Assembly: GCF_001678905.1 (NCBI RefSeq)
Contig: NZ_CP012117.1
Span: forward strand, 1,550,001-1,614,000
Reading direction: 5' to 3'
Source: Dermabacter vaginalis
GTDB taxonomy: Bacteria > Actinomycetota > Actinomycetes > Actinomycetales > Dermabacteraceae
Length of the DNA: 64,000 nucleotides
Below are positions 1 to 64,000 of this stretch, piece by piece; position 1 is the stretch's first letter, and every line of letters begins with the position of its first letter. Both the position numbers and the translations under genes were made by a program. The notes under the pieces are model-generated. The model saw nothing but the letters and a program-made list of their open reading frames with translations. It had not been told where the DNA came from and did not search any database.

Positions 1-740
1 TTTCCGAGATCAGAAAGGAACGGTTCCGCGTCGACGACGAGCCGTGCCGGGGCCTCCCCGGCAGCTCCCGTACGGAACGCGAGCACGAGTGTTCCCTCGG
101 GGTTGAATGCCATCGCCGGGCCGTTGCCGTACGGGGCGCTCTTGTCAATGAGAGCTTTATCGACGGCCGAGGCATCAAGCTTGGCCTTGCCCGCGGCATC
201 GTGGACAGCTTTCGCAAACTCGCCCCACTTCGCGGCCTCGATAAGCGCGGCTGGGGCAAACGACTGCTTCTTTCGTGCGTCGTACCAGATCGAGCAGGGC
301 ACATCCGCCTCGTCGCCGAGGCTCCCCACAACCGCGACGCCCACGACGTCCTGAGCGGCGGCGAGAATCGTGGCCTTGATCTCGACCTTCTCGATGTCGC
401 CCCAGTGTGCCTCGCGCAGCAGACGGTTGCGGACGACCTCGGTCGCCTGGGTCAGATTGCGCGCCTTCGGAAACCGCGGAGTCGTGACGGTCTTGCCTTC
501 GGCTTCGGGGTTGAGCGTGACGTCAACCGTTTCGAGGAGCGAGGCATCTGCGCTCGTCCACTCGGCCGACGGTTCGGGACTCGTGCTCGGTGACTGCGCG
601 CCCCCCTTACCGGAGGCCCTACCGCCGTTCTTTCCATCCCCTGCATTCGAGCAGGCAGCGAGGCCGGCAACGGCACCAGCTGAAAGTCCGGCGAGAGCGG
701 TGCGGCGGCGAATAGGACGGGTTTCAAGAAGCGGCGACAC
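1..740 (-). CDS. Secreted lipoprotein, N-terminal part (gene runs off the window)
   Basis: A 246-codon open frame on the minus strand starts at GTG 740, with GGAAG a few bases upstream, and is cut by the window edge. The N-terminus reads RPIRRRTALAGLSAGAVAG followed by LAACSN, a twin-arginine-like signal ending in a lipobox, so the product is probably exported and lipidated. A Gly/Ser/Pro-rich linker follows (about residues 33-60), then a soluble domain with segments such as GPAMAFNPEGTLVLAF. That pattern resembles the N-terminal accessory domain of actinobacterial polysaccharide deacetylases, but the catalytic part would be outside the window. Function is therefore only a suggestion; exported lipoprotein is well supported. 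Confidence 0.7.
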   Translation of the reverse strand, partial: MSPLLETRPIRRRTALAGLSAGAVAGLAACSNAGDGKNGGRASGKGGAQSPSTSPEPSAEWTSADASLLETVDVTLNPEAEGKTVTTPRFPKARNLTQATEVVRNRLLREAHWGDIEKVEIKATILAAAQDVVGVAVVGSLGDEADVPCSIWYDARKKQSFAPAALIEAAKWGEFAKAVHDAAGKAKLDASAVDKALIDKSAPYGNGPAMAFNPEGTLVLAFRTGAAGEAPARLVVDAEPFLSDLG

Positions 741-943
741 GATTCTTCCTTCGTCGAAAGTATTGGAAAGCGAGCACTCGCACGAACCTGCACAGCTAAA
801 TAACATTGTCCGCACGCGCCTCGCCGCCCACGAGTGTACTCCCCTGCAATTCACGAACCTTCACGCCCACGCGCATCGCGAGCCCGGATTGATCCCGGAG
901 CCACTACTCGCTACTGCCCCCCCTACCGGACGCCCTCGTCCGG

Positions 944-1003
944 TTTCAGGGTGAACCGAGGGTGAAGAAATGAGACCAGGCAAGCCGCCATGAGGGCTGT
1001 CAT
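944..1003. repeat. Imperfect 60-bp direct repeat, left copy
   Basis: This stretch aligns without gaps, at an offset of 1,020 bases, with 1964-2023. Shared blocks include TTCAGGGTG, AGACCAGG, AAGCCGCC and CTGTCAT. The pair brackets the Abi-family pseudogene. The rest of the 485-base gap between 741 and 1225 shows no gene. Confidence 0.7.
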
Positions 1004-1225
1004 ACCGTTGTCCTGCATCTGAAATACGCACGACGGTTGGCTGACACAACGGCGAGGTGCCGAACAAGCAACCACATCGGGGGTGCACACGCACAATTCA
1101 CGACAGGGGCGGGGTTGTCACCGGAACCCCAGACGTTACGAGCAAAATGTAACCCCGGCGATATAGCCGAGGCCAGTGATCGTTCCGGGGTCTTCGTAGA
1201 TGACTATAACGTAGGGGGAGTCGCG

Positions 1226-1915
1226 ATGTCTACGGTTCCGAACGCCGTACCCAACTGCGGGGCGTGGAATGCGGATGAGATCTGTCGCTTCATTACATCG
1301 GAGCGCCTAGCATCGTATTTTACTGACACCGATGGGAGCGTCCGCCAAGCACTCCACCTATACGAGTGGGACATGAGAGCTTAAGCATCTGTCTTAGAGC
1401 TGACGTCGATGGTGGAGGTCATCGTTCGAAATTCACTTGACGCGTCACTCATCGCATGGGCCTCCACTCACCACCCAGGGGCGTCGTGGTTCGATGCGGC
1501 GCCGCTTGACGCGCATGCACAATCAGACATAGCAAAAGCGAGACGCCGGGCAACGCGGCATGGAAGACGGCCGGAGGTGCATGGCAGTGTGATCTCAGAA
1601 CTAACATTGGGATTCTGGCGCTTTCTCGTCGAGTCGCGTTACCTCACCCGCCTCTGGGTACCGGCTTCTCATACTGCGTTTCCGCACGGGGCCAAAGATC
1701 TCCGCACACGACAAGAAGAAGTCGCGCTGCGCATGAAGCAGCTCACCACCGTGCGAAACCGTGCCGCGCACCACGAGCCGATCCATCGCCGGGATCTGGG
1801 CCGGGACCTTCGGGCGGCTATAGATCTCGCATCTTGGGTTTCACCGGACGTCGGTGCTTGGGTGGCATCGACGAATTCACTACGGACACGCATCGAGGGC
1901 AAACCGCAACCTTGA
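1226..1915 (+). pseudogene. Abi-family (AbiD/F-like) abortive infection gene broken by an in-frame stop
   Basis: The frame starts at ATG 1226, with GGGGGAG five bases upstream, and is open to 1915 except for a single TAA at 1382-1384, codon 53. Both parts belong to one protein: before the stop is ERLASYF and then ALHLYEWDM; after it come VEVIVRNSLD and, near the end, RNRAAHHEPI. These are the hallmark blocks of the Abi_2 family, known for phage exclusion by abortive infection and related to HEPN RNases (R-x4-6-H). No frameshift is needed; one base change would restore a 229-aa protein, close to the usual size. It is either a recently killed gene or a sequencing error. The flanking 60-bp repeats suggest it was acquired as a cassette. 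Confidence 0.8.
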
Positions 1916-1963
1916 CCTCAAAGGCCACTCAAGTGGAGAAAGTGGAGCCCGACCTTGATGCCA

Positions 1964-2023
1964 GTTCAGGGTGGGCAAAAGGTGGACAAAATAGACCAGG
2001 AAAGCCGCCTTGAGGTCTGTCAT
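1964..2023. repeat. Imperfect 60-bp direct repeat, right copy
   Basis: Right partner of the repeat at 944-1003, same orientation, with roughly four of five positions identical by eye. It lies just after the Abi pseudogene and before the tRNA-Met terminator. Confidence 0.7.
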
Positions 2024-2055
2024 GTCGTTTTTCTCCACCCTGAGTGAGTGGGCAT

Positions 2056-2097
2056 GAAAAAGCGGCCCCCATGAGCTTGATACTCATGAGGGCCGCT
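2056..2097 (-). terminator. Rho-independent terminator after tRNA-fMet
   Basis: A 15-base inverted repeat (arms 2061-2075 and 2083-2097, one mismatch) is followed on the minus strand by a run of T. It sits six bases past the 3' end of the tRNA. Confidence 0.8.
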
Positions 2098-2101
2098 ACT
2101 C

Positions 2102-2176
<75 letters not shown>

Positions 2177-2280
2177 TCGGTGATCTCTAACTTAGTAGGC
2201 CACCCCCGCGGAGTCTAGTTTTCAGCGCCGAAACGTTTCGTAGTTCACGTTCACGCCCCGTTCACACTCCCGTTCCTTCG

Positions 2281-5200
2281 CTAATTGCCACCTCCGGCAA
2301 GCTGCGAATTAGCGGCATCTGCACGCTCGATGGCGTCCTTCAGGCGCTCTTGCGCCTCGCCGTACTTCGCCCAGTCACCCTCGGCGCGCGCCTTCTCGGC
2401 ATCGTTCCACGCCGCATCAAGATCCTTGAGCGCGGCATCGAGATCGGCCCTGGGATCGCCCGAACCGCCTTCGGGCGCCGGCGGCGCTGGAGATTCACTA
2501 GGCTTCTCGCTCGGCTTAGGTTGGGGATCACCACCGGCGTCGCCACCGGCATGAGGATCCGAGACCGCATCCTCAACGGCTTTGGCTTCGCCGGTCGTGG
2601 GAACCTCGGCGTCGCCCGCACTCGCACCCGAGTCGCCACCGAAAACAGCGTCGAGAGCCTCATCGAGCGTGTCGGCATACCCCACCTTGTCGCCAAAGCT
2701 CACGAGAACCTTGCGCAAGAGTGGATAGGACGTGCCGCCGCCCGAGCTCGAGCTCATCACATAGACAGGCTGCACGTACAGCAAACCGCCGCCAACCGGG
2801 AGCGTGAGAAGGTTGCCGTTGATGACCTTCGAATTGCCCTGGCGAAGCAGGTTAAGTTCGTTGGAGACCTGCGGGTTCGAGTTAAAGGTGTTTTGCACCT
2901 GCCTAGGCGCGCTCACGGGATTCGAACTCGGGAGCACAAGGAGCGTGAGTTTGCCGTAGTCCTTCGCGGGGTTGCCCTCTTTCGCTCCTGTTTCAGAGTT
3001 CACGGCAAGCAGGCCCGTGAGAACGTCCTGACCGGATTCCGGGATATAGCTCGAGGAAAGCGTGAACTGAGGTTCACTTTCGTCGGGCATCTGCATCGTG
3101 AGGTAGTGCGGAGCCTGAAGCGGCGCGGAGCCGCTCTCATCGTCACGCGCCTGAGTGGGGTCCGGAGTGGTTTGCCAGAAGTCCTGGCCCACGTAAAAGT
3201 CCTCAGCCTTATCGATGTGGTACTTGCCAAGAATCGAACGCTGCACCTTGAAGTAATCCGCCGGGTAGCGCAGATGGCTCATGAGTTCGCCCGAGATTTC
3301 GCTCGAGGGCTTCACGGAATTCGGGAAGGCACCCTCCCACGCTTGGAGAATCGGGTCCTCCGTGTCCCACGCATACAGCGTCACGCTGCCATCAAAGGCA
3401 TCGACGGTGGCTTTCACGGAATTGCGCACATAATTCACGCGGCGCTCGCGCAGACCCGCGGTGTCCGCACCATTGACCTTCGAATCGGTGACGACTTGGT
3501 CGAAGTTCGTCGCTTGCGCGTACGGGTAGCGGTCGCTCGTGGTGTAGGCATCGATGACCCACTTCAACTTGCCATCCACGACTGCCGGATACATCTCGGT
3601 GTCGAGGGAGAGGAACGGCGCGACGGTTTTCACTCGCTGCTGCGGATCGCGATCGTAAAGAATCTGCGACTCCTCGTTCACGTAGCTCGAGATCAGAATG
3701 TTGAACTCGCGGAATTTAATCGCGAACAGCATGCGATTGAAGAAGTTGCCGACGCTCGGGCCACCGTTGCCCGTGTAGGTGTTGGACACCTGACGGCCCT
3801 GATCGTCGCCGTCCGTTCCGGACTGGTAGTCGAACTCTTGCGGGTCAGCGCCCTCTGGGGCACCCACGATCGAGTAGCTCGGCGAGTGGCGCCCGAAGTA
3901 CACGCGCTCCTGGAACTCACCGAGCTTGCCCGAGCCCGGCACGCCGGACTGGAAGAAGGCTGGCTCACCATCAGGACGGCGCTGGTTCCCGTAGGCAGCA
4001 GCTACGCCGAAGCCGTGTGTGTACACAACGTGCTGGTTGACCCACGACTGCGAGGAGAGCTCGAGCTTATCGGGCCGAAGCTCGCGCACGCCGATCACGG
4101 TGTCTTGCTTTTGCCCATCGATGTCGTAACGATCCACGCTCAAGGTGTTTTCAAAACCCCAGTAGCGGCGGTTCGCTTCGCGCTGACCGAAGGTCGGCGA
4201 GACCACCGCGGGATCGAGAAGGCGGATCTGCGCCGTAGTTGCGGCGTCCTCACGCAACTGCCCCGAGGTTGCTGCGGACTTCGCACGGTACGAGATTTCA
4301 TTGACTTCTTCGAGGCCGTATGCAGCGCGGGTGGCCGCCATGTTCTCTTCAATGAATGGCTTTTCGAGGTTACGTTCGTTCGGCTCCACCTGGAAGGTCT
4401 GAATGAGGTAGGGGTACACCATTCCAACAGCGACCGTGGAGAGCACAATAAGCCCCGCCGCGGCGGCCGGCAGCTTCCAATTACCCTTGAGGATCCACGC
4501 AAGCAACACCAGCGCAACGATGATCGCGGAGATCGCGAGGATGGTCTTACCGGGGATGAGCGCGTGCACGTCGGTGTAGGCCGCGCCATCGAATTTTTCG
4601 TGCGAGGCGGTGAGGGTCGCGTAGCGTTCAAACCAGTGTTGCGCCGCGAGCACGAGCATGTAGGCCATCGCGATGACACCCACGTGAGTGCGCGCCGCAC
4701 GAGTGAGGTTGAGCCCTTTCCTCTGATCCCACTCAATACCGCCATAAATGAAGTGGCCGAGTACCGCCGCGAACGCGCTCGCAAGGATCACGAAATTCAC
4801 GAGCCCGAGCGCCGTTTCAATAACCGGAAGAGTGAACACGTAGAACGCGATGTCGTTGTGGAACACCGGATCGGTTTTGCCGAACGGCTCCTGGTTGAGC
4901 ATGAGGAGGACCTCTTGCCACTGGCGCGAAAGCGTGAGGCCTCCAAAAATGCCAAGAACAACGGGCGCGGCGATCGTGATCACTTTTCGCAACGGTTCAA
5001 CAGCATCGCGAAAACCCGCGATCGCGATGTCTTCGCGCGTAAGGGGCATGACCTGCGGTCGATATTTGTGACTCGCCCACAGGCATACGAAAATCGGCAC
5101 GGCTACAGCCACGAGCCCTACAAGGAACAAGAGCCCCTGCGTGACCCATTTCTTTACGAGAAAGTCATTAAAGCCCAGCTGATCGAACCACATATAGCTC

Positions 5201-5361
5201 GTTGCCACCTCGGCAAACCACGCAAACACCACGATGATCGCCACGATCACGATGATCGTGATCGTGAGAGGCGAAACCTTCTTCGCGCCCTTCTCATTCG
5301 TGGGCCCCGCGGGCTTGGGACTCGGCTGGGCAGCACCGGGGAAAGGATTCGTGAAACTCAA
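2281..5361 (-). CDS. UPF0182 family large membrane protein
   Basis: 1,026 aa. The N-terminal third (about residues 25-320) carries roughly seven hydrophobic segments, followed by a long extracytoplasmic region with conserved blocks such as YVNEESQILYDRDP and RMLFAIKFREFN, typical of the UPF0182 (COG1615) family of actinobacteria and cyanobacteria, whose function is unknown. The tail after residue about 930 is a Gly/Pro/Glu-rich linker and a charged helix (DLDAALKDLDAAWNDAEKA). The frame extends upstream to 5433, but TTG 5361 is preferred: it is preceded by GAGG at good spacing and gives the family-like start SFTNPFPG. It is divergent from the PPA1309-type gene, a neighbourhood conserved in actinobacteria. 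Confidence 0.9.
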   Translation of the reverse strand: MSFTNPFPGAAQPSPKPAGPTNEKGAKKVSPLTITIIVIVAIIVVFAWFAEVATSYMWFDQLGFNDFLVKKWVTQGLLFLVGLVAVAVPIFVCLWASHKYRPQVMPLTREDIAIAGFRDAVEPLRKVITIAAPVVLGIFGGLTLSRQWQEVLLMLNQEPFGKTDPVFHNDIAFYVFTLPVIETALGLVNFVILASAFAAVLGHFIYGGIEWDQRKGLNLTRAARTHVGVIAMAYMLVLAAQHWFERYATLTASHEKFDGAAYTDVHALIPGKTILAISAIIVALVLLAWILKGNWKLPAAAAGLIVLSTVAVGMVYPYLIQTFQVEPNERNLEKPFIEENMAATRAAYGLEEVNEISYRAKSAATSGQLREDAATTAQIRLLDPAVVSPTFGQREANRRYWGFENTLSVDRYDIDGQKQDTVIGVRELRPDKLELSSQSWVNQHVVYTHGFGVAAAYGNQRRPDGEPAFFQSGVPGSGKLGEFQERVYFGRHSPSYSIVGAPEGADPQEFDYQSGTDGDDQGRQVSNTYTGNGGPSVGNFFNRMLFAIKFREFNILISSYVNEESQILYDRDPQQRVKTVAPFLSLDTEMYPAVVDGKLKWVIDAYTTSDRYPYAQATNFDQVVTDSKVNGADTAGLRERRVNYVRNSVKATVDAFDGSVTLYAWDTEDPILQAWEGAFPNSVKPSSEISGELMSHLRYPADYFKVQRSILGKYHIDKAEDFYVGQDFWQTTPDPTQARDDESGSAPLQAPHYLTMQMPDESEPQFTLSSSYIPESGQDVLTGLLAVNSETGAKEGNPAKDYGKLTLLVLPSSNPVSAPRQVQNTFNSNPQVSNELNLLRQGNSKVINGNLLTLPVGGGLLYVQPVYVMSSSSGGGTSYPLLRKVLVSFGDKVGYADTLDEALDAVFGGDSGASAGDAEVPTTGEAKAVEDAVSDPHAGGDAGGDPQPKPSEKPSESPAPPAPEGGSGDPRADLDAALKDLDAAWNDAEKARAEGDWAKYGEAQERLKDAIERADAANSQLAGGGN

Positions 5362-5459
5362 CGGCGACCTCGACTCACATCGTGGGGAACTATCGTGGGA
5401 TGAGTACTCACCCCATCTTGAGGCAAGTGTCACTATTGTCCCAGTAAGGAGCCGGCGCC

Positions 5460-6002
5460 GTGCATTCAGAAACGCGAGACCTCAACCTCAGCGAAACCGA
5501 AGGGGCGCTCGCCGCCGCGGTCCTCGAACTCGTGCGTCACACGCGTGAGAACGACTCCCCTGCCCCCGAGCACATTGCGCGCTTCGCCCTGTTCACGACC
5601 GAGGCTCTTCTCGACGAGCGCCCGGAGCTCTCGAGCCTCCTCCCCAAGGAAACGCTCGACCGCGCGAGCGGCGACCCGCATCATCTCACGAGCATCGAGA
5701 CCGGCACCCAGCACGCCGACGTCGCCGATGAGCTCCGCAATGCCCTGTGGCCCGAAGGCTGCGCAGGCGGCTACGTTCAGGCCCGTATCCGCGGCGCGAT
5801 CGATGGCTCCCCCGGCACGGCACCCGCACCCGTTTTCGTTGCTGCCGGCGCCCTCACCACGGGCGAGACCTTCAGCGCCGTCGCTCGGGAGGGCGAGGAA
5901 CTTCGCGTAGGCCGCGACCTCATCCCCGAGCTCGTCGCTACCCTCTGTGCGAGTCTCGGCATCGACTCACCTGGTGCGAGCGCCGATACGAAAATCGAGT
6001 AA
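5460..6002 (+). CDS. PPA1309 family protein
   Basis: 180 aa, start GTG 5460 with AAGGAG nine bases upstream. The sequence has the features of the small PPA1309-type family that sits beside UPF0182 genes in many actinobacteria: an N-terminal helix-rich part (ALAAAVLELVRHTREN), then the block ELRNALWPEGCAGGYV and a beta-rich C-terminus. No signal or membrane segment is visible, so it should be cytoplasmic. Its role is not known. Its 99-base divergent spacing from the UPF0182 gene suggests a shared control region. Confidence 0.8.
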   Translation: MHSETRDLNLSETEGALAAAVLELVRHTRENDSPAPEHIARFALFTTEALLDERPELSSLLPKETLDRASGDPHHLTSIETGTQHADVADELRNALWPEGCAGGYVQARIRGAIDGSPGTAPAPVFVAAGALTTGETFSAVAREGEELRVGRDLIPELVATLCASLGIDSPGASADTKIE

Positions 6003-6077
6003 ACGTGTGAAGCAGACAAGCGTCGGACCCCGCACGCCCGCATGGCGCACGTGCGGAAGCCGACGCCCCCACCGCGT

Positions 6078-6629
6078 TCAGGCGTAGCTGGGTTCTGCCA
6101 CCTCGGTGAGCTCCTCGAGATCGCTCTCGCCCAACTCCCCCTTGACGCCTGCGTGGTTCTCGAGTTGAGCGTGCGCAGCTTCATTCGACCCACTCTCAGC
6201 AGCCTCACCCTCGACATCGGGAGACGTGGTGCGCACCTCACCGGTGTTTTCATCCACCCACGATGGCGCGCTCTTGGCGTACTGGGCGGTTCCGTAGGTG
6301 AGATCGATGGCGACGTGATCGGCATGCAAAAGAAGCTCCGTGCGAGTGTTGCCGTCGCGGTCCTCCCACGTCTGCGTCACGAGGCGGCCCGTGCACAAAA
6401 GCGGCTGGCCGCGCTTCACGGACAGCACAACGTTGTTCGCAAGCGATTCACGGCGCACCTGCACACGCACGTACTCGGGCTTGCGTTCTTTCCATTCCTT
6501 CGCCTGCACGTCGTAGTACCGATCATTCACGGCAACGGTCACCGACGTGCGGCAGCCGCCACCATCAAACTTGAAGATCGTGGCATCCGCGGTCGCGTTG
6601 CCCTGGATCGTTGTCATGATTGCGTTCAT
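6078..6629 (-). CDS. ssb: Single-stranded DNA-binding protein (chromosomal copy)
   Basis: 183 aa with an N-terminal OB-fold (about residues 5-110) typical of SSB: GNATADATIFKF, RTSVTVAVNDRYYD, and the strand VSVKRGQPLLCTGRL-like region followed by TRTELLLHADHVAIDL. The C-terminal half is an acidic disordered tail (EGEAAESGSNEAAHA, ESDLEELTEVAEP). It lacks the canonical DDDIPF tip of the housekeeping SSB and ends PSYA, so it may be an accessory paralogue. The gene stands alone on the minus strand between the PPA1309-type gene and tRNA-Arg. A second SSB is encoded in the conjugative element at 41971. Confidence 0.85.
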   Translation of the reverse strand: MNAIMTTIQGNATADATIFKFDGGGCRTSVTVAVNDRYYDVQAKEWKERKPEYVRVQVRRESLANNVVLSVKRGQPLLCTGRLVTQTWEDRDGNTRTELLLHADHVAIDLTYGTAQYAKSAPSWVDENTGEVRTTSPDVEGEAAESGSNEAAHAQLENHAGVKGELGESDLEELTEVAEPSYA

Positions 6630-6814
6630 TGAAGTTCCCCCCTTGGGATCGTTCGCCGCCCGCTGCGGCGCTCATCCACGAGCATGCCCCTCGCTCACGC
6701 CCTCGAAAAGAGCCCCATCGATCCGTGTGGAGAGGGCGGCACTGTGGAGGGAGAGTCACCGCGCATTCGGCCCCACTGCCCACTCCCGGTACACTGGATC
6801 CGCCCATGTGGCAT

Positions 6815-6887
<73 letters not shown>

Positions 6888-6891
6888 CGAA

Positions 6892-6923
6892 AAAGCGCCA
6901 GTGCTTCTCGCACTGGCGCTTTC
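6892..6923 (+). terminator. Stem-loop terminator behind tRNA-Arg
   Basis: Perfect arms AGCGCCAGTGC and GCACTGGCGCT around a short loop, with A-rich and T-rich flanks on both sides, so it could also serve the converging M48 peptidase gene. Confidence 0.85.
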
Positions 6924-6944
6924 GCTTATTCGCCCGGGTGAAGG

Positions 6945-8180
6945 TTAGTGAGCTCCCGGCTTGCGGGATACGAGAGGGTTCGCCGCTTCGGCCGACGGTT
7001 GGCGCACCTGTAGCGGACGCATCTGCTGCGGCTCGGGGTAGGACTGACCGAAGGGGAAGCGACCAAACTGTTCCTCCCCGATCACATGCCCCTCGGCCCG
7101 GGCCCGGTCAAGGAGTGCGAGCGCCTCCTCGGGGGTCGGGTACTTGCCGCTGAAGGTGGAGCCGGCGGGAAGGTAGGGCTCGAAGATTCGATTCTTGGGA
7201 CGCAGCCACATTCGCCCGGGCTTGGAGCGGTCCCGCAGTGCGTGGGCGCGCCACGTGATGACCGGGTGAGTCACCGAAAGGTTGACGAGGTGGATCCACA
7301 GGCCCTTTTCGGTTGCGGCGCGATCGGCGAGCTCATGCACGTTGACGTGCGCGTTGAGGTACTTTCCTCCCGAGAGAAGGGCCATCGTTCCGGGAGCCCC
7401 CGCGGGCACGTGGGCGTAGCCGTAATTGTCGGCCGTGTACTCCTGGGCACGAGACAGGGCGTTGCCGAGGATCGGAATGCGCATCATGAAGTTCGAAAAC
7501 AGCAGGCGGAAATACGAGGTGTGGCCGGCGGCGTGGTGGCCAACCTCGTGCGCGATCACAAAGCGAAGAGCCTCGGGGTCGCGGACTTTGCCGCCCACTT
7601 CGAAGAGGTCGGAATAGACACACACGAAGCGCCGATAACCGTGGCCGGCGGCAAAGGCATTGATCATGCCGTTGCCGGAGAGGACGTAGGCGTCGGGTAC
7701 GCGACGCATTCCGAACTGTTCGGCAGCTTCGGCGACCATCCGGTATCCCTCGGGGAACTGCGTGGGGCTCATGCGCACGCCGGAGACTCGAAGCTGCGCA
7801 TACATGAGCGCGCGGGCGATCCATAGCACCCATGGGATCAACATGAAGGCAACGAACAGCTGGATCCCGATGGAGATGGGGCTATAGGGGTTCGAGAGTC
7901 CACCGTCTGCCGAGCCCTCTTCGAGGGCGGGCTGGATGCTCGACCACTTTCCCGTCGCCGCCATGTAAATGATGAACACGACAGCACCGACCCACGCGAC
8001 GAAGAGAAGGCACGTGATGAGAACTCCCACGGCAAACAGCGGGATGTCCCACGGATGCCGAAGGGAAAGATCCCCCAGCAGCCCGTGGCGCGTGGAGCCG
8101 TTAAAAAGGCCCGGCTTCCCTGCCGGTTTCGTGTGCTCGCTTTCGAAGGTGGGCGGGTCTTGAGATTCGATTTCGGTCAT
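6945..8180 (-). CDS. M48 family membrane zinc metallopeptidase (HtpX-like)
   Basis: 411 aa. Two N-terminal membrane segments (about residues 45-80 and 105-135) precede a peptidase domain with HEVGHH (zinc ligands and catalytic Glu) and a downstream EYTADNYG supplying the third ligand, the pattern of M48 peptidases such as HtpX and Ste24. GNGMINAFAAGHG matches the substrate-groove strand. Members sit in the membrane with the active site facing the cytosol and help clear damaged membrane proteins; the substrate here is not visible. The C-terminus is a charged Pro/Gln-rich tail. The gene is monocistronic and starts at ATG 8180 with GGAG upstream. Confidence 0.9.
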   Translation of the reverse strand: MTEIESQDPPTFESEHTKPAGKPGLFNGSTRHGLLGDLSLRHPWDIPLFAVGVLITCLLFVAWVGAVVFIIYMAATGKWSSIQPALEEGSADGGLSNPYSPISIGIQLFVAFMLIPWVLWIARALMYAQLRVSGVRMSPTQFPEGYRMVAEAAEQFGMRRVPDAYVLSGNGMINAFAAGHGYRRFVCVYSDLFEVGGKVRDPEALRFVIAHEVGHHAAGHTSYFRLLFSNFMMRIPILGNALSRAQEYTADNYGYAHVPAGAPGTMALLSGGKYLNAHVNVHELADRAATEKGLWIHLVNLSVTHPVITWRAHALRDRSKPGRMWLRPKNRIFEPYLPAGSTFSGKYPTPEEALALLDRARAEGHVIGEEQFGRFPFGQSYPEPQQMRPLQVRQPSAEAANPLVSRKPGAH

Positions 8181-8309
8181 GACTCCACCGTAACAACAGC
8201 GACCTTCCGATCCCTACCGCACCACCAACGCGAGAAGAGTGGCGGCGGAAGAATGATTGTGGCGTGTTGGTGCCTGCTGCCGATGGGGCATAGCGCGCGA
8301 AAGCACAAA

Positions 8310-8339
8310 GGTGGGGCGCCGCCGTCGCGACGCCCCACC
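8310..8339 (-). terminator. Terminator of the superoxide dismutase gene
   Basis: Arms GGTGGGGCG and CGCCCCACC with a short T run on the minus strand, 17 bases past the stop of the dismutase gene. Confidence 0.75.
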
Positions 8340-8355
8340 CACACAATTGAGATGC

Positions 8356-8985
8356 TCAGGCCACCGGGGTGATGAGGCCCTTCGTCTGGGAGGTCGCGCG
8401 CGAGAAGCGCTCAGCGACATCGGCCCAGTCGACGATGTTCCAGAATGCCTTCACGTAGTCAGCCTTGGCGTTCTGGTAGTCGAGGTAGAAAGCGTGCTCC
8501 CACATGTCGAGGAGGAGCAGCGGCACGGTTGCCGCTGCAAGGTTGCCCTGGTGGTCGTAGAACTGCTCGATGATGAGCTTCTCGCCGAGCGAATCCCATG
8601 CGAGGATCGCCCAGCCGGAGCCCTGAATGCCGAGCGCGGCAGCGGTGAACTGGGCGCGCAGGCCATCAAACGAACCGAAGAACTCTTCGACTGCCTGAGC
8701 GAGCTCACCCTCGGGCTTGTCGCCGCCTTCGGGCGAAAGGTTCTCCCAGAAGATCGTGTGGTTCACGTGGCCGGCGAGGTTGAACGCGAGGTTCTTCTGA
8801 AGCTGGTTGATCGTGCCGAAGTCGTTCTTGTCGCGAGCTTCCGCGAGCTGTTCGAGCGCCTGGTTCGCGCCGTTGACGTACGTCTGGTGGTGCTTATCGT
8901 GATGCAGCTCCATGATGCGGCCCGAGATCGAGGGCTCGAGAGCGGCGTAGTCGTATCCGAGATCGGGAAGAGTGTATTCAGCCAT
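8356..8985 (-). CDS. sodA: Superoxide dismutase, Fe/Mn type
   Basis: 209 aa cytosolic enzyme that converts superoxide to hydrogen peroxide and oxygen. Metal ligands are recognisable: His in MELHHDKHH, His in [14 protein letters not shown], and Asp and His in [25 protein letters not shown] is the conserved Gln/Trp block; the position of that Gln and the GGDKPEG segment suit the manganese form, though metal preference cannot be proved by eye. ATG 8985 is chosen because AAAGGTGG lies just before it; the upstream extension to 9033 is not protein-like. The gene is single and divergent from orn. Confidence 0.97.
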
Positions 8986-9102
8986 GGTGGCCACCTTTCT
9001 TCGACGCTGACGTGCGGGGCATGCGCAAAGCACATACGCACAGGTGAAACCCTATCGAGTCCCATTGGGTGTTCAGTGTGAACTCGGGTTTACGATAGAG
9101 GC

Positions 9103-9729
9103 GTGAGTTCTACAACGACGAAACCAGGTAACGACCGCATCATCTGGGTGGACTGCGAGATGACCGGCCTCGACAAGGCGAATGATGCCTTGATCGAGGT
9201 GGCGGTTCTCGTCACGGACGGGGATTTAGAAGTCCTCGGGGACGGCGTCGATGTCGTCATCAAACCCCCGGCAGGCGCGCTCGAGTCGATGGATGATTTC
9301 GTGCGGAACATGCACACGACTTCGGGTCTGCTCGAGGAGCTCGACGGTGGCATCACCCTCGTCGAAGCCGAAGAGGCGTGCCTCGCCTATGTCAAGGAGC
9401 ATTGCCCCGAGCCCGGCAAGGCGCCTCTCGCGGGCAATTCGGTGGGCACCGACCGTGCTTTCATCGACCGCGACCTCCCGGAGTTTGCCCAGTTCATGAG
9501 CTACCGCACGATCGATGTCTCAAGCCTCAAGGAACTCGCCAAGCGCTGGTTCCCGCGCGTGTTCTTCAATACGCCGGAGAAACACGGCGGCCACCGCGCA
9601 CTCGCCGATATTCGCGAGTCGATTCAGGAGCTCAAGTACTACCGCGAAGTTCTCTTCGTGAAGGAGCCCGGCCCCACGAGCGATGAGGCCCGAGCAGCCT
9701 CGAAGAAGTTCGAAATCACGCCTCAGTAG
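9103..9729 (+). CDS. orn: Oligoribonuclease
   Basis: 208 aa 3'-5' exoribonuclease of the DEDDh family that degrades 2-5 nt RNA to mononucleotides, the last step of mRNA decay. Motifs are complete: DCEMTGLD (Exo I with D and E), NSVGTDRAFI (Exo II), and HRALADI with the catalytic His and Asp (Exo III). Start GTG 9103; the first residues (SSTTTKPGND) are a little longer than usual. A 39-base gap separates it from the epimerase-family gene, so the two may be co-transcribed. Confidence 0.96.
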   Translation: MSSTTTKPGNDRIIWVDCEMTGLDKANDALIEVAVLVTDGDLEVLGDGVDVVIKPPAGALESMDDFVRNMHTTSGLLEELDGGITLVEAEEACLAYVKEHCPEPGKAPLAGNSVGTDRAFIDRDLPEFAQFMSYRTIDVSSLKELAKRWFPRVFFNTPEKHGGHRALADIRESIQELKYYREVLFVKEPGPTSDEARAASKKFEITPQ

Positions 9730-9768
9730 ACTCTTCCCGCACTCTCACACCACACAGGAGTTTTGACA

Positions 9769-11049
9769 ATGACGACACCCCTCCTTCTCGAGGCAACGAA
9801 GACCGACCCCGCGCATGCCGCGTGGCTTGAGGATGTGGGGAAGGATCTACTCGAGTGGGGCGCAGCCTCGCGCACGGAGCATGGCTTCGGATGGCTCGAC
9901 TCAAGCGGTACTCTCGATCCGGATCACGACCTCGAACTGTGGATCAATTGCCGCATGACACACTGCTTCGCCCTCGCAAGCATCCGCGGCACCGAGTCCT
10001 CTCGCGATTATGCCGAGCTCGCAGCCCACGGCCTCTCGGCGCTTTCGGGCGCGTTTCACGATGTCGAACACGGCGGTTTCTACTCGATCATCGCCCGTGA
10101 AACGGGTGAGCCGGTTGATGATTCGAAGCAGGCCTACGCCCACGCGTTCGTGGTACTCGCCGCTTCGAGTCTCGTCGAGGCAAAGATCCCTGGCGCGGGC
10201 GAACTCCTTGAAACCGCGCTCGAGGCACATGCACGCTTTTTCGAATCCGAGCACGAGATGTTTGCCGACACCTACTCGCGCGATTTCTCGAACTGCGAGG
10301 ACTACCGCGGGATCAACGCGAATATGCACAGTGTCGAGGGACTCCTCGCAGCCTCGGCAGCGACCGGCCGCCTCGAGCTTTTCGAGCGCGCCGCGGTCAT
10401 CGTCGAGCGCGCGCTCGCGTTCGCGAAGGGCAACGGCTGGTTCCTGCCCGAGCACTTCACGACCGCGTGGGAGCCCCGCCCCGACTACAACCGGGAGGAG
10501 CCCGCCCACCCGTTCCGCCCCTATGGTGCAACGATCGGCCATTCGTTTGAATGGGCGCGCCTCGCCCTGCACACCGCGGCCGGTTTCGAGGGGCAGTTTT
10601 CCGACGCCACCCGGGCTCAGGAACGCGCCTCAGCTTTGCGCGACGGCGCGCTCGCCCTCGCCGAGAAGGCATGTGAGACGTGGGGCATCGACGGTGACGG
10701 CGGCTTCCCGTACACGGTGGACTGGGATGGCTCACCCGTCGTGCACGAACGCATGCACTGGGTCGTCGCTGAGGCCATCGGTGCGGCCGCTGTGCTGTTC
10801 CGCACGAACGGCGATGCCGTCTGGGAAGAACGCTATGAGTCCTGGTGGCAGTGGGCGAAGACGACAACCATCGTTCCCGGCAGGCTCGGCAGCTGGGTCC
10901 ACGAGCTCACCGCCACGGGCGAGATCAGCGAAACGACCTGGAAGGGCCAGCCAGACATTTACCACGCCTACCAGGTCACGCTTATTCCGCGCCTGCCCGC
11001 ATGGCCGCCTCTCGCTCACGCCGTCGCTACGGAAGCTCGCTCTCGATAA
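9769..11049 (+). CDS. N-acylglucosamine 2-epimerase (AGE) family sugar isomerase
   Basis: 426 aa, an (alpha/alpha)6-barrel enzyme family that includes N-acylglucosamine 2-epimerase, mannose isomerase and sulfoquinovose isomerase. Recognisable family blocks are NCRMTHCFALA, QAYAHAFVVLA, GINANMHSVEG, PYGATIGHSFEWARL, and HWVVAEAIGAAA, carrying the conserved His residues of the active site. The set looks closest to the aldose-ketose isomerase (mannose isomerase/YihS) branch, but the substrate cannot be read from sequence. ATG 9769 has CAGGAG eight bases upstream and is preferred over TTG 9763. The 3' end overlaps the convergent methyltransferase gene by 23 bases. Confidence 0.88.
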   Translation: MTTPLLLEATKTDPAHAAWLEDVGKDLLEWGAASRTEHGFGWLDSSGTLDPDHDLELWINCRMTHCFALASIRGTESSRDYAELAAHGLSALSGAFHDVEHGGFYSIIARETGEPVDDSKQAYAHAFVVLAASSLVEAKIPGAGELLETALEAHARFFESEHEMFADTYSRDFSNCEDYRGINANMHSVEGLLAASAATGRLELFERAAVIVERALAFAKGNGWFLPEHFTTAWEPRPDYNREEPAHPFRPYGATIGHSFEWARLALHTAAGFEGQFSDATRAQERASALRDGALALAEKACETWGIDGDGGFPYTVDWDGSPVVHERMHWVVAEAIGAAAVLFRTNGDAVWEERYESWWQWAKTTTIVPGRLGSWVHELTATGEISETTWKGQPDIYHAYQVTLIPRLPAWPPLAHAVATEARSR

Positions 11050-11911
11050 ACCGCGCGTTCGACCCCGCGAGCCTTCGCTGCATCACGTCGAAGGCTTGCG
11101 GGTTCGAGTCGATCGCAAGGAACCGTCGGCCCAGTTTGTGCGCGACCGAAGCGGTCGTACCCGAGCCGGCAAAGAAATCGAGCACCCAGTCGCCCTCGCG
11201 ACTGCTCGCTTGCACGATTCGCCTGAGAATCCCCTCGGGCTTTTGGGTCGCGTAGCCGGTCTTTTCGCGCCCCGTGGGTGACACGATCGTGTGCCACCAC
11301 ACGTCGGTGGGAAGTTTTCCCCGCTCAGCTTTTTCTTTCGTGACGAGGCCAGGCGCCATGTAGGGCTCGCGATCGACGTCCTCCGAGTTGAAGAAATAGC
11401 TTTTTGGGTCCTTGACGTACACGAGGATCGTGTCGTGCTTCGCGGGCCATCGCTTCTTCGTACGCGCTCCGTAGTCGTACGCCCAGATGATCTCGTTGAG
11501 AAACGACTCGCGGCCAAAGAGCGCATCGAGGAGAACCTTCGCATAGTGCGCCTCGCGATAGTCGAGGTGGAGGTAGAGCGTTCCCGACTGGGCGAGCACG
11601 CGATGTGCCTCGATGAGCCTCGGTTCGAGGAACTCCCAGTAGTCCTCGAACGCGTCGTCGTAACCGTAAAGGGCGCCCTTGATGCTCGTGTAACTGCGTC
11701 CTTTGAAACCGACTCGCGAGCCCTCGGTGCCATCGGCTGCGCGCATGGTCTGGAGGGACTGGCGCTGTTGGCGCCTGCCCGTGTTGAACGGCGGGTCGAT
11801 GTAGATGAGCTGGATCGACTCGCCCGGGAGAGTGCGGAGTACCTCGAGGTTGTCCGCGAGCACAACGCTCGAGGCAGCGTCCTCTCCCACGAGGGCCTTC
11901 GTGTCGCTCAT
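11027..11911 (-). CDS. Site-specific DNA methyltransferase, beta class (N4/N6)
   Basis: 294 aa. The catalytic motif IV DPPFNTG (about residue 39) precedes the AdoMet-binding motif I FAGSGTT (about residue 247), the circularly permuted order of beta-class amino-methyltransferases. Further blocks are YLHLDYREAHYAK and the target-region segment WAYDYGARTKKRWPAKHDT. It would transfer a methyl group to adenine N6 or cytosine N4 in a specific sequence. No restriction endonuclease lies next to it, so it is either a solitary regulatory or protective methyltransferase or a remnant of a restriction system. Target sequence unknown. Confidence 0.92.
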   Translation of the reverse strand: MSDTKALVGEDAASSVVLADNLEVLRTLPGESIQLIYIDPPFNTGRRQQRQSLQTMRAADGTEGSRVGFKGRSYTSIKGALYGYDDAFEDYWEFLEPRLIEAHRVLAQSGTLYLHLDYREAHYAKVLLDALFGRESFLNEIIWAYDYGARTKKRWPAKHDTILVYVKDPKSYFFNSEDVDREPYMAPGLVTKEKAERGKLPTDVWWHTIVSPTGREKTGYATQKPEGILRRIVQASSREGDWVLDFFAGSGTTASVAHKLGRRFLAIDSNPQAFDVMQRRLAGSNARFIESELP

Positions 11912-11952
11912 GTGTCCTCATTTCGCGAGTGCCGGTTTTGCGCGCTTAAAGG

Positions 11953-11980
11953 AAAGAGCCCCTCGCTCGAGGGGCTCTTT
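11953..11980. terminator. Bidirectional terminator between tRNA-His and the methyltransferase gene
   Basis: A perfect inverted repeat, AAAGAGCCCCTCG and CGAGGGGCTCTTT, gives a strong stem with T runs in both directions. Confidence 0.9.
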
Positions 11981-11985
11981 AGCGG

Positions 11986-12059
11986 GGTGATCGACGGGAT
12001 TTGAACCCGCGACCGCCTGGACCACAACCAGGAGCTCTACCAACTGAGCTACGACCACC
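11986..12059 (-). tRNA. tRNA-His (GTG)
   Basis: Minus-strand cloverleaf with anticodon GTG in loop TTGTGGT. Acceptor GTGGTCG pairs with CGATCAC; the extra 5' G (position -1) faces discriminator C, the identity mark of tRNA-His. Confidence 0.95.
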
Positions 12060-12147
12060 ATTGTGCGGGGTCTCCCGCAACGGATAAATACTCTACCCGG
12101 CTGCCCCGGGACTTCGCGAATCCTTGCAGGAGAAAGGGATGTGAATC

Positions 12148-12630
12148 TCACCGCATGTCAGAAAGCGGGGCGAGGGCGCGGAACGTGCGGATCGCCGCCT
12201 CGGCCGCGGCATAGCCAGCGTCCTCGCTCGCGCCTTCCACACCCGAACGGTCAACGGCCTGTTCGCGGGTATTGACCGTGAGCACGCCATTGCCCACGGG
12301 GGTGGACTCGTCGAGGGCGACGCGTGCAAGACCCTCCGTCGTCGCGCCGGAAATGTACTCGAAGTGTGGAGTCTCGCCGCGAATCACGACGCCGAGCGCA
12401 ACCACGACATCGCACGTGCGCGCAAGCGCTTGCGCGGCAACCGGGAGCTCGAACGAGCCGGGCACACGCACTTCCGTCACCGTGCAGCCCGCATCGGCGG
12501 CCGCGCGCCTGGCACCGTCGAGCAAGGCATCCATGATTTCCGTGTGCCAGCTCGCCGCCGCGATACCGATCGTCGCCGGGCCGGCATCATGCGTGCCAAG
12601 CGCCGAGGAGGGGGTGCCGTATCCAGCCAT
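12148..12630 (-). CDS. ribH: 6,7-dimethyl-8-ribityllumazine synthase
   Basis: 160 aa. It condenses 5-amino-6-ribitylaminouracil with 3,4-dihydroxy-2-butanone 4-phosphate to lumazine, the penultimate step of riboflavin synthesis. Conserved blocks: ASWHTEIMDALLDGA (substrate loop), VPGSFELPVAAQ, GVVIRGETPHFEY with the catalytic His, and NGVLTVNTREQA. Last gene of the riboflavin operon, 25 bases after ribA. ATG 12630 follows GGAGAA; the frame extends upstream to 12783 but that part overlaps ribA. Confidence 0.97.
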   Translation of the reverse strand: MAGYGTPSSALGTHDAGPATIGIAAASWHTEIMDALLDGARRAAADAGCTVTEVRVPGSFELPVAAQALARTCDVVVALGVVIRGETPHFEYISGATTEGLARVALDESTPVGNGVLTVNTREQAVDRSGVEGASEDAGYAAAEAAIRTFRALAPLSDMR

Positions 12631-12655
12631 AGGGTTCTCCTTCGATGTCGTGGGG

Positions 12656-13279
12656 TTAGTCGTGCGAGGGGCCGAGGCGATGCGCCATCTTCTCGCGTTT
12701 GGTTTCAAGGTAGCGCCTATTTGCCCCGCGCGGTGCGATGACGCTCGGCACGATCTCGGCAACCTCGATGCCGAGGCCCGCAAGCGCGCCGTCCTTTTCG
12801 GGGTTATTCGTCATGAGACGCACGCGCCCCATGCCCAGGGCGCGAAGAATGTCCGCCGCATCGTCGTAGCGGCGTGCGTCAACGGGCAGGCCTAGGTGGA
12901 CATTCGCCTCGACCGTGTCGTCACCGAGATCCTGAAGGTGGTAGGCGCGAATCTTCTCGAATAGACCGATGCCTCGCCCTTCGTGGCCGCGCATGTAGAT
13001 CACGGCCCCTCCTTCGCGCTGGATCGTCTCGAGCGCTTTTTCCAGCTGCTCGCCGCAATCGCAGCGGTACGAGCCGAAAACATCGCCCGTCGCACATTCG
13101 GAGTGCACGCGCACGAGAGGAGGCTGGGAAGCGTCGGAACCCTCCCCCGGCCACGCGGCGCCACGCGCGAGCAGACTCACGTGTTCCGCATCGCGACCGC
13201 GCCACGCACGCACCTCAAACGTGCCGTGAGGCGTTGGCATCTGAATCGGCTCAGTGCCGCGAACGCGCGCCTCGCTCAC
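12656..13279 (-). CDS. ribA: GTP cyclohydrolase II
   Basis: 207 aa zinc enzyme opening GTP to 2,5-diamino-6-ribosylamino-4-pyrimidinone 5'-phosphate, the committing step of riboflavin synthesis. The zinc ligands are in SECATGDVFGSYRCDCG (three Cys), followed by MRGHEGRGIGLFEK and the C-terminal NNPEKDGALAGLGIEV. In most actinobacteria this domain is fused to the RibB domain; here it is a separate frame beginning with GTG that overlaps the ribB stop by four bases (GTGA), giving translational coupling at about the position of the usual domain junction. Confidence 0.96.
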   Translation of the reverse strand: MSEARVRGTEPIQMPTPHGTFEVRAWRGRDAEHVSLLARGAAWPGEGSDASQPPLVRVHSECATGDVFGSYRCDCGEQLEKALETIQREGGAVIYMRGHEGRGIGLFEKIRAYHLQDLGDDTVEANVHLGLPVDARRYDDAADILRALGMGRVRLMTNNPEKDGALAGLGIEVAEIVPSVIAPRGANRRYLETKREKMAHRLGPSHD

Positions 13280-13911
13280 TGGGCCGCCTCGCGGGCGTCC
13301 CGATCCTCGAGATACGCCGTGAGCTGCTCAATCGTGATGATGCCCAGCCCGTGCTCGCGAGCGAACGCCGCGAGGGCTTCCGCGTGCATCATCGATCCGT
13401 CGTCGTACACAACCTCGCCGATGAGCCCCACGGGGGTCAGGCCTGCAAGCCGCGTGAGTTCAACAGCGGCCTCGGTGTGGCCGGGACGCTCGCGCACGCC
13501 GCCGTCCTTCGCGATAAGGGGAAGGACGTGACCCGGACGAATGAGGTCTGCCGCGCTTGCGGTCGCGAGCGTGCGCGCCGTGATCGCCCGATCCACCGCG
13601 GAAATACCTGTCGCTTCAACCGCGCGTGCATCGCAGCTAATCGTGTAGGCGGTGCGCAGCGGATCCTCACTGTTCGGAACCATGAGCGGAAGCTCAAGGG
13701 CAGCGGCGCGCTCAGTGGTCATGGGCGCACACAGGTACCCGGAGCTGTGCCGCACAAAGAAACCGACCTTCTCGGGGCTCGCGAGCTCGGCGGCCATGAT
13801 GAGATCGCCTTCGTTTTCGCGGTTCTCGTCGTCGAGCACCACGAGGATCTCTCCGCGCGCCAGCAGGGCGAGCGCCTCGTCCATAGGAGTCAGGTCAATC
13901 GCAAAGCTCAT
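13276..13911 (-). CDS. ribB: 3,4-dihydroxy-2-butanone 4-phosphate synthase
   Basis: 211 aa; converts ribulose 5-phosphate to the four-carbon precursor of riboflavin, with magnesium. Family blocks: LVVLDDENRENEGDLIMAAE (acidic metal site), SGYLCAPMT, TISCDARAVEATGISA, and RPGHVLPLIAKDGGV. ATG 13911 has AGGAG eight bases upstream and overlaps the ribE stop as ATGA; the nominal upstream GTG 13920 sits on the Shine-Dalgarno itself. The protein ends a few residues after LTAYLED, where fused RibBA enzymes continue into the cyclohydrolase domain. Confidence 0.96.
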   Translation of the reverse strand: MSFAIDLTPMDEALALLARGEILVVLDDENRENEGDLIMAAELASPEKVGFFVRHSSGYLCAPMTTERAAALELPLMVPNSEDPLRTAYTISCDARAVEATGISAVDRAITARTLATASAADLIRPGHVLPLIAKDGGVRERPGHTEAAVELTRLAGLTPVGLIGEVVYDDGSMMHAEALAAFAREHGLGIITIEQLTAYLEDRDAREAAQ

Positions 13912-14558
13912 TTCGTGCACTCCTTGCGAGCGGCGCGCACGGCTACTAGACGCGCCGTGTATTTGGCGATTACGTCGGTCTCGACGTTCACTCGGGTTCC
14001 GACGGTTGCCTCGCCGAGCGTCGTAGCCTCGAGCGTCTCGGGGATGAGGGCCACCTCGACGAACGCGGGGCTCTCCCCCGGCGTATTCACGGCCGTGACG
14101 GTGAGCGAAACACCATCGAGGGTGATCGAGCCCTTTTCGGCGACCTGCTCTTCAAGGTTGTCGGGGATCTCGATGCGCATGCGGCGCCACGTCCCCTCAT
14201 CGTCAATGCGGGCAACGGCTCCCACGCCGTCGACGTGCCCCTGCACGATGTGGCCGTCGAGGCGGGCGCCGACCTCGGTGCAGCGCTCGAGATTCACGCG
14301 GCTTCCGACGGCGAGGTCGCCGAGGCTCGTGCGCGCGAGGGTCTCCCCCATGGCGATCGCGGTGAAGCGAGCCTCCTCGCCCTGGGTTTCGGGCGTTTCA
14401 ATCGCCGTCAGGCACACGCCGTTCACGGCGAGAGATCCGCCGAGCGCGAGGCCGTCGAGCAGAGGTGCCGGTGCCGCGAGGGTGAGGCGCGCCGTGTCGT
14501 CCGCCCCTTTCTCAAGCCCCGTCACGGTGCCCTTCGCGCTGATAATTCCTGTAAACAT
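13908..14558 (-). CDS. ribE: Riboflavin synthase, alpha chain
   Basis: 216 aa. It dismutates two lumazines into riboflavin and the pyrimidine precursor. The protein starts with the signature MFTGIISAKG and shows the internal duplication of the family: GGSLAVNGVCLTAI and LDGHIVQGHVDGVG in the N half against KGSITLDGVSLTV in the C half. It starts three bases after the ribD stop and ends overlapping ribB, so the operon is tightly packed. Confidence 0.97.
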   Translation of the reverse strand: MFTGIISAKGTVTGLEKGADDTARLTLAAPAPLLDGLALGGSLAVNGVCLTAIETPETQGEEARFTAIAMGETLARTSLGDLAVGSRVNLERCTEVGARLDGHIVQGHVDGVGAVARIDDEGTWRRMRIEIPDNLEEQVAEKGSITLDGVSLTVTAVNTPGESPAFVEVALIPETLEATTLGEATVGTRVNVETDVIAKYTARLVAVRAARKECTK

Positions 14559-14561
14559 TGT

Positions 14562-15692
14562 TCACTCGCCTTTCGTGGGAGTTTGCTGCCGCGCACGCGG
14601 GATCGCGTGGAAGAGAAGATCTGAACCGCTCACATGGAGTGATTCGGGAACGATGTCGAAGTCAAGCCGGTTCTCGAGGGTCCCGATGCCGAGCCCCGTG
14701 ACCGCAGGTGTGCCCGCACCGAGCAAAGTCGGGGCCTCGTGGATCCAGAGGTCGTCGACGAGATCGAGCGTGAGCGCCGCGGAGATTAAACGCGGGCCAC
14801 CTTCGAGAAGCAGGTGCTCAACCCCGTGTTCGGCGCGCAGGTTTTCGAACACGGCGCGGAGATCTCGCGTGCGATAAAGAAGCGGACGTGCGTGTTCAGG
14901 GCCGTGTGTGGCTTTCGCGAGCCGCGAGTGTGGCTCGAGCGGGCGCTCGCCAATCACGACTCGCCGCGGTTGGCGTGCAGCGAGCGTGCCGTGCGCATCC
15001 CGCGCGGTAAGTGCGGGGTCATCGGCGAGGGCCGTGCCCGTACCCACGGCGATCGCGTCCACGGTGCTGCGGAGCGCGTGCCCCTCTGCACGGGCGTCCT
15101 CTCCGGTGATCCACGCGTTCGTGCCATCGGCTGCGGCCACGTATCCATCGAGGGTGCGGGCGATCTTTGCCGTGACGAACGGACGCGACTCGCGCGTGGC
15201 TTGGAACCAGCGGCGGTTCAGTTCCGTTGCGCGGGCAGTGAGGTCCCCTCCGACGCTACCCGGCAACGCGTCACTCCACAGACGGGCGTTGATGCCGGCA
15301 TCGCGAAGAAGAGCACCCCCGTTCGCGGCGATGTCGTGCGGGTCGCGAACGGCGTAGAGCACATGCGCAACGCCCGCGTCGATGAGAGTGCGCGCGCACG
15401 AGGGGGTGCGGCCGGCGTGGGCGCACGGTTCAAGAGTCACGATGCAGGTCGCACCGTGCACATCGAGGCCACGTTCCCGGGCGGCTAAGAGGGCATCTGC
15501 TTCGGCATGCGGGGTTCGGGCGCCTCGGTGGAAGCCTGTAGCAAGGAGCTCCCCGGTGGGGCTGAGAAGTGCTGCGCCAACGCGCGGATTGGCACCGAGG
15601 GGTCCGCGCCGCGCCTGTTCGAGCGCGCGCTCACACGCCTCACGCAGGGCGCTTTCGCGCGCGGCGTCGTGAGGGGGCTGATTCATGCCCAT
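14562..15692 (-). CDS. ribD: Bifunctional pyrimidine deaminase / reductase
   Basis: 376 aa. The N-terminal deaminase domain (residues about 15-150) has the zinc site HAEADAL and PCAHAGRTPSC; the C-terminal reductase domain (about 165-365) has FVTAKIARTLDGYVA and HLLLEGGPRLISA, an NADPH-binding pattern. Together they carry out steps two and three of riboflavin synthesis. Several starts are possible near 15710; ATG 15692 (MGMNQPP) is chosen because GGAGG lies eight bases before it. First gene behind the FMN riboswitch. Confidence 0.96.
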   Translation of the reverse strand: MGMNQPPHDAARESALREACERALEQARRGPLGANPRVGAALLSPTGELLATGFHRGARTPHAEADALLAARERGLDVHGATCIVTLEPCAHAGRTPSCARTLIDAGVAHVLYAVRDPHDIAANGGALLRDAGINARLWSDALPGSVGGDLTARATELNRRWFQATRESRPFVTAKIARTLDGYVAAADGTNAWITGEDARAEGHALRSTVDAIAVGTGTALADDPALTARDAHGTLAARQPRRVVIGERPLEPHSRLAKATHGPEHARPLLYRTRDLRAVFENLRAEHGVEHLLLEGGPRLISAALTLDLVDDLWIHEAPTLLGAGTPAVTGLGIGTLENRLDFDIVPESLHVSGSDLLFHAIPRARQQTPTKGE

Positions 15693-15791
15693 GGTCCTCG
15701 CCTCCCGCATCGCTCATCTCAATCGATGATCCGGGAGAAGGGAAAACTGCGAGAGCACGGCGCGTAAAAGCGGCATGCTTCGCCCGCATGA

Positions 15792-15928
15792 ACCTCCCAT
15801 CCAGACTGTACTGTCGGCACCGGAATTCCACCGGTCAGGCCCAAGGCTCGCCCCACGGAGTGAAACGCGCCCGGGTTAGCGGGCTTTCACCGCCAGTTCG
15901 GAATTGCACCGAGTTCCCGGAACATGCG
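15792..15928 (-). promoter_or_regulatory. FMN riboswitch (RFN element) of the riboflavin operon
   Basis: On the minus strand, about 100 bases before ribD, the conserved RFN blocks are readable in order: TTCCGGGAACTCGGTG, GGTGAAAGCCCGC, CCTGACCGGTGGAATTCCGG, and the 3' closing block ACAGTACAGTCTGGATGGG. These form the six-helix FMN aptamer. FMN binding would lower expression of all five rib genes, by premature termination or by hiding the ribD start. Confidence 0.95.
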
Positions 15929-15962
15929 CCACCAGTTTAGCGCGCATGCGGGAGGGAACGAC

Positions 15963-16039
15963 AAAACCCCCGCTCTTTCGAGCGAGGGTTTCCGTGTCGT
16001 GCGCCATCAGGGATTCGAACCCCGGATCCACTGATTAAG
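15963..16039 (-). other. Attachment site 1: tRNA-Lys(CTT) 3' fragment plus its terminator (left boundary of the island)
   Basis: Positions 16000-16039 on the minus strand are the last 40 bases of a tRNA-Lys: half of the anticodon loop, the variable region, the T arm (GGTTCGAATCC) and the acceptor ATGGCGC. The 5' half is missing. At 15963-15991 is the terminator hairpin that normally follows the tRNA. The same block recurs near 18476 and 23190. The lower-coordinate side is core chromosome, so this is the outer left att. Confidence 0.8.
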
Positions 16040-16476
16040 GTGTTCTCCCACCCGAGTAGTTTTCCTCCGTGTAATTGGCCGTGTGCATATCCTTCGCGAG
16101 CGGGATCGACGCGCACTGGCGGAGCCGAACCCCTTCGATGGCGTCAACAAGACTGTCGCGGGCCGGATGAGTCGAGGAGCCGCTCTCTCCCCTACATCGA
16201 GGGGAACCCTCATGTTTTCCGCTCCTTCATCATCACGGATCATGACGAGGTCGAAGGTGACTGAATTGCCGAGCTACAAAGACTCCCTGAGCCCTCCTCC
16301 ATCGCGCAGAACCCGTACACCACAGCCGGACGCGGCGTTGTAGGTGAGCTCTTCAGCCGCGGCCGTAGCTGCGCAGCCGCAATAATCGCGGAGGAGTCTG
16401 TTGCGACCTCTCAAGACACCAAGAAAAACATCACTTCCATTCCGCCTGCCCGCAGCGCCTGCTAAATTGCACCAAT
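16040..16476. other. No intact gene (mobile element debris)
   Basis: The short frames here are arginine-rich and lack ribosome binding sites. Pieces such as VFRSFIITDHDEVEGD at 16204-16261 look like coding debris, but no complete gene is visible. Confidence 0.5.
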
Positions 16477-16764
16477 ATGGAACGCATCAGCTTTGGTTGG
16501 GACTACACGGATTGGCCGATATTTAGCAGCAAAACCGGCAGCGATCCGTATCCAGACATCCGCTCCCAAATATCTCCCGATCTCGCCAATGCTCTCGCAC
16601 AGTGGGCTGAAGAGATGTGCGAAGCGTACGCGGATGAGACTGGTCTCGTCCGACCAACGCCGTCAACAGCCGCCAAACTCGATAGCAAATTCGATGAGCT
16701 GACTTCACGACTTCTCGCTGAAGGAATCGACGTTGAGCAAGACGTCCGTTGGTGGCATTCGTAA
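16477..16764 (+). CDS. Small hypothetical protein
   Basis: 95 aa with balanced, protein-like composition (GWDYTDWPIFSSKTGSDPY at the start, then a helical stretch PDLANALAQWAEEMCEAYA and an acidic C-terminal half ending VRWWHS). No signal, membrane segment or known motif. There is no clear Shine-Dalgarno before ATG 16477, so it could be leaderless. It lies in the remnant element A. I do not recognise the family. Confidence 0.55.
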   Translation: MERISFGWDYTDWPIFSSKTGSDPYPDIRSQISPDLANALAQWAEEMCEAYADETGLVRPTPSTAAKLDSKFDELTSRLLAEGIDVEQDVRWWHS

Positions 16765-17105
16765 CCACACGATGGGTGTCAATGCACCCGATCTACGATC
16801 TACATGAGCTCTATACAGGTCGCACGTTTCCGCACCTTTGCGAGAGCAAGCGCTGCGGGTAGAGGTATGTGCGCCGCGTTCCCAAAGGGCAGTTTTGGCA
16901 TGCGCGCGGAAATAAACGCGCAGGGAAACAATCATGCTCAAACGCAAGTGCTCACAGCGGCATAGGCGACTGGAGACCAGAACCGGTCGTTTCACATAGC
17001 ATTTGGGGCACTTTGCATCCGGTTGCACCAAAAACCACACGGCATTACAGCAAAGCTCGAGTCAATCCATAAACGGGAAGGTCGTAAGAGATGCGTAGAG
17101 ACAGT
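16765..17105. other. Gene-free stretch
   Basis: About 340 bases with only short unsupported frames in both directions. I see no tRNA, hairpin or repeat here. Confidence 0.5.
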
Positions 17106-17324
17106 TCAATTCGTTGGCGGATCTGGGTCAAAGCGCAAGATGTCTCCTGGTTCGCACTCGAGCGCCTGACACAGAGCCGCCAACGTGGAAAACCTAATGG
17201 CCCGAGCGTGACCATTTTTTAGGACACTTAGATTTGTCGGAGAAATATCTACACGCTCCGACAATTGCTTAACCGTCATTTTCCTCTGGACTAGCAAAAT
17301 GTCTAAATCGACTCTGATGGCCAT
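17106..17324 (-). CDS. Small XRE/Cro-type transcriptional regulator
   Basis: 72 aa, essentially one helix-turn-helix domain: LDILLVQRKMTVKQLSERVD, then ISPTNLSVLKNG as recognition region and FSTLAALCQALECEPGDIL. This is the YozG/HipB-like short repressor type usually found next to DUF2975 membrane proteins. Its ATG shares one base with the stop of the DUF2975 gene (TGATG), so the two are translated together. Regulation of the pair by the product itself is likely; see the direct repeat at 17801. Confidence 0.85.
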   Translation of the reverse strand: MAIRVDLDILLVQRKMTVKQLSERVDISPTNLSVLKNGHARAIRFSTLAALCQALECEPGDILRFDPDPPTN

Positions 17325-17800
17325 CAGACTAAACCTTGCATGTCAGATTGCATAACAAGATAGGACCGTGCAGAGGACCTCAGGGCGATGGTAAAGCAGA
17401 CCGACGCTACACCAAAAATTATATTCGCCAGCAGAAGAAGAACAATCCCTGGTCCACCCACCTGCACGACTGCAAGAAGATGAAGCAGCACTAAAGCTGG
17501 AATTCCGAATACTCCACAGAAAAGAGCACCTATACCAAGCAGCAAATCTGGAGCTCGCAGTGGCAGTAGCTGCTTTGCACGCAGTTCCCGCACGAGGAAA
17601 AAAGTAATGACAAGCACGCACTCGAGACAGAAGAGAGCTGCTATTCCCGCAAGCGCGTAGGAGAGAGTGAGAGGCGCGGTCTCCGCGTACGCCCCTCCGA
17701 AGGCCTCGGCTAGCTCGGGAAGAAGGATCTGGAGCAGGAGGCAGCCTAGGAGCAGTGCTATGAGTGCGCCTTCACTGGCGCGGCCAACCATTCGTGACAT
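17324..17800 (-). CDS. DUF2975-type membrane protein
   Basis: 158 aa with four hydrophobic segments (about residues 8-28, 45-70, 85-108, 118-140) and short charged loops, the layout of DUF2975 proteins. Members are almost always paired with a small XRE regulator as here; the function of the pair is not known, though a signalling or toxin-antitoxin-like role has been considered for similar pairs. First gene of the two-gene unit, transcribed towards the att site at 16,000. Confidence 0.75.
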   Translation of the reverse strand: MSRMVGRASEGALIALLLGCLLLQILLPELAEAFGGAYAETAPLTLSYALAGIAALFCLECVLVITFFLVRELRAKQLLPLRAPDLLLGIGALFCGVFGIPALVLLHLLAVVQVGGPGIVLLLLANIIFGVASVCFTIALRSSARSYLVMQSDMQGLV

Positions 17801-17829
17801 GTAACGATTATCGGTAATGACGTAACGAT
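17801..17829. promoter_or_regulatory. Candidate operator: direct repeat GTAACGAT
   Basis: GTAACGAT occurs at 17801-17808 and 17822-17829, 21 bases apart (two helical turns), directly upstream of the DUF2975/XRE unit. Placement suits autoregulation by the XRE protein; this is inference. Confidence 0.4.
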
Positions 17830-18323
17830 AGTCAATATGTATCCGAGAGCGAACAGCCTCAAGACTTGAATGAACTGGTCACCGTGGGCGGCGTTGCCGG
17901 GATAGGCACGGGTGAGCCAGGAAGGAACACTTGGCCATCCGCACCCGTGGTGTTCGTGTGAGCGGGGTCGGCGGTTGTGCGGGCAACTTCCTGTCCGAGC
18001 ATCCATGCCTAACGGTGCGGGGAATGACCCTGCGGGGCCCTTGCGGCTGCCGTTGTAAGTGGTGATTTCGATGATGACCTTGGAGTCGTCGGGAAGTCGT
18101 ATTCCTTCTTGTTTGGCAGAACATGCGTTAGGACGACGAGGTTGGAGTCCCCTGGAACAGTCATGCCGGTCACGTGCGCGGAACGGAGATCTTTCCGGCG
18201 GTACCGCTATCAATCGCGATATCGGCGGGCGCCTTCTTGCGTTCGGGTCGAAAGCGTACACAGCGTCTTTGACGTCGGCGGCACGCGCGCGCGTGGCCCT
18301 AAATGGCGACAAAATGAAAAATT
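17830..18323. other. Decayed coding remnants
   Basis: No intact gene. On the minus strand the pieces KDAVYAFDPNARRRPP (about 18235-18290) and PDDSKVIIEITTYNGS (about 18040-18100) look like former protein, but they are in a frame without a credible start and with disordered surroundings. I cannot name the original gene. Confidence 0.4.
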
Positions 18324-18507
18324 GATGGACGTGCTCGGCTTGCCACACGGAGTCGTCTACGCCAACTTCGAGGCGATTCGCCTTGGAAGGCCTCGGAAGT
18401 GGCGACCATGGCGGAGCACTTCTGTATCCCCATCGCCTCGTTCTACGACGGCCTTGCGTCGCTATATATCAGTGAAGCCCCCGCTCGAGGAGCGAGGGCT
18501 TCTGTTG
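18324..18507 (+). pseudogene. Frameshifted remnant of an XRE-like regulator next to att 2
   Basis: Reading from ATG 18325 gives DVLGLPHGVVYANFEAI. After a shift near 18385 another frame gives WKASEVATMAEHFCIPIAS and FYDGLASLY. These match, in order, DVLGIGQNSVFMKL and WKAAEVALVAEYFGVPISI of the intact regulator at 22922. Both copies run straight into an att block with similar downstream codons (EAPA... then VRHQGLEP). It is the decayed end-gene of element A. Confidence 0.75.
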
Positions 18508-18551
18508 TGCGCCATCAGGGACTCGAACCCCGGACCCACCGATTAAGAGTC
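18476..18551 (-). other. Attachment site 2: tRNA-Lys(CTT) 3' fragment plus terminator
   Basis: The terminator hairpin (AGCCCCCGCTC ... GAGCGAGGGCT) and then tRNA-Lys 3' sequence at 18508-18551, including the CTT anticodon as TTAAGAG on the plus strand and the T arm. No 5' half follows. Junction between remnant elements A and B. Confidence 0.8.
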
Positions 18552-18762
18552 CCAAACCAGGCGACCTTATCGAGGTTGATTTCACCGGCGGCAGCGGATG
18601 ACCGCCTGAGTGACGCTACACCTTTGACGATATATATCTTGGGCAATATGGTGATGGCACGACGTGGACACTGCACTGCAGCATGGAAGTGTCCGAGTGG
18701 TACGCAAAACTCAGTCCCACAGACAAAGGGAACTTCTGCACGATTAGGTGACAATGGTGGTG

Positions 18763-19627
18763 TCAGGCTGCGAGGCTCACGGCCTGGTTCATGATGGTCT
18801 CGTATTCGATGGGGGCAGTCGGCCCAGTCGCGTTTGTCGGCGGCGCGGGTGGTACGTTCTCTCGATCCAGGTGCCGATTGCGATGCGGAGTTCTTCGCGG
18901 GTCCGCCACCGCTTGCGGTCCGGAACGTTTTTCTGCAGGAGTGCGAAGAAGGAGTCCATCGCTGCGTTGTCGCCGGCCGCACCAACTTTGCCCATCCACC
19001 CGATGAGGTGGTGGCGGTTCAGGGCGTGCACGAAGCTTCGCGCTCGGAACTGGAATCCTCGGTCCGCGTGCACGATGCACCCAGCAGCATCGGAACGGCG
19101 CGATACCGCGTTGTTCAGGGCGTTCACCGCGAGACGGGCCTTCATCCGGCCGCTGATCGAGTAGCCCACGATCCTCCCGAAGAACTCGTCTTTGATCGCG
19201 CACAGGTAGAGCTTGCCCTCGTCGGTCCAGTGCTCGGTGATGTCGGTCAGCCAGAGCTCGTTGACGTCACCTGCGGTGAAGTCCCGCTGGACGAGATCGT
19301 CGTGCACGCTCGGGCCTGGGCGTTTCCTGTTCTTACCGCGCTTCTTCCCGAACACGGGCCACCACTGGTTATCTCGGCAGATCCGCCACGCGGTTTTCTC
19401 GCACATCACTTCGCCCGCGGCGCGGGCCTCCCCTCCCCTACTAGGAATCTGGATCCGAACTCGGGATCGTCCCGGTGGGCGTCGAACAGAGCGTTTGCCC
19501 GGTAGGCCTCGGTCAGCTCGGAGGCGGTGACCTGCCGGTTTCGCCAGCGGTAGTAGGGCTGGCGGGAGAGGTTCAGGACCCGCAAGGACACCGCGACGGG
19601 GATCCCGTCAGCGGCGAGCTCGCTCAC
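18763..19627 (-). pseudogene. IS3-family OrfB transposase (DDE integrase domain), two frameshifts
   Basis: Pieces in order: helix-rich N-terminus with SRQPYYRWRNRQVTASEL; then, after a shift near 19430, CEKTAWRICRDNQWWPVFG and the rve domain with LWLTDITEHWTDEGK (first Asp), VHADRGFQFRAR (second Asp) and AAMDSFFALLQKNV (catalytic position, where D replaces the usual E of the AxxESF block). A second shift near 18805 is needed to reach IEYETIMNQAVSLAA. With two frameshifts and an altered catalytic motif it is dead. Confidence 0.8.
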
Positions 19628-19932
19628 GAGCGGTTAGAACCATTTCCCGGCAAATTCGTCTGGGACAGGTAGGCGGCCGCTCGACGGAGGACCTCGTTCT
19701 CCTGCTCCAGCACCCGGTTGCGGCGACGGAGATCGCGCAGTTCCGTCGAGTCCTCACGGGTCCTCCCGGGGCGGTTGCCGTCATCGATATCGGCCTGGCG
19801 GATCCATTTATGGAGCGCCATCTCGTGGATTCCGAAGTCCTTCGCGATCTGCGCGAGCGTGACGCCGTCCTCACGGGACCGGGCCACCCGTACGACGTCA
19901 TCGCGGAACTCTCGAGGGTAGGGAGCGGGCAT
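19624..19932 (-). CDS. IS3-family OrfA (transposase DNA-binding subunit)
   Basis: 102 aa. A helix-turn-helix for terminal repeat binding (FRDDVVRVARSREDGVTLAQ, then IAKDFGIHEMALHKWIRQAD) is followed by a leucine-zipper-like helix (LRRRNRVLEQENEVLRRAAA). Overlaps OrfB by four bases. Intact itself, but its partner is broken, so the element cannot move on its own. Confidence 0.8.
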   Translation of the reverse strand: MPAPYPREFRDDVVRVARSREDGVTLAQIAKDFGIHEMALHKWIRQADIDDGNRPGRTREDSTELRDLRRRNRVLEQENEVLRRAAAYLSQTNLPGNGSNRS

Positions 19933-20105
19933 AGGGCACATCGTTCCAGGCCGCCCTGCGGGCAAGCCAGATCAGATGTCACCTTTCCGCGCAGCAGTCC
20001 CTCCTGATTGCTTTTCAAATCGCGCTTAAACTCCTGCGCCGAGGAAGAGCCTGGTGCATACGTTGTTGGGAGGTGCTCGTGCGTCGGCTACATCTGCCTG
20101 TTGAT

Positions 20106-20144
20106 GGGTGCGCTGCCGAATGTGATCGCATCGGCAGCGCACCC
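20106..20144. terminator. 14-bp perfect stem-loop between the IS and the following operon
   Basis: Arms GGGTGCGCTGCCGA and TCGGCAGCGCACCC around an 11-base loop, about 30 bases past the stop of the gene ending at 20176. No T run on the minus strand, so it may stabilise or end the transcript in another way. Confidence 0.55.
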
Positions 20145-20175
20145 GCCGCGGGGGCGTTTTCAGCCGCCCGAGGCC

Positions 20176-20436
20176 CTAGGAGTCGACCCGGTTGGGCTCT
20201 GCCGCAGTGCGCGTGCTGCGGTTCGGTCCGCGTTCTGCCTCTCGTGGCGGCGACGGCTGTGAGTGTGCACTGCGTGCCTTGAACACGAAGCCCCCGGTCG
20301 CGACAAGGACTGCGAGTGCCCCAATGCTGGACCAAATAGCATGCGTCTGTTGAGTGAAGGCATCACTTACTGCGATGGAACTCGATACGCCTAAGCATAT
20401 GCCGAATAGCGCACCGATTAACCGGTCTTTCATCAT
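20176..20436 (-). CDS. Small two-span membrane protein, possible immunity partner
   Basis: 86 aa from ATG 20436 (AGGA upstream). Two hydrophobic segments, LIGALFGICLGVSSSIAV and IWSSIGALAVLVATGGFVF, then a charged Pro/Arg-rich tail of about 35 residues. It follows the cysteine-rich fusion gene by 28 bases and is probably co-transcribed. Small membrane proteins at this position are often immunity or export helpers for peptide bacteriocins; here that is inference from context only. Confidence 0.6.
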   Translation of the reverse strand: MMKDRLIGALFGICLGVSSSIAVSDAFTQQTHAIWSSIGALAVLVATGGFVFKARSAHSQPSPPREAERGPNRSTRTAAEPNRVDS

Positions 20437-20464
20437 GGCGGTTCCTATCTCTCGGGCCGTCGTG

Positions 20465-21673
20465 TTAGGGAAGGCGCATGCACGGAACGCAGACATTGGG
20501 GGCGCCAAACTCTGAACAGCATGCTCGCAACGCGGGACCGCATGAAGCGAAGGCGCACGCTAGGCAGAGGGCGATACCGGCGCCGGTGGGAGATGAGGCG
20601 CATGGTGCCGCGCATGTAGCGCATCCTGCTGCTCGCTCCAGACACTGCATGACGTTCTTTGACTGGCAGGATCCACTCACCTGATAGTTCGTCTTCGCGC
20701 AACCGCCACAAGGATCTTTCTTTGATGCTCTCGCTGTGTGAGCATCGTACGTGGCAGCTAATTGGGCAGCTGGGATTGGCTTTTCCGCGCGACCATTGAC
20801 ACTTGCGGCTGAAAGGGAGAGAGCGTCGTTTTCCTGGTCATACCTATATATTTCGACGTCGACTCCGGTGGAGCCGTCTTCGGCGGTCTCTTTTGTATAA
20901 ACGAGGAACCGAGAGTCGGGAAGCTGGAGGGCTGCGACGGACCGGTGGGAGCCGTCGCTGAAGCTTGTCCGGGCGAACTCCGATTGCATTGCTTCGGGCG
21001 CATCGGGACGCTGCCCGGCCTCGGTGGCCTCCTTACCACGTAATCCCTTCTGAGCGATGGCTGTGCTCCGCGGGAGACTCGTTGCCAGGTCGAGGTCAAG
21101 TGCGGCGAGGGCAGCTCTTGTGTTGCTATCTTCCGAAAGCTCTTGCATCAGCTCGTCGATGCTGGGCTGGTCGAGACCACTAGTCTTGGACTTTAGCGGC
21201 TTCGGCTCGAGGGCATGCGCCACCCCTGAGCCAACCCGTGTATGGATGGTTGCAATGGTAGCGACGGCCGCGAGCCCGGCTGCGCTTTGAAGCGCGGCGC
21301 GCCTACTGAAGAACCGTCGCTCCGCATGAGGAGTAGTAAATGCTAGATGTTCATTATTGCGGTGAACTCCGATAATTCGGGCCAACAGAAGGGACGTAGT
21401 CGGGCCAAAGCGGCGGGCCATGAGAGCAACAAGCCGCGGGCCTAAGTATACCTTTGGGGTAGTACGATTGAACGTGATCGCCACGGGGATGTGTGGCGGG
21501 TTTGGGCCGAAGTGGTTGATGCGGATCTGTTCGACCTCTGGGTCGGAAAGAGGTCGTGCGAGGAGTTTGCCGTTGGTTTCCTGCTCCAGTGAGTGAGAGA
21601 TGGCGCTACATTCCCCGCACCCTGAATCAAAGGCGATGTAGGTTTTCGAATAGTCCAGGGAGTCCTGCGTCAT
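20465..21673 (-). CDS. Redox-like domain fused to a 14-cysteine tail; bacteriocin-precursor candidate
   Basis: 402 aa from ATG 21673, with AGGAG seven bases upstream. Part 1 (residues 1-120) resembles DCC/thioredoxin-like proteins, with YIAFDSGCGECSAIS giving a C-x2-C redox motif. Part 2 (about 120-155) is a twin-arginine-like stretch RRFFSRRAALQSAAGLAAVA leading into a hydrophobic segment. Part 3 (about 160-320) is soluble, with RFLVYTKETAEDG and VEIYRYDQENDAL. Part 4 (last 80 residues) holds 14 cysteines, including GCATCAAPC and LCLACAFASC. A Tat-like signal before a Cys-rich C-terminal peptide recalls the halocin-C8 type precursor. Cleavage and activity are not provable here. Alternatively it may be a metal-binding membrane protein. 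Confidence 0.65.
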   Translation of the reverse strand: MTQDSLDYSKTYIAFDSGCGECSAISHSLEQETNGKLLARPLSDPEVEQIRINHFGPNPPHIPVAITFNRTTPKVYLGPRLVALMARRFGPTTSLLLARIIGVHRNNEHLAFTTPHAERRFFSRRAALQSAAGLAAVATIATIHTRVGSGVAHALEPKPLKSKTSGLDQPSIDELMQELSEDSNTRAALAALDLDLATSLPRSTAIAQKGLRGKEATEAGQRPDAPEAMQSEFARTSFSDGSHRSVAALQLPDSRFLVYTKETAEDGSTGVDVEIYRYDQENDALSLSAASVNGRAEKPIPAAQLAATYDAHTARASKKDPCGGCAKTNYQVSGSCQSKNVMQCLERAAGCATCAAPCASSPTGAGIALCLACAFASCGPALRACCSEFGAPNVCVPCMRLP

Positions 21674-21712
21674 TACTGTACTCCTGTGGCTTTTTCGGAA
21701 GGCACCGGTTGG

Positions 21713-22591
21713 TCACCCCTGAGTCAAACTAGCAGCCGACTCTAGTGTGGTCAAGATCTCAAGTGAGCTTCCTCTGAACTCCGGGCCAGTTCTAAGGACC
21801 AAGCATGGGGAGTCGGTCAAACGTGTTGCTCTCGGAGATCGGTTTGGATTTCGTGAACAAACGAGGTGTGTAGTCGGGCGGCGATAGCCCTTTGTGGAGG
21901 CGCATACCGCCGAGGCTATTTCCCGACTAACCTGGCCGCGATGACGTCGTCCGTGTCGCCCTGAACCGTGAGCACGGCACCCACCTGAAGGACATCGCCG
22001 AGGACTTCGGCACCAGCTTCTCCTGCCTGACGAACTGGGTCCGCCAGGCCGAGGCCGAGGCCGGCAACAAGTCCGGCACCACGAAAGCCGAAGCCGAAGA
22101 ACTCCGCGCCGCATCCCCACGCCCCCAGATGCCCATGAGCACCACTGAAACGTGGCAACCGAGCCACCCGCGACACCACGAGCCCACGCATCCTGCATCA
22201 GCACATGGTCAAAACCGTCGCCGTCATCAGCACGCGACAGCTCCGAAAACCGTGTCACCGCCTCAACTCCAGGCCCCACCTGACGAGACCCAACCCCCAT
22301 CACGTCCTCAACCGCAGCCCGATCAAGATTCGTCGCGACACTCGTAATCACGTAACCGAGAGGGTTATCCATCGCCAGCAACCGCGCCGCGAAAACCCCT
22401 AAATCACCGCCACCGCAGCCAGCCACAACCAAGACCGCTTCGCTCACGCAGTCCCCACTGCATTCGAGCGTCGAAGACTTAGCTGAAAGCACTTCACCGA
22501 TGAGCTCCACGAACTCAGGACCTGCTTCGCCGTGCCAGCCGTCTTCGGCTAGCCCGCCCAAGATTCCCCGAAACCTCGCTTGGTCAGTCAT
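21713..22591 (-). pseudogene. Hypothetical gene with 3' part overwritten by an IS fragment
   Basis: The first 130-140 codons from ATG 22591 look real (RFRGILGGLAEDGWHGEAGP, then GYVITSVATNLDRAAVEDV and FDHVLMQDAWARG). From about 22170 down to 21936 the frame runs antisense through a transposase fragment and turns into Arg/Ser/Cys-rich nonsense. The last 30 codons (LVLRTGPEFRGSSLEI) may again be original. Five bases separate it from the upstream small gene, so they formed one operon. Family not recognised. Confidence 0.55.
21936..22131 (+). pseudogene. IS3-family OrfA fragment
   Basis: Plus-strand reading gives RDDVVRVALNREHGTHLKD, IAEDFGTSFSCLTNWVRQAE and a helix start AEAEELRAAS. It aligns with the OrfA at 19624-19932 but has neither start nor end. 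It lies antisense inside the reading frame 21713-22591, whose 3' part it has probably replaced. Confidence 0.7.
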
Positions 22592-22595
22592 CGCG

Positions 22596-22835
22596 CTACC
22601 GCCTACTGCGCCGAGCCCTCGTCGGACTCACGCGCTTGCTCGGCAGCTTCACCCCATCGGCGAAGCATTTGGCCGCGAACGTTAATTTTTCGTCAGTCGC
22701 GGCTCGTAAGGACAATGCGACTTCGTCCCAGGTCGCAGGCCGAACGGAACGCCTTTGGTCCATTGCCCAGTCATAAAGTCCGGGGTAGCCCTTTTGTGTG
22801 AGCAGGATGTCTGCAATTCGAGCACTAGTAGTCAT
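22596..22835 (-). CDS. Small hypothetical, possibly regulatory protein
   Basis: 79 aa: SARIADILLTQKGYPGLYDW, then RPATWDEVALSLRAATDEK and a basic end (SPTRARRSRR). The middle resembles the compact helical proteins that precede small phage-type regulators, but no clear helix-turn-helix is present and the end looks truncated. Divergent from the XRE gene at 22922; its start codon lies inside the palindrome 22826-22853. No Shine-Dalgarno visible. Confidence 0.5.
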   Translation of the reverse strand: MTTSARIADILLTQKGYPGLYDWAMDQRRSVRPATWDEVALSLRAATDEKLTFAAKCFADGVKLPSKRVSPTRARRSRR

Positions 22836-22853
22836 AAGGACAGCGGACTACTA
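22826..22853. promoter_or_regulatory. Candidate operator palindrome between divergent genes
   Basis: Perfect 8-base arms TAGTAGTC and GACTACTA with a 12-base spacer. It overlaps the start of the minus-strand gene at 22835 and lies about 70 bases before the XRE regulator, a natural place for that protein to act. Confidence 0.5.
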
Positions 22854-22921
22854 TTTTTAGTAATCTCGCACCATCTTAAATACAAATTGGTAACGATGCA
22901 GTTAGCGCCCACCCTGAGGGT

Positions 22922-23338
22922 ATGTTGACACTGAATCAGGTAGGAATCATAAAGCAAACGGTAGACGAACGAATTTCTGCGGCCACTCGCGCACTGGTAG
23001 CACTCCACGGCATGAGGAACGCCGACCTAGCAGATGTGCTTGGCATCGGGCAGAACTCTGTGTTTATGAAGTTGCGCGGCGACTCACCTTGGAAGGCGGC
23101 TGAGGTGGCACTGGTGGCGGAATACTTCGGTGTGCCGATCTCTATCATTTTCGATGGGATGGCTGCCGTTAACAATGAAGAAGCCCCCGCTCTTCCGAGC
23201 GGGGGCTTCCGTGTCGTGCGCCATCAGGGACTCGAACCCCGGACCCACTGGTTAAGAGTGTGTGGGCGCGTGTTGCTCATCCTTGCTGCGTTCCCTGTGG
23301 CCTTGGTGGTGTTGTGTGTGTTTGCGGGGCGCGACTGA
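22922..23338 (+). CDS. XRE-type regulator at the end of element B; C-terminus runs through the att site
   Basis: 138 codons from ATG 22922. Residues 20-85 form a helix-turn-helix domain (ATRALVALHGMRNADLADVL, GIGQNSVFMKL, EVALVAEYFGVPI). After about residue 90 the codons are the terminator hairpin and tRNA-Lys fragment of att 3 (GGFRVVRHQGLEPRTHW) and then sequence of element C, including an accidental hydrophobic stretch. The natural protein probably had a different end before this junction formed. A decayed relative stands in the same place before att 2. Likely a repressor or excision regulator of the integrated element (inference). Confidence 0.7.
   Translation: MLTLNQVGIIKQTVDERISAATRALVALHGMRNADLADVLGIGQNSVFMKLRGDSPWKAAEVALVAEYFGVPISIIFDGMAAVNNEEAPALPSGGFRVVRHQGLEPRTHWLRVCGRVLLILAAFPVALVVLCVFAGRD
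23190..23259 (-). other. Attachment site 3: tRNA-Lys(CTT) 3' fragment plus terminator (left end of the conjugative element)
   Basis: Hairpin AGCCCCCGCTC/GAGCGGGGGCT followed by tRNA-Lys 3' sequence 23217-23259. The tRNA 5' half is absent. The recombinase gene at 24639 begins 1.4 kb away, as expected for an att-proximal integrase. Confidence 0.8.
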
Positions 23339-23486
23339 GGGGTAGCAAGGTTCCGCAGCGTTGCGGGCTGGCATCGTGTGGGTGAGGGGCGGTCTCCTTT
23401 TGCGCATGGGTCTTGTGCGGGCGGCGTATAGATTTGTTGAATAGGCGCAGGATCAAGCATACGACTCATCGAAGTGAATCGCGGAC

Positions 23487-23502
23487 TGTACAGCGTTGTA
23501 CA
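23487..23502. promoter_or_regulatory. TGTACA-N4-TGTACA dyad upstream of the toxin-like pair
   Basis: Two self-complementary TGTACA hexamers four bases apart, 49 bases before the start at 23551; the second overlaps a -10-like TACATT. Candidate operator. The rest of 23260-23550 shows no gene. Confidence 0.4.
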
Positions 23503-23550
23503 TTAGGCGTGAACGGATCGAGCACAGTACGCGGGATGGGAGGTTTAGTG

Positions 23551-23877
23551 ATGAGCACTGAGCGGGTGTTCTATCGAGATGTGAAACCGTATGCGGTTCC
23601 AGTAAAACTTGAGGAGCTTCATGGACCGCATGACGGCTGTGTTGACCTTCCTATTTCCGTCCGTTGGCTCTCAGATCGTTTCGGTGTGAACATTGAGGAT
23701 CGTGTTGAGCGGCGCATGGCGTACTCAGCGCTGTTGGCTGAGGGCACGATGCAGGACATTAGTGGTCTGGTAAACCGTGACAGGTTGTGTGAGTCGTGGG
23801 GAGAGTTGCGGCTTGACCAACGTGTGAGGGACATGTGGGAGGAACGGTTCAGTGAACTCGCGGCAGGAGCGCTTTAG
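23551..23877 (+). CDS. Hypothetical partner of the AbiEii-type nucleotidyltransferase, candidate antitoxin
   Basis: 108 aa from ATG 23551 (GGAGG upstream). Composition is balanced: an N-terminal beta-like part (VFYRDVKPYAVPVKLEEL), then helices (ISVRWLSDRFGVNIEDRVER, MAYSALLAEGTMQDISGLVN) and an acidic end. No DNA-binding motif is obvious. Its 3' end overlaps the nucleotidyltransferase gene by 26 bases, which argues for a coupled pair as in toxin-antitoxin units. Antitoxin role is inferred from position alone. Confidence 0.6.
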   Translation: MSTERVFYRDVKPYAVPVKLEELHGPHDGCVDLPISVRWLSDRFGVNIEDRVERRMAYSALLAEGTMQDISGLVNRDRLCESWGELRLDQRVRDMWEERFSELAAGAL

Positions 23878-24607
23878 TCACGCTCTCCAGTTCGAGGTTG
23901 CCCACACGTGCTTGGAAGCTATCGGTCGTACGGGTGGTTTTGCCCTTGCTGGGTCGGGAGCTATTCGTGAACATGAGCTGATTTCGCGTCCGACGGAGGA
24001 CGTGGACTTGTTTACGACTCACGAATTTCGTCCCGAGTTTCAGAACTCTATTGACCGCGCGCGGGTGGGCCTTGAAGCGCGCGGCTTCACGGTGGAGGTT
24101 ATTCAGCGTCTTGAAGAGTTTTGTCGGCTTCGTGTTGAAGCTGACAACGGACAAGAAACCCTGGTCGATATGGCGATGGACTGGCGTGAAAACCCGCCGA
24201 CGGTGCTCGATGTTGGCCAGGTGCTTGCGTTAGACGATGCGGTGCGCAGTAAGGTGCTCGCACTGTACTCGCGTGGTGAGGCGCGTGACTTCTTGGATGT
24301 CGCCGCCGTGGTCGAACACGGATGGCAGGGTGCGAGGCTGCTTGAACTGGCAGAGGCAGGCGACCCGGGATTCGATAGGAACCACTTTGCGCACCGACTG
24401 CGGGAGGTTGCATTCGTGGATCTTCGGGAAGTTGAGGCGTACGAAGTGACACGTGAAGAGCTTGAGGCAATACAGCGGCGCTTGGTTGGCTGGGCAGATG
24501 CGATTACTCAAGGAAACAAAAGTACAACCCGAAACCTCGTACCTCCTCAACCGTGGGACGAGCCTGGAGTGTTCCCAGGTAACGGGGGAATTGGACCGTC
24601 TTTCTGA
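23852..24607 (+). CDS. AbiEii/AbiGii-type nucleotidyltransferase, candidate toxin
   Basis: 251 aa, start GTG 23852 with GAGGAACGG before it. The nucleotidyltransferase signature is present: ALAGSGAIREHEL followed by PTEDVDLF, giving the two metal-binding Asp residues of the GS...DxD fold. Later blocks LDDAVRSKVLALYSRGEARD and FLDVAAVVEH are typical of the AbiEii family, whose members inactivate tRNA or other targets in abortive phage defence or stabilise mobile elements. The C-terminal 40 residues are a Pro/Gly-rich tail. Sits between att 3 and the integrase as a likely maintenance module. Confidence 0.8.
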   Translation: MNSRQERFSHALQFEVAHTCLEAIGRTGGFALAGSGAIREHELISRPTEDVDLFTTHEFRPEFQNSIDRARVGLEARGFTVEVIQRLEEFCRLRVEADNGQETLVDMAMDWRENPPTVLDVGQVLALDDAVRSKVLALYSRGEARDFLDVAAVVEHGWQGARLLELAEAGDPGFDRNHFAHRLREVAFVDLREVEAYEVTREELEAIQRRLVGWADAITQGNKSTTRNLVPPQPWDEPGVFPGNGGIGPSF

Positions 24608-24638
24608 GGGGAGACGAACGCTTTGCCGGGTAGCGTCG

Positions 24639-25487
24639 GTGGGGCGGGCAGGGGCGGTAACGAGCGTAGGTGAGTATTTGCCGTTATGGGTAGATCATTT
24701 GCGGGCGGGGAATCGGTCAGAGGGGACCGTAAAACTACGGGTGTACCACGTCGAGTGTTTCGAGCAATGGTGTGCGAAAACGGGTGGTCAGGGACTAAGT
24801 AGCGAGGGCATCGCGGCGTACTTGGGGGCACATGGCTGGTCGGCTGCCACACGGCGTAGTGTCCGGACATCATTGGGGTTGTGGTGTGCGTTCTTGGAGG
24901 CGCAGGGGGTGCTGGAGGTTAATCCGGTGGCGAAGTTGCCGTCTGTGATCGTGGAGCGGCGGTTGCCGCGTCCATGCCCGGATGAGGTGATTGTCAGGGC
25001 GGTGGTGGAGGCGGAGCCTCGTGTGCGATGCATGGTGATGTTAGCGGCTGAGGCGGGTTTAAGGCGCATGGAGATTGCTGTGGTGCAGCGTGACGACTTT
25101 ATGAAGGATTTGTTTGGGTGGTCATTGCACGTGCATGGCAAGGGGCGCAAGAGTCGGGTTGTTCCGCTTACGGAGTCGGTGATGTCTGCGGTGTCGCGTC
25201 AATGGCTGGATGTTCCGGCGTTTTGCCCGTGGTTGTTTCCTTCGTCGCGAGGTGGGCATTTGCAGCCCATTCGGGTCGGTGAGTTGGTGAATGAGGCGTT
25301 GCCGGGGGCGTGGACTACTCATACGTTGCGTCATAGGTTCGCTACCCGCGCGTATCAGGGTTCGAAGGACTTGTTAATGGTGCAGAAGTTGTTGGGGCAT
25401 GAAAAGCCGGAGACGACGGCTATGTACGTGGGCATGGATACGTCGGAGTCGCGGGCCGTCGTGGAGCTGGCACGGTTGAAGCTTTAG
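24639..25487 (+). CDS. Tyrosine recombinase/integrase of the conjugative element
   Basis: About 282 aa. Catalytic residues are all visible: Arg in EAGLRRMEI, Lys in HGKGRKSRV, HTLRHRF (H-x2-R), His in LLGHEKPETT, and the nucleophile Tyr in AMYVGM. The N-terminal part holds a SAM-like core-binding domain (GTVKLRVYHVECFEQWCAKT). Start is uncertain: the frame is open upstream to 24453 inside the previous gene; TTG 24591, GTG 24639 and TTG 24681 are all possible. It should cut and join at the tRNA-Lys att sites. No separate excisionase was identified unless the XRE-like protein plays that part. Confidence 0.93.
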   Translation: MGRAGAVTSVGEYLPLWVDHLRAGNRSEGTVKLRVYHVECFEQWCAKTGGQGLSSEGIAAYLGAHGWSAATRRSVRTSLGLWCAFLEAQGVLEVNPVAKLPSVIVERRLPRPCPDEVIVRAVVEAEPRVRCMVMLAAEAGLRRMEIAVVQRDDFMKDLFGWSLHVHGKGRKSRVVPLTESVMSAVSRQWLDVPAFCPWLFPSSRGGHLQPIRVGELVNEALPGAWTTHTLRHRFATRAYQGSKDLLMVQKLLGHEKPETTAMYVGMDTSESRAVVELARLKL

Positions 25488-25560
25488 AACTTTTACAGGG
25501 CTTCGGTGCGGGACTCGGTGAGGGGGTGATGACGTTTATGTTTCCCGTTCAGAGGTGCTT

Positions 25561-26145
25561 GTGAAGATCACGATTGCGAATACTAAGGGTGGCGTTGCTA
25601 AGACGACTTCCGCCATGATGTTGGCGACAGTGCTGTCGGATGCCGGTATGTCAGTCGAGGTGTGGGACGCCGATCCACAAGGGTCGGCCACACGGTGGGC
25701 AATGGTTGCTGAAGAAAACCGGGAGCCTCTGAATTTTGAGGTGCTCGCGGTGAATCAAGTGTCGGCGGCGCGGCCCGTGCCGCGCCGCATCGACATGGTG
25801 CTGGTGGATACCTCTCCTAATGCGGCGAATATTTCGCAAGCTGCTGTGGAGACGAGTGACCTCACGGTGATTCCGACGGGCGCTTCGCCGGATGATCTGG
25901 CACGCACGGTGAAGACTCTCGAGGTAGTGCAAAACATTGGCTGCCAGGCGCGTGTGTTGTTGACGCAGGCGGAGCCTCATACGGTGCCGTTTCGTGACGC
26001 GGTGCAGCGGTTGCGGGAGGTTGGTGCGCCTTTACTTGAGGAGGTAGCGGTAAAGGCTGTGCGTATCCGCGATGAGGCGGTGAGAAGACCTCGACGAACG
26101 TTCGGGTACGACGCGATTGCGCGTGAGTTGGGGCTGTTGGCATGA
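25561..26145 (+). CDS. parA: ParA-family partition ATPase
   Basis: About 194 aa. Deviant Walker A motif KGGVAKTT (residues 8-15), ADPQGSATRW (A' motif), and VLVDTSPNA (Walker B) define a short ParA/Soj-type ATPase. Start GTG 25561 has AGAGG five bases upstream; GTG 25555 is an alternative. It is followed by a small ribbon-helix-helix-like gene overlapping by four bases, the usual partner in short partition modules. For an integrated element this would help retention of the excised circle. Confidence 0.92.
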   Translation: MKITIANTKGGVAKTTSAMMLATVLSDAGMSVEVWDADPQGSATRWAMVAEENREPLNFEVLAVNQVSAARPVPRRIDMVLVDTSPNAANISQAAVETSDLTVIPTGASPDDLARTVKTLEVVQNIGCQARVLLTQAEPHTVPFRDAVQRLREVGAPLLEEVAVKAVRIRDEAVRRPRRTFGYDAIARELGLLA

Positions 26146-26342
26146 CAAAGAAGTACGCACATTTTGGTGAGACATTCAATGAGAAGGCACGGGAGTGCGA
26201 GGCGGAGCAGACATTTCCGGTGCGCTTCCAGTTGAACGCGGGCATTCTTGCTCGGTTGGAGGCTCGTGCAGCGAAGGAGGGGTGCACGATGGCGGCTGTT
26301 GTCGAGCGTGCGCTGGACGTGGAATTGGATGGTGAACAGTGA
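26142..26342 (+). CDS. Small ribbon-helix-helix-like partner of ParA
   Basis: 66 aa. Residues 25-60 fit the MetJ/Arc fold pattern: strand TFPVRFQLN, helix AGILARLEARAAKEGC, helix TMAAVVERALDVEL. The N-terminal 20 residues are polar and flexible. ATGA overlap with parA gives coupling. Likely centromere-binding protein and autoregulator (inference from arrangement). Confidence 0.75.
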   Translation: MTKKYAHFGETFNEKARECEAEQTFPVRFQLNAGILARLEARAAKEGCTMAAVVERALDVELDGEQ

Positions 26343-26360
26343 GTTTGGGGCTGGTGTTTG

Positions 26361-27518
26361 GTGCGTAAGGTGCTCGGTGGTGCAGCCGGAGTCGCGTTCG
26401 TGCTGTTTCTTGCGGTGGCACTGTTGATCGGCGTCCTCGGGATCGGGTTGATTAGCGGTGTTGTCGGTGGAATGTCGACTGCGAGGCAGGAGTCGACGTG
26501 TGCACCAAGTGGTGACGCGGTTGCCGTCTCGGTAAAGGAGGGGGCACTTCCAACTGGAGTCGAAGGCTTGAGCGATCAACAGATTGCGGTGGCCGCCGTC
26601 ATTATGAAGGTGGGTGCAGAGCTGGGTATGGGTGAGCGCGGCCAGTTAATTGCACTCATGACCGCTGCGCAAGAGTCGGACCTTGGGGCAGACCCGACAG
26701 CAACGACGCCTGACTCGAACCATGACGCGGGTCCCTTTCAGCAGCGGGTTCTACCGGGCTGGTACGGAACGCTGGAACAGGTTAATGACCCGGCTTACAG
26801 CGCGCGAGTATTTTTTGAGGGGCGCACGGTAAAGGAGAATGTGCCGGGGGCTGCGGGGCCGGTGGGCTATCACATTCCTGGCTTGAAGAACATCAAGAAT
26901 TGGCAGTCTATGCCCTTGACGAAGGCGGCGCAGTCGGTGCAGGTATCGGCGTTCCCGAACGCTTATGCGAAGCACGAGAACCGTATGCGCCGAGTAATGA
27001 ATGCGCTCGGAGATGTGAGTGGCGTCGAGGTGTCCTTTGAGGCTAGTGGGCAAACGGAGTGCGACGGCCTCGACGTGGCGGAGGAAGCAACAACGGAGGT
27101 GGTGCCAGGGTCGGTTGCTCAGTCGGGCTTCAGGCATCCAACGAAGGAAGGAACACCGATTACGTCGCCGTTCGGCTACCGTAATCACCCTACGTTGCAT
27201 AAGAGGAAATTTCATGAGGGTATCGACCTTGGGAACACGTGCGGGACGCCGGTGTATGCGGTGCAGGACGGTGTGGTGGACCATGCGGGACCGAAGGGGA
27301 GCGCCTCGGGTAATGCCGTGGTACTGAATCACGAGGGCGGCGTCGTCACGCGCTACTACCATCTAAGTGCCTGGACAGTGAAAAAAGGGCAAACAGTGAA
27401 GCGGGGCCAGAGGATCGGCTCAGTGGGTACAACGGGGCGCTCCACGGGATGCCACCTTCACTTTGGTGTGGAAGTCAATGGTGCTCTTGCTAACCCGGCG
27501 AATTGGATACCGAAGTAG
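26361..27518 (+). CDS. Bifunctional peptidoglycan hydrolase of the transfer system (lysozyme-like + M23 peptidase)
   Basis: About 385 aa. One N-terminal membrane anchor (residues 3-35, FVLFLAVALLIGVLGIG). A middle domain (about 65-215) contains ALMTAAQESDLGADPTATT and HDAGPFQQR, like the glycosidase domain of actinobacterial conjugation hydrolases. The C-terminal LytM/M23 domain (about 255-385) has TSPFGYRNHP, KFHEGIDLG (His and Asp zinc ligands) and HLHFGVEV (third ligand). It would open the cell wall for the secretion channel. TTG 26358 and GTG 26361 are adjacent starts. Confidence 0.9.
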   Translation: MRKVLGGAAGVAFVLFLAVALLIGVLGIGLISGVVGGMSTARQESTCAPSGDAVAVSVKEGALPTGVEGLSDQQIAVAAVIMKVGAELGMGERGQLIALMTAAQESDLGADPTATTPDSNHDAGPFQQRVLPGWYGTLEQVNDPAYSARVFFEGRTVKENVPGAAGPVGYHIPGLKNIKNWQSMPLTKAAQSVQVSAFPNAYAKHENRMRRVMNALGDVSGVEVSFEASGQTECDGLDVAEEATTEVVPGSVAQSGFRHPTKEGTPITSPFGYRNHPTLHKRKFHEGIDLGNTCGTPVYAVQDGVVDHAGPKGSASGNAVVLNHEGGVVTRYYHLSAWTVKKGQTVKRGQRIGSVGTTGRSTGCHLHFGVEVNGALANPANWIPK

Positions 27519-27529
27519 AGGTGGCAGGT

Positions 27530-28528
27530 ATGAAGCGCAAAAGTGTTCCAAGTGTCGTCGTGGCCGGGATTGTAGCGGTCGGGGTGATTGGTCTAGTCGT
27601 CGCCCTCGTCATGCTATTTGGTGGTGGCAAAAGCGAAGCGCCGAGTGATGCGAAAGGGGCGGCCACCTCGAGTGCGGCACCTTCGGTTGAAGCTTCGCCT
27701 ACGGAGCAGGAGGAGCCGGAGCAGACGGAGCCAAGCATGGAAACTACCTACGTCGAGGGAGTAGGCGAGGTTGAGGTGGCTTCGAACATCAGTGAGGACG
27801 AGGCGCGTAAGGAATTACAGGCGTTCGTAGATGCTTATGCGGAGCCTTCGCTAGAGCAGGATGAATGGCTGGCGTCGCTGGAGCAGTGGACAGAACCGGG
27901 ATTGAAAGCGACGTTGCGTACGTCATCGCGGCAGATTGCGAAACAGTCGGCAGGGCAAATTAGCGAGATTGAGTTCTCGGATGGATGGCCGTCGTGGGCG
28001 GTTGTTAACTCGCGTGCCGGGAAGTATTGGATTGCATTCATCGTGGAGCCAAACGAGGACGACTGGGATGACCCTCGCGACTACTTTGTGACAGTAAAAG
28101 GGATCGATTACGAGCAGGCACCCAGTAAAGCGAAGTTGCCGTTGGGCAGCAGTGTCCGGATGCGAGAGTCCCAACTGGCAAAGCAGCTCGAGCTTGCATA
28201 CATCACGACATACGCCCAGCCGGGTGGACAGACGGACGAGCAGCGTTTGGAGTTGATTCGTAAGACGTTCAAGGCGCCAGTGCACGCCCAGAAAATTCCA
28301 CGAACGGCTCAGCCAGACCAGCCGATGAGGGTGTCGCCGATACGCATGAGTGAGGTGGCCTACGAGGATCCTGGAACGGGCGAGTTGGTAGCGCTGGTGG
28401 CGTTCCGTTATTTCCCCGAGGGGGCGGCAGGAACTCAGCAAGAACAGTTCATGCAGATACGCGTGCGGTTGGAACGACAGGCGGATGGGACATGGGCATT
28501 GATTGACGCAGAACAGGCAAGCCACTAG
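27530..28528 (+). CDS. TcpC-like conjugation channel component
   Basis: 332 aa from ATG 27530 (AGAGG and CAGG upstream). One N-terminal membrane helix (VPSVVVAGIVAVGVIGLVVA) is followed by a Ser/Glu/Pro linker and two NTF2-like regions (about residues 95-205 and 220-330). This is the topology of TcpC/VirB8-like proteins of Gram-positive conjugation systems, which form a scaffold on the outer face of the membrane. Its last 50 residues (FRYFPEGAAGTQQEQFM) closely resemble the next small gene. Confidence 0.7.
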   Translation: MKRKSVPSVVVAGIVAVGVIGLVVALVMLFGGGKSEAPSDAKGAATSSAAPSVEASPTEQEEPEQTEPSMETTYVEGVGEVEVASNISEDEARKELQAFVDAYAEPSLEQDEWLASLEQWTEPGLKATLRTSSRQIAKQSAGQISEIEFSDGWPSWAVVNSRAGKYWIAFIVEPNEDDWDDPRDYFVTVKGIDYEQAPSKAKLPLGSSVRMRESQLAKQLELAYITTYAQPGGQTDEQRLELIRKTFKAPVHAQKIPRTAQPDQPMRVSPIRMSEVAYEDPGTGELVALVAFRYFPEGAAGTQQEQFMQIRVRLERQADGTWALIDAEQASH

Positions 28529-28542
28529 GAAGGTTGCGAGGA

Positions 28543-28767
28543 ATGAACAAGAAGAGCTGGTTCGGCGATGATGTGGACCCGATGAAACTCGGCATTGATG
28601 AGTTCGAATTGCGGGAGGTCAATGGCCGAACGGTGGTAGTCGGGTATGGAGATTTCCCCGAGGATGCGGAGGGAGCAAAGCATCAGCAGTTCAAGCGATT
28701 CCGTGTGTGCGTAGAGTTGCAGGAGGATGAGACATGGAAAGTGATCGACATGGAGCCGGCAAGCTAG
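28543..28767 (+). CDS. Stand-alone paralogue of the C-terminal TcpC-like domain
   Basis: 74 aa from ATG 28543 (AGGA just before). VGYGDFPEDAEGAKHQQFKR and TWKVIDMEPAS match FRYFPEGAAGTQQEQFMQ and TWALIDAEQAS at the end of the preceding protein, so it is a single half-domain duplicate without membrane anchor. It could pair with its neighbour or be a decaying duplicate; its intact frame and good ribosome binding site favour expression. Confidence 0.65.
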   Translation: MNKKSWFGDDVDPMKLGIDEFELREVNGRTVVVGYGDFPEDAEGAKHQQFKRFRVCVELQEDETWKVIDMEPAS

Positions 28768-29447
28768 AGGCAAACGCGAAGGAGCACCGGTGCGGGCGCG
28801 CGTTGCCATTGTTCGGTGAGCCGAAGGCCCGGCGCGGGCGCACGCTTCGACCGTGGGGCTGGTACGCGGTGCAGGTTGAGCGGGGCGCCTCGAAGCGGCG
28901 TCGTGTGCGACGGGAGAGGAAGGCCGTGCACACTGAGGTCACTGTGATGGAGCCACATATACCGTTTGAGCAGTTCATTGTTGAGTCGGTGCGGTGGGCT
29001 GCGGCGGAGGCACGGCAGCCCGGTTCTGGCACGAGCGAGTGCATGATGATCGGTGCCGGGATCGGTGCGGCGGTGGTGATGATCCCGTGGATTGTGGTGT
29101 CGCCGTGGACAGTGATGGCGGCATGGATCACGTGGGTGTGGCTTGCTACTGTTCTTGTGGGCGCGTTGGTGGGCTGGTGGTTCGCGCGGCGTGCGGTGCG
29201 CGTGTTTGAACAGCAGTGGGCGGCCTTCGAGGCTGCCGGTGGCGCGTTAGTACTCGCACGGTTGGATACGCCAGGGGTGCGCGAGGTTGTCATGCAGTTG
29301 GATCGGATGGCAGAGCAGTTTCTTGCAGGGCATATCAGCCGCGAGGAGTGGACACGCGCGCGGGTCGTAGCATGGCAAAAATTGGCTGAGGGGCGGACTG
29401 AGACGAGTAGCGAGAATCAACTAGAAAGGTTGAGTGAGTCGGCCTAG
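28734..29447 (+). CDS. Two-span membrane protein of the transfer operon
   Basis: 237 aa from ATG 28734, preceded by AGGAGG and overlapping the previous gene by 34 bases. The N-terminal 70 residues are Arg-rich and cytosolic. Two hydrophobic segments follow (about residues 100-125 and 130-150, AGIGAAVVMIPWIVVSP and TWVWLATVLVGALVGWW), then a helical, coiled-coil-like tail (VMQLDRMAEQFLAGHIS). Family not recognised; position suggests a conjugation accessory. Confidence 0.65.
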   Translation: MESDRHGAGKLEANAKEHRCGRALPLFGEPKARRGRTLRPWGWYAVQVERGASKRRRVRRERKAVHTEVTVMEPHIPFEQFIVESVRWAAAEARQPGSGTSECMMIGAGIGAAVVMIPWIVVSPWTVMAAWITWVWLATVLVGALVGWWFARRAVRVFEQQWAAFEAAGGALVLARLDTPGVREVVMQLDRMAEQFLAGHISREEWTRARVVAWQKLAEGRTETSSENQLERLSESA

Positions 29448-29505
29448 GAAACGATGGGTAGGTGACGTATTAAGTTTCGACGCACCTGCTGAAAGGGGCA
29501 CGTTC

Positions 29506-30240
29506 ATGGCGATTCCGGACCGATTTGAGGGCATTTTCGGGTGCGGGCATGAAGGGACTGCATCGTTGGCGGATGTCCCGCTGGCGAAGCGGTTACGACG
29601 TATCGACTGGTTGAAAACGGAAGGTACGTGTGGGGCGTGCTTTGCGAAGAAGGCGGGACAGCGACGTAAGCAGGAGTCGCGTGAAGCAGCGCGGTGGGCA
29701 GCTGAGCACCGTTTGCCGCCGTTGAATGGCTCCGATAAGCAGATTGATTTTGCGGAGTCGTTGCGCCAGGACATTTTGACGGACGCTTATACCCAACTGG
29801 TGGAGTCAGGACGTATGAGCGATGAAGACTACGCCGAAAAGATCGAGGCGAAGGTGCTGAAGATTCATTCCGCGCGATTTTGGATCGACGCGCAAAACAC
29901 CACAGTCGAGGACCTAGCGGGAGTGCTCGATACGGCAGATGAGGTTGTGGCTGCACGTGTAGCGGAAGAACAGCAGCTCATGCGCCTGGAGGGTAGTCAG
30001 AAGCAGGTGGACTGGGCGACACGTATCCGCTTCGACCTGCTCGAGAATGCGCAGGCGGACCTAGTTCCAGCGAGGATGGATGCGGCAACGTTCGATTCGG
30101 AGGTCGTGGGTAAGGCTCGCAAGATCAACAGCGCGCATTGGTGGATTAATCAACGTGATGCGAGCACCGATGATTTATTGCAGCTTCTGGCTGATCCGGG
30201 CTATGACGCAATTGTCGAGAACGTAGAGGCACAGGGCTAG
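29506..30240 (+). CDS. Zinc-finger-like protein with two SxKQ(I/V)xxA repeats
   Basis: About 244 aa. A possible zinc site FGCGHEG ... TCGACFAKK lies at residues 12-45. Two homologous repeats follow: GSDKQIDFAESLRQDILTDA with KIHSARFWIDAQ (about 75-155) and GSQKQVDWATRIRFDLLENA with KINSAHWWINQR (about 165-235). The SxKQxxWAxxIR pattern is seen in small domains attached to large phage and plasmid proteins. ATG 29506 (AAAGGGG upstream) is used; GTG 29434 is a possible longer start. Probably a nucleic-acid-associated accessory protein; not proven. Confidence 0.6.
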   Translation: MAIPDRFEGIFGCGHEGTASLADVPLAKRLRRIDWLKTEGTCGACFAKKAGQRRKQESREAARWAAEHRLPPLNGSDKQIDFAESLRQDILTDAYTQLVESGRMSDEDYAEKIEAKVLKIHSARFWIDAQNTTVEDLAGVLDTADEVVAARVAEEQQLMRLEGSQKQVDWATRIRFDLLENAQADLVPARMDAATFDSEVVGKARKINSAHWWINQRDASTDDLLQLLADPGYDAIVENVEAQG

Positions 30241-30254
30241 AAGGGTTGCTGGGC

Positions 30255-30683
30255 GTGGACTCGCATAAGTGGTTCGGGATCGAGTTAGACCTGAATATCA
30301 GTATTGAGCAGTTGGAAGTGTGGGAGGAGGAGGACCGGGTAGGTCTCGTTGCGCGTATCGGGCATGACGCCTCTCCCGAGAGTGCGGTGGCGGTGAATGT
30401 GCAGCATCGCAAGGATGACCAGGTGGGTGTCGGGACCGGTTCGATCAACTATGTGCCGCAGTCGTTTGCGTTTATTGATAAGGCGTTGGATAGGTGGTTC
30501 GACCGGCCGCGCGGAACGTTTGCGTCGGTGAAGAAGGTGTTTGATCGGGCTTTGGCTATGGCGGCGGTGTTGGATACTGCGCCGTTGAAGGGCGGCGTTG
30601 GGGCGTTGAATCGACAGTTAGCTGAGCAGGTGGACGAGCACCGTAGGCAACGGGAACGGCGAGATGCTGAGGCGCAGGCGTGA
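30255..30683 (+). CDS. Hypothetical protein of the transfer operon
   Basis: 142 aa; GTG 30255 with GAAGGG before it is taken as start. The beginning, SHKWFGIELDLNISIEQLEV, parallels KKSWFGDDVDPMKLGIDEFEL of the small gene at 28543, so the two may share an N-terminal module. The C-terminal half is helical (FASVKKVFDRALAMAAVLD, then a charged helix ending RRDAEAQA). Soluble. Function unknown. Confidence 0.6.
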   Translation: MDSHKWFGIELDLNISIEQLEVWEEEDRVGLVARIGHDASPESAVAVNVQHRKDDQVGVGTGSINYVPQSFAFIDKALDRWFDRPRGTFASVKKVFDRALAMAAVLDTAPLKGGVGALNRQLAEQVDEHRRQRERRDAEAQA

Positions 30684-31042
30684 GCAGTGAGGCAAGGCGC
30701 GCTGCGCTCTTGCGAGCGGTGGAGGAAGGATACCGTGCGCAGGTGCGTTGGGATTTGCCTGACTTGGAAGCGGAGTCTGACACGGACGAGGTGCGTGCAT
30801 TTCTGTACAGGCATCGGGCATTGTCGCTGATTGAACAGGAGCTAGTCGCGCCGGACGCGCTTCGGCGTCGGCGGCAGCCGTTCGGTGAGGAGTGGGCGAC
30901 TGAGTGGTGGCGCGATTCCATTTTGCCTGCGGCGCGGCGCCATTCACGTGCATCATGGTGGTTGAACCGTGCACCGCGTAGAGCGCTGTCGTGGGCGATT
31001 GCCCTAGATCCGGCTGGAGCATCACGTAAAGGATTTATCTAA
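30680..31042 (+). CDS. Hypothetical soluble protein
   Basis: 120 aa, start GTG 30680 overlapping the previous stop (GTGA). Arg/Glu/Ala-rich and helical (SSEARRAALLRAVEEGYRAQ, FLYRHRALSLIEQELVAPDA), with Trp-rich segment EEWATEWWRDSILP. No membrane segment. Family not recognised; coupled to both neighbours. Confidence 0.55.
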   Translation: MSSEARRAALLRAVEEGYRAQVRWDLPDLEAESDTDEVRAFLYRHRALSLIEQELVAPDALRRRRQPFGEEWATEWWRDSILPAARRHSRASWWLNRAPRRALSWAIALDPAGASRKGFI

Positions 31043-31731
31043 TGACGACTCCCCCAGCATCATCTAAAGCCACGCTTGATCAGGTAGTGCGGCATCCCGT
31101 GACGTGGGTGCTTGCTGCGCTCATGTTGGTGTTCTTGGTACTGACGATCGTATTGAGTGTAAAGGTGGCCGGTGGCGCCGCGAGTACGAACGGGTCGAGT
31201 GAGAGTTCTGCGGCTAGTGAAGCAGAGCCGGAGGCGACGGAAGTGCTGTATTCGATGAAGGGTGAGCCGTACCGCGATGAGTATGGGTCAATCATGGAAA
31301 CTAGCATTGACGAACTGGATGAGTACGCGCCGGGGTGCTTGCTGGGTTTCCACAGTGCGGATGACTCAACGGCGTATTTGAACCAGGTGCGCGCGTGCGT
31401 GAGTGATGAGTACTTCGCGCAGCTAGTTGAACGGAAGGCTATGGCACCTGATTTTAAGGAGCTGAAGGACTCGGTCGTTCAGCGCCAGGTGGTGGCAGGT
31501 GAAACGACGCGGAAGAAGTGGGTGTGGCCGGAGCCGAAAGGGCGCGAAACACAGCACATCGAAATTGTTGACACGTTGAAGGACGGCTCACAGCGTCGTA
31601 CGAAAGCCACGCTCACTTACGACTACGAGGGGATTAAGTTCGAGTGGGGCGAAGGGACCAACCTGAAGTCGATTCGACAGACCCGCGTGATCGGGGATCC
31701 AGTAATCGAGGAAGTACATGAAGGTGAGTGA
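31042..31731 (+). CDS. Membrane-anchored transfer protein, TcpC/VirB8-like
   Basis: 229 aa from ATG 31042 (AAAGGA upstream). One N-terminal membrane helix (TWVLAALMLVFLVLTIVLSV) followed by a Ser/Glu-rich linker and an extracytoplasmic domain of about 150 residues (QVRACVSDEYFAQLVERKAM, TRKKWVWPEPKGRE). Topology repeats that of the TcpC-like protein at 27530, and the domain may be NTF2-like, although I see no close sequence match. Likely scaffold component. Confidence 0.6.
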   Translation: MTTPPASSKATLDQVVRHPVTWVLAALMLVFLVLTIVLSVKVAGGAASTNGSSESSAASEAEPEATEVLYSMKGEPYRDEYGSIMETSIDELDEYAPGCLLGFHSADDSTAYLNQVRACVSDEYFAQLVERKAMAPDFKELKDSVVQRQVVAGETTRKKWVWPEPKGRETQHIEIVDTLKDGSQRRTKATLTYDYEGIKFEWGEGTNLKSIRQTRVIGDPVIEEVHEGE

Positions 31732-32095
31732 ATACGTCGCCGAGGGCGGGCGTAGCGGTGTGCGTATCGGCATTGATAACGCATGGGAAGAGTTCTTGGC
31801 GCCGTTTCGTAGTCTCGCCGGGTCGGTACTCATGCTGTGTTTAGCGCTCGGTGTGGGGGCTGTTGTTGTGTGGGTTTGCGTCGGTATGTTCCAGAAGCTG
31901 GCGCATATGCGTGGTGACGCGTTCAATCGTGTGATCGGCATTGTTGTTGCGATGTCAATTGCTGGCTCGCTCGCGTCGGGGGTGTTGTGGGCCTCTAACC
32001 GGTTCGGTTCACAATACATTCCGGTGGTGGAGCACCCTGGAGGCATTGATATTGGCAAGTTTCCGGAGGAATCTCCGAGTACTGATAGCGAGTAG
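31718..32095 (+). CDS. Small membrane protein of the transfer operon
   Basis: 125 aa, ATG 31718 with GAGGAA upstream, overlapping the previous gene by 14 bases. Two hydrophobic segments (VLMLCLALGVGAVVVWVCV and VIGIVVAMSIAGSLASGVLW) joined by a short basic loop, with an acidic C-terminal tail (ESPSTDSE). Size and topology would suit a VirB3/TcpD-type inner membrane component, but no family signature is visible. Last gene before a terminator-like hairpin. Confidence 0.6.
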   Translation: MKVSEYVAEGGRSGVRIGIDNAWEEFLAPFRSLAGSVLMLCLALGVGAVVVWVCVGMFQKLAHMRGDAFNRVIGIVVAMSIAGSLASGVLWASNRFGSQYIPVVEHPGGIDIGKFPEESPSTDSE

Positions 32096-32128
32096 AAACT
32101 CGAGCAACTAGGCGTGCGTGCCCGGTAA

Positions 32129-32161
32129 ACGGTGGGACCCATGAAGGGTCTCACCGTTTTA
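32129..32161 (+). terminator. Terminator or attenuator inside the transfer operon
   Basis: Stem GGTGGGACCC/AGGGTCTCACC with ATGA loop followed by TTTT, between 32095 and the next start at 32182. It could lower expression of the downstream channel genes relative to upstream ones. Confidence 0.75.
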
Positions 32162-32181
32162 CTTTGGAAGGACGTAGGGAT

Positions 32182-32481
32182 ATGGGTAACTGGCCTAGTG
32201 CAGTGGTGTTGGCTATCGACCCGAAGGTCACACCGAACGACAACTTGCCGTTCATTAGCACAGTGCGCGACATCGTAGGTGGTGTGCTCACGCTGGGAGT
32301 TGTGGTGAGTGTGGCCGCGCTTGTGGTCGCCGCGATCATTCTTGTGTGGGGCAAGGTGTCGAAGTCGAGTATGGCCGCGCAGGTTGGTACGAGCGTGCTG
32401 CTGTGGGTGCTGGTGGGGGCTTCGATTATCGGTAGCGCGTCGGGTCTGATCGCCTGGGCAGCGGATATCAAGCTGTTCTAA
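32182..32481 (+). CDS. Small membrane protein, candidate pilin-like subunit
   Basis: 99 aa from ATG 32182 (GGAAGG and AGGG upstream). Two strong hydrophobic stretches (about residues 30-57 and 68-92: LTLGVVVSVAALVVAAIIL, TSVLLWVLVGASIIGSASG) with a short basic loop GKVSKSSM, as in VirB2/TrbC-type pilins, and placed directly before the VirB6-like gene. No signal-peptidase site is obvious. Assignment rests on size, topology and position. Confidence 0.6.
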   Translation: MGNWPSAVVLAIDPKVTPNDNLPFISTVRDIVGGVLTLGVVVSVAALVVAAIILVWGKVSKSSMAAQVGTSVLLWVLVGASIIGSASGLIAWAADIKLF

Positions 32482-32496
32482 CGCGGAGGAATACCA

Positions 32497-33438
32497 ATGG
32501 GCGATTGCAGCACGTTCGACGTTCAGTGCCATATCTCTAGCGCGTTCGCGAACGTTCTCGAACAAACCGCGAACACGTTCAGCCGTATCGGCTGGGAAGT
32601 CATGACCGGTGCATTCGGTGGGACGGGCGGCACAATTTCCGGGGATGAGTGGAACGTCGCGACGGCAATGGCATCGAAGTGGGGCCTGATTTTGCTGATC
32701 GTTGTCGTCATTATCGGGCTAATCCGCGTGACGCAGGCGGCTATCCAAGGAGATATGCGGATAGCAATTTCAGCCGGAATATGGGCAATGGCCGCGTGGC
32801 CCATCACGATGTTGGCAATTTGGGCAACCATTGTCATCACGAACGCGACGGATGCGCTCACTATTGGCATTCTCAACGATGGCAGTGGTGACGTCGCCGA
32901 CTCTATGAACAAGCTGTTTTCTGTAACGGTTAAGCCGACGGCGGAGGCCCTGGGGGGCGGAGATTTGGAAGATGCCGCCATCACGACTGCACTTACCGCT
33001 GTGATTTGTGGTGGCGGGACGTTATTGGCAACGGTCATTTTGGGACTCATGTTGGCGTTTCGAAACTTTGCACTGTTGGTCCTGATCGGGTTTTCGCCTT
33101 TGGCGTTTATGGCGCTCCCTATGGAGGCGTTGCGCGGGTGGATGCGGCAATGGTTGCAGGCGGTGGTCGCGCTGGTGGTGGCGAAGCCGTTGGCAGCCGG
33201 AATTTTGGTGATGAGTCACGCGATGCTCGGGACGGCAAACGACTTATGGGGGTGGGTCGTCGGCATCGTCGCGATTCTTATGGCGGCGTTCGCTCCGATT
33301 ATCACGATGGGGATGTTCCAGTGGGCAGGCGGCCAGACCGCCGCAAATTACGGTTCGCATTCGTCTGCGGTTGCGAGCAACACAGTTGGTGGCGTGACCC
33401 GCGTCGGGCGTAGCGCTGCGAACGTTGTATGGAAGTAG
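32497..33438 (+). CDS. VirB6/TrbL-like channel protein
   Basis: 313 aa from ATG 32497 (GGAGG upstream). About six membrane segments spread over residues 60-290; between the second and third is an extracellular stretch (NATDALTIGILNDGSG). The block FRNFALLVLIGFSPLAFMAL is typical of TrbL/VirB6-like proteins, which form the inner-membrane pore of type IV secretion systems. The C-terminus is Ser/Ala-rich. Neighbours (SCO6880-type, VirB4, VirD4) agree. Confidence 0.82.
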   Translation: MGDCSTFDVQCHISSAFANVLEQTANTFSRIGWEVMTGAFGGTGGTISGDEWNVATAMASKWGLILLIVVVIIGLIRVTQAAIQGDMRIAISAGIWAMAAWPITMLAIWATIVITNATDALTIGILNDGSGDVADSMNKLFSVTVKPTAEALGGGDLEDAAITTALTAVICGGGTLLATVILGLMLAFRNFALLVLIGFSPLAFMALPMEALRGWMRQWLQAVVALVVAKPLAAGILVMSHAMLGTANDLWGWVVGIVAILMAAFAPIITMGMFQWAGGQTAANYGSHSSAVASNTVGGVTRVGRSAANVVWK

Positions 33439-33447
33439 GAGTTTGTT

Positions 33448-34953
33448 GTGACAAGTGTGCCTTCGACGGGCGGTCGTCGTGTGAAGTTCCCGCGTCTAGA
33501 GCGTGGGAGTTTCATGTGGGGCCTAGACCTGGCGCAGTTTTGTTTGGTGATATTCGGACTGGTGTCACTGGTACTTGTTCTGGCATTTGCTGGAGGTAAA
33601 GCGGCGCTGGTGTGGGCGATTGTGGCTGTGCCTACCGTCGTGTTTGGTGCTGTGAGTTGGAATGGACGCACGGCTGTGTCACGGGTGCGTGTGAGTGTGG
33701 AGCATCTTATGCGCCGTGCAGCAGGTAAGACAGAGTGGCGTGTGAGTGAGAAGCCCGTGGAGACGGGCACCCTGCCGTTGCCTGGTAAGCCTGGGGCGCG
33801 CGTCAGTGTGTACGGCACGAAATGGGCGGATGGTGCCGTGATTTTTGACGCGGGTGCTCAGACGGCGAGTGTTGCACTGCGCTGTGAGTCGGTGGGTTGG
33901 CCGCTTAGTGATGATCGTGATGAGCGTGCTTCGGCGTTTGCGGACGTGTGTCGCGGGCTTATCCGCAGGCCGCATATGGAGCGGTTGGCTATTCAAGCCC
34001 GCACTATTCCCGCGACTAAGCAGGCGGCGGTGACGTGGAATGAGGAGATTCAAGCTCAGCGGAACGTGAATGATGAGTGGGGCCAGGATGTCATGGAGCA
34101 GGTGCTTGACGGGGATCAATTTGTTGGGGCTGAGGGGCAGCCCGTTGGTCCCGAGTCGCGTGTGGTGCCGGTACAGCGTGACACTATCGTCGTACTCACC
34201 ATGAACGTCAAGCGGGCCGCGCGTGCCGTGAAAGCGGGCGGGGGTGGCCTCGGCGGTGCCGCGCAGGTCCTCGCGGGTGAAGTGCGACAGTTCAGTGAGG
34301 AGCTGAAACGTTGCGGTGTGACGAGCGTGCAGTGGTTGACGCCAGCGGAGGTAGGTGACGCGGTGCGTGTCGCGTTGGATCCCGAGTCGGCAGACCGCAT
34401 TCAGCAGATGGCTCAGGGGCGCACTGACCCGAACGGTCTAGCTCACGCGGTGCCGATGTTTGTGGACGACGATGATCCAACGAAGTTGGTGACCTCGGGC
34501 GGGTACCACATGACGTTTTGGATTGGACAGTGGCCCCAAACCGAGGTGGGTTCGGGATTTTTAGAGTCACTTATTTGCGAAGGCGATTATCCGCACGTGG
34601 TGACCACAGTGTTGCGCGTGGAGGGCGTGGATAAGGCTCTACGTTCTATTCAAGATCGGCGCTACGCGTTGCGGTCGAAGCAGCAAATGAATCAGCGGTT
34701 GCAGCGTCCGGACTCAATTTTGGATGAAGTTGCTGAAGCAGATTTACGTGAACGCGAGGAGGAGCTTGCTTCGGGGCACGTGAATGTGCACGTATCGGGC
34801 TATGTTCGCGTGTCTGGCGTCGATGAGGACTCTCTGGAGTTGAATGTGCAGTCGATGTATCGGGATGCAAATCAGCTGGATGTGCAGTTGCTGAAACGTC
34901 AGCAGTGGGAGGCGTTCTGTGCGTCGTCACTGCCGCTTGGTTGGGGGCTGTAG
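33448..34953 (+). CDS. SCO6880/PrgI-like conjugation protein
   Basis: 501 aa, start GTG 33448 with AGGAG six bases before. Two adjacent membrane helices near the N-terminus (about residues 27-70, AQFCLVIFGLVSLVLVLAFA) are followed by a 430-residue soluble part (SVYGTKWADGAVIFDAGAQT, RDTIVVLTMNVKRAARAVK). This is the layout of the actinobacterial SCO6880 family: a VirB3/PrgI-like anchor followed by the N-terminal, non-ATPase region of VirB4. The ATPase core is then supplied by the next gene, so together they make a split VirB4. Confidence 0.82.
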   Translation: MTSVPSTGGRRVKFPRLERGSFMWGLDLAQFCLVIFGLVSLVLVLAFAGGKAALVWAIVAVPTVVFGAVSWNGRTAVSRVRVSVEHLMRRAAGKTEWRVSEKPVETGTLPLPGKPGARVSVYGTKWADGAVIFDAGAQTASVALRCESVGWPLSDDRDERASAFADVCRGLIRRPHMERLAIQARTIPATKQAAVTWNEEIQAQRNVNDEWGQDVMEQVLDGDQFVGAEGQPVGPESRVVPVQRDTIVVLTMNVKRAARAVKAGGGGLGGAAQVLAGEVRQFSEELKRCGVTSVQWLTPAEVGDAVRVALDPESADRIQQMAQGRTDPNGLAHAVPMFVDDDDPTKLVTSGGYHMTFWIGQWPQTEVGSGFLESLICEGDYPHVVTTVLRVEGVDKALRSIQDRRYALRSKQQMNQRLQRPDSILDEVAEADLREREEELASGHVNVHVSGYVRVSGVDEDSLELNVQSMYRDANQLDVQLLKRQQWEAFCASSLPLGWGL

Positions 34954-34956
34954 AGC

Positions 34957-36396
34957 ATGGCGAAGTTCGTGTTTGACGTTGGGCAAAAGAGGGAAAAGCG
35001 TAGTGCTGTGCGCAAGCGGCACCGTGAGGTGGAGGAAGTATTCAACGCTTCGCGGCCCGTGGATGCAGCAAGCGATAGCGAGCATGCCGTGCAATTCCCT
35101 GCGGTCCGCAAGAACACGCTAGCGGGTGCGATGGGGACCTCGTTCGGGTTGCAGCTGAGGCGGTTGCGTGTATCGAGCGCGCGGTTTGGTTCGGCTATCC
35201 CGTTTCTTGCAGATGCCGGTACTGGTGTGGAAGGTGCGCGACTCGGGAAGAACCTCACGGGCGGCGATTGGTTTCATTTTGATCCGTGGACCGCGTATCA
35301 AAAGGGTTGGGTGACGGGCACGTCTATTGTGCAAATTGGCGGCGTCGGTTCAGGCAAGTCCACGACATCGAAGGCAGCGTGCCGAAGATTAATCGCGCAG
35401 GGCCGCAAGATCGCGGTGCCGTCGGATCCCAAGGGCGAGTGGGCGCGTGTGGCGGAAACGGTACCGCGCCATCAGGTTCTGGAGCTGGGCCTTGAGGGCA
35501 ACCGTATTAACCCGTTGGAGGAAGGTGTCAAGCCCGCGAGTATGGATGCGCGGGAGTGGGCAAGTGAGGTGCATTCACGACGCCAGCAACTTCTCATCGC
35601 GATTATCTCGGTGATGAATAGTGGGCGGCCAATGGAACCGCAGCAGTACACAGCGCTGGATGTAGCGCTTAAACGGGTGGTGGAGACGGGCCAGGTGCCA
35701 ACTATCAGGGCACTAATTGAGAAACTGCGCAACCCGAGTGAAGTGGATAAGCATGACGTGGGAACAGCGGGCGAGGCGCTAGCGCACTCGTTGAATCGCG
35801 CGGTCTCGGGTGACCTCGCGGGCATGTTCGATCAGGAGTCCACGGTGAAATTCGACCGCGATACACAGATGATCGTGATCTCCACTAGGACATTGCTGAA
35901 CAAACCACAGAATGTGCGCGCAGTTGCGTCGGCGTGCACCTCGTTTTGGGTGGATTCGGTGGTGCGTGATGAGAACTCGGGCTACTGGGTAATCGTGTCT
36001 GAGGAGGGGTGGTCGGAGATGCGCGATCCCCGCGCAGTGGAGTTGCTGGACGAGCGGCAGCGTCTTGCGGGCGAGTTCGGTTTAGCGAATTGGCTCATCA
36101 TGCACGAAATCACGGACTTGGACATGGTCGGCACGGCGGATTCACCGCAACGTGCCCAGGCGCTGGGGCTGTTATCGAAAGCGCAGATCAAGATCGTGCA
36201 TAAGCAGTCCGAAACAGCAATTGGGCCTACGCAGGCAGCATTGCGGCTGAGTGAGCGTGAAGTCGAAACCGTGCTGCGACTACGGCAGGGGCAGGCGCTG
36301 TGGAAAGTCGGGGATCGAGCGATGGTCGTGGAAACGTTAATTACTCGACCTGAGTGGGAAGTGTTCAACACGTCGAGTAAACGAGCGGGAGTGTAA
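34957..36396 (+). CDS. VirB4-like conjugation ATPase
   Basis: 479 aa. Walker A GGVGSGKSTTS (about residue 128) after GDWFHFDPWTAYQKGWVTG, then VPSDPKGEWARVAETV and the Walker B/sensor region YWVIVSEEGWSEMRDP, with the arginine-rich LLDERQRLAGEFG. This is the TraC/VirB4 motor that powers the channel. It starts three bases after the SCO6880-type gene and ends four bases before the VirD4-like gene. The usual VirB4 N-terminal domain is missing here and appears to be in the preceding protein. Confidence 0.9.
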   Translation: MAKFVFDVGQKREKRSAVRKRHREVEEVFNASRPVDAASDSEHAVQFPAVRKNTLAGAMGTSFGLQLRRLRVSSARFGSAIPFLADAGTGVEGARLGKNLTGGDWFHFDPWTAYQKGWVTGTSIVQIGGVGSGKSTTSKAACRRLIAQGRKIAVPSDPKGEWARVAETVPRHQVLELGLEGNRINPLEEGVKPASMDAREWASEVHSRRQQLLIAIISVMNSGRPMEPQQYTALDVALKRVVETGQVPTIRALIEKLRNPSEVDKHDVGTAGEALAHSLNRAVSGDLAGMFDQESTVKFDRDTQMIVISTRTLLNKPQNVRAVASACTSFWVDSVVRDENSGYWVIVSEEGWSEMRDPRAVELLDERQRLAGEFGLANWLIMHEITDLDMVGTADSPQRAQALGLLSKAQIKIVHKQSETAIGPTQAALRLSEREVETVLRLRQGQALWKVGDRAMVVETLITRPEWEVFNTSSKRAGV

Positions 36397-36400
36397 CGTC

Positions 36401-38272
36401 ATGCGGTTTGCGCTGGGTTGGCGAGAAAAGCTATTGGTGACGATATTTGCTGCGGCAGGCGCGCTGTGGGTCGCTGTGATGGCGGCGCGGGGCCTGACGA
36501 GGGCGGTATGTGGTGAGTGGCCGACGAGGACGGGTAACGACGCTCTTCTTGTTCGTGTGATTGGGGTGTTGTCTGGTGATCTTCTGGGTTGGGTCGGATC
36601 GACAGCGGATGGCTGTCGAATCTCGAACGCAAGTGCATGGGTGCTTGTCGTGATCGTTGTGCTGATAGTGGTGTTTGTACTGCTGGCGTTGTTTCAGTAC
36701 CTAGAGTCGCGGCGTTTGACGCCACAGTATTTGCGTAAGCAGCTGTTGGGCCGTAAGGAAGTTTTTGCGGGTCGGGGTGAAGTGCGGCGTGAGGTCGGTG
36801 CGGACGTTGCGATTGACCGTGGTCGCAAGGTGCGCCCGAAGCACGCGGAGAAGGTTAAGCGCCGGTTTAAGCCGGAAGATGCAGCGTTTCATCTGGGCAA
36901 GTCGCAGGGCGTGGACGTGTTTTTGTCGATGGAGGATGCAGTATTGCTGATTGGTCCGCCGCGTTCGGGTAAGGGCTATGGCATTTTGACGCGTCAGATT
37001 ATTGAGACGCCGGGGCCGGTTGTGACGACGTCTACCCGTGGCGACAATATGGAGGCGACTATTGCGGCACGGGCGAGGAAAGGGCCTGTGTATGTGTTGG
37101 ATCCGGAGAACGTGACCGGACGACGCTCCACAATGAAGTGGTCGCCTATCGCGGGTTGTGAGAACGGTGTGGTTGCGCGTAAACGGGCACAGTTACTTGT
37201 GGACGCCACGGGGCTTGGTGCTGGTGAGGGCGGCAATAACCAGGAGTTCGCGACGAAGGCCGTGGAGATTCTCCAAGCACTGTTGCACGCCGCTGCCGTC
37301 GGAAAAGTGTCATTGAGTGAGGTGTACGCGTGGACGAAGAATCCTGAACGTGCACGCGAGGCGGTAGAAATTCTGGCAACGGAATCTGATCTCGGCTGGG
37401 ATGAGTCACTTCGTGCCACGTTGGAGTTGCCTGTGGAGCAGCGTGCGACGAATTGGTTCGGTGTTAGTTCGGCGTTGACCCCGGTGGATGTTCCTGAAAC
37501 GAGGGGGCTGTTTCAGCCGGATGAGGGAGAAGTCTTCAATATTGACGAGTTTTTAGACAATAACGGCACGCTGTATCTGATTTCGCCGTTGAAAGCTGGT
37601 AACGAAGGCGCAAGTGTCGGGGTGCTGTTGGTGATGTTGCTGGATGCAATTACGGAGGCGGCGCACCGTAAAGCCATGATGCAGCCGAGTGGAAGGCTTG
37701 ATCCGCCACTTGGTCTGGTCTTGGACGAGCTGGCGAACGTGTTTCCGTGGCCGCAGCTGCCTCAGTGGTGTGCCGCTGGTTCTGGTGAGGGTATTCAGGT
37801 CACGAGCGTGGTGCAGTCGCGTTCGCAATTGCGTAGTGGTTGGGGTCAAGACGGTGCCCAAACAGTGTGGGAGTCCTCGGGTATCAAGATCATTCTTGGC
37901 GGAGGTGGCGCGGATTCTGACCTTCGAGAAGCAATCGCTCTATTGGATGAGCAGACGTGGAAAACGACCCATGCGTCATGGAGTACGGAACGCGACGAGT
38001 CGTGGAATGAGAATGTGCAGATGAAGGAAGGTATGACGGTCGCTGAGTTGCGACGTCTGCCGGAGCTTATGGCGCTTATCATCGTGCGGCGCGCGAGGGC
38101 TATCGCGGTTGATTTGATTCCGTGGACGCAAAAGAAGGATGTGGCGGAGCTGGTCGCGGAGTCTAAGCGGTGGCATAAAGACCACGGTGTGTCGTCTGAC
38201 CCGTCAAACCCGGGTGAGACGTATTTGTCGGTTGGACAGCGTAAGCGTGTGAAGGAAAAGGAGAGGGCATGA
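36401..38272 (+). CDS. VirD4/TraG-type coupling protein
   Basis: 623 aa from ATG 36401. Two N-terminal membrane helices (about residues 10-30 and 80-105), then the ATPase: Walker A IGPPRSGKGYGI (about 186), STRGDN, and Walker B/TraM-recognition region GLVLDELANVFPWPQLPQW (about 437) with VVQSRSQLRSGWG. It would bring the relaxase-DNA complex to the channel. The C-terminal 60 residues are charged. ATGA overlap with the following HNH-like gene. Confidence 0.93.
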   Translation: MRFALGWREKLLVTIFAAAGALWVAVMAARGLTRAVCGEWPTRTGNDALLVRVIGVLSGDLLGWVGSTADGCRISNASAWVLVVIVVLIVVFVLLALFQYLESRRLTPQYLRKQLLGRKEVFAGRGEVRREVGADVAIDRGRKVRPKHAEKVKRRFKPEDAAFHLGKSQGVDVFLSMEDAVLLIGPPRSGKGYGILTRQIIETPGPVVTTSTRGDNMEATIAARARKGPVYVLDPENVTGRRSTMKWSPIAGCENGVVARKRAQLLVDATGLGAGEGGNNQEFATKAVEILQALLHAAAVGKVSLSEVYAWTKNPERAREAVEILATESDLGWDESLRATLELPVEQRATNWFGVSSALTPVDVPETRGLFQPDEGEVFNIDEFLDNNGTLYLISPLKAGNEGASVGVLLVMLLDAITEAAHRKAMMQPSGRLDPPLGLVLDELANVFPWPQLPQWCAAGSGEGIQVTSVVQSRSQLRSGWGQDGAQTVWESSGIKIILGGGGADSDLREAIALLDEQTWKTTHASWSTERDESWNENVQMKEGMTVAELRRLPELMALIIVRRARAIAVDLIPWTQKKDVAELVAESKRWHKDHGVSSDPSNPGETYLSVGQRKRVKEKERA

Positions 38273-38691
38273 GTCTGCGACGAGGTGGATACAAGTCCCG
38301 GCAGTATCGAGGCAAAGAAGGCTACGTAAATTCGCGTGTGTGGCGCCGCCGACGTTCACAGTTTCTTGCCGCCGTTCGCGAAGCGCACGGTGATGTTCGC
38401 TGCGCGTGTTGTGATGAGCCGCTAACGGACCAGAATGCGCATGTACATCACTTGTCGTATGAGGGCATGGGGCGAGATCAATACGGGGCATGGGACTCGC
38501 ACGAGAGCGACGAGGACTTGTTGGCGATGTGCGCGTGGTGTCATGAACGCCTCCACACACTTATGGATCATGATCGTGGATGGTCACGGATGAATCGTAG
38601 GGACGCCACATTCGCGGTCATCTCGGTCATGCAGCAAAGACTTGTCGCGTGCGGGCTAGCGCATCTTGAGCATCAAACGAGGGAGCAATAG
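38269..38691 (+). CDS. HNH-type nuclease-like protein
   Basis: 140 aa, ATG 38269 (GGAGAGGG upstream). Basic N-terminus (RRGGYKSRQYRGKEGYV) followed by a zinc-bound HNH-like core: CACCDEPLTDQNAHVHHLSY and MCAWCHERLH. The four Cys and the HVHH block match the bba-metal fold of HNH endonucleases that occur in conjugative elements and phages. It could act as nicking or processing nuclease or be a degenerate zinc-binding DNA-binding protein; substrate not known. Confidence 0.75.
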   Translation: MSLRRGGYKSRQYRGKEGYVNSRVWRRRRSQFLAAVREAHGDVRCACCDEPLTDQNAHVHHLSYEGMGRDQYGAWDSHESDEDLLAMCAWCHERLHTLMDHDRGWSRMNRRDATFAVISVMQQRLVACGLAHLEHQTREQ

Positions 38692-38693
38692 CC

Positions 38694-39329
38694 ATGCGCG
38701 ATACGAACATGAGCCAGGACTTGGCCTTGGACGGCATTATTGACTATGAGGAGCCTGGCGAGGAGTTCAACCCGGAAGAATCGGTAATTGAAGCCGAAGG
38801 CACACCAGTGACCTCCCCGAGTGAGGTTGAGCGTGAGGCCCAGGAGGCGCGTGAGCGCGCGAAACAGGGTGTAGAGGCATCAGGGCCGCGAGTTCTCGGG
38901 TGGTTTGACGCGAGTGAACGCGACATCAGGGAGCAGTTTCAGCAGCTGCGGCCTTTCGTTGACTGGGTGTGCGAGGTGTACCGCTTCGAGGCGAACGAGG
39001 CTCTAGGGTGCTGGTGGCGGCACCCGGGTATTGCGGCAGAGTGGTTGGGATTGTGGCATTTGTACCGGTTGTCGTTCTCCGTTGAGGATTCAGGCGCAGG
39101 CCCTAACACCTTCAACTATATGCTTGCGGCGTTCCGTATCCGTTTGCATGGGCACACGGGTAAGTTGCAGTGCAAAGCTACGCAGCATGTGGAGCCGCGT
39201 CCACCGATTTGCGACGTCACCACAGCGACTGACGAGGAGTGGGAGCGTGTAGCGGGAGTCAGAACGTATGAACCTTCGCCTCGGTGGCCGCGATTTGCCG
39301 GGAGTGCGGGAGGAAGTGGTGAGGCATGA
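38694..39329 (+). CDS. DUF4913 domain protein
   Basis: 211 aa. An acidic disordered N-terminal half (EEPGEEFNPEESVIEAEG, helix REAQEARERAKQG) precedes a domain at about residues 85-180 with FVDWVCEVYRFE, CWWRHPGIAAEWLGLWHLYR and FNYMLAAFRIRLHG, which is the DUF4913 pattern found in actinobacterial conjugative elements, next to type IV secretion ATPase genes. Function unknown. ATG 38694 with GAGGGAG upstream; overlaps the next gene (ATGA). Confidence 0.78.
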   Translation: MRDTNMSQDLALDGIIDYEEPGEEFNPEESVIEAEGTPVTSPSEVEREAQEARERAKQGVEASGPRVLGWFDASERDIREQFQQLRPFVDWVCEVYRFEANEALGCWWRHPGIAAEWLGLWHLYRLSFSVEDSGAGPNTFNYMLAAFRIRLHGHTGKLQCKATQHVEPRPPICDVTTATDEEWERVAGVRTYEPSPRWPRFAGSAGGSGEA

Positions 39330-40534
39330 GCCAGTCACAGATGGACGAGCTCGCGCGGATTCTCGAACAATCGGGCAACGAGAAGGAAGTACGTTCTGCG
39401 GTTTATCAACCTGGCGGCGTCGCACGCCGCAAGGTGTTAATGATGGGGTGTATCGGGCTAGCAGCCCTGGCCGGAGGCGGTGGCGCGGTCGCCCTCGGTA
39501 TGCAGGTGTTGCGTGAACCGACCGACTTGCAGGCGAGTGCACAGCCCGGGCAACACGAAGGGACCCACTCCCCCAGCCCCGGCACGGTGAGTGAACAAAA
39601 CGTGATCTGGCGAGGTTCCACGCAAAAAGGCGCACGGCCTGTCCTCGCGCCTCGTGGGACGGGAGCAGTGATCGACTCCAACGGGCATGTGCAGATCGTG
39701 GCAAGCGATGGAACGGTCACGACGTCTAGCGACGTTACGCCGCAGGCGGCACTTGTTGCGGGCACGCTGGGTGGCAAAGACGTCATTGCCTGGACGACGG
39801 GACGAGTCATGTCCTGGTGGACGGCGCAGGACGGTATTCAACGTGTGGAACACACGCGCCCACTCGGTATCACGGCGGTGGCCGGAGGCGTCCTTGTCTT
39901 CGACAACGGCGATTGGTCAGGACGGTTGGATCAGAAGCAGGTCACGCAAATCGCCGCAGGAAACGACTCGATCACTATTGGCGTGATGGAGGACGGGACC
40001 GCACTTGCGGCAACGGCTGACGGTGTGGTCACGAAGTGGGCGAAAAGTGGCGATATGCAAGTGCTCCAGCCCACAGCACCGCGCGAGAACGTCCAGGTAC
40101 GGCGCGCGGTCGGTATCTACCGAGGGCACCTCGTGTTGGTGTGGGATGACCCCGCGGCACAAGACGAGAACCGGCAGGTCCCATTCAGCGTGATGAGTTT
40201 GGACGATGGTGCAACGAAGGCAACAGCAACCGTGCCGCTTGAAGCGGCGGTCAACGCGAAGATGAAGCGGTCGCGGCACGGTGCGGAGTTTGCCGGAAAA
40301 CTGATCGCTACGGATGGCACTGTCGAGGAGGCACCGGAGGAGTTCACCGTGGTGGATACCGCAGGGGATTACTTGCTTGTGAAAGACGAGGACGGTACTC
40401 GGTGGTTAGACGTGCAGACCGGGCAAGTCACGAGTAGCGATGAAGAAGTGACATATCAACTCACCAGCTCGCTTACACAGTGGATCGTGCGAGAAACAGA
40501 ATGCGTGTTGGTGCAAATGGAAGGACAACGATGA
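39326..40534 (+). CDS. Membrane-anchored beta-propeller-like extracellular protein
   Basis: 402 aa. A short cytosolic N-terminus (SQSQMDELARILEQSGNEKE) resembling an anti-sigma-like start, one membrane helix (about residues 36-60, VLMMGCIGLAALAGGGGAVAL), then a long beta-rich part with repeated elements such as GGKDVIAWTTGRVMSWW, GGVLVFDNGDWSGRL and MEDGTALAATADGVVTKWA, spaced as in WD40- or PQQ-like propellers. Probably displayed outside the cell for contact or regulation of transfer. ATGA overlaps on both sides. Confidence 0.65.
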   Translation: MSQSQMDELARILEQSGNEKEVRSAVYQPGGVARRKVLMMGCIGLAALAGGGGAVALGMQVLREPTDLQASAQPGQHEGTHSPSPGTVSEQNVIWRGSTQKGARPVLAPRGTGAVIDSNGHVQIVASDGTVTTSSDVTPQAALVAGTLGGKDVIAWTTGRVMSWWTAQDGIQRVEHTRPLGITAVAGGVLVFDNGDWSGRLDQKQVTQIAAGNDSITIGVMEDGTALAATADGVVTKWAKSGDMQVLQPTAPRENVQVRRAVGIYRGHLVLVWDDPAAQDENRQVPFSVMSLDDGATKATATVPLEAAVNAKMKRSRHGAEFAGKLIATDGTVEEAPEEFTVVDTAGDYLLVKDEDGTRWLDVQTGQVTSSDEEVTYQLTSSLTQWIVRETECVLVQMEGQR

Positions 40535-41775
40535 GTAGACGAGAAGTACGTAATGCTCAGCGCCGTGCCACACGGGCGCGGAAAGTGGCCGCAGTAGTGG
40601 CCGCTATGACAGCATTCGCTACCGGTTGTGGAGGCAGTGGCACGGGGCAGACGGCAAGCGAGAGTTCTTCCTCCAGTGCATCAGCGTCGGCCACGCCAAC
40701 CTCGGTAGCTGAGGATGGCGGCACACTGGGCGCCAGCGGCGACGGTGTGTTTGCGCAGGCAGAAGAGGCGGGGCAAGTGGAGGCGCTGCGTCCGTCGGAC
40801 TCGAAACCTGGAACGAACAATGAAGGTCGTGAGCTGTGGGCGTCCGGACGTGACTCGGATGATGCCGTGGAACGCTCAGAAGGCCGCGACGATATTCAGT
40901 TCAACCAGCACGCTCAGCCAGAGGACTCGAGCCGTCGCGTAAATACGGACTTCACGCTCGGTGGGCAGGACGAGGATCGCGTCCCGCAGGCGAAGCCGGA
41001 GGATGACCCGTTCACGCCGAAACCGGAGTCGGAAGGCGCGATTGAAGCAGCCCCCGCAGTGGATACGACCAAGCCCGATACGCCAGAATCGGGAACTGAG
41101 GAGGGCAACGACGGTTCAGATAGCGGTAAGGGAACAACGAAGCCTAGCGAACCTCGCCCGGAGCCGGAGCCGGAGGAGCCAGGAATACCAGGTGGGGATG
41201 AGCAGCCCACTGACCCGACAGAACCGCAACCCGAACCTGAACCTGAACCTGAACCACAGCCCGATCCCCAGCCGGAGGAGCCGGGAACGCCAGGTGAGGG
41301 TGAGCAGCCCACTGACCCGACGGACCCGCAACCCGAACCTGAACCTGAACCACAGCCCGAACCGCTGCCCGAGGAGGAAGTGGACACTGATGGCGACGGT
41401 GTGCCGGATGAGGTCGAGGAGCAGATCGGTACGGATCCGAACGTTGCCGAGGACGAGTTCCCGCTGATCCCACTTATCCCAGCGGATAGCGACGAGGATG
41501 GTGTGCCGGATGAGGTCGAGGAAGAAATCGGTACGGATCCGCAAACAGAAGATGACGAGTTCCCGCTTATTCCGCTCAAGCCTGCCGACCCGGTGGATGA
41601 GGTGCCACTTACCGAATTGACGCCGGCAGAACCGATTGAGGAAACACCGGCGCCGGAGAACCCGGTCATTGGTGAGCCGATTGAGGAGGAGCAGCCTGTC
41701 CTCGAAACGGCAAATACCAGTTCAGGTGATGAAACTGCCGCAACAATGACGGGAGAGACAACAGAGGTCGGGTAA
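40531..41775 (+). CDS. Lipoprotein with Pro/Glu-rich stalk and calcium-binding type-3 repeats
   Basis: 414 aa from ATG 40531 (AAGGA upstream). A basic signal sequence ends in a lipobox (TAFATGC, Cys at about residue 33), so it should be lipid-anchored outside. A low-complexity acidic region follows, then two EPEPEP-type stalks (about residues 205-290), then two thrombospondin type-3 calcium motifs, DTDGDGVPDEVEEQIGTDP and DSDEDGVPDEVEEEIGTDP, each with a FPLIPL block after it. Looks like a rigid surface stalk, possibly a mating-contact adhesin. Last gene before a strong hairpin. Confidence 0.75.
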   Translation: MSRREVRNAQRRATRARKVAAVVAAMTAFATGCGGSGTGQTASESSSSSASASATPTSVAEDGGTLGASGDGVFAQAEEAGQVEALRPSDSKPGTNNEGRELWASGRDSDDAVERSEGRDDIQFNQHAQPEDSSRRVNTDFTLGGQDEDRVPQAKPEDDPFTPKPESEGAIEAAPAVDTTKPDTPESGTEEGNDGSDSGKGTTKPSEPRPEPEPEEPGIPGGDEQPTDPTEPQPEPEPEPEPQPDPQPEEPGTPGEGEQPTDPTDPQPEPEPEPQPEPLPEEEVDTDGDGVPDEVEEQIGTDPNVAEDEFPLIPLIPADSDEDGVPDEVEEEIGTDPQTEDDEFPLIPLKPADPVDEVPLTELTPAEPIEETPAPENPVIGEPIEEEQPVLETANTSSGDETAATMTGETTEVG

Positions 41776-41833
41776 AGTTTCAGTGCCCCCTTACCGTGGA
41801 TCATGTCCCGGATGGGTGCATGGGATATGAAAG

Positions 41834-41883
41834 TGGAGGCGTGACCGCGCGTGGGTGTGCGGTCACGCCTCCAGTCACTTTTA
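41834..41883 (+). terminator. Strong stem-loop ending the transfer operon
   Basis: 15-base perfect arms (TGGAGGCGTGACCGC, 41834-41848; complement 41859-41873) followed by a short T-containing tract. Confidence 0.8.
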
Positions 41884-41970
41884 GAAGCCTGTGGAGGCGT
41901 GCCCGGTTCTCGGTGAGCGAGTGAGGTGTCACAACCGTGGCACTCACTCGCAAGTGAGAGGACGAGAACA

Positions 41971-42528
41971 ATGGCAAACCAGAGCGACTGGGTAAAGATT
42001 GAAGGCGCTCAATACGAGCTGCAAGCCAAGACGGCAACGATTGGCAACGACGACCCTGTGCTGGAGATGACCCAGCAGGGCAAGCCGCGCGCCCGCTTTG
42101 ATGTGGCCGTGGACCGCTACCGGCGCGGTGAGAACAATGAGTTCGTGAAAGCTGGCACGGATTGGCACAAGGTCGAAGTGTACGGGGCACAGGCGGAAAA
42201 CGTTGCGGCATCCTTGAAGAGTGGGGACCCAGTGACGATTTCGGGGCGCGGCGATGTGCATGTGCGCCCGGTGCAAAAGGACGACGGCAGCCTTAGTGTT
42301 GCGGTGGTTCGCAGTCTTCGGTACGGCGTGCGGGTCGCACCGGATCTTTCCATGCGTTCGGTGTCGGTGAACCCGTCGGTGCGGGCGCAGCAGAATGTTC
42401 AGGCACAGCAGGACGCGTCGGTGTCGGCGCGTACGTCGCGTGCGCAAGCGGAATGGGATGACGTCGTAAATAACCCGTCCATGATGAATGCACAAGCCGC
42501 TAACCCGAACGCGGGAGTGCACTTCTAA
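41971..42528 (+). CDS. ssb: Single-stranded DNA-binding protein of the element
   Basis: 185 aa from ATG 41971. OB-fold in residues 1-125: KPRARFDVAVDRYRRGENNE, DWHKVEVYGAQAENVAASLK, SGDPVTISGRGDVHVRPVQ. The tail is short and Gln/Ala-rich and lacks the acidic tip, so it may not recruit host SSB partners in the usual way. Element-encoded SSBs coat the incoming strand in the recipient. Own transcription unit, between the stem-loop at 41834 and the next gene. Confidence 0.85.
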   Translation: MANQSDWVKIEGAQYELQAKTATIGNDDPVLEMTQQGKPRARFDVAVDRYRRGENNEFVKAGTDWHKVEVYGAQAENVAASLKSGDPVTISGRGDVHVRPVQKDDGSLSVAVVRSLRYGVRVAPDLSMRSVSVNPSVRAQQNVQAQQDASVSARTSRAQAEWDDVVNNPSMMNAQAANPNAGVHF

Positions 42529-42573
42529 CCCGGCGCAAGGGCATAGTCACGAGGGAAGGGTGGAGAATCACGC

Positions 42574-44022
42574 ATGGTTGATTCAGGGACACATCATCAA
42601 AGCGCTCTGGAGAGCGTGTACGACAATCTGGAAATGTTGCTGGCGCTCACGAATGCCGCGATCTCGCGTAGTGTGTTTTGGAGTCGAAAACTTAGCCGCG
42701 TGAGCGCGGGGAATAGCGCACGTGCACAGCGCGCGGAACCAGTGGAGTGGACACGGGCGGAGCAGACGCCTGTGGCAGAACAAACTCCGACACGCGTTGT
42801 TAGCGACACTGACCCGTCGTCCGTGGCCGAGGGCGAAGATGAGGAGTTCACGGCGTGGCTACGCACTGAGTTCGGCATCGAGGTTAACGGCGACAATGTG
42901 GAATTTGTTGAAACACGGGCAAATGCTGGGATGCGGTCACGGCGCGTGCAGGCATGGAATCTCGCCTCAAGTGACGATCTACGTGAAGCGTTTACACGGA
43001 TGAAGGAAGGGCGCAGCGACGAAACCCTTGACGCAGCCGTTGTGCCGATACTGAGGGCCTATCACCTTGGAGCGGGCACAGCAGTACAAACCTTCGAGAA
43101 CGTTGGCGCCGACGGTGAACGTGTTAATGCGCGTACACGTGTGCGTGTAGAGGACGGAAAAGTCGTGACGTCTCGGTTCCTTGAGCGGCCCGATTTGCTC
43201 GCGGATGTTAGCGAAGCGGACATGGCCCGGGCGTTGCGGTGGCTGGGTGCTACAGACATCACGCGGGACGCGAGGGGCGGATGGTTCCCCTACACGGACG
43301 ACCCGGCTGCGAAACTAGAGCAAGTTGGGCGGGCGGCGCCGGACACTCCTTTAGCAAGGTTGAGCGAGGCACATAAATTCCACACGGCAACCCGCGAGGA
43401 GATTATCCAGGCCGCTCGCGCGCACCAGTTGTACGTCGAAACGAGCGAGGTGCTCCCGCAGTCGCTATTCGAACGCCCGCTAGGGCCAGGCGGGGCCGAC
43501 GGAGTGCAATACCGCGAGTTCAACATGGGAACGAACCGGCGCGTAGCGACGTGGGTCAAAGACGGTAAGGCTACTCGCCACCCTGACGGCGTGCCGTCGG
43601 TCGTGATGGACGAGAACCGGCAAGTGATCGCCGCAGGACATTACGACAACGGTAAGGCGACCGGGCAGTGGGTTTTCACTGATCCCTCGCACAGTTTCGT
43701 CGCTGAAAAAGCAACACTGGACCCTGAAACTGGCCGCGCCCGGGACGTGTATAGGCGTGAAAGCGACAACGAACCATTCGCGCGGGCTTCGAGCCTTGAC
43801 GGCGCAGTCCTCGCAAGCACCGCCACGACCGCAGCAGTTACGGTAGGCATGAAGTCCGCAGTAGAGGATGCCACGGTGGTGAGTAATCGCCCGTCCACAC
43901 GCTTGGGCGAAACAAATAGTGGTGTGGGATACGGCGGCGGTCTCGAAGCGGGCACTGAGCCTTTGCTCGCCGCTGTATTGGATACTGCGGGACCGTCAAC
44001 CGGCGGGCCACGCATGAACTAA
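42574..44022 (+). CDS. Large hypothetical protein of the conjugative element
   Basis: 482 aa from ATG 42574 (GGTGGAG upstream). An N-terminal helical part (SALESVYDNLEMLLALTNAA), a disordered acidic linker, then soluble sequence with FTAWLRTEFGIEVNGDNVEF, ATREEIIQAARAHQLYV and GHYDNGKATGQWVFTDP, a turn-rich unit like those in MORN-type repeats. No membrane segment or catalytic motif is clear. It lies between SSB and the methylase-helicase, a position where antirestriction and establishment functions are common. Family not recognised. Confidence 0.6.
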   Translation: MVDSGTHHQSALESVYDNLEMLLALTNAAISRSVFWSRKLSRVSAGNSARAQRAEPVEWTRAEQTPVAEQTPTRVVSDTDPSSVAEGEDEEFTAWLRTEFGIEVNGDNVEFVETRANAGMRSRRVQAWNLASSDDLREAFTRMKEGRSDETLDAAVVPILRAYHLGAGTAVQTFENVGADGERVNARTRVRVEDGKVVTSRFLERPDLLADVSEADMARALRWLGATDITRDARGGWFPYTDDPAAKLEQVGRAAPDTPLARLSEAHKFHTATREEIIQAARAHQLYVETSEVLPQSLFERPLGPGGADGVQYREFNMGTNRRVATWVKDGKATRHPDGVPSVVMDENRQVIAAGHYDNGKATGQWVFTDPSHSFVAEKATLDPETGRARDVYRRESDNEPFARASSLDGAVLASTATTAAVTVGMKSAVEDATVVSNRPSTRLGETNSGVGYGGGLEAGTEPLLAAVLDTAGPSTGGPRMN

Positions 44023-44042
44023 ATACGCGAGTCTCATGAAGA

Positions 44043-44080
44043 CGGGAGGGGCGCCCTTGGCGCCCCTCCCGTTCTTTTAG
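44043..44080 (+). terminator. Rho-independent terminator
   Basis: Stem CGGGAGGGGCGCC/GCGCCCCTCCCG, then GTTCTTTT; 21 bases past the stop at 44022. Confidence 0.9.
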
Positions 44081-44128
44081 AAGCGTTCGGTCATATCGCG
44101 CAGGGCGGTGAGCAGGTGAACCGGTTCC

Positions 44129-47100
44129 ATGCGGAACTGGCATAGACACCTATTGAAGAAAGGCGCAGAAGGCGTGCTCGAGCAAGGAATGTTGGACCTA
44201 GGCGGCATTTTCAACACAGATGACAACGCTGAAAAGACGGCGAAAACACGTGCGGCGGCCGAGCGGGCACGGTTGCAGCGACGGCCCTCTCCTGGGGTGA
44301 TGTCGCCTTGGGGCAAAGTGCTAAGGATCGCGCGCGTCGAGGCGGATGTGTGGTCAGTGGACGCCGAAGATTGCTCGGGCTACTGGGTTGGCAAGGCGCA
44401 CAGAGGGCAAGTGCCGGAGATCGCACGCACGGATACTGCGGAAAATCGCAACGGATGGTATCGTGAAGGACGTGATGCAGGTCACATTATCGGCGTGTGG
44501 CCTGGGGCCACTGTAGAGACGTTGACGCGCACGGATGACATGTCGTGGGCGGAGGCGACGACACAATTGCGCCGGTGGCTCGAGCAAGCAACACGCTGGC
44601 TCGAGGAACGCGAGGTCGCGGCCGACATAATCGCGGCGGTAACGCAGCGGTTTGAAAACGCGACTATTGAAGTAGAGGAGTTGCCCGATGAAATCGAACC
44701 AGAAGATGAGCCGAACGCAGTTAGAGACGTTGAACGCGGAGATGCGCCTGTCCGCAGTGAGCGAGGACTTGATGGAGCGCGAGGAGCGCGAGATTCAGGA
44801 GTGGGAGGAGAACCCGCGCAGGTGGGCGCTTCCGATGCCGGACGGAGCGAAGGACCCGGCGGATCAGATGTTCCACCACAGCGAACTACCGCGCCTGTCG
44901 TGGATGCTTCCGAAGTGGGTACAGCGGGAGTTCCCGCAGACCTATTTGACGATGTTGGATCGCTTGTGGGGAGTTCTGCACATAGAGGGAGAAGAACTGC
45001 CGATGACGATCACGGACGTGAGGTTTCCGAAGGACCCAGCGGAAGAAGTGAAGGTGCGGACGGTGGAGAGGGAGATCGACGCCGTGGAGGGCCTGAGAGT
45101 GATGATGCGGCAAGTGCAGGAGGCGTACGACGCGACGCCGGAAGAGGACGCAGTGATCGACCGAGCATTGCGGAATCTGGAGATTCAGATGGAGGTCTTT
45201 CGAACGCAATACCCGGATCTGATCTAGAAGATTCGCGCGGCCCCGCGCTCATGAGCGCTGCCGACGTAAGCGACGGTGCGGAGTACCGGTCGAGCGAGTT
45301 GGCAGTTCCGTCTGGGGCGAAAGCGAGGTTCCGCGCGAATCTTGCAGCGGTGGAGCTGGTGCACGAGCTGGAGCGTGAGCAGCGGGCCGCGACAAGTGAG
45401 GAGCAGCGAGTCCTCGCGGCGTGGTCAGGGTGGGGTGCACTCCCCCATGTGTTCGAGAACCGGGAGGGGTGGCATGAGGAGCACGAGCGGTTGCGCGAGG
45501 TACTCACGGCGGACGAGTATCGCGCGGCTGAGCGCAACACGCTGAACGCGCACTACACTGACCCAAAGATCGCTGACGCGATGTGGCGCTCCCTGACGAG
45601 GTTCGGACTTGGCGCGGGCGCGAGTGTACTCGAACCGGGGTGTGGATCGGGCACGTTCATGGCGACAGCGCCGGAAGATACGCGGATGATTGGCGTTGAG
45701 CTTGATCCGTTTACAGCGCGCGTAGCGCACTATCTCCACCCGAAACAGCAGGTGCGTAACGAGGGCTTCGAGAATACTCTTCTGCCGAAGAATGGTGTGG
45801 ATGCAGCCATTGGCAACGTGCCATTCGGCAAATTCACGCTTCTGGATTCGAAACACAACCCGCAGCGCTTGACTATCCATAACCACTTCATTGTGAAGTC
45901 GTTGGCCGCGACGCGCCCCAGTGGTCTGGTTGCGGTGATTACAAGCGGTTTCACGATGGACGCGGGAGGATCGAAGGCCCGCACGGAGATGGCCAAGCTC
46001 GGGAAGCTTGTAGCGGGCGTTCGCCTACCAACGGACGCATTTAAGGACGTGGCAGGCACAAGTGTCAACACTGACATTTTGGTGTTCCAACGCCACGATG
46101 AGGATATTGCCGTGCCGGACATGGCGAAGCTGTCGTGGGCGGGCACGGAGGAGCTAACTGAAGGCGTCGCGGTCAATAGATTCTTTGCCCAGCACCCAGA
46201 ACGAGTGCTGGGGGAAATGACAACACGGTCGGGCCAATTCGGTCCCACGCTTGTAGTGAAGGATGAGAGCGGCACTCCCCTCGCGGAGCGAGTCGAGGAG
46301 CAGTTGCTGTTCCAGATGCGCGCGAACGCCTCGCCAGTGCGGGAACGCGACACGAACCTCGATATTGACGCCTCGGACGTGGAGCCAGGTCTATACGTGC
46401 CGGTGCCGGAGGAGCAAAAGCCCGTCATGGGCATGTTCGTCGATGTGCGCAAGCTCTCGCAGGTGGACGAAAGTGTCGGGCGTATCGTGAGGTGGACGGG
46501 CACTGAGTGGGAAGACGCAGGTGTTCGCAAGAACGCCATGAAAGAAACACTGGCCCTCATGGAAGTGCGTGACGCTGCCCGTAGTGTCGTGGAAAGTCAG
46601 TCCGATAAAGACAGCACCGAGAACGAACGCGAACAAGCGCGCCACATTCTCAACGTAGCCTACGACCGGTACACCGCGCAGTATGGCCCGATCAACCGTT
46701 TCACCCAGTCCACGCGCAAGCCCTCTGAACGCGCCATTGACAAGTACGTCAAGAAGCGCACGGATGAGTGGCACACGTCTTTGAAGCAAAGTGGGTATAG
46801 CTCGGCCGACGTTAAAGAAATGGAGCCAAGCAGTGCTCAGCGCGACGAGTGGCGCGAGGAGGCCATCACTGACCTCACTGACGTGCGCAAGACACAAAAG
46901 CATCTAGCGGCACTGGGCACTGACCCGTTCCTCGGCCAGCTCATTGGGCTGGAGAATTTCGACGAAGAAACTCAGAGTGCAACGAAGTCAATGATTTTCA
47001 CGCAGGATATTGTGTCGGCGCGCCTGGAGGACCGCAGGGCCGAGACAATGCAGGATGCCGTGGCTATCAGCATGGACGAGTATCAGCGTATCGACCTGTC

Positions 47101-50100
47101 ACGCATCGGGCAGTTGCTCGAGCTGAGTGAAGAAGAAGTCCGAGAGCAGATCATTGGCACAGCGTTCATCGAACCGGCAACTGGGGAACTGGAAGTTGCA
47201 ACGCACTACCTGTCAGGGAACGTCCGCGACAAGCTTGTAAAGGCCCGAGAAGCAGCGAAGCATGATTCTCGGTTCAATGCGAATGTTGACGCGCTCGAAG
47301 CTGTGCTGCCTGAGTGGATTGCTATCGAAGACATCGATCTTTATCCCGGCCTGAGCGTCTTGGACGAGCATGCTTATGAGCGGTTCGCTACGGAAACCTT
47401 TGGTGGTGTGGAGCTGAAGATTGAGTTGACGGCGGAAAGTGGCGAGTGGAAGGTTACCGCGCCCGCACGTAAAGCGTTCGGAGACTCAGTTCTGCACCAG
47501 TACGGGACCGAGCACCGTAAGCCCTCGGACTTGCTGGAATCGGTAATGAACCAACGTAGCGTCATCATCCGCACAACCAGAGACTCGGATAAGCCGAAGG
47601 TGGATGAGCAGGAAACGGCGCTCGCGCGCGCAAAGATGGACAGTATTGTGCAAGCGTTCAGCAAGTGGGTGCTTGATCAGCCGCAGCTGCGCGAGAAGAT
47701 CGAGCACGAGTGGAACTATCGTTTCAATCAGTACGTAAGTGCCGATTACGGACGATTGGGTGACGCTCTAGCGTTGCCAGGCCTTTCGGACGAGTTTATC
47801 CCTCACCCATATCAGCGTGAAGCGGTCGCGCGCATCGTGAATGAGCCGACGACGTTGTTGAACCATGTTGTGGGGGCAGGCAAAACGGGCACGATGCTTA
47901 TGGGCGCAATGGAGCTGCGACGTACAGGCCAAGCACGTAAGCCGTGGCTTGTCGTGCCTAATCACTTGGTAGAGCAGGTGACTCGCGAGGCAACACAGTG
48001 GTATCCGAACGCGAAGGTCATGTCAATCCCTACAGGCCAGTCACCGAAAGAACGGCAGATGTGGATGACCCGCAGTGCAGGGCAGGACTGGGATTTAGTT
48101 GTGTGCCCGCAGTCGGTGTTCACCCTCATGGGTGTTGATCCGTCGCGTCAAGCGAACTGGATGAACACGAAGATCGAGGAAATGAGAGAAACAGCGTCCA
48201 CCATTGACACTGGTACAGCAAATGGCAAACGCCTGGTGAAGCGTTTGAACACGGATATTGCGAACCTCGAGACAAAGTTGAACCGGCTCATGGAGAAGAA
48301 AGACCGGGGTCTCACGTTCGAGCAGACGGGCTGCGACTTCCTCATGGTGGACGAAGCCCACCACTATAAGAATCTCGCACGCGCCTCGGATGTTGCAGAC
48401 CTGGCGCATTCCGGCTCGCAAAAGGCCGCAGACCTCGAAATGAAACTGGAAGTGCTCCGCGAGTTTCGTGAAGATGTCGCACGGCGTGATGGGACATGGC
48501 ACGAAGATTATGTGCCACACGTGGCGGTGTTCGCGACAGGTACTCCGGTCGCAAACTCCCTTTCGGAGATGTGGGTGATGCAGCGGTACTTGCGGCCCGA
48601 CCTACTCAACGCACAGGGAACGTCGAGCCTTCGAGAATGGGGCCGTGCGTTCGCCCGCTCAGCGTCGCAGCTCGAGCCAACCGCTGGCGGTACATGGAAG
48701 ATGAAGGACCGCGTGCGTAGCTTCGTGAACGTACCGGAACTAATGAGTACAGCCCAGGCATTCATGTCCACGGTCACGCGCGATGACATCACGGCCACGC
48801 TACCCAATATCACGGGAGGAGAGCCGACAATAATCACGCGGGACTTGTCTGATCAAGCACGTGAAAAGATCGAAGAACTCGCCAGCCGAAGCAATAACCT
48901 TCCTAAGGATCAAAGCCTGGACAACATGCTCAAGATCAACAACGAAGGCAAACTTTTGTCTATCGACCCGCGCCTCGTTGGTCTTGACGCGGATGAGGAC
49001 GGCGGGAGGCTCGCCGACGTGGCCGAACAGATCGTGCACATTCACGAGGAAACGAAGGACCGCGAATACACCGACGCCAACGGCGAAGTCGAACCGGTAG
49101 CGGGTGGCCTCCAGATTGTTTTCTGCGACCGTGGTGTGCCCGACGGTTCGAGTACGGTAAACCTCTACGAAGTAATGAAGGACAACCTCGTCGAGCGTGG
49201 CCTCGATCCAGATAGCGTCGCGTTCATTCACGATGCAGACAATGATGCTGCGCGCGGCGAACTGTTCGAGCGCTGCCGTAGCGGGCAGGTGAACGTCCTG
49301 ATCGGTTCAACCGACAAGATGGGCACGGGTGTGAACGTCCAAAAGCGCGCGACGGCGATTCACCATGTGGATGTGCCGTGGCGTCCGGCTGACTTGGAGC
49401 AGCGTAACGGGCGTGTATTCCGTCAGGGTAATCAGAACACGGATGTGACCGAATGTCGGTATGTCACTATCGAGTCGTTCGATCAGTTGCTATGGCAAAC
49501 GATTCATCGAAAAGCCAAGTTCATCAGTCAGATCATGAACGGCGACGCAGCTAGCCGCACCGTCGAACAGGAAGACGATGAGGTGACGCTGAGTGCGGGC
49601 GCGATCGCCGCGATTGCTTCGGGTGACCCGATGGTAATGCGGCGCGAAGAAGTGATGCGCGAATTGGAGCAGCTGGAGGCACTAGAGAAGGCGTACCGGA
49701 GCCAGAGTCTACGAGAACGGTCCCAAGTCAAGAGCCTGCGCGCAGGTATTGAGCAGAGTAAAAAAGTCATTGCGGATCGCGAAAAGATCAGGCCACTGAT
49801 CCGCGAGGAGCTGGGCTACGTTAATGCGCGCGGCGAGTCCTTTGAAACTGCCGGAGAGGCCAAGGCCGCTATCACTGCCACACTGTTAGATAACCGGCAG
49901 ATGTTGCTCGAAGGCGGCAGCGTCGATTTGGGCAGGCTCGACGGGTTGAAGATTCATGTCAGGGGCGGAGTACACAGGTGGTTCGTCGAAGCAACGGATG
50001 CTCCCACAGTCATGTGCGATTTCGAGCCGAAGATCGACAGGATCAGTAAGACCGACGTCGTGCAGCGTATGCGCAACGTGTTCAAGAACATCGACAACAC

Positions 50101-51727
50101 GATTGCCAAAAACCAGAACAGTATTACCCACTCAGAGAACCGGATCGAGGACATTGAAGCGCACATCGCTAGCAGCAGTTTCGAGCAACGCGAACGCCTA
50201 GACGCCCTCAAAAATGAGTTGGCCGATATTGATAAGCACCTCGGACTAGACAGCGACATGGACGAGACGGTGGTCGAGGACTGGCTTGTCTACGCCAACG
50301 AACTGATGGAAGTGCGTCCCGATACCACGAAGAATTATGAGATGACGGCACGTAACGCGAAGAAAGGGGACCTGCTCCTCTTCGAGAAAAGTGGTGGGCC
50401 GTTGATCGTGAAAGATCCTGCGGCGGAGGATCCCGAAAACGTTCTCATGCGAGAGGACGGCACCTCGAATGGACTCCAACGGTTCGTGGCCCCGTTCCAC
50501 ACGGGCAAGCTCATTGCGCGGCAATTTAGTCAGTTGACTGAGTGGCAGCAACGTGCGGCGAAAAGGGATGCGCACGCGGCTATCCGACGAAACTTCGAAG
50601 CTATAGAACCAGGGAGCCTCGTCGTGCTGAACGTGGACGGCGCTTGCGTGGAGGCTCGCACGATCACACGGAAAGCGGGACAGCTCGAGTCGGGCATTGA
50701 CTTCGAGATCACAGGACCCAGCGACAAGATCAACGAGCACATCCTTCTGAGTAGCACGTGGCATACCCCCACCATGATTTTGCAGCCAGAGGCGTACACG
50801 GAGGAGGACCTGCGGGGGCGTGCGCGAGTGCGCAATAAGCTCACACACAACGAATTAATGAGCGGTGAAACGGTGACGGCGATGTACCACGCGGAGACCG
50901 GAGAGAAGCTGCCACTGAAAGCGCCGTTCGACGAAGAGTATGCCGAGAACGGTTACGGCTTTCGGTTTGTGCGGTCGATCCAACAGGTGCTCGAAGAGAT
51001 GGGCCACAAAGAACTGCATCCATCAGACCTGGTGTTCGATACTGCTTCACCCCGCTATGCGGGTGAGGCCATCACTGCGGACATAGTTGGGGAGGTAAAA
51101 GTTGGGAGGCTAATGCCGGGTGACCGAGTGCGCCTGAGTGATCTCACCGATGGTACGCCTTCGGACGAGTGTGTGACTGTTCAAGAAGTGGATCCAAATA
51201 ACCTAATTACGAAATATAACGTTCGGTACAGGACGGATGATGGTCAACGAGTGACTGCCTCCGTTCCGGAGCCGAGGATGATCCCGGTCGTGAATCGGTG
51301 GGATCGCAGTTTCGGTGCGTCAGAACGACTTAGGAGCGTCTATGGGTCCGTGGAGGAGGCGGGCGTGAATACCGAGTTCGATACCGGTAACCGTGAGGTT
51401 CGTTCCGTCATAGCGTTCACTCGCTCTGGAAAACCGAAAATTGCGACATGCAGGCCGATGGCTGGTGGTCAACATGGGTTCGAGTTCGAATATGAGAGCG
51501 GTGAAGCTGAGTCGTATTTTACGGGGAGGAGTTATAAACAAGTGTGGGAGGTAACAGAACGGGCGGATATTACGGAATTGCAGTGGGTCTTGCGTAATGA
51601 CACTCCCGTTGGTACGCGAGGTGAGAGCGATTTGGAGAAGAAGTCAGGTTCGCCTTTGCCGGGTGTGCCTGGTCATGATGTCCCTGATCCTGGCATGGAG
51701 GGTCCGAGGAACGGGTTGAACATGTAG
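44129..51727 (+). CDS. Giant methylase-helicase (N6-methyltransferase-like + SNF2-type helicase)
   Basis: 2,532 aa. Residues 1-190 form a unique N-terminal domain. Residues 190-370 are a Ser/Gly/Asp/Arg-rich linker that overlaps a second gene. Next is a methyltransferase-like domain with LEPGCGSGTFMA (about 500, AdoMet motif I) and GNVPFGKF (about 563, in place of NPPF). A superfamily-2 helicase follows: HPYQREAVARIV, VGAGKTGTML (about 1245), MVDEAHHYKN (about 1407), GTPVANSLSEMW, and RNGRVFRQGNQN (about 1757). Then coiled coil (1850-2050) and C-terminal domains. Such proteins occur in phages and conjugative elements, P1 DarB being a known relative in concept, and protect transferred DNA from restriction. 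The exact role here is inferred. The start codon has only a weak ribosome binding site. Confidence 0.88.
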   Translation: MRNWHRHLLKKGAEGVLEQGMLDLGGIFNTDDNAEKTAKTRAAAERARLQRRPSPGVMSPWGKVLRIARVEADVWSVDAEDCSGYWVGKAHRGQVPEIARTDTAENRNGWYREGRDAGHIIGVWPGATVETLTRTDDMSWAEATTQLRRWLEQATRWLEEREVAADIIAAVTQRFENATIEVEELPDEIEPEDEPNAVRDVERGDAPVRSERGLDGARGARDSGVGGEPAQVGASDAGRSEGPGGSDVPPQRTTAPVVDASEVGTAGVPADLFDDVGSLVGSSAHRGRRTADDDHGREVSEGPSGRSEGADGGEGDRRRGGPESDDAASAGGVRRDAGRGRSDRPSIAESGDSDGGLSNAIPGSDLEDSRGPALMSAADVSDGAEYRSSELAVPSGAKARFRANLAAVELVHELEREQRAATSEEQRVLAAWSGWGALPHVFENREGWHEEHERLREVLTADEYRAAERNTLNAHYTDPKIADAMWRSLTRFGLGAGASVLEPGCGSGTFMATAPEDTRMIGVELDPFTARVAHYLHPKQQVRNEGFENTLLPKNGVDAAIGNVPFGKFTLLDSKHNPQRLTIHNHFIVKSLAATRPSGLVAVITSGFTMDAGGSKARTEMAKLGKLVAGVRLPTDAFKDVAGTSVNTDILVFQRHDEDIAVPDMAKLSWAGTEELTEGVAVNRFFAQHPERVLGEMTTRSGQFGPTLVVKDESGTPLAERVEEQLLFQMRANASPVRERDTNLDIDASDVEPGLYVPVPEEQKPVMGMFVDVRKLSQVDESVGRIVRWTGTEWEDAGVRKNAMKETLALMEVRDAARSVVESQSDKDSTENEREQARHILNVAYDRYTAQYGPINRFTQSTRKPSERAIDKYVKKRTDEWHTSLKQSGYSSADVKEMEPSSAQRDEWREEAITDLTDVRKTQKHLAALGTDPFLGQLIGLENFDEETQSATKSMIFTQDIVSARLEDRRAETMQDAVAISMDEYQRIDLSRIGQLLELSEEEVREQIIGTAFIEPATGELEVATHYLSGNVRDKLVKAREAAKHDSRFNANVDALEAVLPEWIAIEDIDLYPGLSVLDEHAYERFATETFGGVELKIELTAESGEWKVTAPARKAFGDSVLHQYGTEHRKPSDLLESVMNQRSVIIRTTRDSDKPKVDEQETALARAKMDSIVQAFSKWVLDQPQLREKIEHEWNYRFNQYVSADYGRLGDALALPGLSDEFIPHPYQREAVARIVNEPTTLLNHVVGAGKTGTMLMGAMELRRTGQARKPWLVVPNHLVEQVTREATQWYPNAKVMSIPTGQSPKERQMWMTRSAGQDWDLVVCPQSVFTLMGVDPSRQANWMNTKIEEMRETASTIDTGTANGKRLVKRLNTDIANLETKLNRLMEKKDRGLTFEQTGCDFLMVDEAHHYKNLARASDVADLAHSGSQKAADLEMKLEVLREFREDVARRDGTWHEDYVPHVAVFATGTPVANSLSEMWVMQRYLRPDLLNAQGTSSLREWGRAFARSASQLEPTAGGTWKMKDRVRSFVNVPELMSTAQAFMSTVTRDDITATLPNITGGEPTIITRDLSDQAREKIEELASRSNNLPKDQSLDNMLKINNEGKLLSIDPRLVGLDADEDGGRLADVAEQIVHIHEETKDREYTDANGEVEPVAGGLQIVFCDRGVPDGSSTVNLYEVMKDNLVERGLDPDSVAFIHDADNDAARGELFERCRSGQVNVLIGSTDKMGTGVNVQKRATAIHHVDVPWRPADLEQRNGRVFRQGNQNTDVTECRYVTIESFDQLLWQTIHRKAKFISQIMNGDAASRTVEQEDDEVTLSAGAIAAIASGDPMVMRREEVMRELEQLEALEKAYRSQSLRERSQVKSLRAGIEQSKKVIADREKIRPLIREELGYVNARGESFETAGEAKAAITATLLDNRQMLLEGGSVDLGRLDGLKIHVRGGVHRWFVEATDAPTVMCDFEPKIDRISKTDVVQRMRNVFKNIDNTIAKNQNSITHSENRIEDIEAHIASSSFEQRERLDALKNELADIDKHLGLDSDMDETVVEDWLVYANELMEVRPDTTKNYEMTARNAKKGDLLLFEKSGGPLIVKDPAAEDPENVLMREDGTSNGLQRFVAPFHTGKLIARQFSQLTEWQQRAAKRDAHAAIRRNFEAIEPGSLVVLNVDGACVEARTITRKAGQLESGIDFEITGPSDKINEHILLSSTWHTPTMILQPEAYTEEDLRGRARVRNKLTHNELMSGETVTAMYHAETGEKLPLKAPFDEEYAENGYGFRFVRSIQQVLEEMGHKELHPSDLVFDTASPRYAGEAITADIVGEVKVGRLMPGDRVRLSDLTDGTPSDECVTVQEVDPNNLITKYNVRYRTDDGQRVTASVPEPRMIPVVNRWDRSFGASERLRSVYGSVEEAGVNTEFDTGNREVRSVIAFTRSGKPKIATCRPMAGGQHGFEFEYESGEAESYFTGRSYKQVWEVTERADITELQWVLRNDTPVGTRGESDLEKKSGSPLPGVPGHDVPDPGMEGPRNGLNM
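44688..45227 (+). CDS. Nested gene in another frame inside the methylase-helicase gene
   Basis: 179 aa in the +1 frame relative to the host gene. ATG 44688 has AGGAG seven bases upstream, better than the signal of the host gene itself. The product looks folded: helices (QLETLNAEMRLSAVSEDLME, EREEREIQEWEENP), Trp-rich LPRLSWMLPKWVQREFPQTY, MTITDVRFPKDP, and long C-terminal helices. Codons are rich in third-position G/C like the neighbouring genes, whereas the host frame over this stretch uses many GGA, AGA, GAT and GTT codons and encodes disorder. This supports true overprinting. Function unknown; no family recognised. A fully accidental open frame is unlikely but cannot be excluded. Confidence 0.7.
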   Translation: MKSNQKMSRTQLETLNAEMRLSAVSEDLMEREEREIQEWEENPRRWALPMPDGAKDPADQMFHHSELPRLSWMLPKWVQREFPQTYLTMLDRLWGVLHIEGEELPMTITDVRFPKDPAEEVKVRTVEREIDAVEGLRVMMRQVQEAYDATPEEDAVIDRALRNLEIQMEVFRTQYPDLI

Positions 51728-51739
51728 TGCTTGTGGTGT

Positions 51740-51780
51740 GGGGCCGGGCAACCGTGAGGTTGTCCGGCCCCTTTTTTCTT
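51740..51780 (+). terminator. Strong terminator between convergent methylase-helicase and relaxase genes
   Basis: Near-perfect stem GGGGCCGGGCAACC/GGTTGTCCGGCCCC with GTGA loop and a run of six T. Confidence 0.93.
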
Positions 51781-51788
51781 CGTTGTTA

Positions 51789-54700
51789 TTACTGCGGGCG
51801 GTTCGGTTGGGGGTGGGAGTCGGTGTGCAGGTGTGGCTCGGTCGTGGGTGCGTGCGTCGAGACCGGGAGGGCTTCGCTGGTGGTGGCGAGGGCAGTAGTT
51901 AAGTAGTGCCAGTGGGCGTGTTGTTGTGTGTCGCGTGCGGGTGGTTCCGGCCCAAGTGGGGTTGTTGTGCGTACACGGTAGAGGTCGCGGTAGATGGCAA
52001 TGTCCGTGTGAAGGTGGGGTGGGCAGGTGCGCGCCCAGGCCTCGCCTGGAGCTGTGGCTGAGAGTTGGGTAATGCGGTCGTGAATACGAGAGTGCACTTG
52101 GTCCCCTAGCTGGTGCACATCATGGTCGGCGCGGTCGGTGAGAAGTGGGAGTCCTCCGGGCAAGGCGTGGCCGCGTGGATCATTCGGGGTAAGCGCTCGT
52201 AGCCGGTGGGCAATGATCTTGAGTGAAGCGTCTACATCAGTGGGATCTACGCCGGTGACGGGCGTTGTGAGGGCGTTGTGTGTTGCAGTGGGGTTGTGTG
52301 CATCGGCGGCACGGTAGGCCGCGAAAAGGGATGGGAGGATAAGACTTTCTTCAAGTGCATCAGGCAGGACGTGCAGGTTTGCTGCGAGAGTGTCAATTTG
52401 GGGTTGGTGGTTTTCGAGGGTGAGGAGGTAGGCGTACTCGGAAGTGAGGCGTTGAAGGTTGTTCGCGTCCTCACGGGCGTTGCCGAGTGCTGTGGTGGCG
52501 CTGGTTTCGGCGGCGTGTGTTTGTGCCATTTGTTGGAATCGCTCGCGCCATGTGGGTGTTTCTTCGTCAGCTACGCGCAGTCCGGTTGCGGGAGAAGCGC
52601 TAGTAGCGCTAGCGGCTTCCCCTATGTAAGCGGCGTTGAGGTCGCGGCCTCGAGTCATTGCCACGTATAGGAGTTCTGAGGCAATGGGGTCTTGGGAGGG
52701 GATGACAACTCGCGCTTCGTCTACGGTGGCGCCTTGGCATCGGTGGGCAGTTGTGGCGTATCCCAGCTCGGTGTGGTCGCGTAGGTAAGACGCGGATAAA
52801 TGAATGGTGGCGTTGTTGTCCTCTCTAACTGCCGTGATTGAACCGTCGTTATGAATCGAAGTGACGGTCATGAGTGTGCCGTTTCGTATGAAGTCGCCGT
52901 CGGTATCAACAATGGTGCGGTCATTGGAGCGGGCTAGGACCCTCTCCCCTACCCCGGCGTCGCGATCGCCGCGAAGCAAAGCTGTACGCGCAGCGTCGAT
53001 TCTGCCGGCGAGGCGCAAGTCATGGCTGAAGCGTTGGTTTAGTTCATCAACGAGAGCGTTGGTGGAGGCGATTATGAGGGCTGAGCGGCCTTCGTCCAAC
53101 GCGTGGCGTGTGTCAAGGTATGCCTGTTCCAGAAGTTCGTCGTCGGCGCCACCGTGGAGGCGTTCGTGAGCCTCGTAAAGTGCGAGAACATCGTGAGCGT
53201 CTTGCTGGTCACTAACATCGCGGAGAAGCAGTGACGCGTCGGCTTCCCATTTGTGGTGGAATCGCCACACACTCGTGAGTTCGTGAACGGGGCCGTGGTC
53301 GGCTAGGAGGGAAAGTGCGCCGCCAGCCTCAACGGCTTCGATCTGCCGATGGTCGCCGACAAGGAGAATCCGCGCCCCTGCGGCATCGGCCTGTGCCGTA
53401 AGTTCTGCGAGGTGCGTGGTGGAGGCCATCGAGGCTTCATCGACGACAAGCATCTGTCCGGCGTGGAGTGTCCAACTATCAATGGTGGTGGCGAGTTCAG
53501 CGACACGTCGCCGGTACGCGCGCCGAGTGGCTGGCGACAAAAGATCGTTCTCTAGGGCGTCGATGAGTGAGTCGTACTCGGTGCGTCGGTCGGTGTTTCC
53601 TACAGTGCTCTCGTAAAGCCACTTCGCGATTGTGTGTGCTGGTGCTTCGAGTTCTTCGGACAGGACATGTGCTGCTTGAGCACTCGTTGTTACGCCGAGG
53701 AGTGAACCAGTGCCGTGTTCGTGCTCCCATACGTTCTTCAATGCCGACATGGTTGTCGTCTTACCGGTGCCTGCTGGACCAATGAGGACACTCATCCGGC
53801 TCGTGTCCGTCATGATGGCACGCACAGCGGCTTCCTGGTCCTCGGCCAGGGAGTACCCGCGTGTGGTTTTTTGTGCGGCGTTCACTTCTTCGATCAGCTT
53901 CTCCACTGTGGGTGACTCCGGGGGGTTCCATACACCCGTAGTTGTTAATGCCGCGACAAGTCTGTTCTCACGTTCGAGGGCAGTGCTGGAGGTGAATACG
54001 CTGCGTGTGTCGTCGTCGAAGACACTGGTGCCTCGTAGCGACAGGCGCGGGTCGTCAGTGTTGACCACGTATCGTTCTGGAGTGACTGCAATACACCGTT
54101 CAATGACGGCCTCAGTGATGAGTTGCGAGGCGCGTTCACGGACATCTGGCGATGCAGCACGGACCATCCTTGTCATGCGTTCCACTTCCGCACGAATGTT
54201 CGCCCGTGTCCATGTTGAACGTGTCTTAGTCAGGTCTTTTTCAATCTGCTCTGCAACCGACGAAAGGGAGTCGGCTGCGCCTGCTTCTGTATCGGTACGG
54301 GTGTGTTCGGTTATGTTCAGCGCGGTGAGTGTAGCGATCACCTCGTGGGCATCATGTGCCGTTACGCGAGTGAGGGGGGTAGCGTAGTCCCTATCAGTGC
54401 AAGTGCCTATCAGTGCGTCAATGTTGACACCCGCCGCTTGTGCATCAGCCCGCCACTGCGAACACCGATCAGACAATGGCATAACCGTTTTTGATTTCGC
54501 CTTACGTGTCGCTCTCCATGCCGCCGAGTGCAGTCCGGCGCGAACCTTTCTCGAAGGTGCGTGTCCATAACGCTCTATGTACGTTTGCACGGCGGCATCT
54601 TCACGGGCACGCACTTGCGCATCGCGACTAGAGAACTCTGCCCGTAACGAGGCGGGCATGCCTTTTATATCCGGAACAACAGCTCTTGTCGTACCTCGGG

Positions 54701-55445
54701 TACGTTCTTCCCATTCAATTCCGAGGCGTCGCGTGAGTTCATCCATGAGGAGGTTCTGGTGCAACTCACTGACGTGCACGGCGTTGTTGAACAGTGCGCG
54801 CGAATCTAGCGTGACCCATTTGCCGTCGCTTGCTCGTTGAACACGGTTAGCTAGTAGCAAGTGAGTGTGTAGGTGTGGCTCACCTTCGCGGTTGTCCCAG
54901 TGGTCCCAGCCTCCAGCAACGAGACCTTTAATTGGAACGGCGACGGCACCGCCATGACCGGCACGGGTCTGTGCAACGTTGCCCTCCATATAGGTCACTG
55001 TTGCGTCTAGTGCGGCATGGTGTGCGTCGGCTATTGTGCGCTGCAACTCTGCGTCGCCCAGTGCCCAGAGAATACTGACGTCTTTGGGAACTGTGAAGGT
55101 GAGGTCGAAGCCTGAGACGTCACGTTTTGTTTGTTTGGTGGAGTCAGCGAGTTGGTTGTCGTTGTTCACGGTTCGTACATCTCGTCGTGGACGTCCCATA
55201 ATTGCCCCGGTTGAGGGGTTGCGAAAGTGCTGCCATACATTCACAGCATCGCTACTTGTAATGATTGAGCCATACTCTCGCTCAATGCCGTCTAACCCTT
55301 TGCCTAACCATCGCCCTGGGGGGTTTCCTTCGACGGTGTAGTAAGCGGTGAGGCCGCCCTCGGCCATTGCCGCTGGAGTTGCACCGTCGGCTTTCGCGAC
55401 TGTGCTTTGGACGTAGTCAGCAGATGAAATTGGAGTGATGTTCAT
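51789..55445 (-). CDS. MobF-type conjugative relaxase-helicase (TraA/TrwC-like)
   Basis: 1,218 aa. The N-terminal TrwC relaxase domain (residues 1-320) has Tyr-containing SADYVQ and AYYTVEGNPPGRWLGK, and the three-His metal motif PHLHTHLLLANRV (about 193). A RecD/TraI-type helicase follows: GPAGTGKTTTM (about 556), VVDEASMAS (about 668), VGDHRQIEAVEAGGALSLL, and the C-terminal motif YATTAHRCQGATV. It would nick at oriT, stay covalently bound and unwind the strand. ATG 55445 overlaps the stop of the zinc-finger gene (ATGA); GTG 55451 is less likely. Transcribed towards the methylase-helicase gene. Confidence 0.95.
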   Translation of the reverse strand: MNITPISSADYVQSTVAKADGATPAAMAEGGLTAYYTVEGNPPGRWLGKGLDGIEREYGSIITSSDAVNVWQHFRNPSTGAIMGRPRRDVRTVNNDNQLADSTKQTKRDVSGFDLTFTVPKDVSILWALGDAELQRTIADAHHAALDATVTYMEGNVAQTRAGHGGAVAVPIKGLVAGGWDHWDNREGEPHLHTHLLLANRVQRASDGKWVTLDSRALFNNAVHVSELHQNLLMDELTRRLGIEWEERTRGTTRAVVPDIKGMPASLRAEFSSRDAQVRAREDAAVQTYIERYGHAPSRKVRAGLHSAAWRATRKAKSKTVMPLSDRCSQWRADAQAAGVNIDALIGTCTDRDYATPLTRVTAHDAHEVIATLTALNITEHTRTDTEAGAADSLSSVAEQIEKDLTKTRSTWTRANIRAEVERMTRMVRAASPDVRERASQLITEAVIERCIAVTPERYVVNTDDPRLSLRGTSVFDDDTRSVFTSSTALERENRLVAALTTTGVWNPPESPTVEKLIEEVNAAQKTTRGYSLAEDQEAAVRAIMTDTSRMSVLIGPAGTGKTTTMSALKNVWEHEHGTGSLLGVTTSAQAAHVLSEELEAPAHTIAKWLYESTVGNTDRRTEYDSLIDALENDLLSPATRRAYRRRVAELATTIDSWTLHAGQMLVVDEASMASTTHLAELTAQADAAGARILLVGDHRQIEAVEAGGALSLLADHGPVHELTSVWRFHHKWEADASLLLRDVSDQQDAHDVLALYEAHERLHGGADDELLEQAYLDTRHALDEGRSALIIASTNALVDELNQRFSHDLRLAGRIDAARTALLRGDRDAGVGERVLARSNDRTIVDTDGDFIRNGTLMTVTSIHNDGSITAVREDNNATIHLSASYLRDHTELGYATTAHRCQGATVDEARVVIPSQDPIASELLYVAMTRGRDLNAAYIGEAASATSASPATGLRVADEETPTWRERFQQMAQTHAAETSATTALGNAREDANNLQRLTSEYAYLLTLENHQPQIDTLAANLHVLPDALEESLILPSLFAAYRAADAHNPTATHNALTTPVTGVDPTDVDASLKIIAHRLRALTPNDPRGHALPGGLPLLTDRADHDVHQLGDQVHSRIHDRITQLSATAPGEAWARTCPPHLHTDIAIYRDLYRVRTTTPLGPEPPARDTQQHAHWHYLTTALATTSEALPVSTHAPTTEPHLHTDSHPQPNRPQ

Positions 55446-55924
55446 GCCCACGGATTTTCTCCACTCTTGAGATACGGTGCGAGGCGCTCGCGAAGCGGTT
55501 TCGCGATTACATCGCCTGTGCCCGTGTGCTTCACGAGAACGACGTACGACTGTGCGAAAAGACGTGCGCGCTTATACTCACGCTCGTACCGTTTACGCTC
55601 ACGCTCAAGCTCATACTCGAGCCGATACACACGATCCTTAAAATGCTCACGCTCGCGAACGACTCGCGCTAACTCTTCATGCGCCACGCGAGTTTCTTTA
55701 TCGTTACGGACCTCAACCCGCCGCAAGTCCGGCCCATACTTCTCCGCAATCAGCTGCGCGACCTTCTTACGAGGCATCGTCTCGCCATTACGCACACGCT
55801 CTCGGTAGCGACGCTTCGTCGCCGTGTTCTTACAGCGGGCAGAGCAATAGCGCTCCTGCTTGCCACACAGCTCCGTTGAGCACACCACGCACACCTTGGG
55901 ACTGGAAGATTCGTTCATACCCAT
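55442..55924 (-). CDS. Zinc-finger/coiled-coil partner of the relaxase
   Basis: About 160 aa. N-terminal zinc-finger pattern CVVCSTELCGKQERYCSARC followed by a basic KRRYRERVRNG, then a long charged coiled coil (residues 60-120, VREREHFKDRVYRLEYELER). The stop overlaps the relaxase start, so the two are coupled; such small DNA-binding proteins often act as relaxosome accessory factors at oriT. The frame runs upstream to 55975 but ATG 55924 or 55918 is more plausible. Its 5' side is cut off from its normal promoter by an IS at 55978. Confidence 0.75.
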   Translation of the reverse strand: MGMNESSSPKVCVVCSTELCGKQERYCSARCKNTATKRRYRERVRNGETMPRKKVAQLIAEKYGPDLRRVEVRNDKETRVAHEELARVVREREHFKDRVYRLEYELERERKRYEREYKRARLFAQSYVVLVKHTGTGDVIAKPLRERLAPYLKSGENPWA

Positions 55925-55931
55925 CCATCGC

Positions 55932-55945
55932 AGACGCCGGCGTCT
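55932..55945. promoter_or_regulatory. 14-base perfect palindrome before the relaxase operon
   Basis: AGACGCCGGCGTCT lies eight bases upstream of ATG 55924. Candidate operator for autoregulation of the mobilisation genes. Confidence 0.45.
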
Positions 55946-56023
55946 AGACGTCACCTTCTGTCCAACCGGACGCATTGTGGGGTTACCCGCAAATCGTGGA
56001 CACGTAGTGGAGCTACCTAGTGG

Positions 56024-56926
56024 TTAGGCAGCTATTCCTTTTCTGCTAGTGATTAGACCAATTTGGTTCTCAAAGTCGACGGGGCTGACCATACCGAGTG
56101 CGGAATGTCGGCGTCGACGGTTGTAGACGACTTCAATCCAGTAGGCAACGGCCTTGCGTGCAGCATCACGGGTCGTCCAGCGCTTACGGTCGTAGAACTC
56201 GGTTTTAAGCGTCGACCAGAACGACTCAGCCATCGCGTTATCGAAGCACACACCAGTACGCCCCACGGACTGAGCAATGCTCAGGCTGCGGCAAACCTCC
56301 CAGAGCTGCTCGCTAGTGAATTGAGCTCCGCGGTCAGCGTGAAACACCAGCCCATCAGGAACGTCACCACGCAACGTGTGCGCCATCCGCAGGGCTCGCT
56401 CGACCAGGGAAGTATCTTGAACGCTATCCATAGCCCAGCCCAGCACCCGGCGGGAATGGCCATCGCGGACCGCGCACAAGTACAACCAGCCTTCACCGGT
56501 GCGCAAGTAGGTAATATCTGACATCCACACCCGGTTGAGCTCACCAGTATCAAACATGCGCTTGACCAGGTCAGGAAGCGTGGACTTACGCTTAGCTTGA
56601 ATCGTTGTCACCGGGACAAAGGCCCGCGGTGAAATCCCCTCAATCCCCATCATGCACATCCGTTTAGCCACAGTCTTACGGTTAAGCGCAATGTGGTAGC
56701 GCTCGGCAAGTTCTGCGGTGATCCGCGGCGCACCATAAACCTCATCGGAGTCTTTCCAAATCCGGTGAATCTTGCGGTCAACATCATCGTAAAATGCTGC
56801 ACGATCATCTTCGCCCGATAGTCGCTTCTGCTGCGTATGGGCCCATTTGTAGTATCCAGACCGAGACACTTTTAAAAGCCGTGCCATGCGCTTGATGCTG
56901 TAGTTCGCCTTCTCCTGCTGCATCAA
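56024..56926 (-). CDS. IS3-family transposase OrfB, copy 1
   Basis: 300 aa DDE transposase. Helical N-terminus with VSRSGYYKWAHTQ, then HTH_21-like region (SDEVYGAPRITAEL) and the rve catalytic core: MSDITYLRTGEGWLYLCAV (first Asp), FHADRGAQFTSEQLW (second Asp) and AMAESFWSTLKTEFY (Glu). The C-terminus RRRRHSALGMVSPVDFE is typical of the family. All catalytic residues are present. ATGA overlap with OrfA, as in coupled or frameshifted IS3 systems. Confidence 0.95.
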   Translation of the reverse strand: MMQQEKANYSIKRMARLLKVSRSGYYKWAHTQQKRLSGEDDRAAFYDDVDRKIHRIWKDSDEVYGAPRITAELAERYHIALNRKTVAKRMCMMGIEGISPRAFVPVTTIQAKRKSTLPDLVKRMFDTGELNRVWMSDITYLRTGEGWLYLCAVRDGHSRRVLGWAMDSVQDTSLVERALRMAHTLRGDVPDGLVFHADRGAQFTSEQLWEVCRSLSIAQSVGRTGVCFDNAMAESFWSTLKTEFYDRKRWTTRDAARKAVAYWIEVVYNRRRRHSALGMVSPVDFENQIGLITSRKGIAA

Positions 56927-57240
56927 TTCGAACTTTTCTGCTCGCGTTGCTTCGCAGCGAAGAAGGCTGTCGCTTTTGACAAAAACTCGTTATCCATCTT
57001 GGCTTCAGCCAGCTCCCGACGAAGACGAGCATTCTCAGCACGAAGATCAGCCTCGCTCATCCCATCTGATGCTCCTCGGCGCTCACGCTCGAGTTTGACC
57101 CACCGGCCTAAAAGCCCGGCGGACACACCAATCTTCTTAGCCACATGAGCAATCGGACGCCGCGACTCTATTACCAGGTTCGCGGCTTCACGCCGATACT
57201 CCGGCGTGTACTTCTTGCGCTGTTGACTCACAATGAACAT
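56923..57240 (-). CDS. IS3-family OrfA, copy 1
   Basis: 105 aa. Helix-turn-helix (YTPEYRREAANLVIE, HVAKKIGVSAGLLGRWVKLE) and a leucine-zipper-like helix (LRAENARLRRELAEAKMDNE). Start either ATG 57240 or GTG 57228, the latter with AGGAGAGG at proper spacing. Binds the IS ends and partners OrfB. Confidence 0.93.
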   Translation of the reverse strand: MFIVSQQRKKYTPEYRREAANLVIESRRPIAHVAKKIGVSAGLLGRWVKLERERRGASDGMSEADLRAENARLRRELAEAKMDNEFLSKATAFFAAKQREQKSSN

Positions 57241-57339
57241 CCTCTCCTACGGACACAAGATCCGCACTAATAGGGTGTCCACTAAACGAGGGTAACCTCA
57301 ATTGGTGCCAGACGTCCGTGGGGGTGTTTGTTTCTATTT

Positions 57340-57590
57340 TTTTGTGGGGGGTGTTTTTTGTGTGGGAGTTGTTTTTTGTGGGGGGTGTTTTTTGTGTGGG
57401 AGTTGTTTTTTGTGTGGGAGTTGTTTTTTGTGGGGGGTGTTTTTTGTGTGGGAGTTGTTTTTTGTGTGGGAGTTGTTTTTTGTGGGGGGTGTTTTTGTGT
57501 GGGAGTTGTTTTTTGTGGGGGGTGTTTTTGTGTGGGGGTGTTTGTTGTGTGGGGGTGTTTGTTGTGTGGGGGTTGGGGGGTGTGGGCAGG
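57340..57590 (+). repeat. G/T-rich minisatellite between the two IS copies
   Basis: About 250 bases with almost only G and T on the plus strand. Two units alternate irregularly: TGGGGGGTGTTTTTTG (16) and TGTGGGAGTTGTTTTTTG (18), about eleven units, then variants based on TGTGGGGGTGTTTGT. The unit boundaries vary by one T. The frames through it are low-complexity shadows. G runs of three to six could fold into quadruplexes. Confidence 0.85.
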
Positions 57591-57736
57591 CAGAGTCGAA
57601 GGAAAGACGTGGGAGGAGGAGACGAGTGAGAGGAAGGATGGGAGAAGGGAGAGAAGAAGCGATGAAGAAGAGCTAGACGAACGAAGTAGCAGAGGTGCAG
57701 AAGTTTAAATGTCTCACGCGGGTGCAACGGTGAGGG
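57591..57736. other. Purine-rich segment without gene
   Basis: From about 57593 to 57705 the plus strand is mostly A and G (blocks such as GGGAGGAGGAGACGAGTG), continuing the strand asymmetry of the minisatellite. No supported gene. Confidence 0.6.
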
Positions 57737-57782
57737 TGGGGTTACCCGCAAATCGTGGACACGTAGTGGAGCTACCTAGTGG

Positions 57783-58685
57783 TTAGGCAGCTATTCCTTT
57801 TCTGCTAGTGATTAGACCAATTTGGTTCTCAAAGTCGACGGGGCTGACCATACCGAGTGCGGAATGTCGGCGTCGACGGTTGTAGACGACTTCAATCCAG
57901 TAGGCAACGGCCTTGCGTGCAGCATCACGGGTCGTCCAGCGCTTACGGTCGTAGAACTCGGTTTTAAGCGTCGACCAGAACGACTCAGCCATCGCGTTAT
58001 CGAAGCACACACCAGTACGCCCCACGGACTGAGCAATGCTCAGGCTGCGGCAAACCTCCCAGAGCTGCTCGCTAGTGAATTGAGCTCCGCGGTCAGCGTG
58101 AAACACCAGCCCATCAGGAACGTCACCACGCAACGTGTGCGCCATCCGCAGGGCTCGCTCGACCAGGGAAGTATCTTGAACGCTATCCATAGCCCAGCCC
58201 AGCACCCGGCGGGAATGGCCATCGCGGACCGCGCACAAGTACAACCAGCCTTCACCGGTGCGCAAGTAGGTAATATCTGACATCCACACCCGGTTGAGCT
58301 CACCAGTATCAAACATGCGCTTGACCAGGTCAGGAAGCGTGGACTTACGCTTAGCTTGAATCGTTGTCACCGGGACAAAGGCCCGCGGTGAAATCCCCTC
58401 AATCCCCATCATGCACATCCGTTTAGCCACAGTCTTACGGTTAAGCGCAATGTGGTAGCGCTCGGCAAGTTCTGCGGTGATCCGCGGCGCACCATAAACC
58501 TCATCGGAGTCTTTCCAAATCCGGTGAATCTTGCGGTCAACATCATCGTAAAATGCTGCACGATCATCTTCGCCCGATAGTCGCTTCTGCTGCGTATGGG
58601 CCCATTTGTAGTATCCAGACCGAGACACTTTTAAAAGCCGTGCCATGCGCTTGATGCTGTAGTTCGCCTTCTCCTGCTGCATCAA
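57783..58685 (-). CDS. IS3-family transposase OrfB, copy 2
   Basis: 300 aa, protein identical to OrfB of copy 1 with the full D-D-E set (MSDITYL, HADRGAQF, AMAESFWS). Overlaps its OrfA by four bases. No change between the two proteins, which points to very recent transposition. Confidence 0.95.
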   Translation of the reverse strand: MMQQEKANYSIKRMARLLKVSRSGYYKWAHTQQKRLSGEDDRAAFYDDVDRKIHRIWKDSDEVYGAPRITAELAERYHIALNRKTVAKRMCMMGIEGISPRAFVPVTTIQAKRKSTLPDLVKRMFDTGELNRVWMSDITYLRTGEGWLYLCAVRDGHSRRVLGWAMDSVQDTSLVERALRMAHTLRGDVPDGLVFHADRGAQFTSEQLWEVCRSLSIAQSVGRTGVCFDNAMAESFWSTLKTEFYDRKRWTTRDAARKAVAYWIEVVYNRRRRHSALGMVSPVDFENQIGLITSRKGIAA

Positions 58686-58999
58686 TTCGAACTTTTCTGC
58701 TCGCGTTGCTTCGCAGCGAAGAAGGCTGTCGCTTTTGACAAAAACTCGTTATCCATCTTGGCTTCAGCCAGCTCCCGACGAAGACGAGCATTCTCAGCAC
58801 GAAGATCAGCCTCGCTCATCCCATCTGATGCTCCTCGGCGCTCACGCTCGAGTTTGACCCACCGGCCTAAAAGCCCGGCGGACACACCAATCTTCTTAGC
58901 CACATGAGCAATCGGACGCCGCGACTCTATTACCAGGTTCGCGGCTTCACGCCGATACTCCGGCGTGTACTTCTTGCGCTGTTGACTCACAATGAACAT
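58682..58999 (-). CDS. IS3-family OrfA, copy 2
   Basis: 105 aa, identical to OrfA of copy 1: helix-turn-helix plus leucine-zipper-like helix. Intact. Confidence 0.93.
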   Translation of the reverse strand: MFIVSQQRKKYTPEYRREAANLVIESRRPIAHVAKKIGVSAGLLGRWVKLERERRGASDGMSEADLRAENARLRRELAEAKMDNEFLSKATAFFAAKQREQKSSN

Positions 59000-59146
59000 C
59001 CTCTCCTACGGACACAAGATCCGCACTAATAGGGTGTCCACTAAACGAGGGTAACCTCAAGGGGTGTAGAGGACTCACGGCAGGCGGTGGCGAATAAGTG
59101 ACCATGCAGGCAGCCGGGAGGTGCCAGGGCGAGAGAGGAGACGAGA

Positions 59147-59458
59147 GTGGCGGCGGTAGATCGGGCAGTGGCCACGTATGGGCCGGTGGGGCGGTTGTTT
59201 GTGTGGTACGTGCAGTGGGGGTACGTGCATTGGCCGAAGATGGTGTGGGCGATTATTGGGAGTTGGGTTGCGTTGAAGATTGTGCGGGTGGCGAGTAGGG
59301 CTGTTGTGGTTGGGGATCCCGATCCGCGTCAGCGTGCAGCAGCGCAATTGCGGTTGCTCGTGTTGAGGCTGTGTCTGTGGGGGTTCAACGTTATGACTGT
59401 GGTGGCGTTGTTGTGGTTCGGAGTGTTGCACGATCAGATGAGTTGGGCGGTGCAGTGA
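59147..59458 (+). CDS. Small membrane protein
   Basis: 103 aa, start GTG 59147 with GGAGACGA upstream. Two hydrophobic segments (around residues 28-48, VHWPKMVWAIIGSWVALKIV, and 70-95, LRLCLWGFNVMTVVALLWFG) with a basic loop DPDPRQRAAAQLRLL between. Family not recognised. It is the first gene right of the IS pair; a bidirectional hairpin follows. Confidence 0.6.
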   Translation: MAAVDRAVATYGPVGRLFVWYVQWGYVHWPKMVWAIIGSWVALKIVRVASRAVVVGDPDPRQRAAAQLRLLVLRLCLWGFNVMTVVALLWFGVLHDQMSWAVQ

Positions 59459-59470
59459 GGAGCGAAAGAC

Positions 59471-59502
59471 AAGGGGCGAGACGTGTATATGTCTCGCCCC
59501 TT
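59471..59502. terminator. Bidirectional terminator
   Basis: Perfect arms AAGGGGCGAGAC/GTCTCGCCCCTT between the converging genes ending at 59458 and 59519. Confidence 0.85.
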
Positions 59503-59518
59503 CGCGGTGTGAGGAGGG

Positions 59519-59848
59519 TTAGTGGAGGCGGGGTGATGTTGTGGGTGTGCCGAGTGTGGGTGCAGGGGATGTCGGTGGTGCGCTCGGGCTGGGCTTAGGT
59601 TTGAATTGGGCGAGTTTGTCGGGGCGGTGGCCGGTCCATACCTCGCTGTTGGGGGTTTCGATAATTGGGGCGGCGTAGATGGTGTCGCCGTAGATTGCCT
59701 CTAGGGCAGTTTTGTGTTCGTCAGTGAGTTCGGTAGCGGAGCGCTCAGTGTAGGGGACGTTGTACTTGTCGAGCGTGCGTTTGGTAGCGGTGCATTGGAT
59801 GCAAGACGGGAGTGTCCATACGGTGACTGTGTCAGGTGGGGTGTACAT
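59519..59848 (-). CDS. NrdH/glutaredoxin-like redox protein
   Basis: 109 aa from ATG 59848 (AAAGGAC upstream). Residues 1-75 match the thioredoxin fold of NrdH-redoxins: VTVWTLPSCIQCTATKRTLD with C-x2-C, VPYTERSA, and the cis-Pro region YAAPIIETP followed by WTGHRPDKL. The last 30 residues are a Pro/Ser/Thr tail. NrdH proteins reduce ribonucleotide reductase; element-borne copies of this kind are common in actinobacterial conjugative elements, but the partner here is unknown. Confidence 0.85.
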   Translation of the reverse strand: MYTPPDTVTVWTLPSCIQCTATKRTLDKYNVPYTERSATELTDEHKTALEAIYGDTIYAAPIIETPNSEVWTGHRPDKLAQFKPKPSPSAPPTSPAPTLGTPTTSPRLH

Positions 59849-59987
59849 GGGTGAGTCCTTTCGCTGGTTCACCCATATATCGCTGTGGCGTTAGTGGTGG
59901 GGCGGGTTCTAGCTGTAGAAGGGGTTAGCGGGAGTGTGGAAAGTTCGGTGATGGGTGACCGAACGATGAGAATTGAAGGAGAGGTCG

Positions 59988-60359
59988 ATGGGCTTTCAAC
60001 AGGTGCTTCCGCGTACGCGATTGAGCAGTAATGAACCGAAGGCGACGGTGTCCAAGCGAGGACACTTGACGATTAATCGCGCGCTCATGCGGGAGTGGGG
60101 TGACGTCAAGGAGGTGAAGTTGTTCTTCGACGATGATGCAGCGAAAGTGATGCTAGTGCCGTCGGAGAGCGCGGAGGATACCTACTCGTTGACGATTCAG
60201 AAAAGCGGTAGCGGAATGGTGATGCTGCGTCAGGTGATGACGCATATGCGCGCCGCGCGTGGCCTTGGAGCGGTGTATGCGACTGCGCAGGTACCGCACT
60301 CCATCACAGAGGAAGGTGCTCTCGTTCTCGATGTCGCGAAGGTTGTCAACGCTAAGTAA
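59988..60359 (+). CDS. Hypothetical protein, AbrB-like N-terminus
   Basis: 123 aa from ATG 59988 (GGAGAGG upstream). Residues 18-60 (KATVSKRGHLTINRALMREW, then VKEVKLFFDDDAAKVMLVPS) resemble the swapped-hairpin strands of AbrB/SpoVT-type DNA-binding proteins. The rest is mixed and ends LVLDVAKVVNAK. A regulatory role is possible but the match is loose. Confidence 0.55.
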   Translation: MGFQQVLPRTRLSSNEPKATVSKRGHLTINRALMREWGDVKEVKLFFDDDAAKVMLVPSESAEDTYSLTIQKSGSGMVMLRQVMTHMRAARGLGAVYATAQVPHSITEEGALVLDVAKVVNAK

Positions 60360-60462
60360 GGCGTAGGAATAGTGACCGTCCGTCATATCGCGATAAGGCG
60401 TGGCGGACGGTTTACTGTTTAACGCTTGCAAGGTGCGGGGTGGTGGTTTCGAATGATTGGTT

Positions 60463-60593
60463 GGGGTGACCACAGCTCGGAAGTTTGTGCGGGCCGCAAG
60501 ATGTCCTGGTAGTCCACATGGATCACTCAACCATCATGGAAGCCTTCGATAGATCTTTTCGAGGGCAAGCGCCGCGAAGCGGGGCGCGGCAGT
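60463..60593. repeat. 131-bp direct repeat, copy 1, with internal hairpin
   Basis: Nearly identical to 60850-60980 (differences only at a few sites, e.g. CAAGATGTCC against CAGTGTGTGC). Near the 3' end is a stem GCCGCG/CGCGGC with loop AAGCGGGG. No convincing gene overlaps it. Confidence 0.88.
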
Positions 60594-60849
60594 CTTTTGG
60601 TACCAACTTATGCACCTGGACGGTGCCGGTGTGTGCGGACTTTGGTGTCCCTGGGGAACGTAGTGATGAATGGCGCGCAAGCCTCTCCATGAGTGTTGGG
60701 AGGCATGTAGGCAAGTGCAGCGCTAGAGGTGCCTCGGGAGAGGCTTATGCATCTTGCCTTGAGGCGTTCGTCGGTGGTGCAGTTGGCAAGGTCGGTTGTC
60801 GAAACGGGGTTCAGTTGCGGGGATAAGTGGGGTTGCTCTAAAAGTGTGT

Positions 60850-60980
60850 GGGGTGACCACGGCTCGGAAGTTTGTGCGGGCCGCAGTGTGTGCTGGTAGT
60901 CCACATGGATCACTCAACCATCATGGGAGCCTTCGATAGATCTTTTCGAGGGCAAGCGCCGCGAAGCGGGGCGCGGCAGT
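60850..60980. repeat. 131-bp direct repeat, copy 2
   Basis: Second copy, same orientation, offset 387 bases. Between 60594 and 60849, and from 60981 to 61246, I see no supported gene; an inverted pair GGGTCCGG/CCGGACCC occurs at about 60989-61021. Confidence 0.88.
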
Positions 60981-61246
60981 AAAGTGTAGGGTCCGGGTGC
61001 ACCTTCGTCACTACCGGACCCAACTGCATCACCAGCACGCGCTACATCCACTCAAGGGGCATATCGGAATGCTCGTCCACCTCCTCAAGATCCTCATGCG
61101 TGCGTAGTATCTCGAAGTACACAAAAAGAGACGATGGCCTGGCGACACCATCAAGGCGACAAGCCTCTTCGCGAGGGGTGGCGTAGCAATTACCTTTGAC
61201 GCGGTTGTGGCGCTCACTCACTCGATGACCACGGTAAACCCGAGAG

Positions 61247-61648
61247 TTATGGCTCTACCGGCGAATAGTGCACAGCGACATCAATTCCGGCCGCGTGCAG
61301 CTCACGGGCGATCTGAGCAACCGCCGCAGTGTGAACGCTATGGGGCACGGTTACGCCCGCGCGTTCCGCTGAGTCCGCATCCACGTACCGCGTCAAGTCG
61401 ATAACCTCAGGCTCGTGACCTTGTTGTTGGATCAACGCTTCAACACCCTCAACCGCGCTATCGACGGTGTCAGTAACCCACTCCATTAGCCCCCACAACA
61501 CTTCCGCAACATCATCCGGGATGGACACATCACCCACGGGGGACTGCCAGCGCCGTACCGTGCGCGGACTCACGCCCGCGAGGCGCGCAACGTCCTCGTG
61601 CGTGAGTCCAAGCGCCTCGCGGAGCGTTGCGAGAGTTGCAGGGGTCAT
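61247..61648 (-). CDS. Helix-turn-helix protein (YdiL/Aca2-like N-terminus)
   Basis: 133 aa from ATG 61648, with GGAGGAAG upstream. Residues 1-40 are a classical helix-turn-helix: ATLATLREALGLTHEDVARL then AGVSPRTVRRWQS, as in DUF1870/YdiL proteins. The C-terminal part (VEALIQQQGHEPEVIDLTRY, VAQIARELHAAGIDVAVHY) is a separate domain that could bind a ligand or partner. Coupled to the upstream gene by ATGA overlap. Confidence 0.75.
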   Translation of the reverse strand: MTPATLATLREALGLTHEDVARLAGVSPRTVRRWQSPVGDVSIPDDVAEVLWGLMEWVTDTVDSAVEGVEALIQQQGHEPEVIDLTRYVDADSAERAGVTVPHSVHTAAVAQIARELHAAGIDVAVHYSPVEP

Positions 61649-62034
61649 TCTTCCTCCAGGATCTCGTCCACCGCGTCCATGGCCGCGTTCGTGGCCTCGT
61701 GCAAAGCGTGCCAAAGGTTCTCGTCCTCTAGGCCTCGCATGGTGCGGTGGCTAATAGCGTCCCAATTAGCGCGGATCATTTTCGCGGTGTAGCCGCGCGC
61801 TTCGAGCGTGTCCCAATACGCCGCGACCGCCTCAGGGTAATAAACGTAAACTTCGGTCGCATACTTTCCCGCATGATGCCATTCGTTAGAAATGTCGAGC
61901 TCCTTCGCTTGGGCGCTCGTGAGGCCTCGCCGGTAGCTCGCGGGGAGCTGGCTCCAGGGGAGCGCGCCGTTATCGCGGGCTTCTTGTCCTCGGCGTGAGT
62001 GGCCACGTCCACGGGTGAAGTAGGTTGCAGGCAT
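61645..62034 (-). CDS. Hypothetical protein upstream of the HTH gene
   Basis: 129 aa from ATG 62034 (AAGGA upstream). Basic N-terminus (TYFTRGRGHSRRGQEARDNG), then LPASYRRGLTSAQAKELDIS, aromatic EVYVYYPEAVAAYWDTLEAR and an acidic helical end (MDAVDEILEEE). Soluble. Family not recognised. Small proteins coupled to an HTH gene are often partners in regulatory or toxin-antitoxin pairs; here that is speculation. The 225 bases before the divergent sortase gene would hold both promoters. Confidence 0.55.
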   Translation of the reverse strand: MPATYFTRGRGHSRRGQEARDNGALPWSQLPASYRRGLTSAQAKELDISNEWHHAGKYATEVYVYYPEAVAAYWDTLEARGYTAKMIRANWDAISHRTMRGLEDENLWHALHEATNAAMDAVDEILEEE

Positions 62035-62259
62035 TGTTTCGAGTCCTTCCTGACTTTCTCGGCGGGCCTTGTGCCCTGCCTTGTGACTCCAGTATATGGC
62101 CACATTAAGGACATTGCAACTAGGGCGCGATCGCTTTTTACAGTCGCGCGTAACCTCGAGGGTGCTTCAGTACGCGATGGCGTGGAAGTGTACGGGGGTT
62201 TGCGGGGTGCGGCGATAAAGGGGTGTAGGAGCGTTGAGTGTGCAGGAGAGTGCGTGGGT

Positions 62260-63048
62260 ATGGCGAGGGCATGGAAAGCGGCTGTAAAGGCTGTAGGGGC
62301 GTTTGCAGTGGCACTTGTGGTGTTGTGCTCGGTGGTGGCGTGGGTGACGGGTACAACTGTGGGTATTCCAGTGGTGGAGAAATGTGTGGCGTACGAGCGG
62401 GATCGGCATGCAGGATGGATGGATGAATTTCCGTGGGTAGATGTGTCACGGGTGGATTGGTTGGGGCGCCTGACGTGGCACGTGCCCGAGTGTGATGCTC
62501 TCGAGGGAACGTTTGTGCTGCCGGACGGCTCGCGTGCGGTGTTGGAGGATCAGCCGAGTGCGAGTGAGGTTGAGCAGATGAATGTTGCCGATAGTGCGCA
62601 CCGTTTGGTGATTCCGAAGGTAGGTGTCGATACGCAGCTAAAGGTGATGAGTACGTATTCGCGCGGTGGGGAGCGAGTGATTAACCCGCCGACGTTCGAG
62701 GATGCGTATCTGGTGCGTGATTGGGGGGACGTGAGTGAAGCTAAGGAGTCGATGGTGGTGGTTGCGTTGCATTCCACGCGGCGACTGCCCGACGTGGCGG
62801 GGTCACGATTGATTGATATTGAAGCGGGGACTGCGCGTGTGGGTGCTGGAGATGAGATTGGTGTGGATGGGTATGTGTATCGCGTGAAGGCGGTGCATGT
62901 GCAGTCGAAGAAGTCGGTGCCGTCGGCGTCGGAGCTGTGGCGGCAGGAGCCGGGCAAGTTGTTGATTTTTACGTGTTTGCAGCGCTCATCAGGTCGCAGT
63001 TTGGACAACGTGATTGTGGAGGCGTATTTAGAGCCGTCGGCGGCGTAG
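62260..63048 (+). CDS. Sortase
   Basis: About 262 aa (ATG 62260; GTG 62254 is an alternative with better-placed GGAG). One N-terminal membrane helix (AVGAFAVALVVLCSVVAWVTG), a connecting region, then the sortase barrel: RLVIPKVGVDTQL, ESMVVVALHST (catalytic His), GDEIGVDGYVYRVKAV, LLIFTCLQ (catalytic Cys in the TC motif) and SLDNVIVEAYL just after an Arg. It would link surface proteins to the wall. Class not certain; the short barrel resembles class E/F enzymes of actinobacteria. A surface protein gene lies nearby on the other strand. Confidence 0.85.
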   Translation: MARAWKAAVKAVGAFAVALVVLCSVVAWVTGTTVGIPVVEKCVAYERDRHAGWMDEFPWVDVSRVDWLGRLTWHVPECDALEGTFVLPDGSRAVLEDQPSASEVEQMNVADSAHRLVIPKVGVDTQLKVMSTYSRGGERVINPPTFEDAYLVRDWGDVSEAKESMVVVALHSTRRLPDVAGSRLIDIEAGTARVGAGDEIGVDGYVYRVKAVHVQSKKSVPSASELWRQEPGKLLIFTCLQRSSGRSLDNVIVEAYLEPSAA

Positions 63049-63144
63049 AAGCGAGGCGCGTTGCGGGGGTGGGTGCGGTGAGTGAGTGTCAGGGCGTTGC
63101 AGCGTGCAGCGTTCGAGGTAGTGCAGTGTGAGGAGCGAATACGC

Positions 63145-63453
63145 ATGGCTGTGAACGTGTCGAATAAGCCGGTGGTGATGCCGGGGGTCAGTGAGGAGTC
63201 TCAGCGTACGCATGTGGATCGCGTGTATGGGCGTGAGAAGCTGCCGGTGTGGGCACAGTTGAAACTTCGCGGGTTGGAGGCCAATTTCGATTTGACCGGC
63301 ACGACGGCGTTTCTCGCGGATGAGGACACGATGGTGCTAGTCGCACCTGAACAGTTTGGGGAGGACTCCATTCAGGTTGAGGTGCATAGGGAGCCACGTC
63401 CCTACGGGGGCATGGAGGACTCGCTTACGTTCCGGCGTATCGCGTGGGAGTAG
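63145..63453 (+). CDS. Hypothetical small protein
   Basis: 102 aa from ATG 63145 (AGGAG ten bases upstream). Polar start (AVNVSNKPVVMPGVSEES), then VYGREKLPVWAQLKLRGLEA and a beta-rich part (TTAFLADEDTMVLVAPEQFG, EDSIQVEVHREPRP). No signal or membrane segment. Follows the sortase gene with about 95 bases between. Family not recognised. Confidence 0.55.
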   Translation: MAVNVSNKPVVMPGVSEESQRTHVDRVYGREKLPVWAQLKLRGLEANFDLTGTTAFLADEDTMVLVAPEQFGEDSIQVEVHREPRPYGGMEDSLTFRRIAWE

Positions 63454-63490
63454 CGGTACGGCTGTAAGCGGGTTCAGCTAGGGAAAGATA

Positions 63491-63531
63491 GCGCCCCGGT
63501 ACGTCATGGCTGGACGTGCCGGGGCGTTTTT
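63491..63531 (+). terminator. Rho-independent terminator
   Basis: Stem CGCCCCGGTACGTC with its near-complement GGACGTGCCGGGGCG and TTTTT. Confidence 0.92.
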
Positions 63532-63596
63532 ATGCCCGAAACATGCTGAGCTGTCGGCGTTAGTGGAAGCGGCTAGTGGGTCATGTGGGTAGAGGT

Positions 63597-63645
63597 GGAG
63601 GGCGAGAGCGGCCACGAGGTGGTGTGGTCTCTCTCGCCCTCCGTT
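63597..63645. terminator. Stem-loop after the surface-protein gene
   Basis: Arms GGAGGGCGAGAG and CTCTCGCCCTCC enclose about 20 bases, 30 bases past the minus-strand stop at 63675; T run GTTTT on the plus side. Confidence 0.6.
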
Positions 63646-63674
63646 TTGGGGAAGTGAGCGGCGCTAGAGGTATG

Positions 63675-64000
63675 TCACTGCTTGTGAGTGTTCTTGGCGT
63701 CGCTCTTGTTGTTGCGGCGGAAGGCGGTGAAGCCGACTCCTGCTGCAACGGCTGCCGCGAGTCCGGTCAGGTACCCGAAGGGGTTGTGACCAAGCTCGTA
63801 GACAGCGGTCTTAACCACTGCGCCGGGATCCTTGGGAATGCGCTTAATGACGTCTCCCGGGGTGGTGATGCGTTCTCCGTGCCAGTCGTCGGCGTCGGAG
63901 ACGGTCTTGTGGGTGTAGACGCTGTCGCCGGTGACGGTGATGGTGTCCTTGTGCGTCTTATCTACGCCCTTGAGGGTGCCTCGTCCGGTGAGGGTTTCAC
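63675..64000 (-). CDS. Membrane-anchored surface protein, C-terminal part (gene runs off the window)
   Basis: 108 codons in frame to the stop at 63675. The visible part is Thr/Val-rich and beta-like (ETLTGRGTLKGVDKTHKDT, TITVTGDSVYTHKTVSDADD), then PKDPGAVVKTAVYELGHNPF and a final hydrophobic segment YLTGLAAAVAAGVGFTAF followed by basic RRNNKSDAKNTHKQ. That is the end of a surface protein held by a C-terminal membrane helix. No LPxTG-type motif precedes the helix, so it is not a standard sortase substrate despite the sortase nearby. Confidence 0.75.
   Translation of the reverse strand, partial: ETLTGRGTLKGVDKTHKDTITVTGDSVYTHKTVSDADDWHGERITTPGDVIKRIPKDPGAVVKTAVYELGHNPFGYLTGLAAAVAAGVGFTAFRRNNKSDAKNTHKQ

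Follow-up and report, generated by a model that had tools for sequence, protein, structure and literature searches.

A linker within a giant methylase-helicase gene of Dermabacter vaginalis appears to be overprinted by a second gene on the same strand. In the window, that is, the whole stretch of 64,000 nucleotides analysed here, the giant gene (positions 44129–51727, forward strand) encodes a predicted protein of 2,532 aa, and the nested gene, an ORF with an ATG start at 44688–45227 (forward strand) in the +1 frame, encodes a predicted acidic protein of 179 aa. Overprinting at this place is strongly supported by sequence comparison. The comparisons also support the view that selection acts on a real gene in the +1 frame, with the long frame kept open through it, and that the position, hereinafter the slot, recurs in methylase-SNF2 giants, both those of actinobacterial mobile elements and those of many phages, the slot gene being in the +1 phase wherever this was tested. 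The window product seems to represent a second family, without detectable relation to the common one, in the same slot. The whole is probably best explained by an overprinted pair, with the start of the nested gene at 44688 and its product being a small partner of the giant; no expression data bear on this.

The giant gene is preceded by a ribosome-binding-site-like AGGTGA (44114–44119, forward strand). Its product consists of an N-terminal DUF7007-like region (44297–44629; 25.9 bits, just under the cut-off of 27 bits), a linker, an adenine methylase, the conserved module of which begins with the segment at 45308–46357 (row 1 of our survey alignment, A2), and an SNF2-type helicase with the ResIII/SNF2-type N-terminal domain at 47798–48373 and Helicase_C at 49208–49429, all on the forward strand. 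The ResIII, Helicase_C and SNF2-rel_dom matches are above the cut-off, and that of N6_Mtase is just below it (17.8 vs. 20.4 bits). With a methylase domain followed by an SNF2-type helicase in one polypeptide, the giant qualifies as DarB-like; its methylase part is about 30–38% identical to phage proteins annotated as DarB-like and, among the 40 matches listed, 39–53% identical to plasmid proteins.

Where the window giant has the DUF7007-like region near its N-terminus, many relatives have only a short motif. Motifs such as QLDLF or QLEFDLW are seen near the giant N-termini, for instance, in the surveyed loci L011, L054 and L047 and in the 44129 region of the window, and resemble a sliding-clamp-binding motif. 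An N-terminal motif was counted in 66 of 82 loci, but the pattern is loose and provides only a hint. A different observation concerns the gene at 40480–41775 of the window, which encodes a protein rich in proline/glutamate repeats; the opposite strand there also has long open frames.

As far as can be judged from the part of the paper available to us, the window giant is of the same kind as the polyvalent module of an SWI2/SNF2 ATPase, an adenine methylase and LPD36 (Iyer et al. 2017, PMC5512222): it likewise has methylase-like and SNF2-type helicase domains and is situated among genes read as conjugation genes. In the main text of that paper, the words "overlapping", "overprint", "TnpV", "DUF7007" and "clamp" are not used, and "reading frame" occurs once, in another sense.

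The distance between the starts of the nested and the giant ORFs (44688 − 44129 = 559) corresponds to phase +1, and AGGAG, resembling a ribosome-binding site, is located at 44676–44680 (forward strand), 7 nt upstream of the nested ATG. The codon log-odds score was trained on the neighbouring genes, the body of the giant included. Over the shared bases, the score per codon is 0.399 for the nested frame, −0.135 for the giant frame and −0.868 for the third frame. In sliding windows the coding signal leaves the giant frame for the nested one near 44670 and returns at about 45230, the giant frame having positive scores before and after these points. Both frames are open over the shared bases: across the nested ORF the giant frame (44690–45229, forward strand) has no stop codon and yields a linker rich in Ser, Gly, Asp, Arg and Glu. 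The G+C content of the nested codon positions is 0.62/0.36/0.80. All this agrees with the preliminary description, which had pointed to an open +1 frame with a well-spaced AGGAG, G/C-rich third codon positions, and unusual codons and a Ser/Gly/Asp/Arg-rich linker in the long frame.

When the nested protein was held and its synonymous codons were shuffled, 2.4 stops were expected in the giant frame and none is observed (P = 0.041); when the giant protein was held, 2.8 stops were expected in the nested frame, and again there are none (P = 0.016). Taken alone, these values are modest evidence, and the comparative evidence is stronger. The nested ORF is more than a chance opening when its coding signal and its homologues are considered together with the recurrence of such ORFs in other giants.

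A stand-alone homologue of the 179-aa product, the search for which had been suggested earlier, does exist. Among 47 genomes of the same family (the source genome included), genome G046 has a free-standing gene of 188 aa with 32% identity over 167 aa (E = 7.4e-20). Since the equivalent of the giant frame in this homologue contains 7 stops, with 6.6 expected by shuffling, an open giant frame is not inherent in the nested protein. No giant was found in G046 at E of 1e-10 or better. The neighbourhood of the homologue features genes read as conjugation genes, and those nearby include ones that we take to encode a coupling protein, a DUF4913-like protein and an ArdC-like protein. The homologue and the upstream gene of an HTH protein (L093:9083–9649 and 9646–10197) overlap by 4 nt.

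Another homologue, this time nested, was identified by a profile search of 396 Micrococcales genomes, an even draw from a larger group. It is found in one genome, G177 (E = 1.5e-4), where it occupies phase +1 of a different methylase giant, within the linker ahead of the methylase domain. The giant frame has no stops in the overlap against 4.0 expected (P = 0.009). Ahead of the possible nested starts there is GAGGAGGT, and AAGGAG is present ahead of a giant start. The longest nested ORF has a negative codon score (−0.15), and its third positions are 78% G+C. Given this E-value for one among 396 genomes, the assignment of the G177 member leans on its position as well as on the score. The window-family homologues are 31–32% and 27% identical to the compared members. 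Thus the rarer family of the window would occur as a nested gene in two distant giants and as a free gene in a single genome.

No further members were found in the 396 Micrococcales genomes, in 394 genomes at the class level, or in 18 genomes of the G177 family. The 179-aa product or the three-member alignment retrieved no relative from the genome contigs and viral contigs, and tblastn against plasmids, with this product and both its relatives as queries, gave no match. Two candidate relatives were rejected: for L008 the E-value against the window-family profile was about 4e-4 among six or eight sequences but 0.75 among all loci frames, and for L085 it was about 0.01 when only six or eight sequences were searched. 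A faint W...RW stretch is all that these two share with L209. The latter has a +1 slot product (L209:1028–1468) with an NKWALP stretch faintly similar to the window family; it may link the slot families.

For the survey of the slot, genome contigs were scanned with the methylase module A2, and the best 80 of 272 relatives were retained; the titles of these loci are actinobacterial or unspecific, except for L058, a MAG labelled Acidobacteriaceae. Together with six giants from other sources, this makes 86, mostly actinobacterial, and a +1 ORF overlapping the upstream linker of the giant was observed in all 86 examined. In 82 of them the slot product belongs to one TnpV-like family (single-linkage blastp, E below 1e-4), the exceptions being L008, L085, L038 and L081. 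The profile of this common family matches 83 loci. Its core is in the +1 frame in all 82 loci that could be framed, and also in the 83rd, L010, which is outside the 86, its methylase match having not yet been placed and its +1 member having been shown later.

Over 16,935 codons of the common family, shuffling of synonymous codons predicts 209 stops in the giant frame, but only 11 occur; 627 are counted in the third frame. In 73 of the 82 loci the giant frame runs without a stop beyond the end of the core. A stop occurs after the profile start of the core in nine, in seven of these within 26 nt, and deeper in L009 and L071. This test is not wholly free of circularity, as the profile ORFs had been chosen for overlapping an open giant frame. 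Still, the counts bear on the possibility that the region comprises three genes, one for DUF7007, one for the 179-aa product, and a methylase-helicase gene starting from, for example, ATG 45251, with the intervening frame open by chance and the linker not working. Such an arrangement would explain why the giant frame looks non-coding within the overlap, and giants of relatives are indeed publicly annotated as starting downstream of the slot gene. However, it does not account for the avoidance of stops; moreover, two of the truncated annotations (L006, L007) begin inside conserved sequence, the short N-terminal motif in the giant frame precedes the nested gene in many loci (on our reading of the alignments), and there is no ribosome site at a fitting distance upstream of 45251. 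We consider three separate genes improbable, and retain the overprinted pair.

In the evenly drawn set, the methylase module is present in 24 of the 396 Micrococcales genomes, with 26 matches. All 20 strongest ones (E of 3e-79 or better, the window included) carry a +1 slot ORF, 19 of these ORFs with a positive codon score. Fourteen belong to the common family, two (the window and G177) to the window family, and four are unassigned; two of the loci, L201 and L202, look like copies of one element. The other six matches are weaker (E of 9e-64 at best); three of them lack a slot ORF, and three show a DUF4913-like ORF in its place.

Comparison of substitutions provides evidence for selection in both frames. 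In the common family (217 non-independent pairs), nested codon positions 1, 2 and 3 differ by 0.20, 0.18 and 0.31, so the nested third positions, which are the first positions of the giant, change fastest on average. Fourfold synonymous differences, counted at same-residue sites, amount to 0.275 for the overlap and 0.380 for the giant body; of the 37 disjoint pairs kept from 880 passing the filters, 28 have the lower value in the overlap (P = 0.0026), although uneven recombination could affect this comparison. The nested proteins are less alike than the giant body (70% vs. 82%). We conclude that the nested frame is under selection at the protein level, with no close pair available for the window family itself, and that the long frame is constrained over the overlap, as seen from the stops and synonymous changes in the common family and from the window and G177.

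One more alternative is that the ORF is an untranslated shadow of GC-rich sequence. Long alternative ORFs are indeed common in GC-rich giants: in the bodies of 80 giants, 378 kb in total, the alternative frames of the same strand have 301 other ORFs of 110 aa or longer. However, the codon score is positive for none of these, compared to 71 of 80 slot ORFs in the actinobacterial survey (9 of 80 are not above zero); it should be noted that training of the control score on the giant body favours low values for the alternative frames of that body. A shadow would have no free-standing homologue such as that in G046, nor would one slot family be expected to extend down to 45% GC. The slot ORFs at the lowest GC, described below, do not outscore the giant frame, as a shadow would not; nevertheless, we regard this alternative as extremely improbable.

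The reading proposed in the preliminary description, a structured protein in one frame and a tolerant linker in the other, is thus upheld by the free and nested homologues and, in the common family of the slot, by the constant phase, the avoidance of stops, the reduced synonymous changes and the control. The two-frame substitution comparison that it had called for is provided by the common family, and stops in the nested frame of homologues, which would have refuted it, are not seen in the sole nested homologue of the window family.

In the viral contigs, the best 80 of 129 loci were considered. In 76 of 80, the +1 frame, the only one examined here, contains an ORF of 70 aa or longer close to the methylase domain. 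When both other forward frames were examined, an ORF of at least 100 aa was found in 75 of 80, the best one being +1 in all 75. In 62 of 75, more than 1,000 codons of uninterrupted giant frame precede the methylase part, which again is difficult to reconcile with three separate genes. Forty-eight viral slot products form one family by blastp, with members from 45% to 70% G+C. The codon score is positive for 56 of 75 slot ORFs of at least 90 aa and is not above zero for 19; at 35–41% G+C (L123, L174, L179) the giant frame scores no lower than the slot ORFs. In a shuffle test of 11 hand-picked low-GC loci there were no nested-frame stops in any, with P ranging from 0.005 to 0.53. Differences at fourfold sites are 0.427 in the body and 0.309 in the nested region (33 disjoint pairs, some poorly aligned), and the nested third positions are the fastest in only 20 of these 33 pairs.

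The profile of the 48-member family finds a +1 ORF in phages Atu_ph08, Itty13, LASTA, PEp14, VvAW1, Mwe-JY07 and PBC5. With the actinobacterial profile, such a +1 ORF is also detected in phage BcepIL02 (E = 4e-4). In the stretches examined of these eight phage records, none has the slot ORF annotated as a separate gene; the record of Itty13 has only opposite-strand ORFs at the slot. No slot ORF was found in DarB of phage P1, whose gene starts just before the methylase part, or in one streptococcal giant. The actinobacterial and phage slot families match each other with the best sequence-profile E-value of 5e-8 among 49 sequences (2e-5 in reverse). Their common descent is likely from these matches, but it remains unproven, as the profile-profile probability is only 14%.

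In phage PBC5 the nested domain (L186:2114–2380) is fused in frame as the tail of the preceding large orf33. PHROG 938, called endolysin, ends with this domain, and hence carries a misleading tail. The fusion could be taken to mean that programmed frameshifting, and not internal initiation, produces the nested domain, which would then end a shortened form of the giant as an alternative C-terminus. However, it may itself result from a sequencing or assembly frameshift. Moreover, the slot start codons are enriched in Shine-Dalgarno matches: matches of 5 or more precede 32% of 72 slot starts (from 82 loci, ten of them without a candidate), the frequency in 758 control windows being 9.6%; for the viral loci the figures are 67% of 76 starts and 17% of 770 windows. 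Many slot members also share similar starts, MNLNNW or MNKYG, by our reading of the sequences. This makes frameshifting very improbable compared with initiation of the nested gene at its own start.

The slot products are acidic, with pI of 4.7 both for the window product and for the median of the common family, and 4.5 for the free homologue. The suggestion that the product looks folded holds for the common family, whose structure model is helical with pLDDT block means of 92–97 over residues 1–80; for the window product the model is poor (pLDDT 62, helical at low confidence), and its folding is unconfirmed. The common-family model has no match at E of 0.001 or better in the PDB and viral fold searches. 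The common family is weakly similar to TnpV (PF14198) over part or most of the profile, but all these matches are below the cut-off: two scans, of 10 and of 9 slot products, each turned up two products with such a match, the best having 20.7 of 27 bits. The 179-aa product of the window has no match to this profile and does not qualify as its member. Its only Pfam match, FluMu_N, is under the cut-off (E = 0.23), and there is no NCBIfam match at E of 0.1 and no PHROG match at 0.01. No relation was detected between the window family and the TnpV-like or phage slot families, and no function is indicated by the fold or family matches of the slot products.

The resemblance to TnpV suggests that the nested gene, while real, may have its own task unrelated to the giant, such as that of a DNA-binding or excision helper like TnpV of Tn4451, its location being accidental. 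Apart from the weak PF14198 matches, several relatives of the L004 slot product are named TnpV in plasmid annotation, a postulated role of TnpV in excision is mentioned in the part of PMC3158075 available to us, and the overlap of the free-standing homologue with an HTH gene would be consistent with such a task. On the other hand, the slot accompanies the methylase module on plasmids, at chromosomal loci and in phages (LASTA, PEp14 and Atu_ph08 among them), and the same slot is used by two families without detectable relation. Hence we consider an unrelated task unlikely, while a task tied to the giant fits an association that spans phages and conjugative-type elements.

In the overprinted pair, as we infer it, ribosomes would start independently at 44688 on the message of the giant, so that a small acidic helical protein is produced in step with it; there are no transcript, ribosome-profiling or proteomic data. 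The usual filler of the slot would be the TnpV-like family, the window slot holding a rarer one. When a small acidic helical protein is encoded together with a large transferred one, it is often a chaperone or an inhibitor. The small protein may then be a dedicated partner of the giant that, for example, keeps it soluble, inactive or loadable, and the giant may be delivered with the incoming DNA, protecting it from restriction. The partner role is inferred from linkage alone, and the lack of a giant at E of 1e-10 or better in G046, which has the free homologue, counts against it. According to the accessible portions of the respective papers, a DarB-like protein is present in the virion of phage JC1 (PMC9144972), and DarB-like methylase-ATPases have been proposed to modify entering DNA (PMC5512222). 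Only tentatively, and with slightly more doubt than trust, can we generalise that the giants of phages and conjugative elements, with hosts from several phyla, carry a conserved +1 gene in a slot filled by at least two unrelated-looking families, and that its product is an obligate partner controlling the giant before or during delivery.

Genes embedded in other genes are already known as such; it is the breadth of recurrence of this slot that is unusual. To our knowledge, few long same-strand overprinted genes have been established in bacteria. The products of Rz and Rz1 work together. These spanin genes resemble the slot pair in that a small gene is wholly embedded in another one in a different frame, as described in the part of PMC9144972 available to us, but the proteins and their function are unrelated. 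The ardD gene in tniA of Tn5053 is an antirestriction gene that likewise is hidden within a gene of a mobile element; however, judging from the available part of the source (PMC3533173), it lies on the complementary strand, while the slot gene is on the same strand in the +1 frame. Among the matches listed for the open-licence literature, no title or abstract opening describes a nested slot gene.

The giants L006:3064, L007:2854 and L008:2510 are annotated as starting downstream of the slot gene, with the open frame extending further upstream; perhaps this reflects avoidance of overlaps. Inferring from such annotated starts in relatives, the slot gene has probably been missed because annotation avoids long overlaps, and our results suggest that some giants have been assigned incorrect starts. 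The slot recurs across a broad range of mobile elements with GC content from 35 to 70%, the coding signal being clearest above about 45%, and is situated in a class of proteins thought to carry DNA past host restriction. It readily lends itself to testing whether such giants depend on a partner made together with them.
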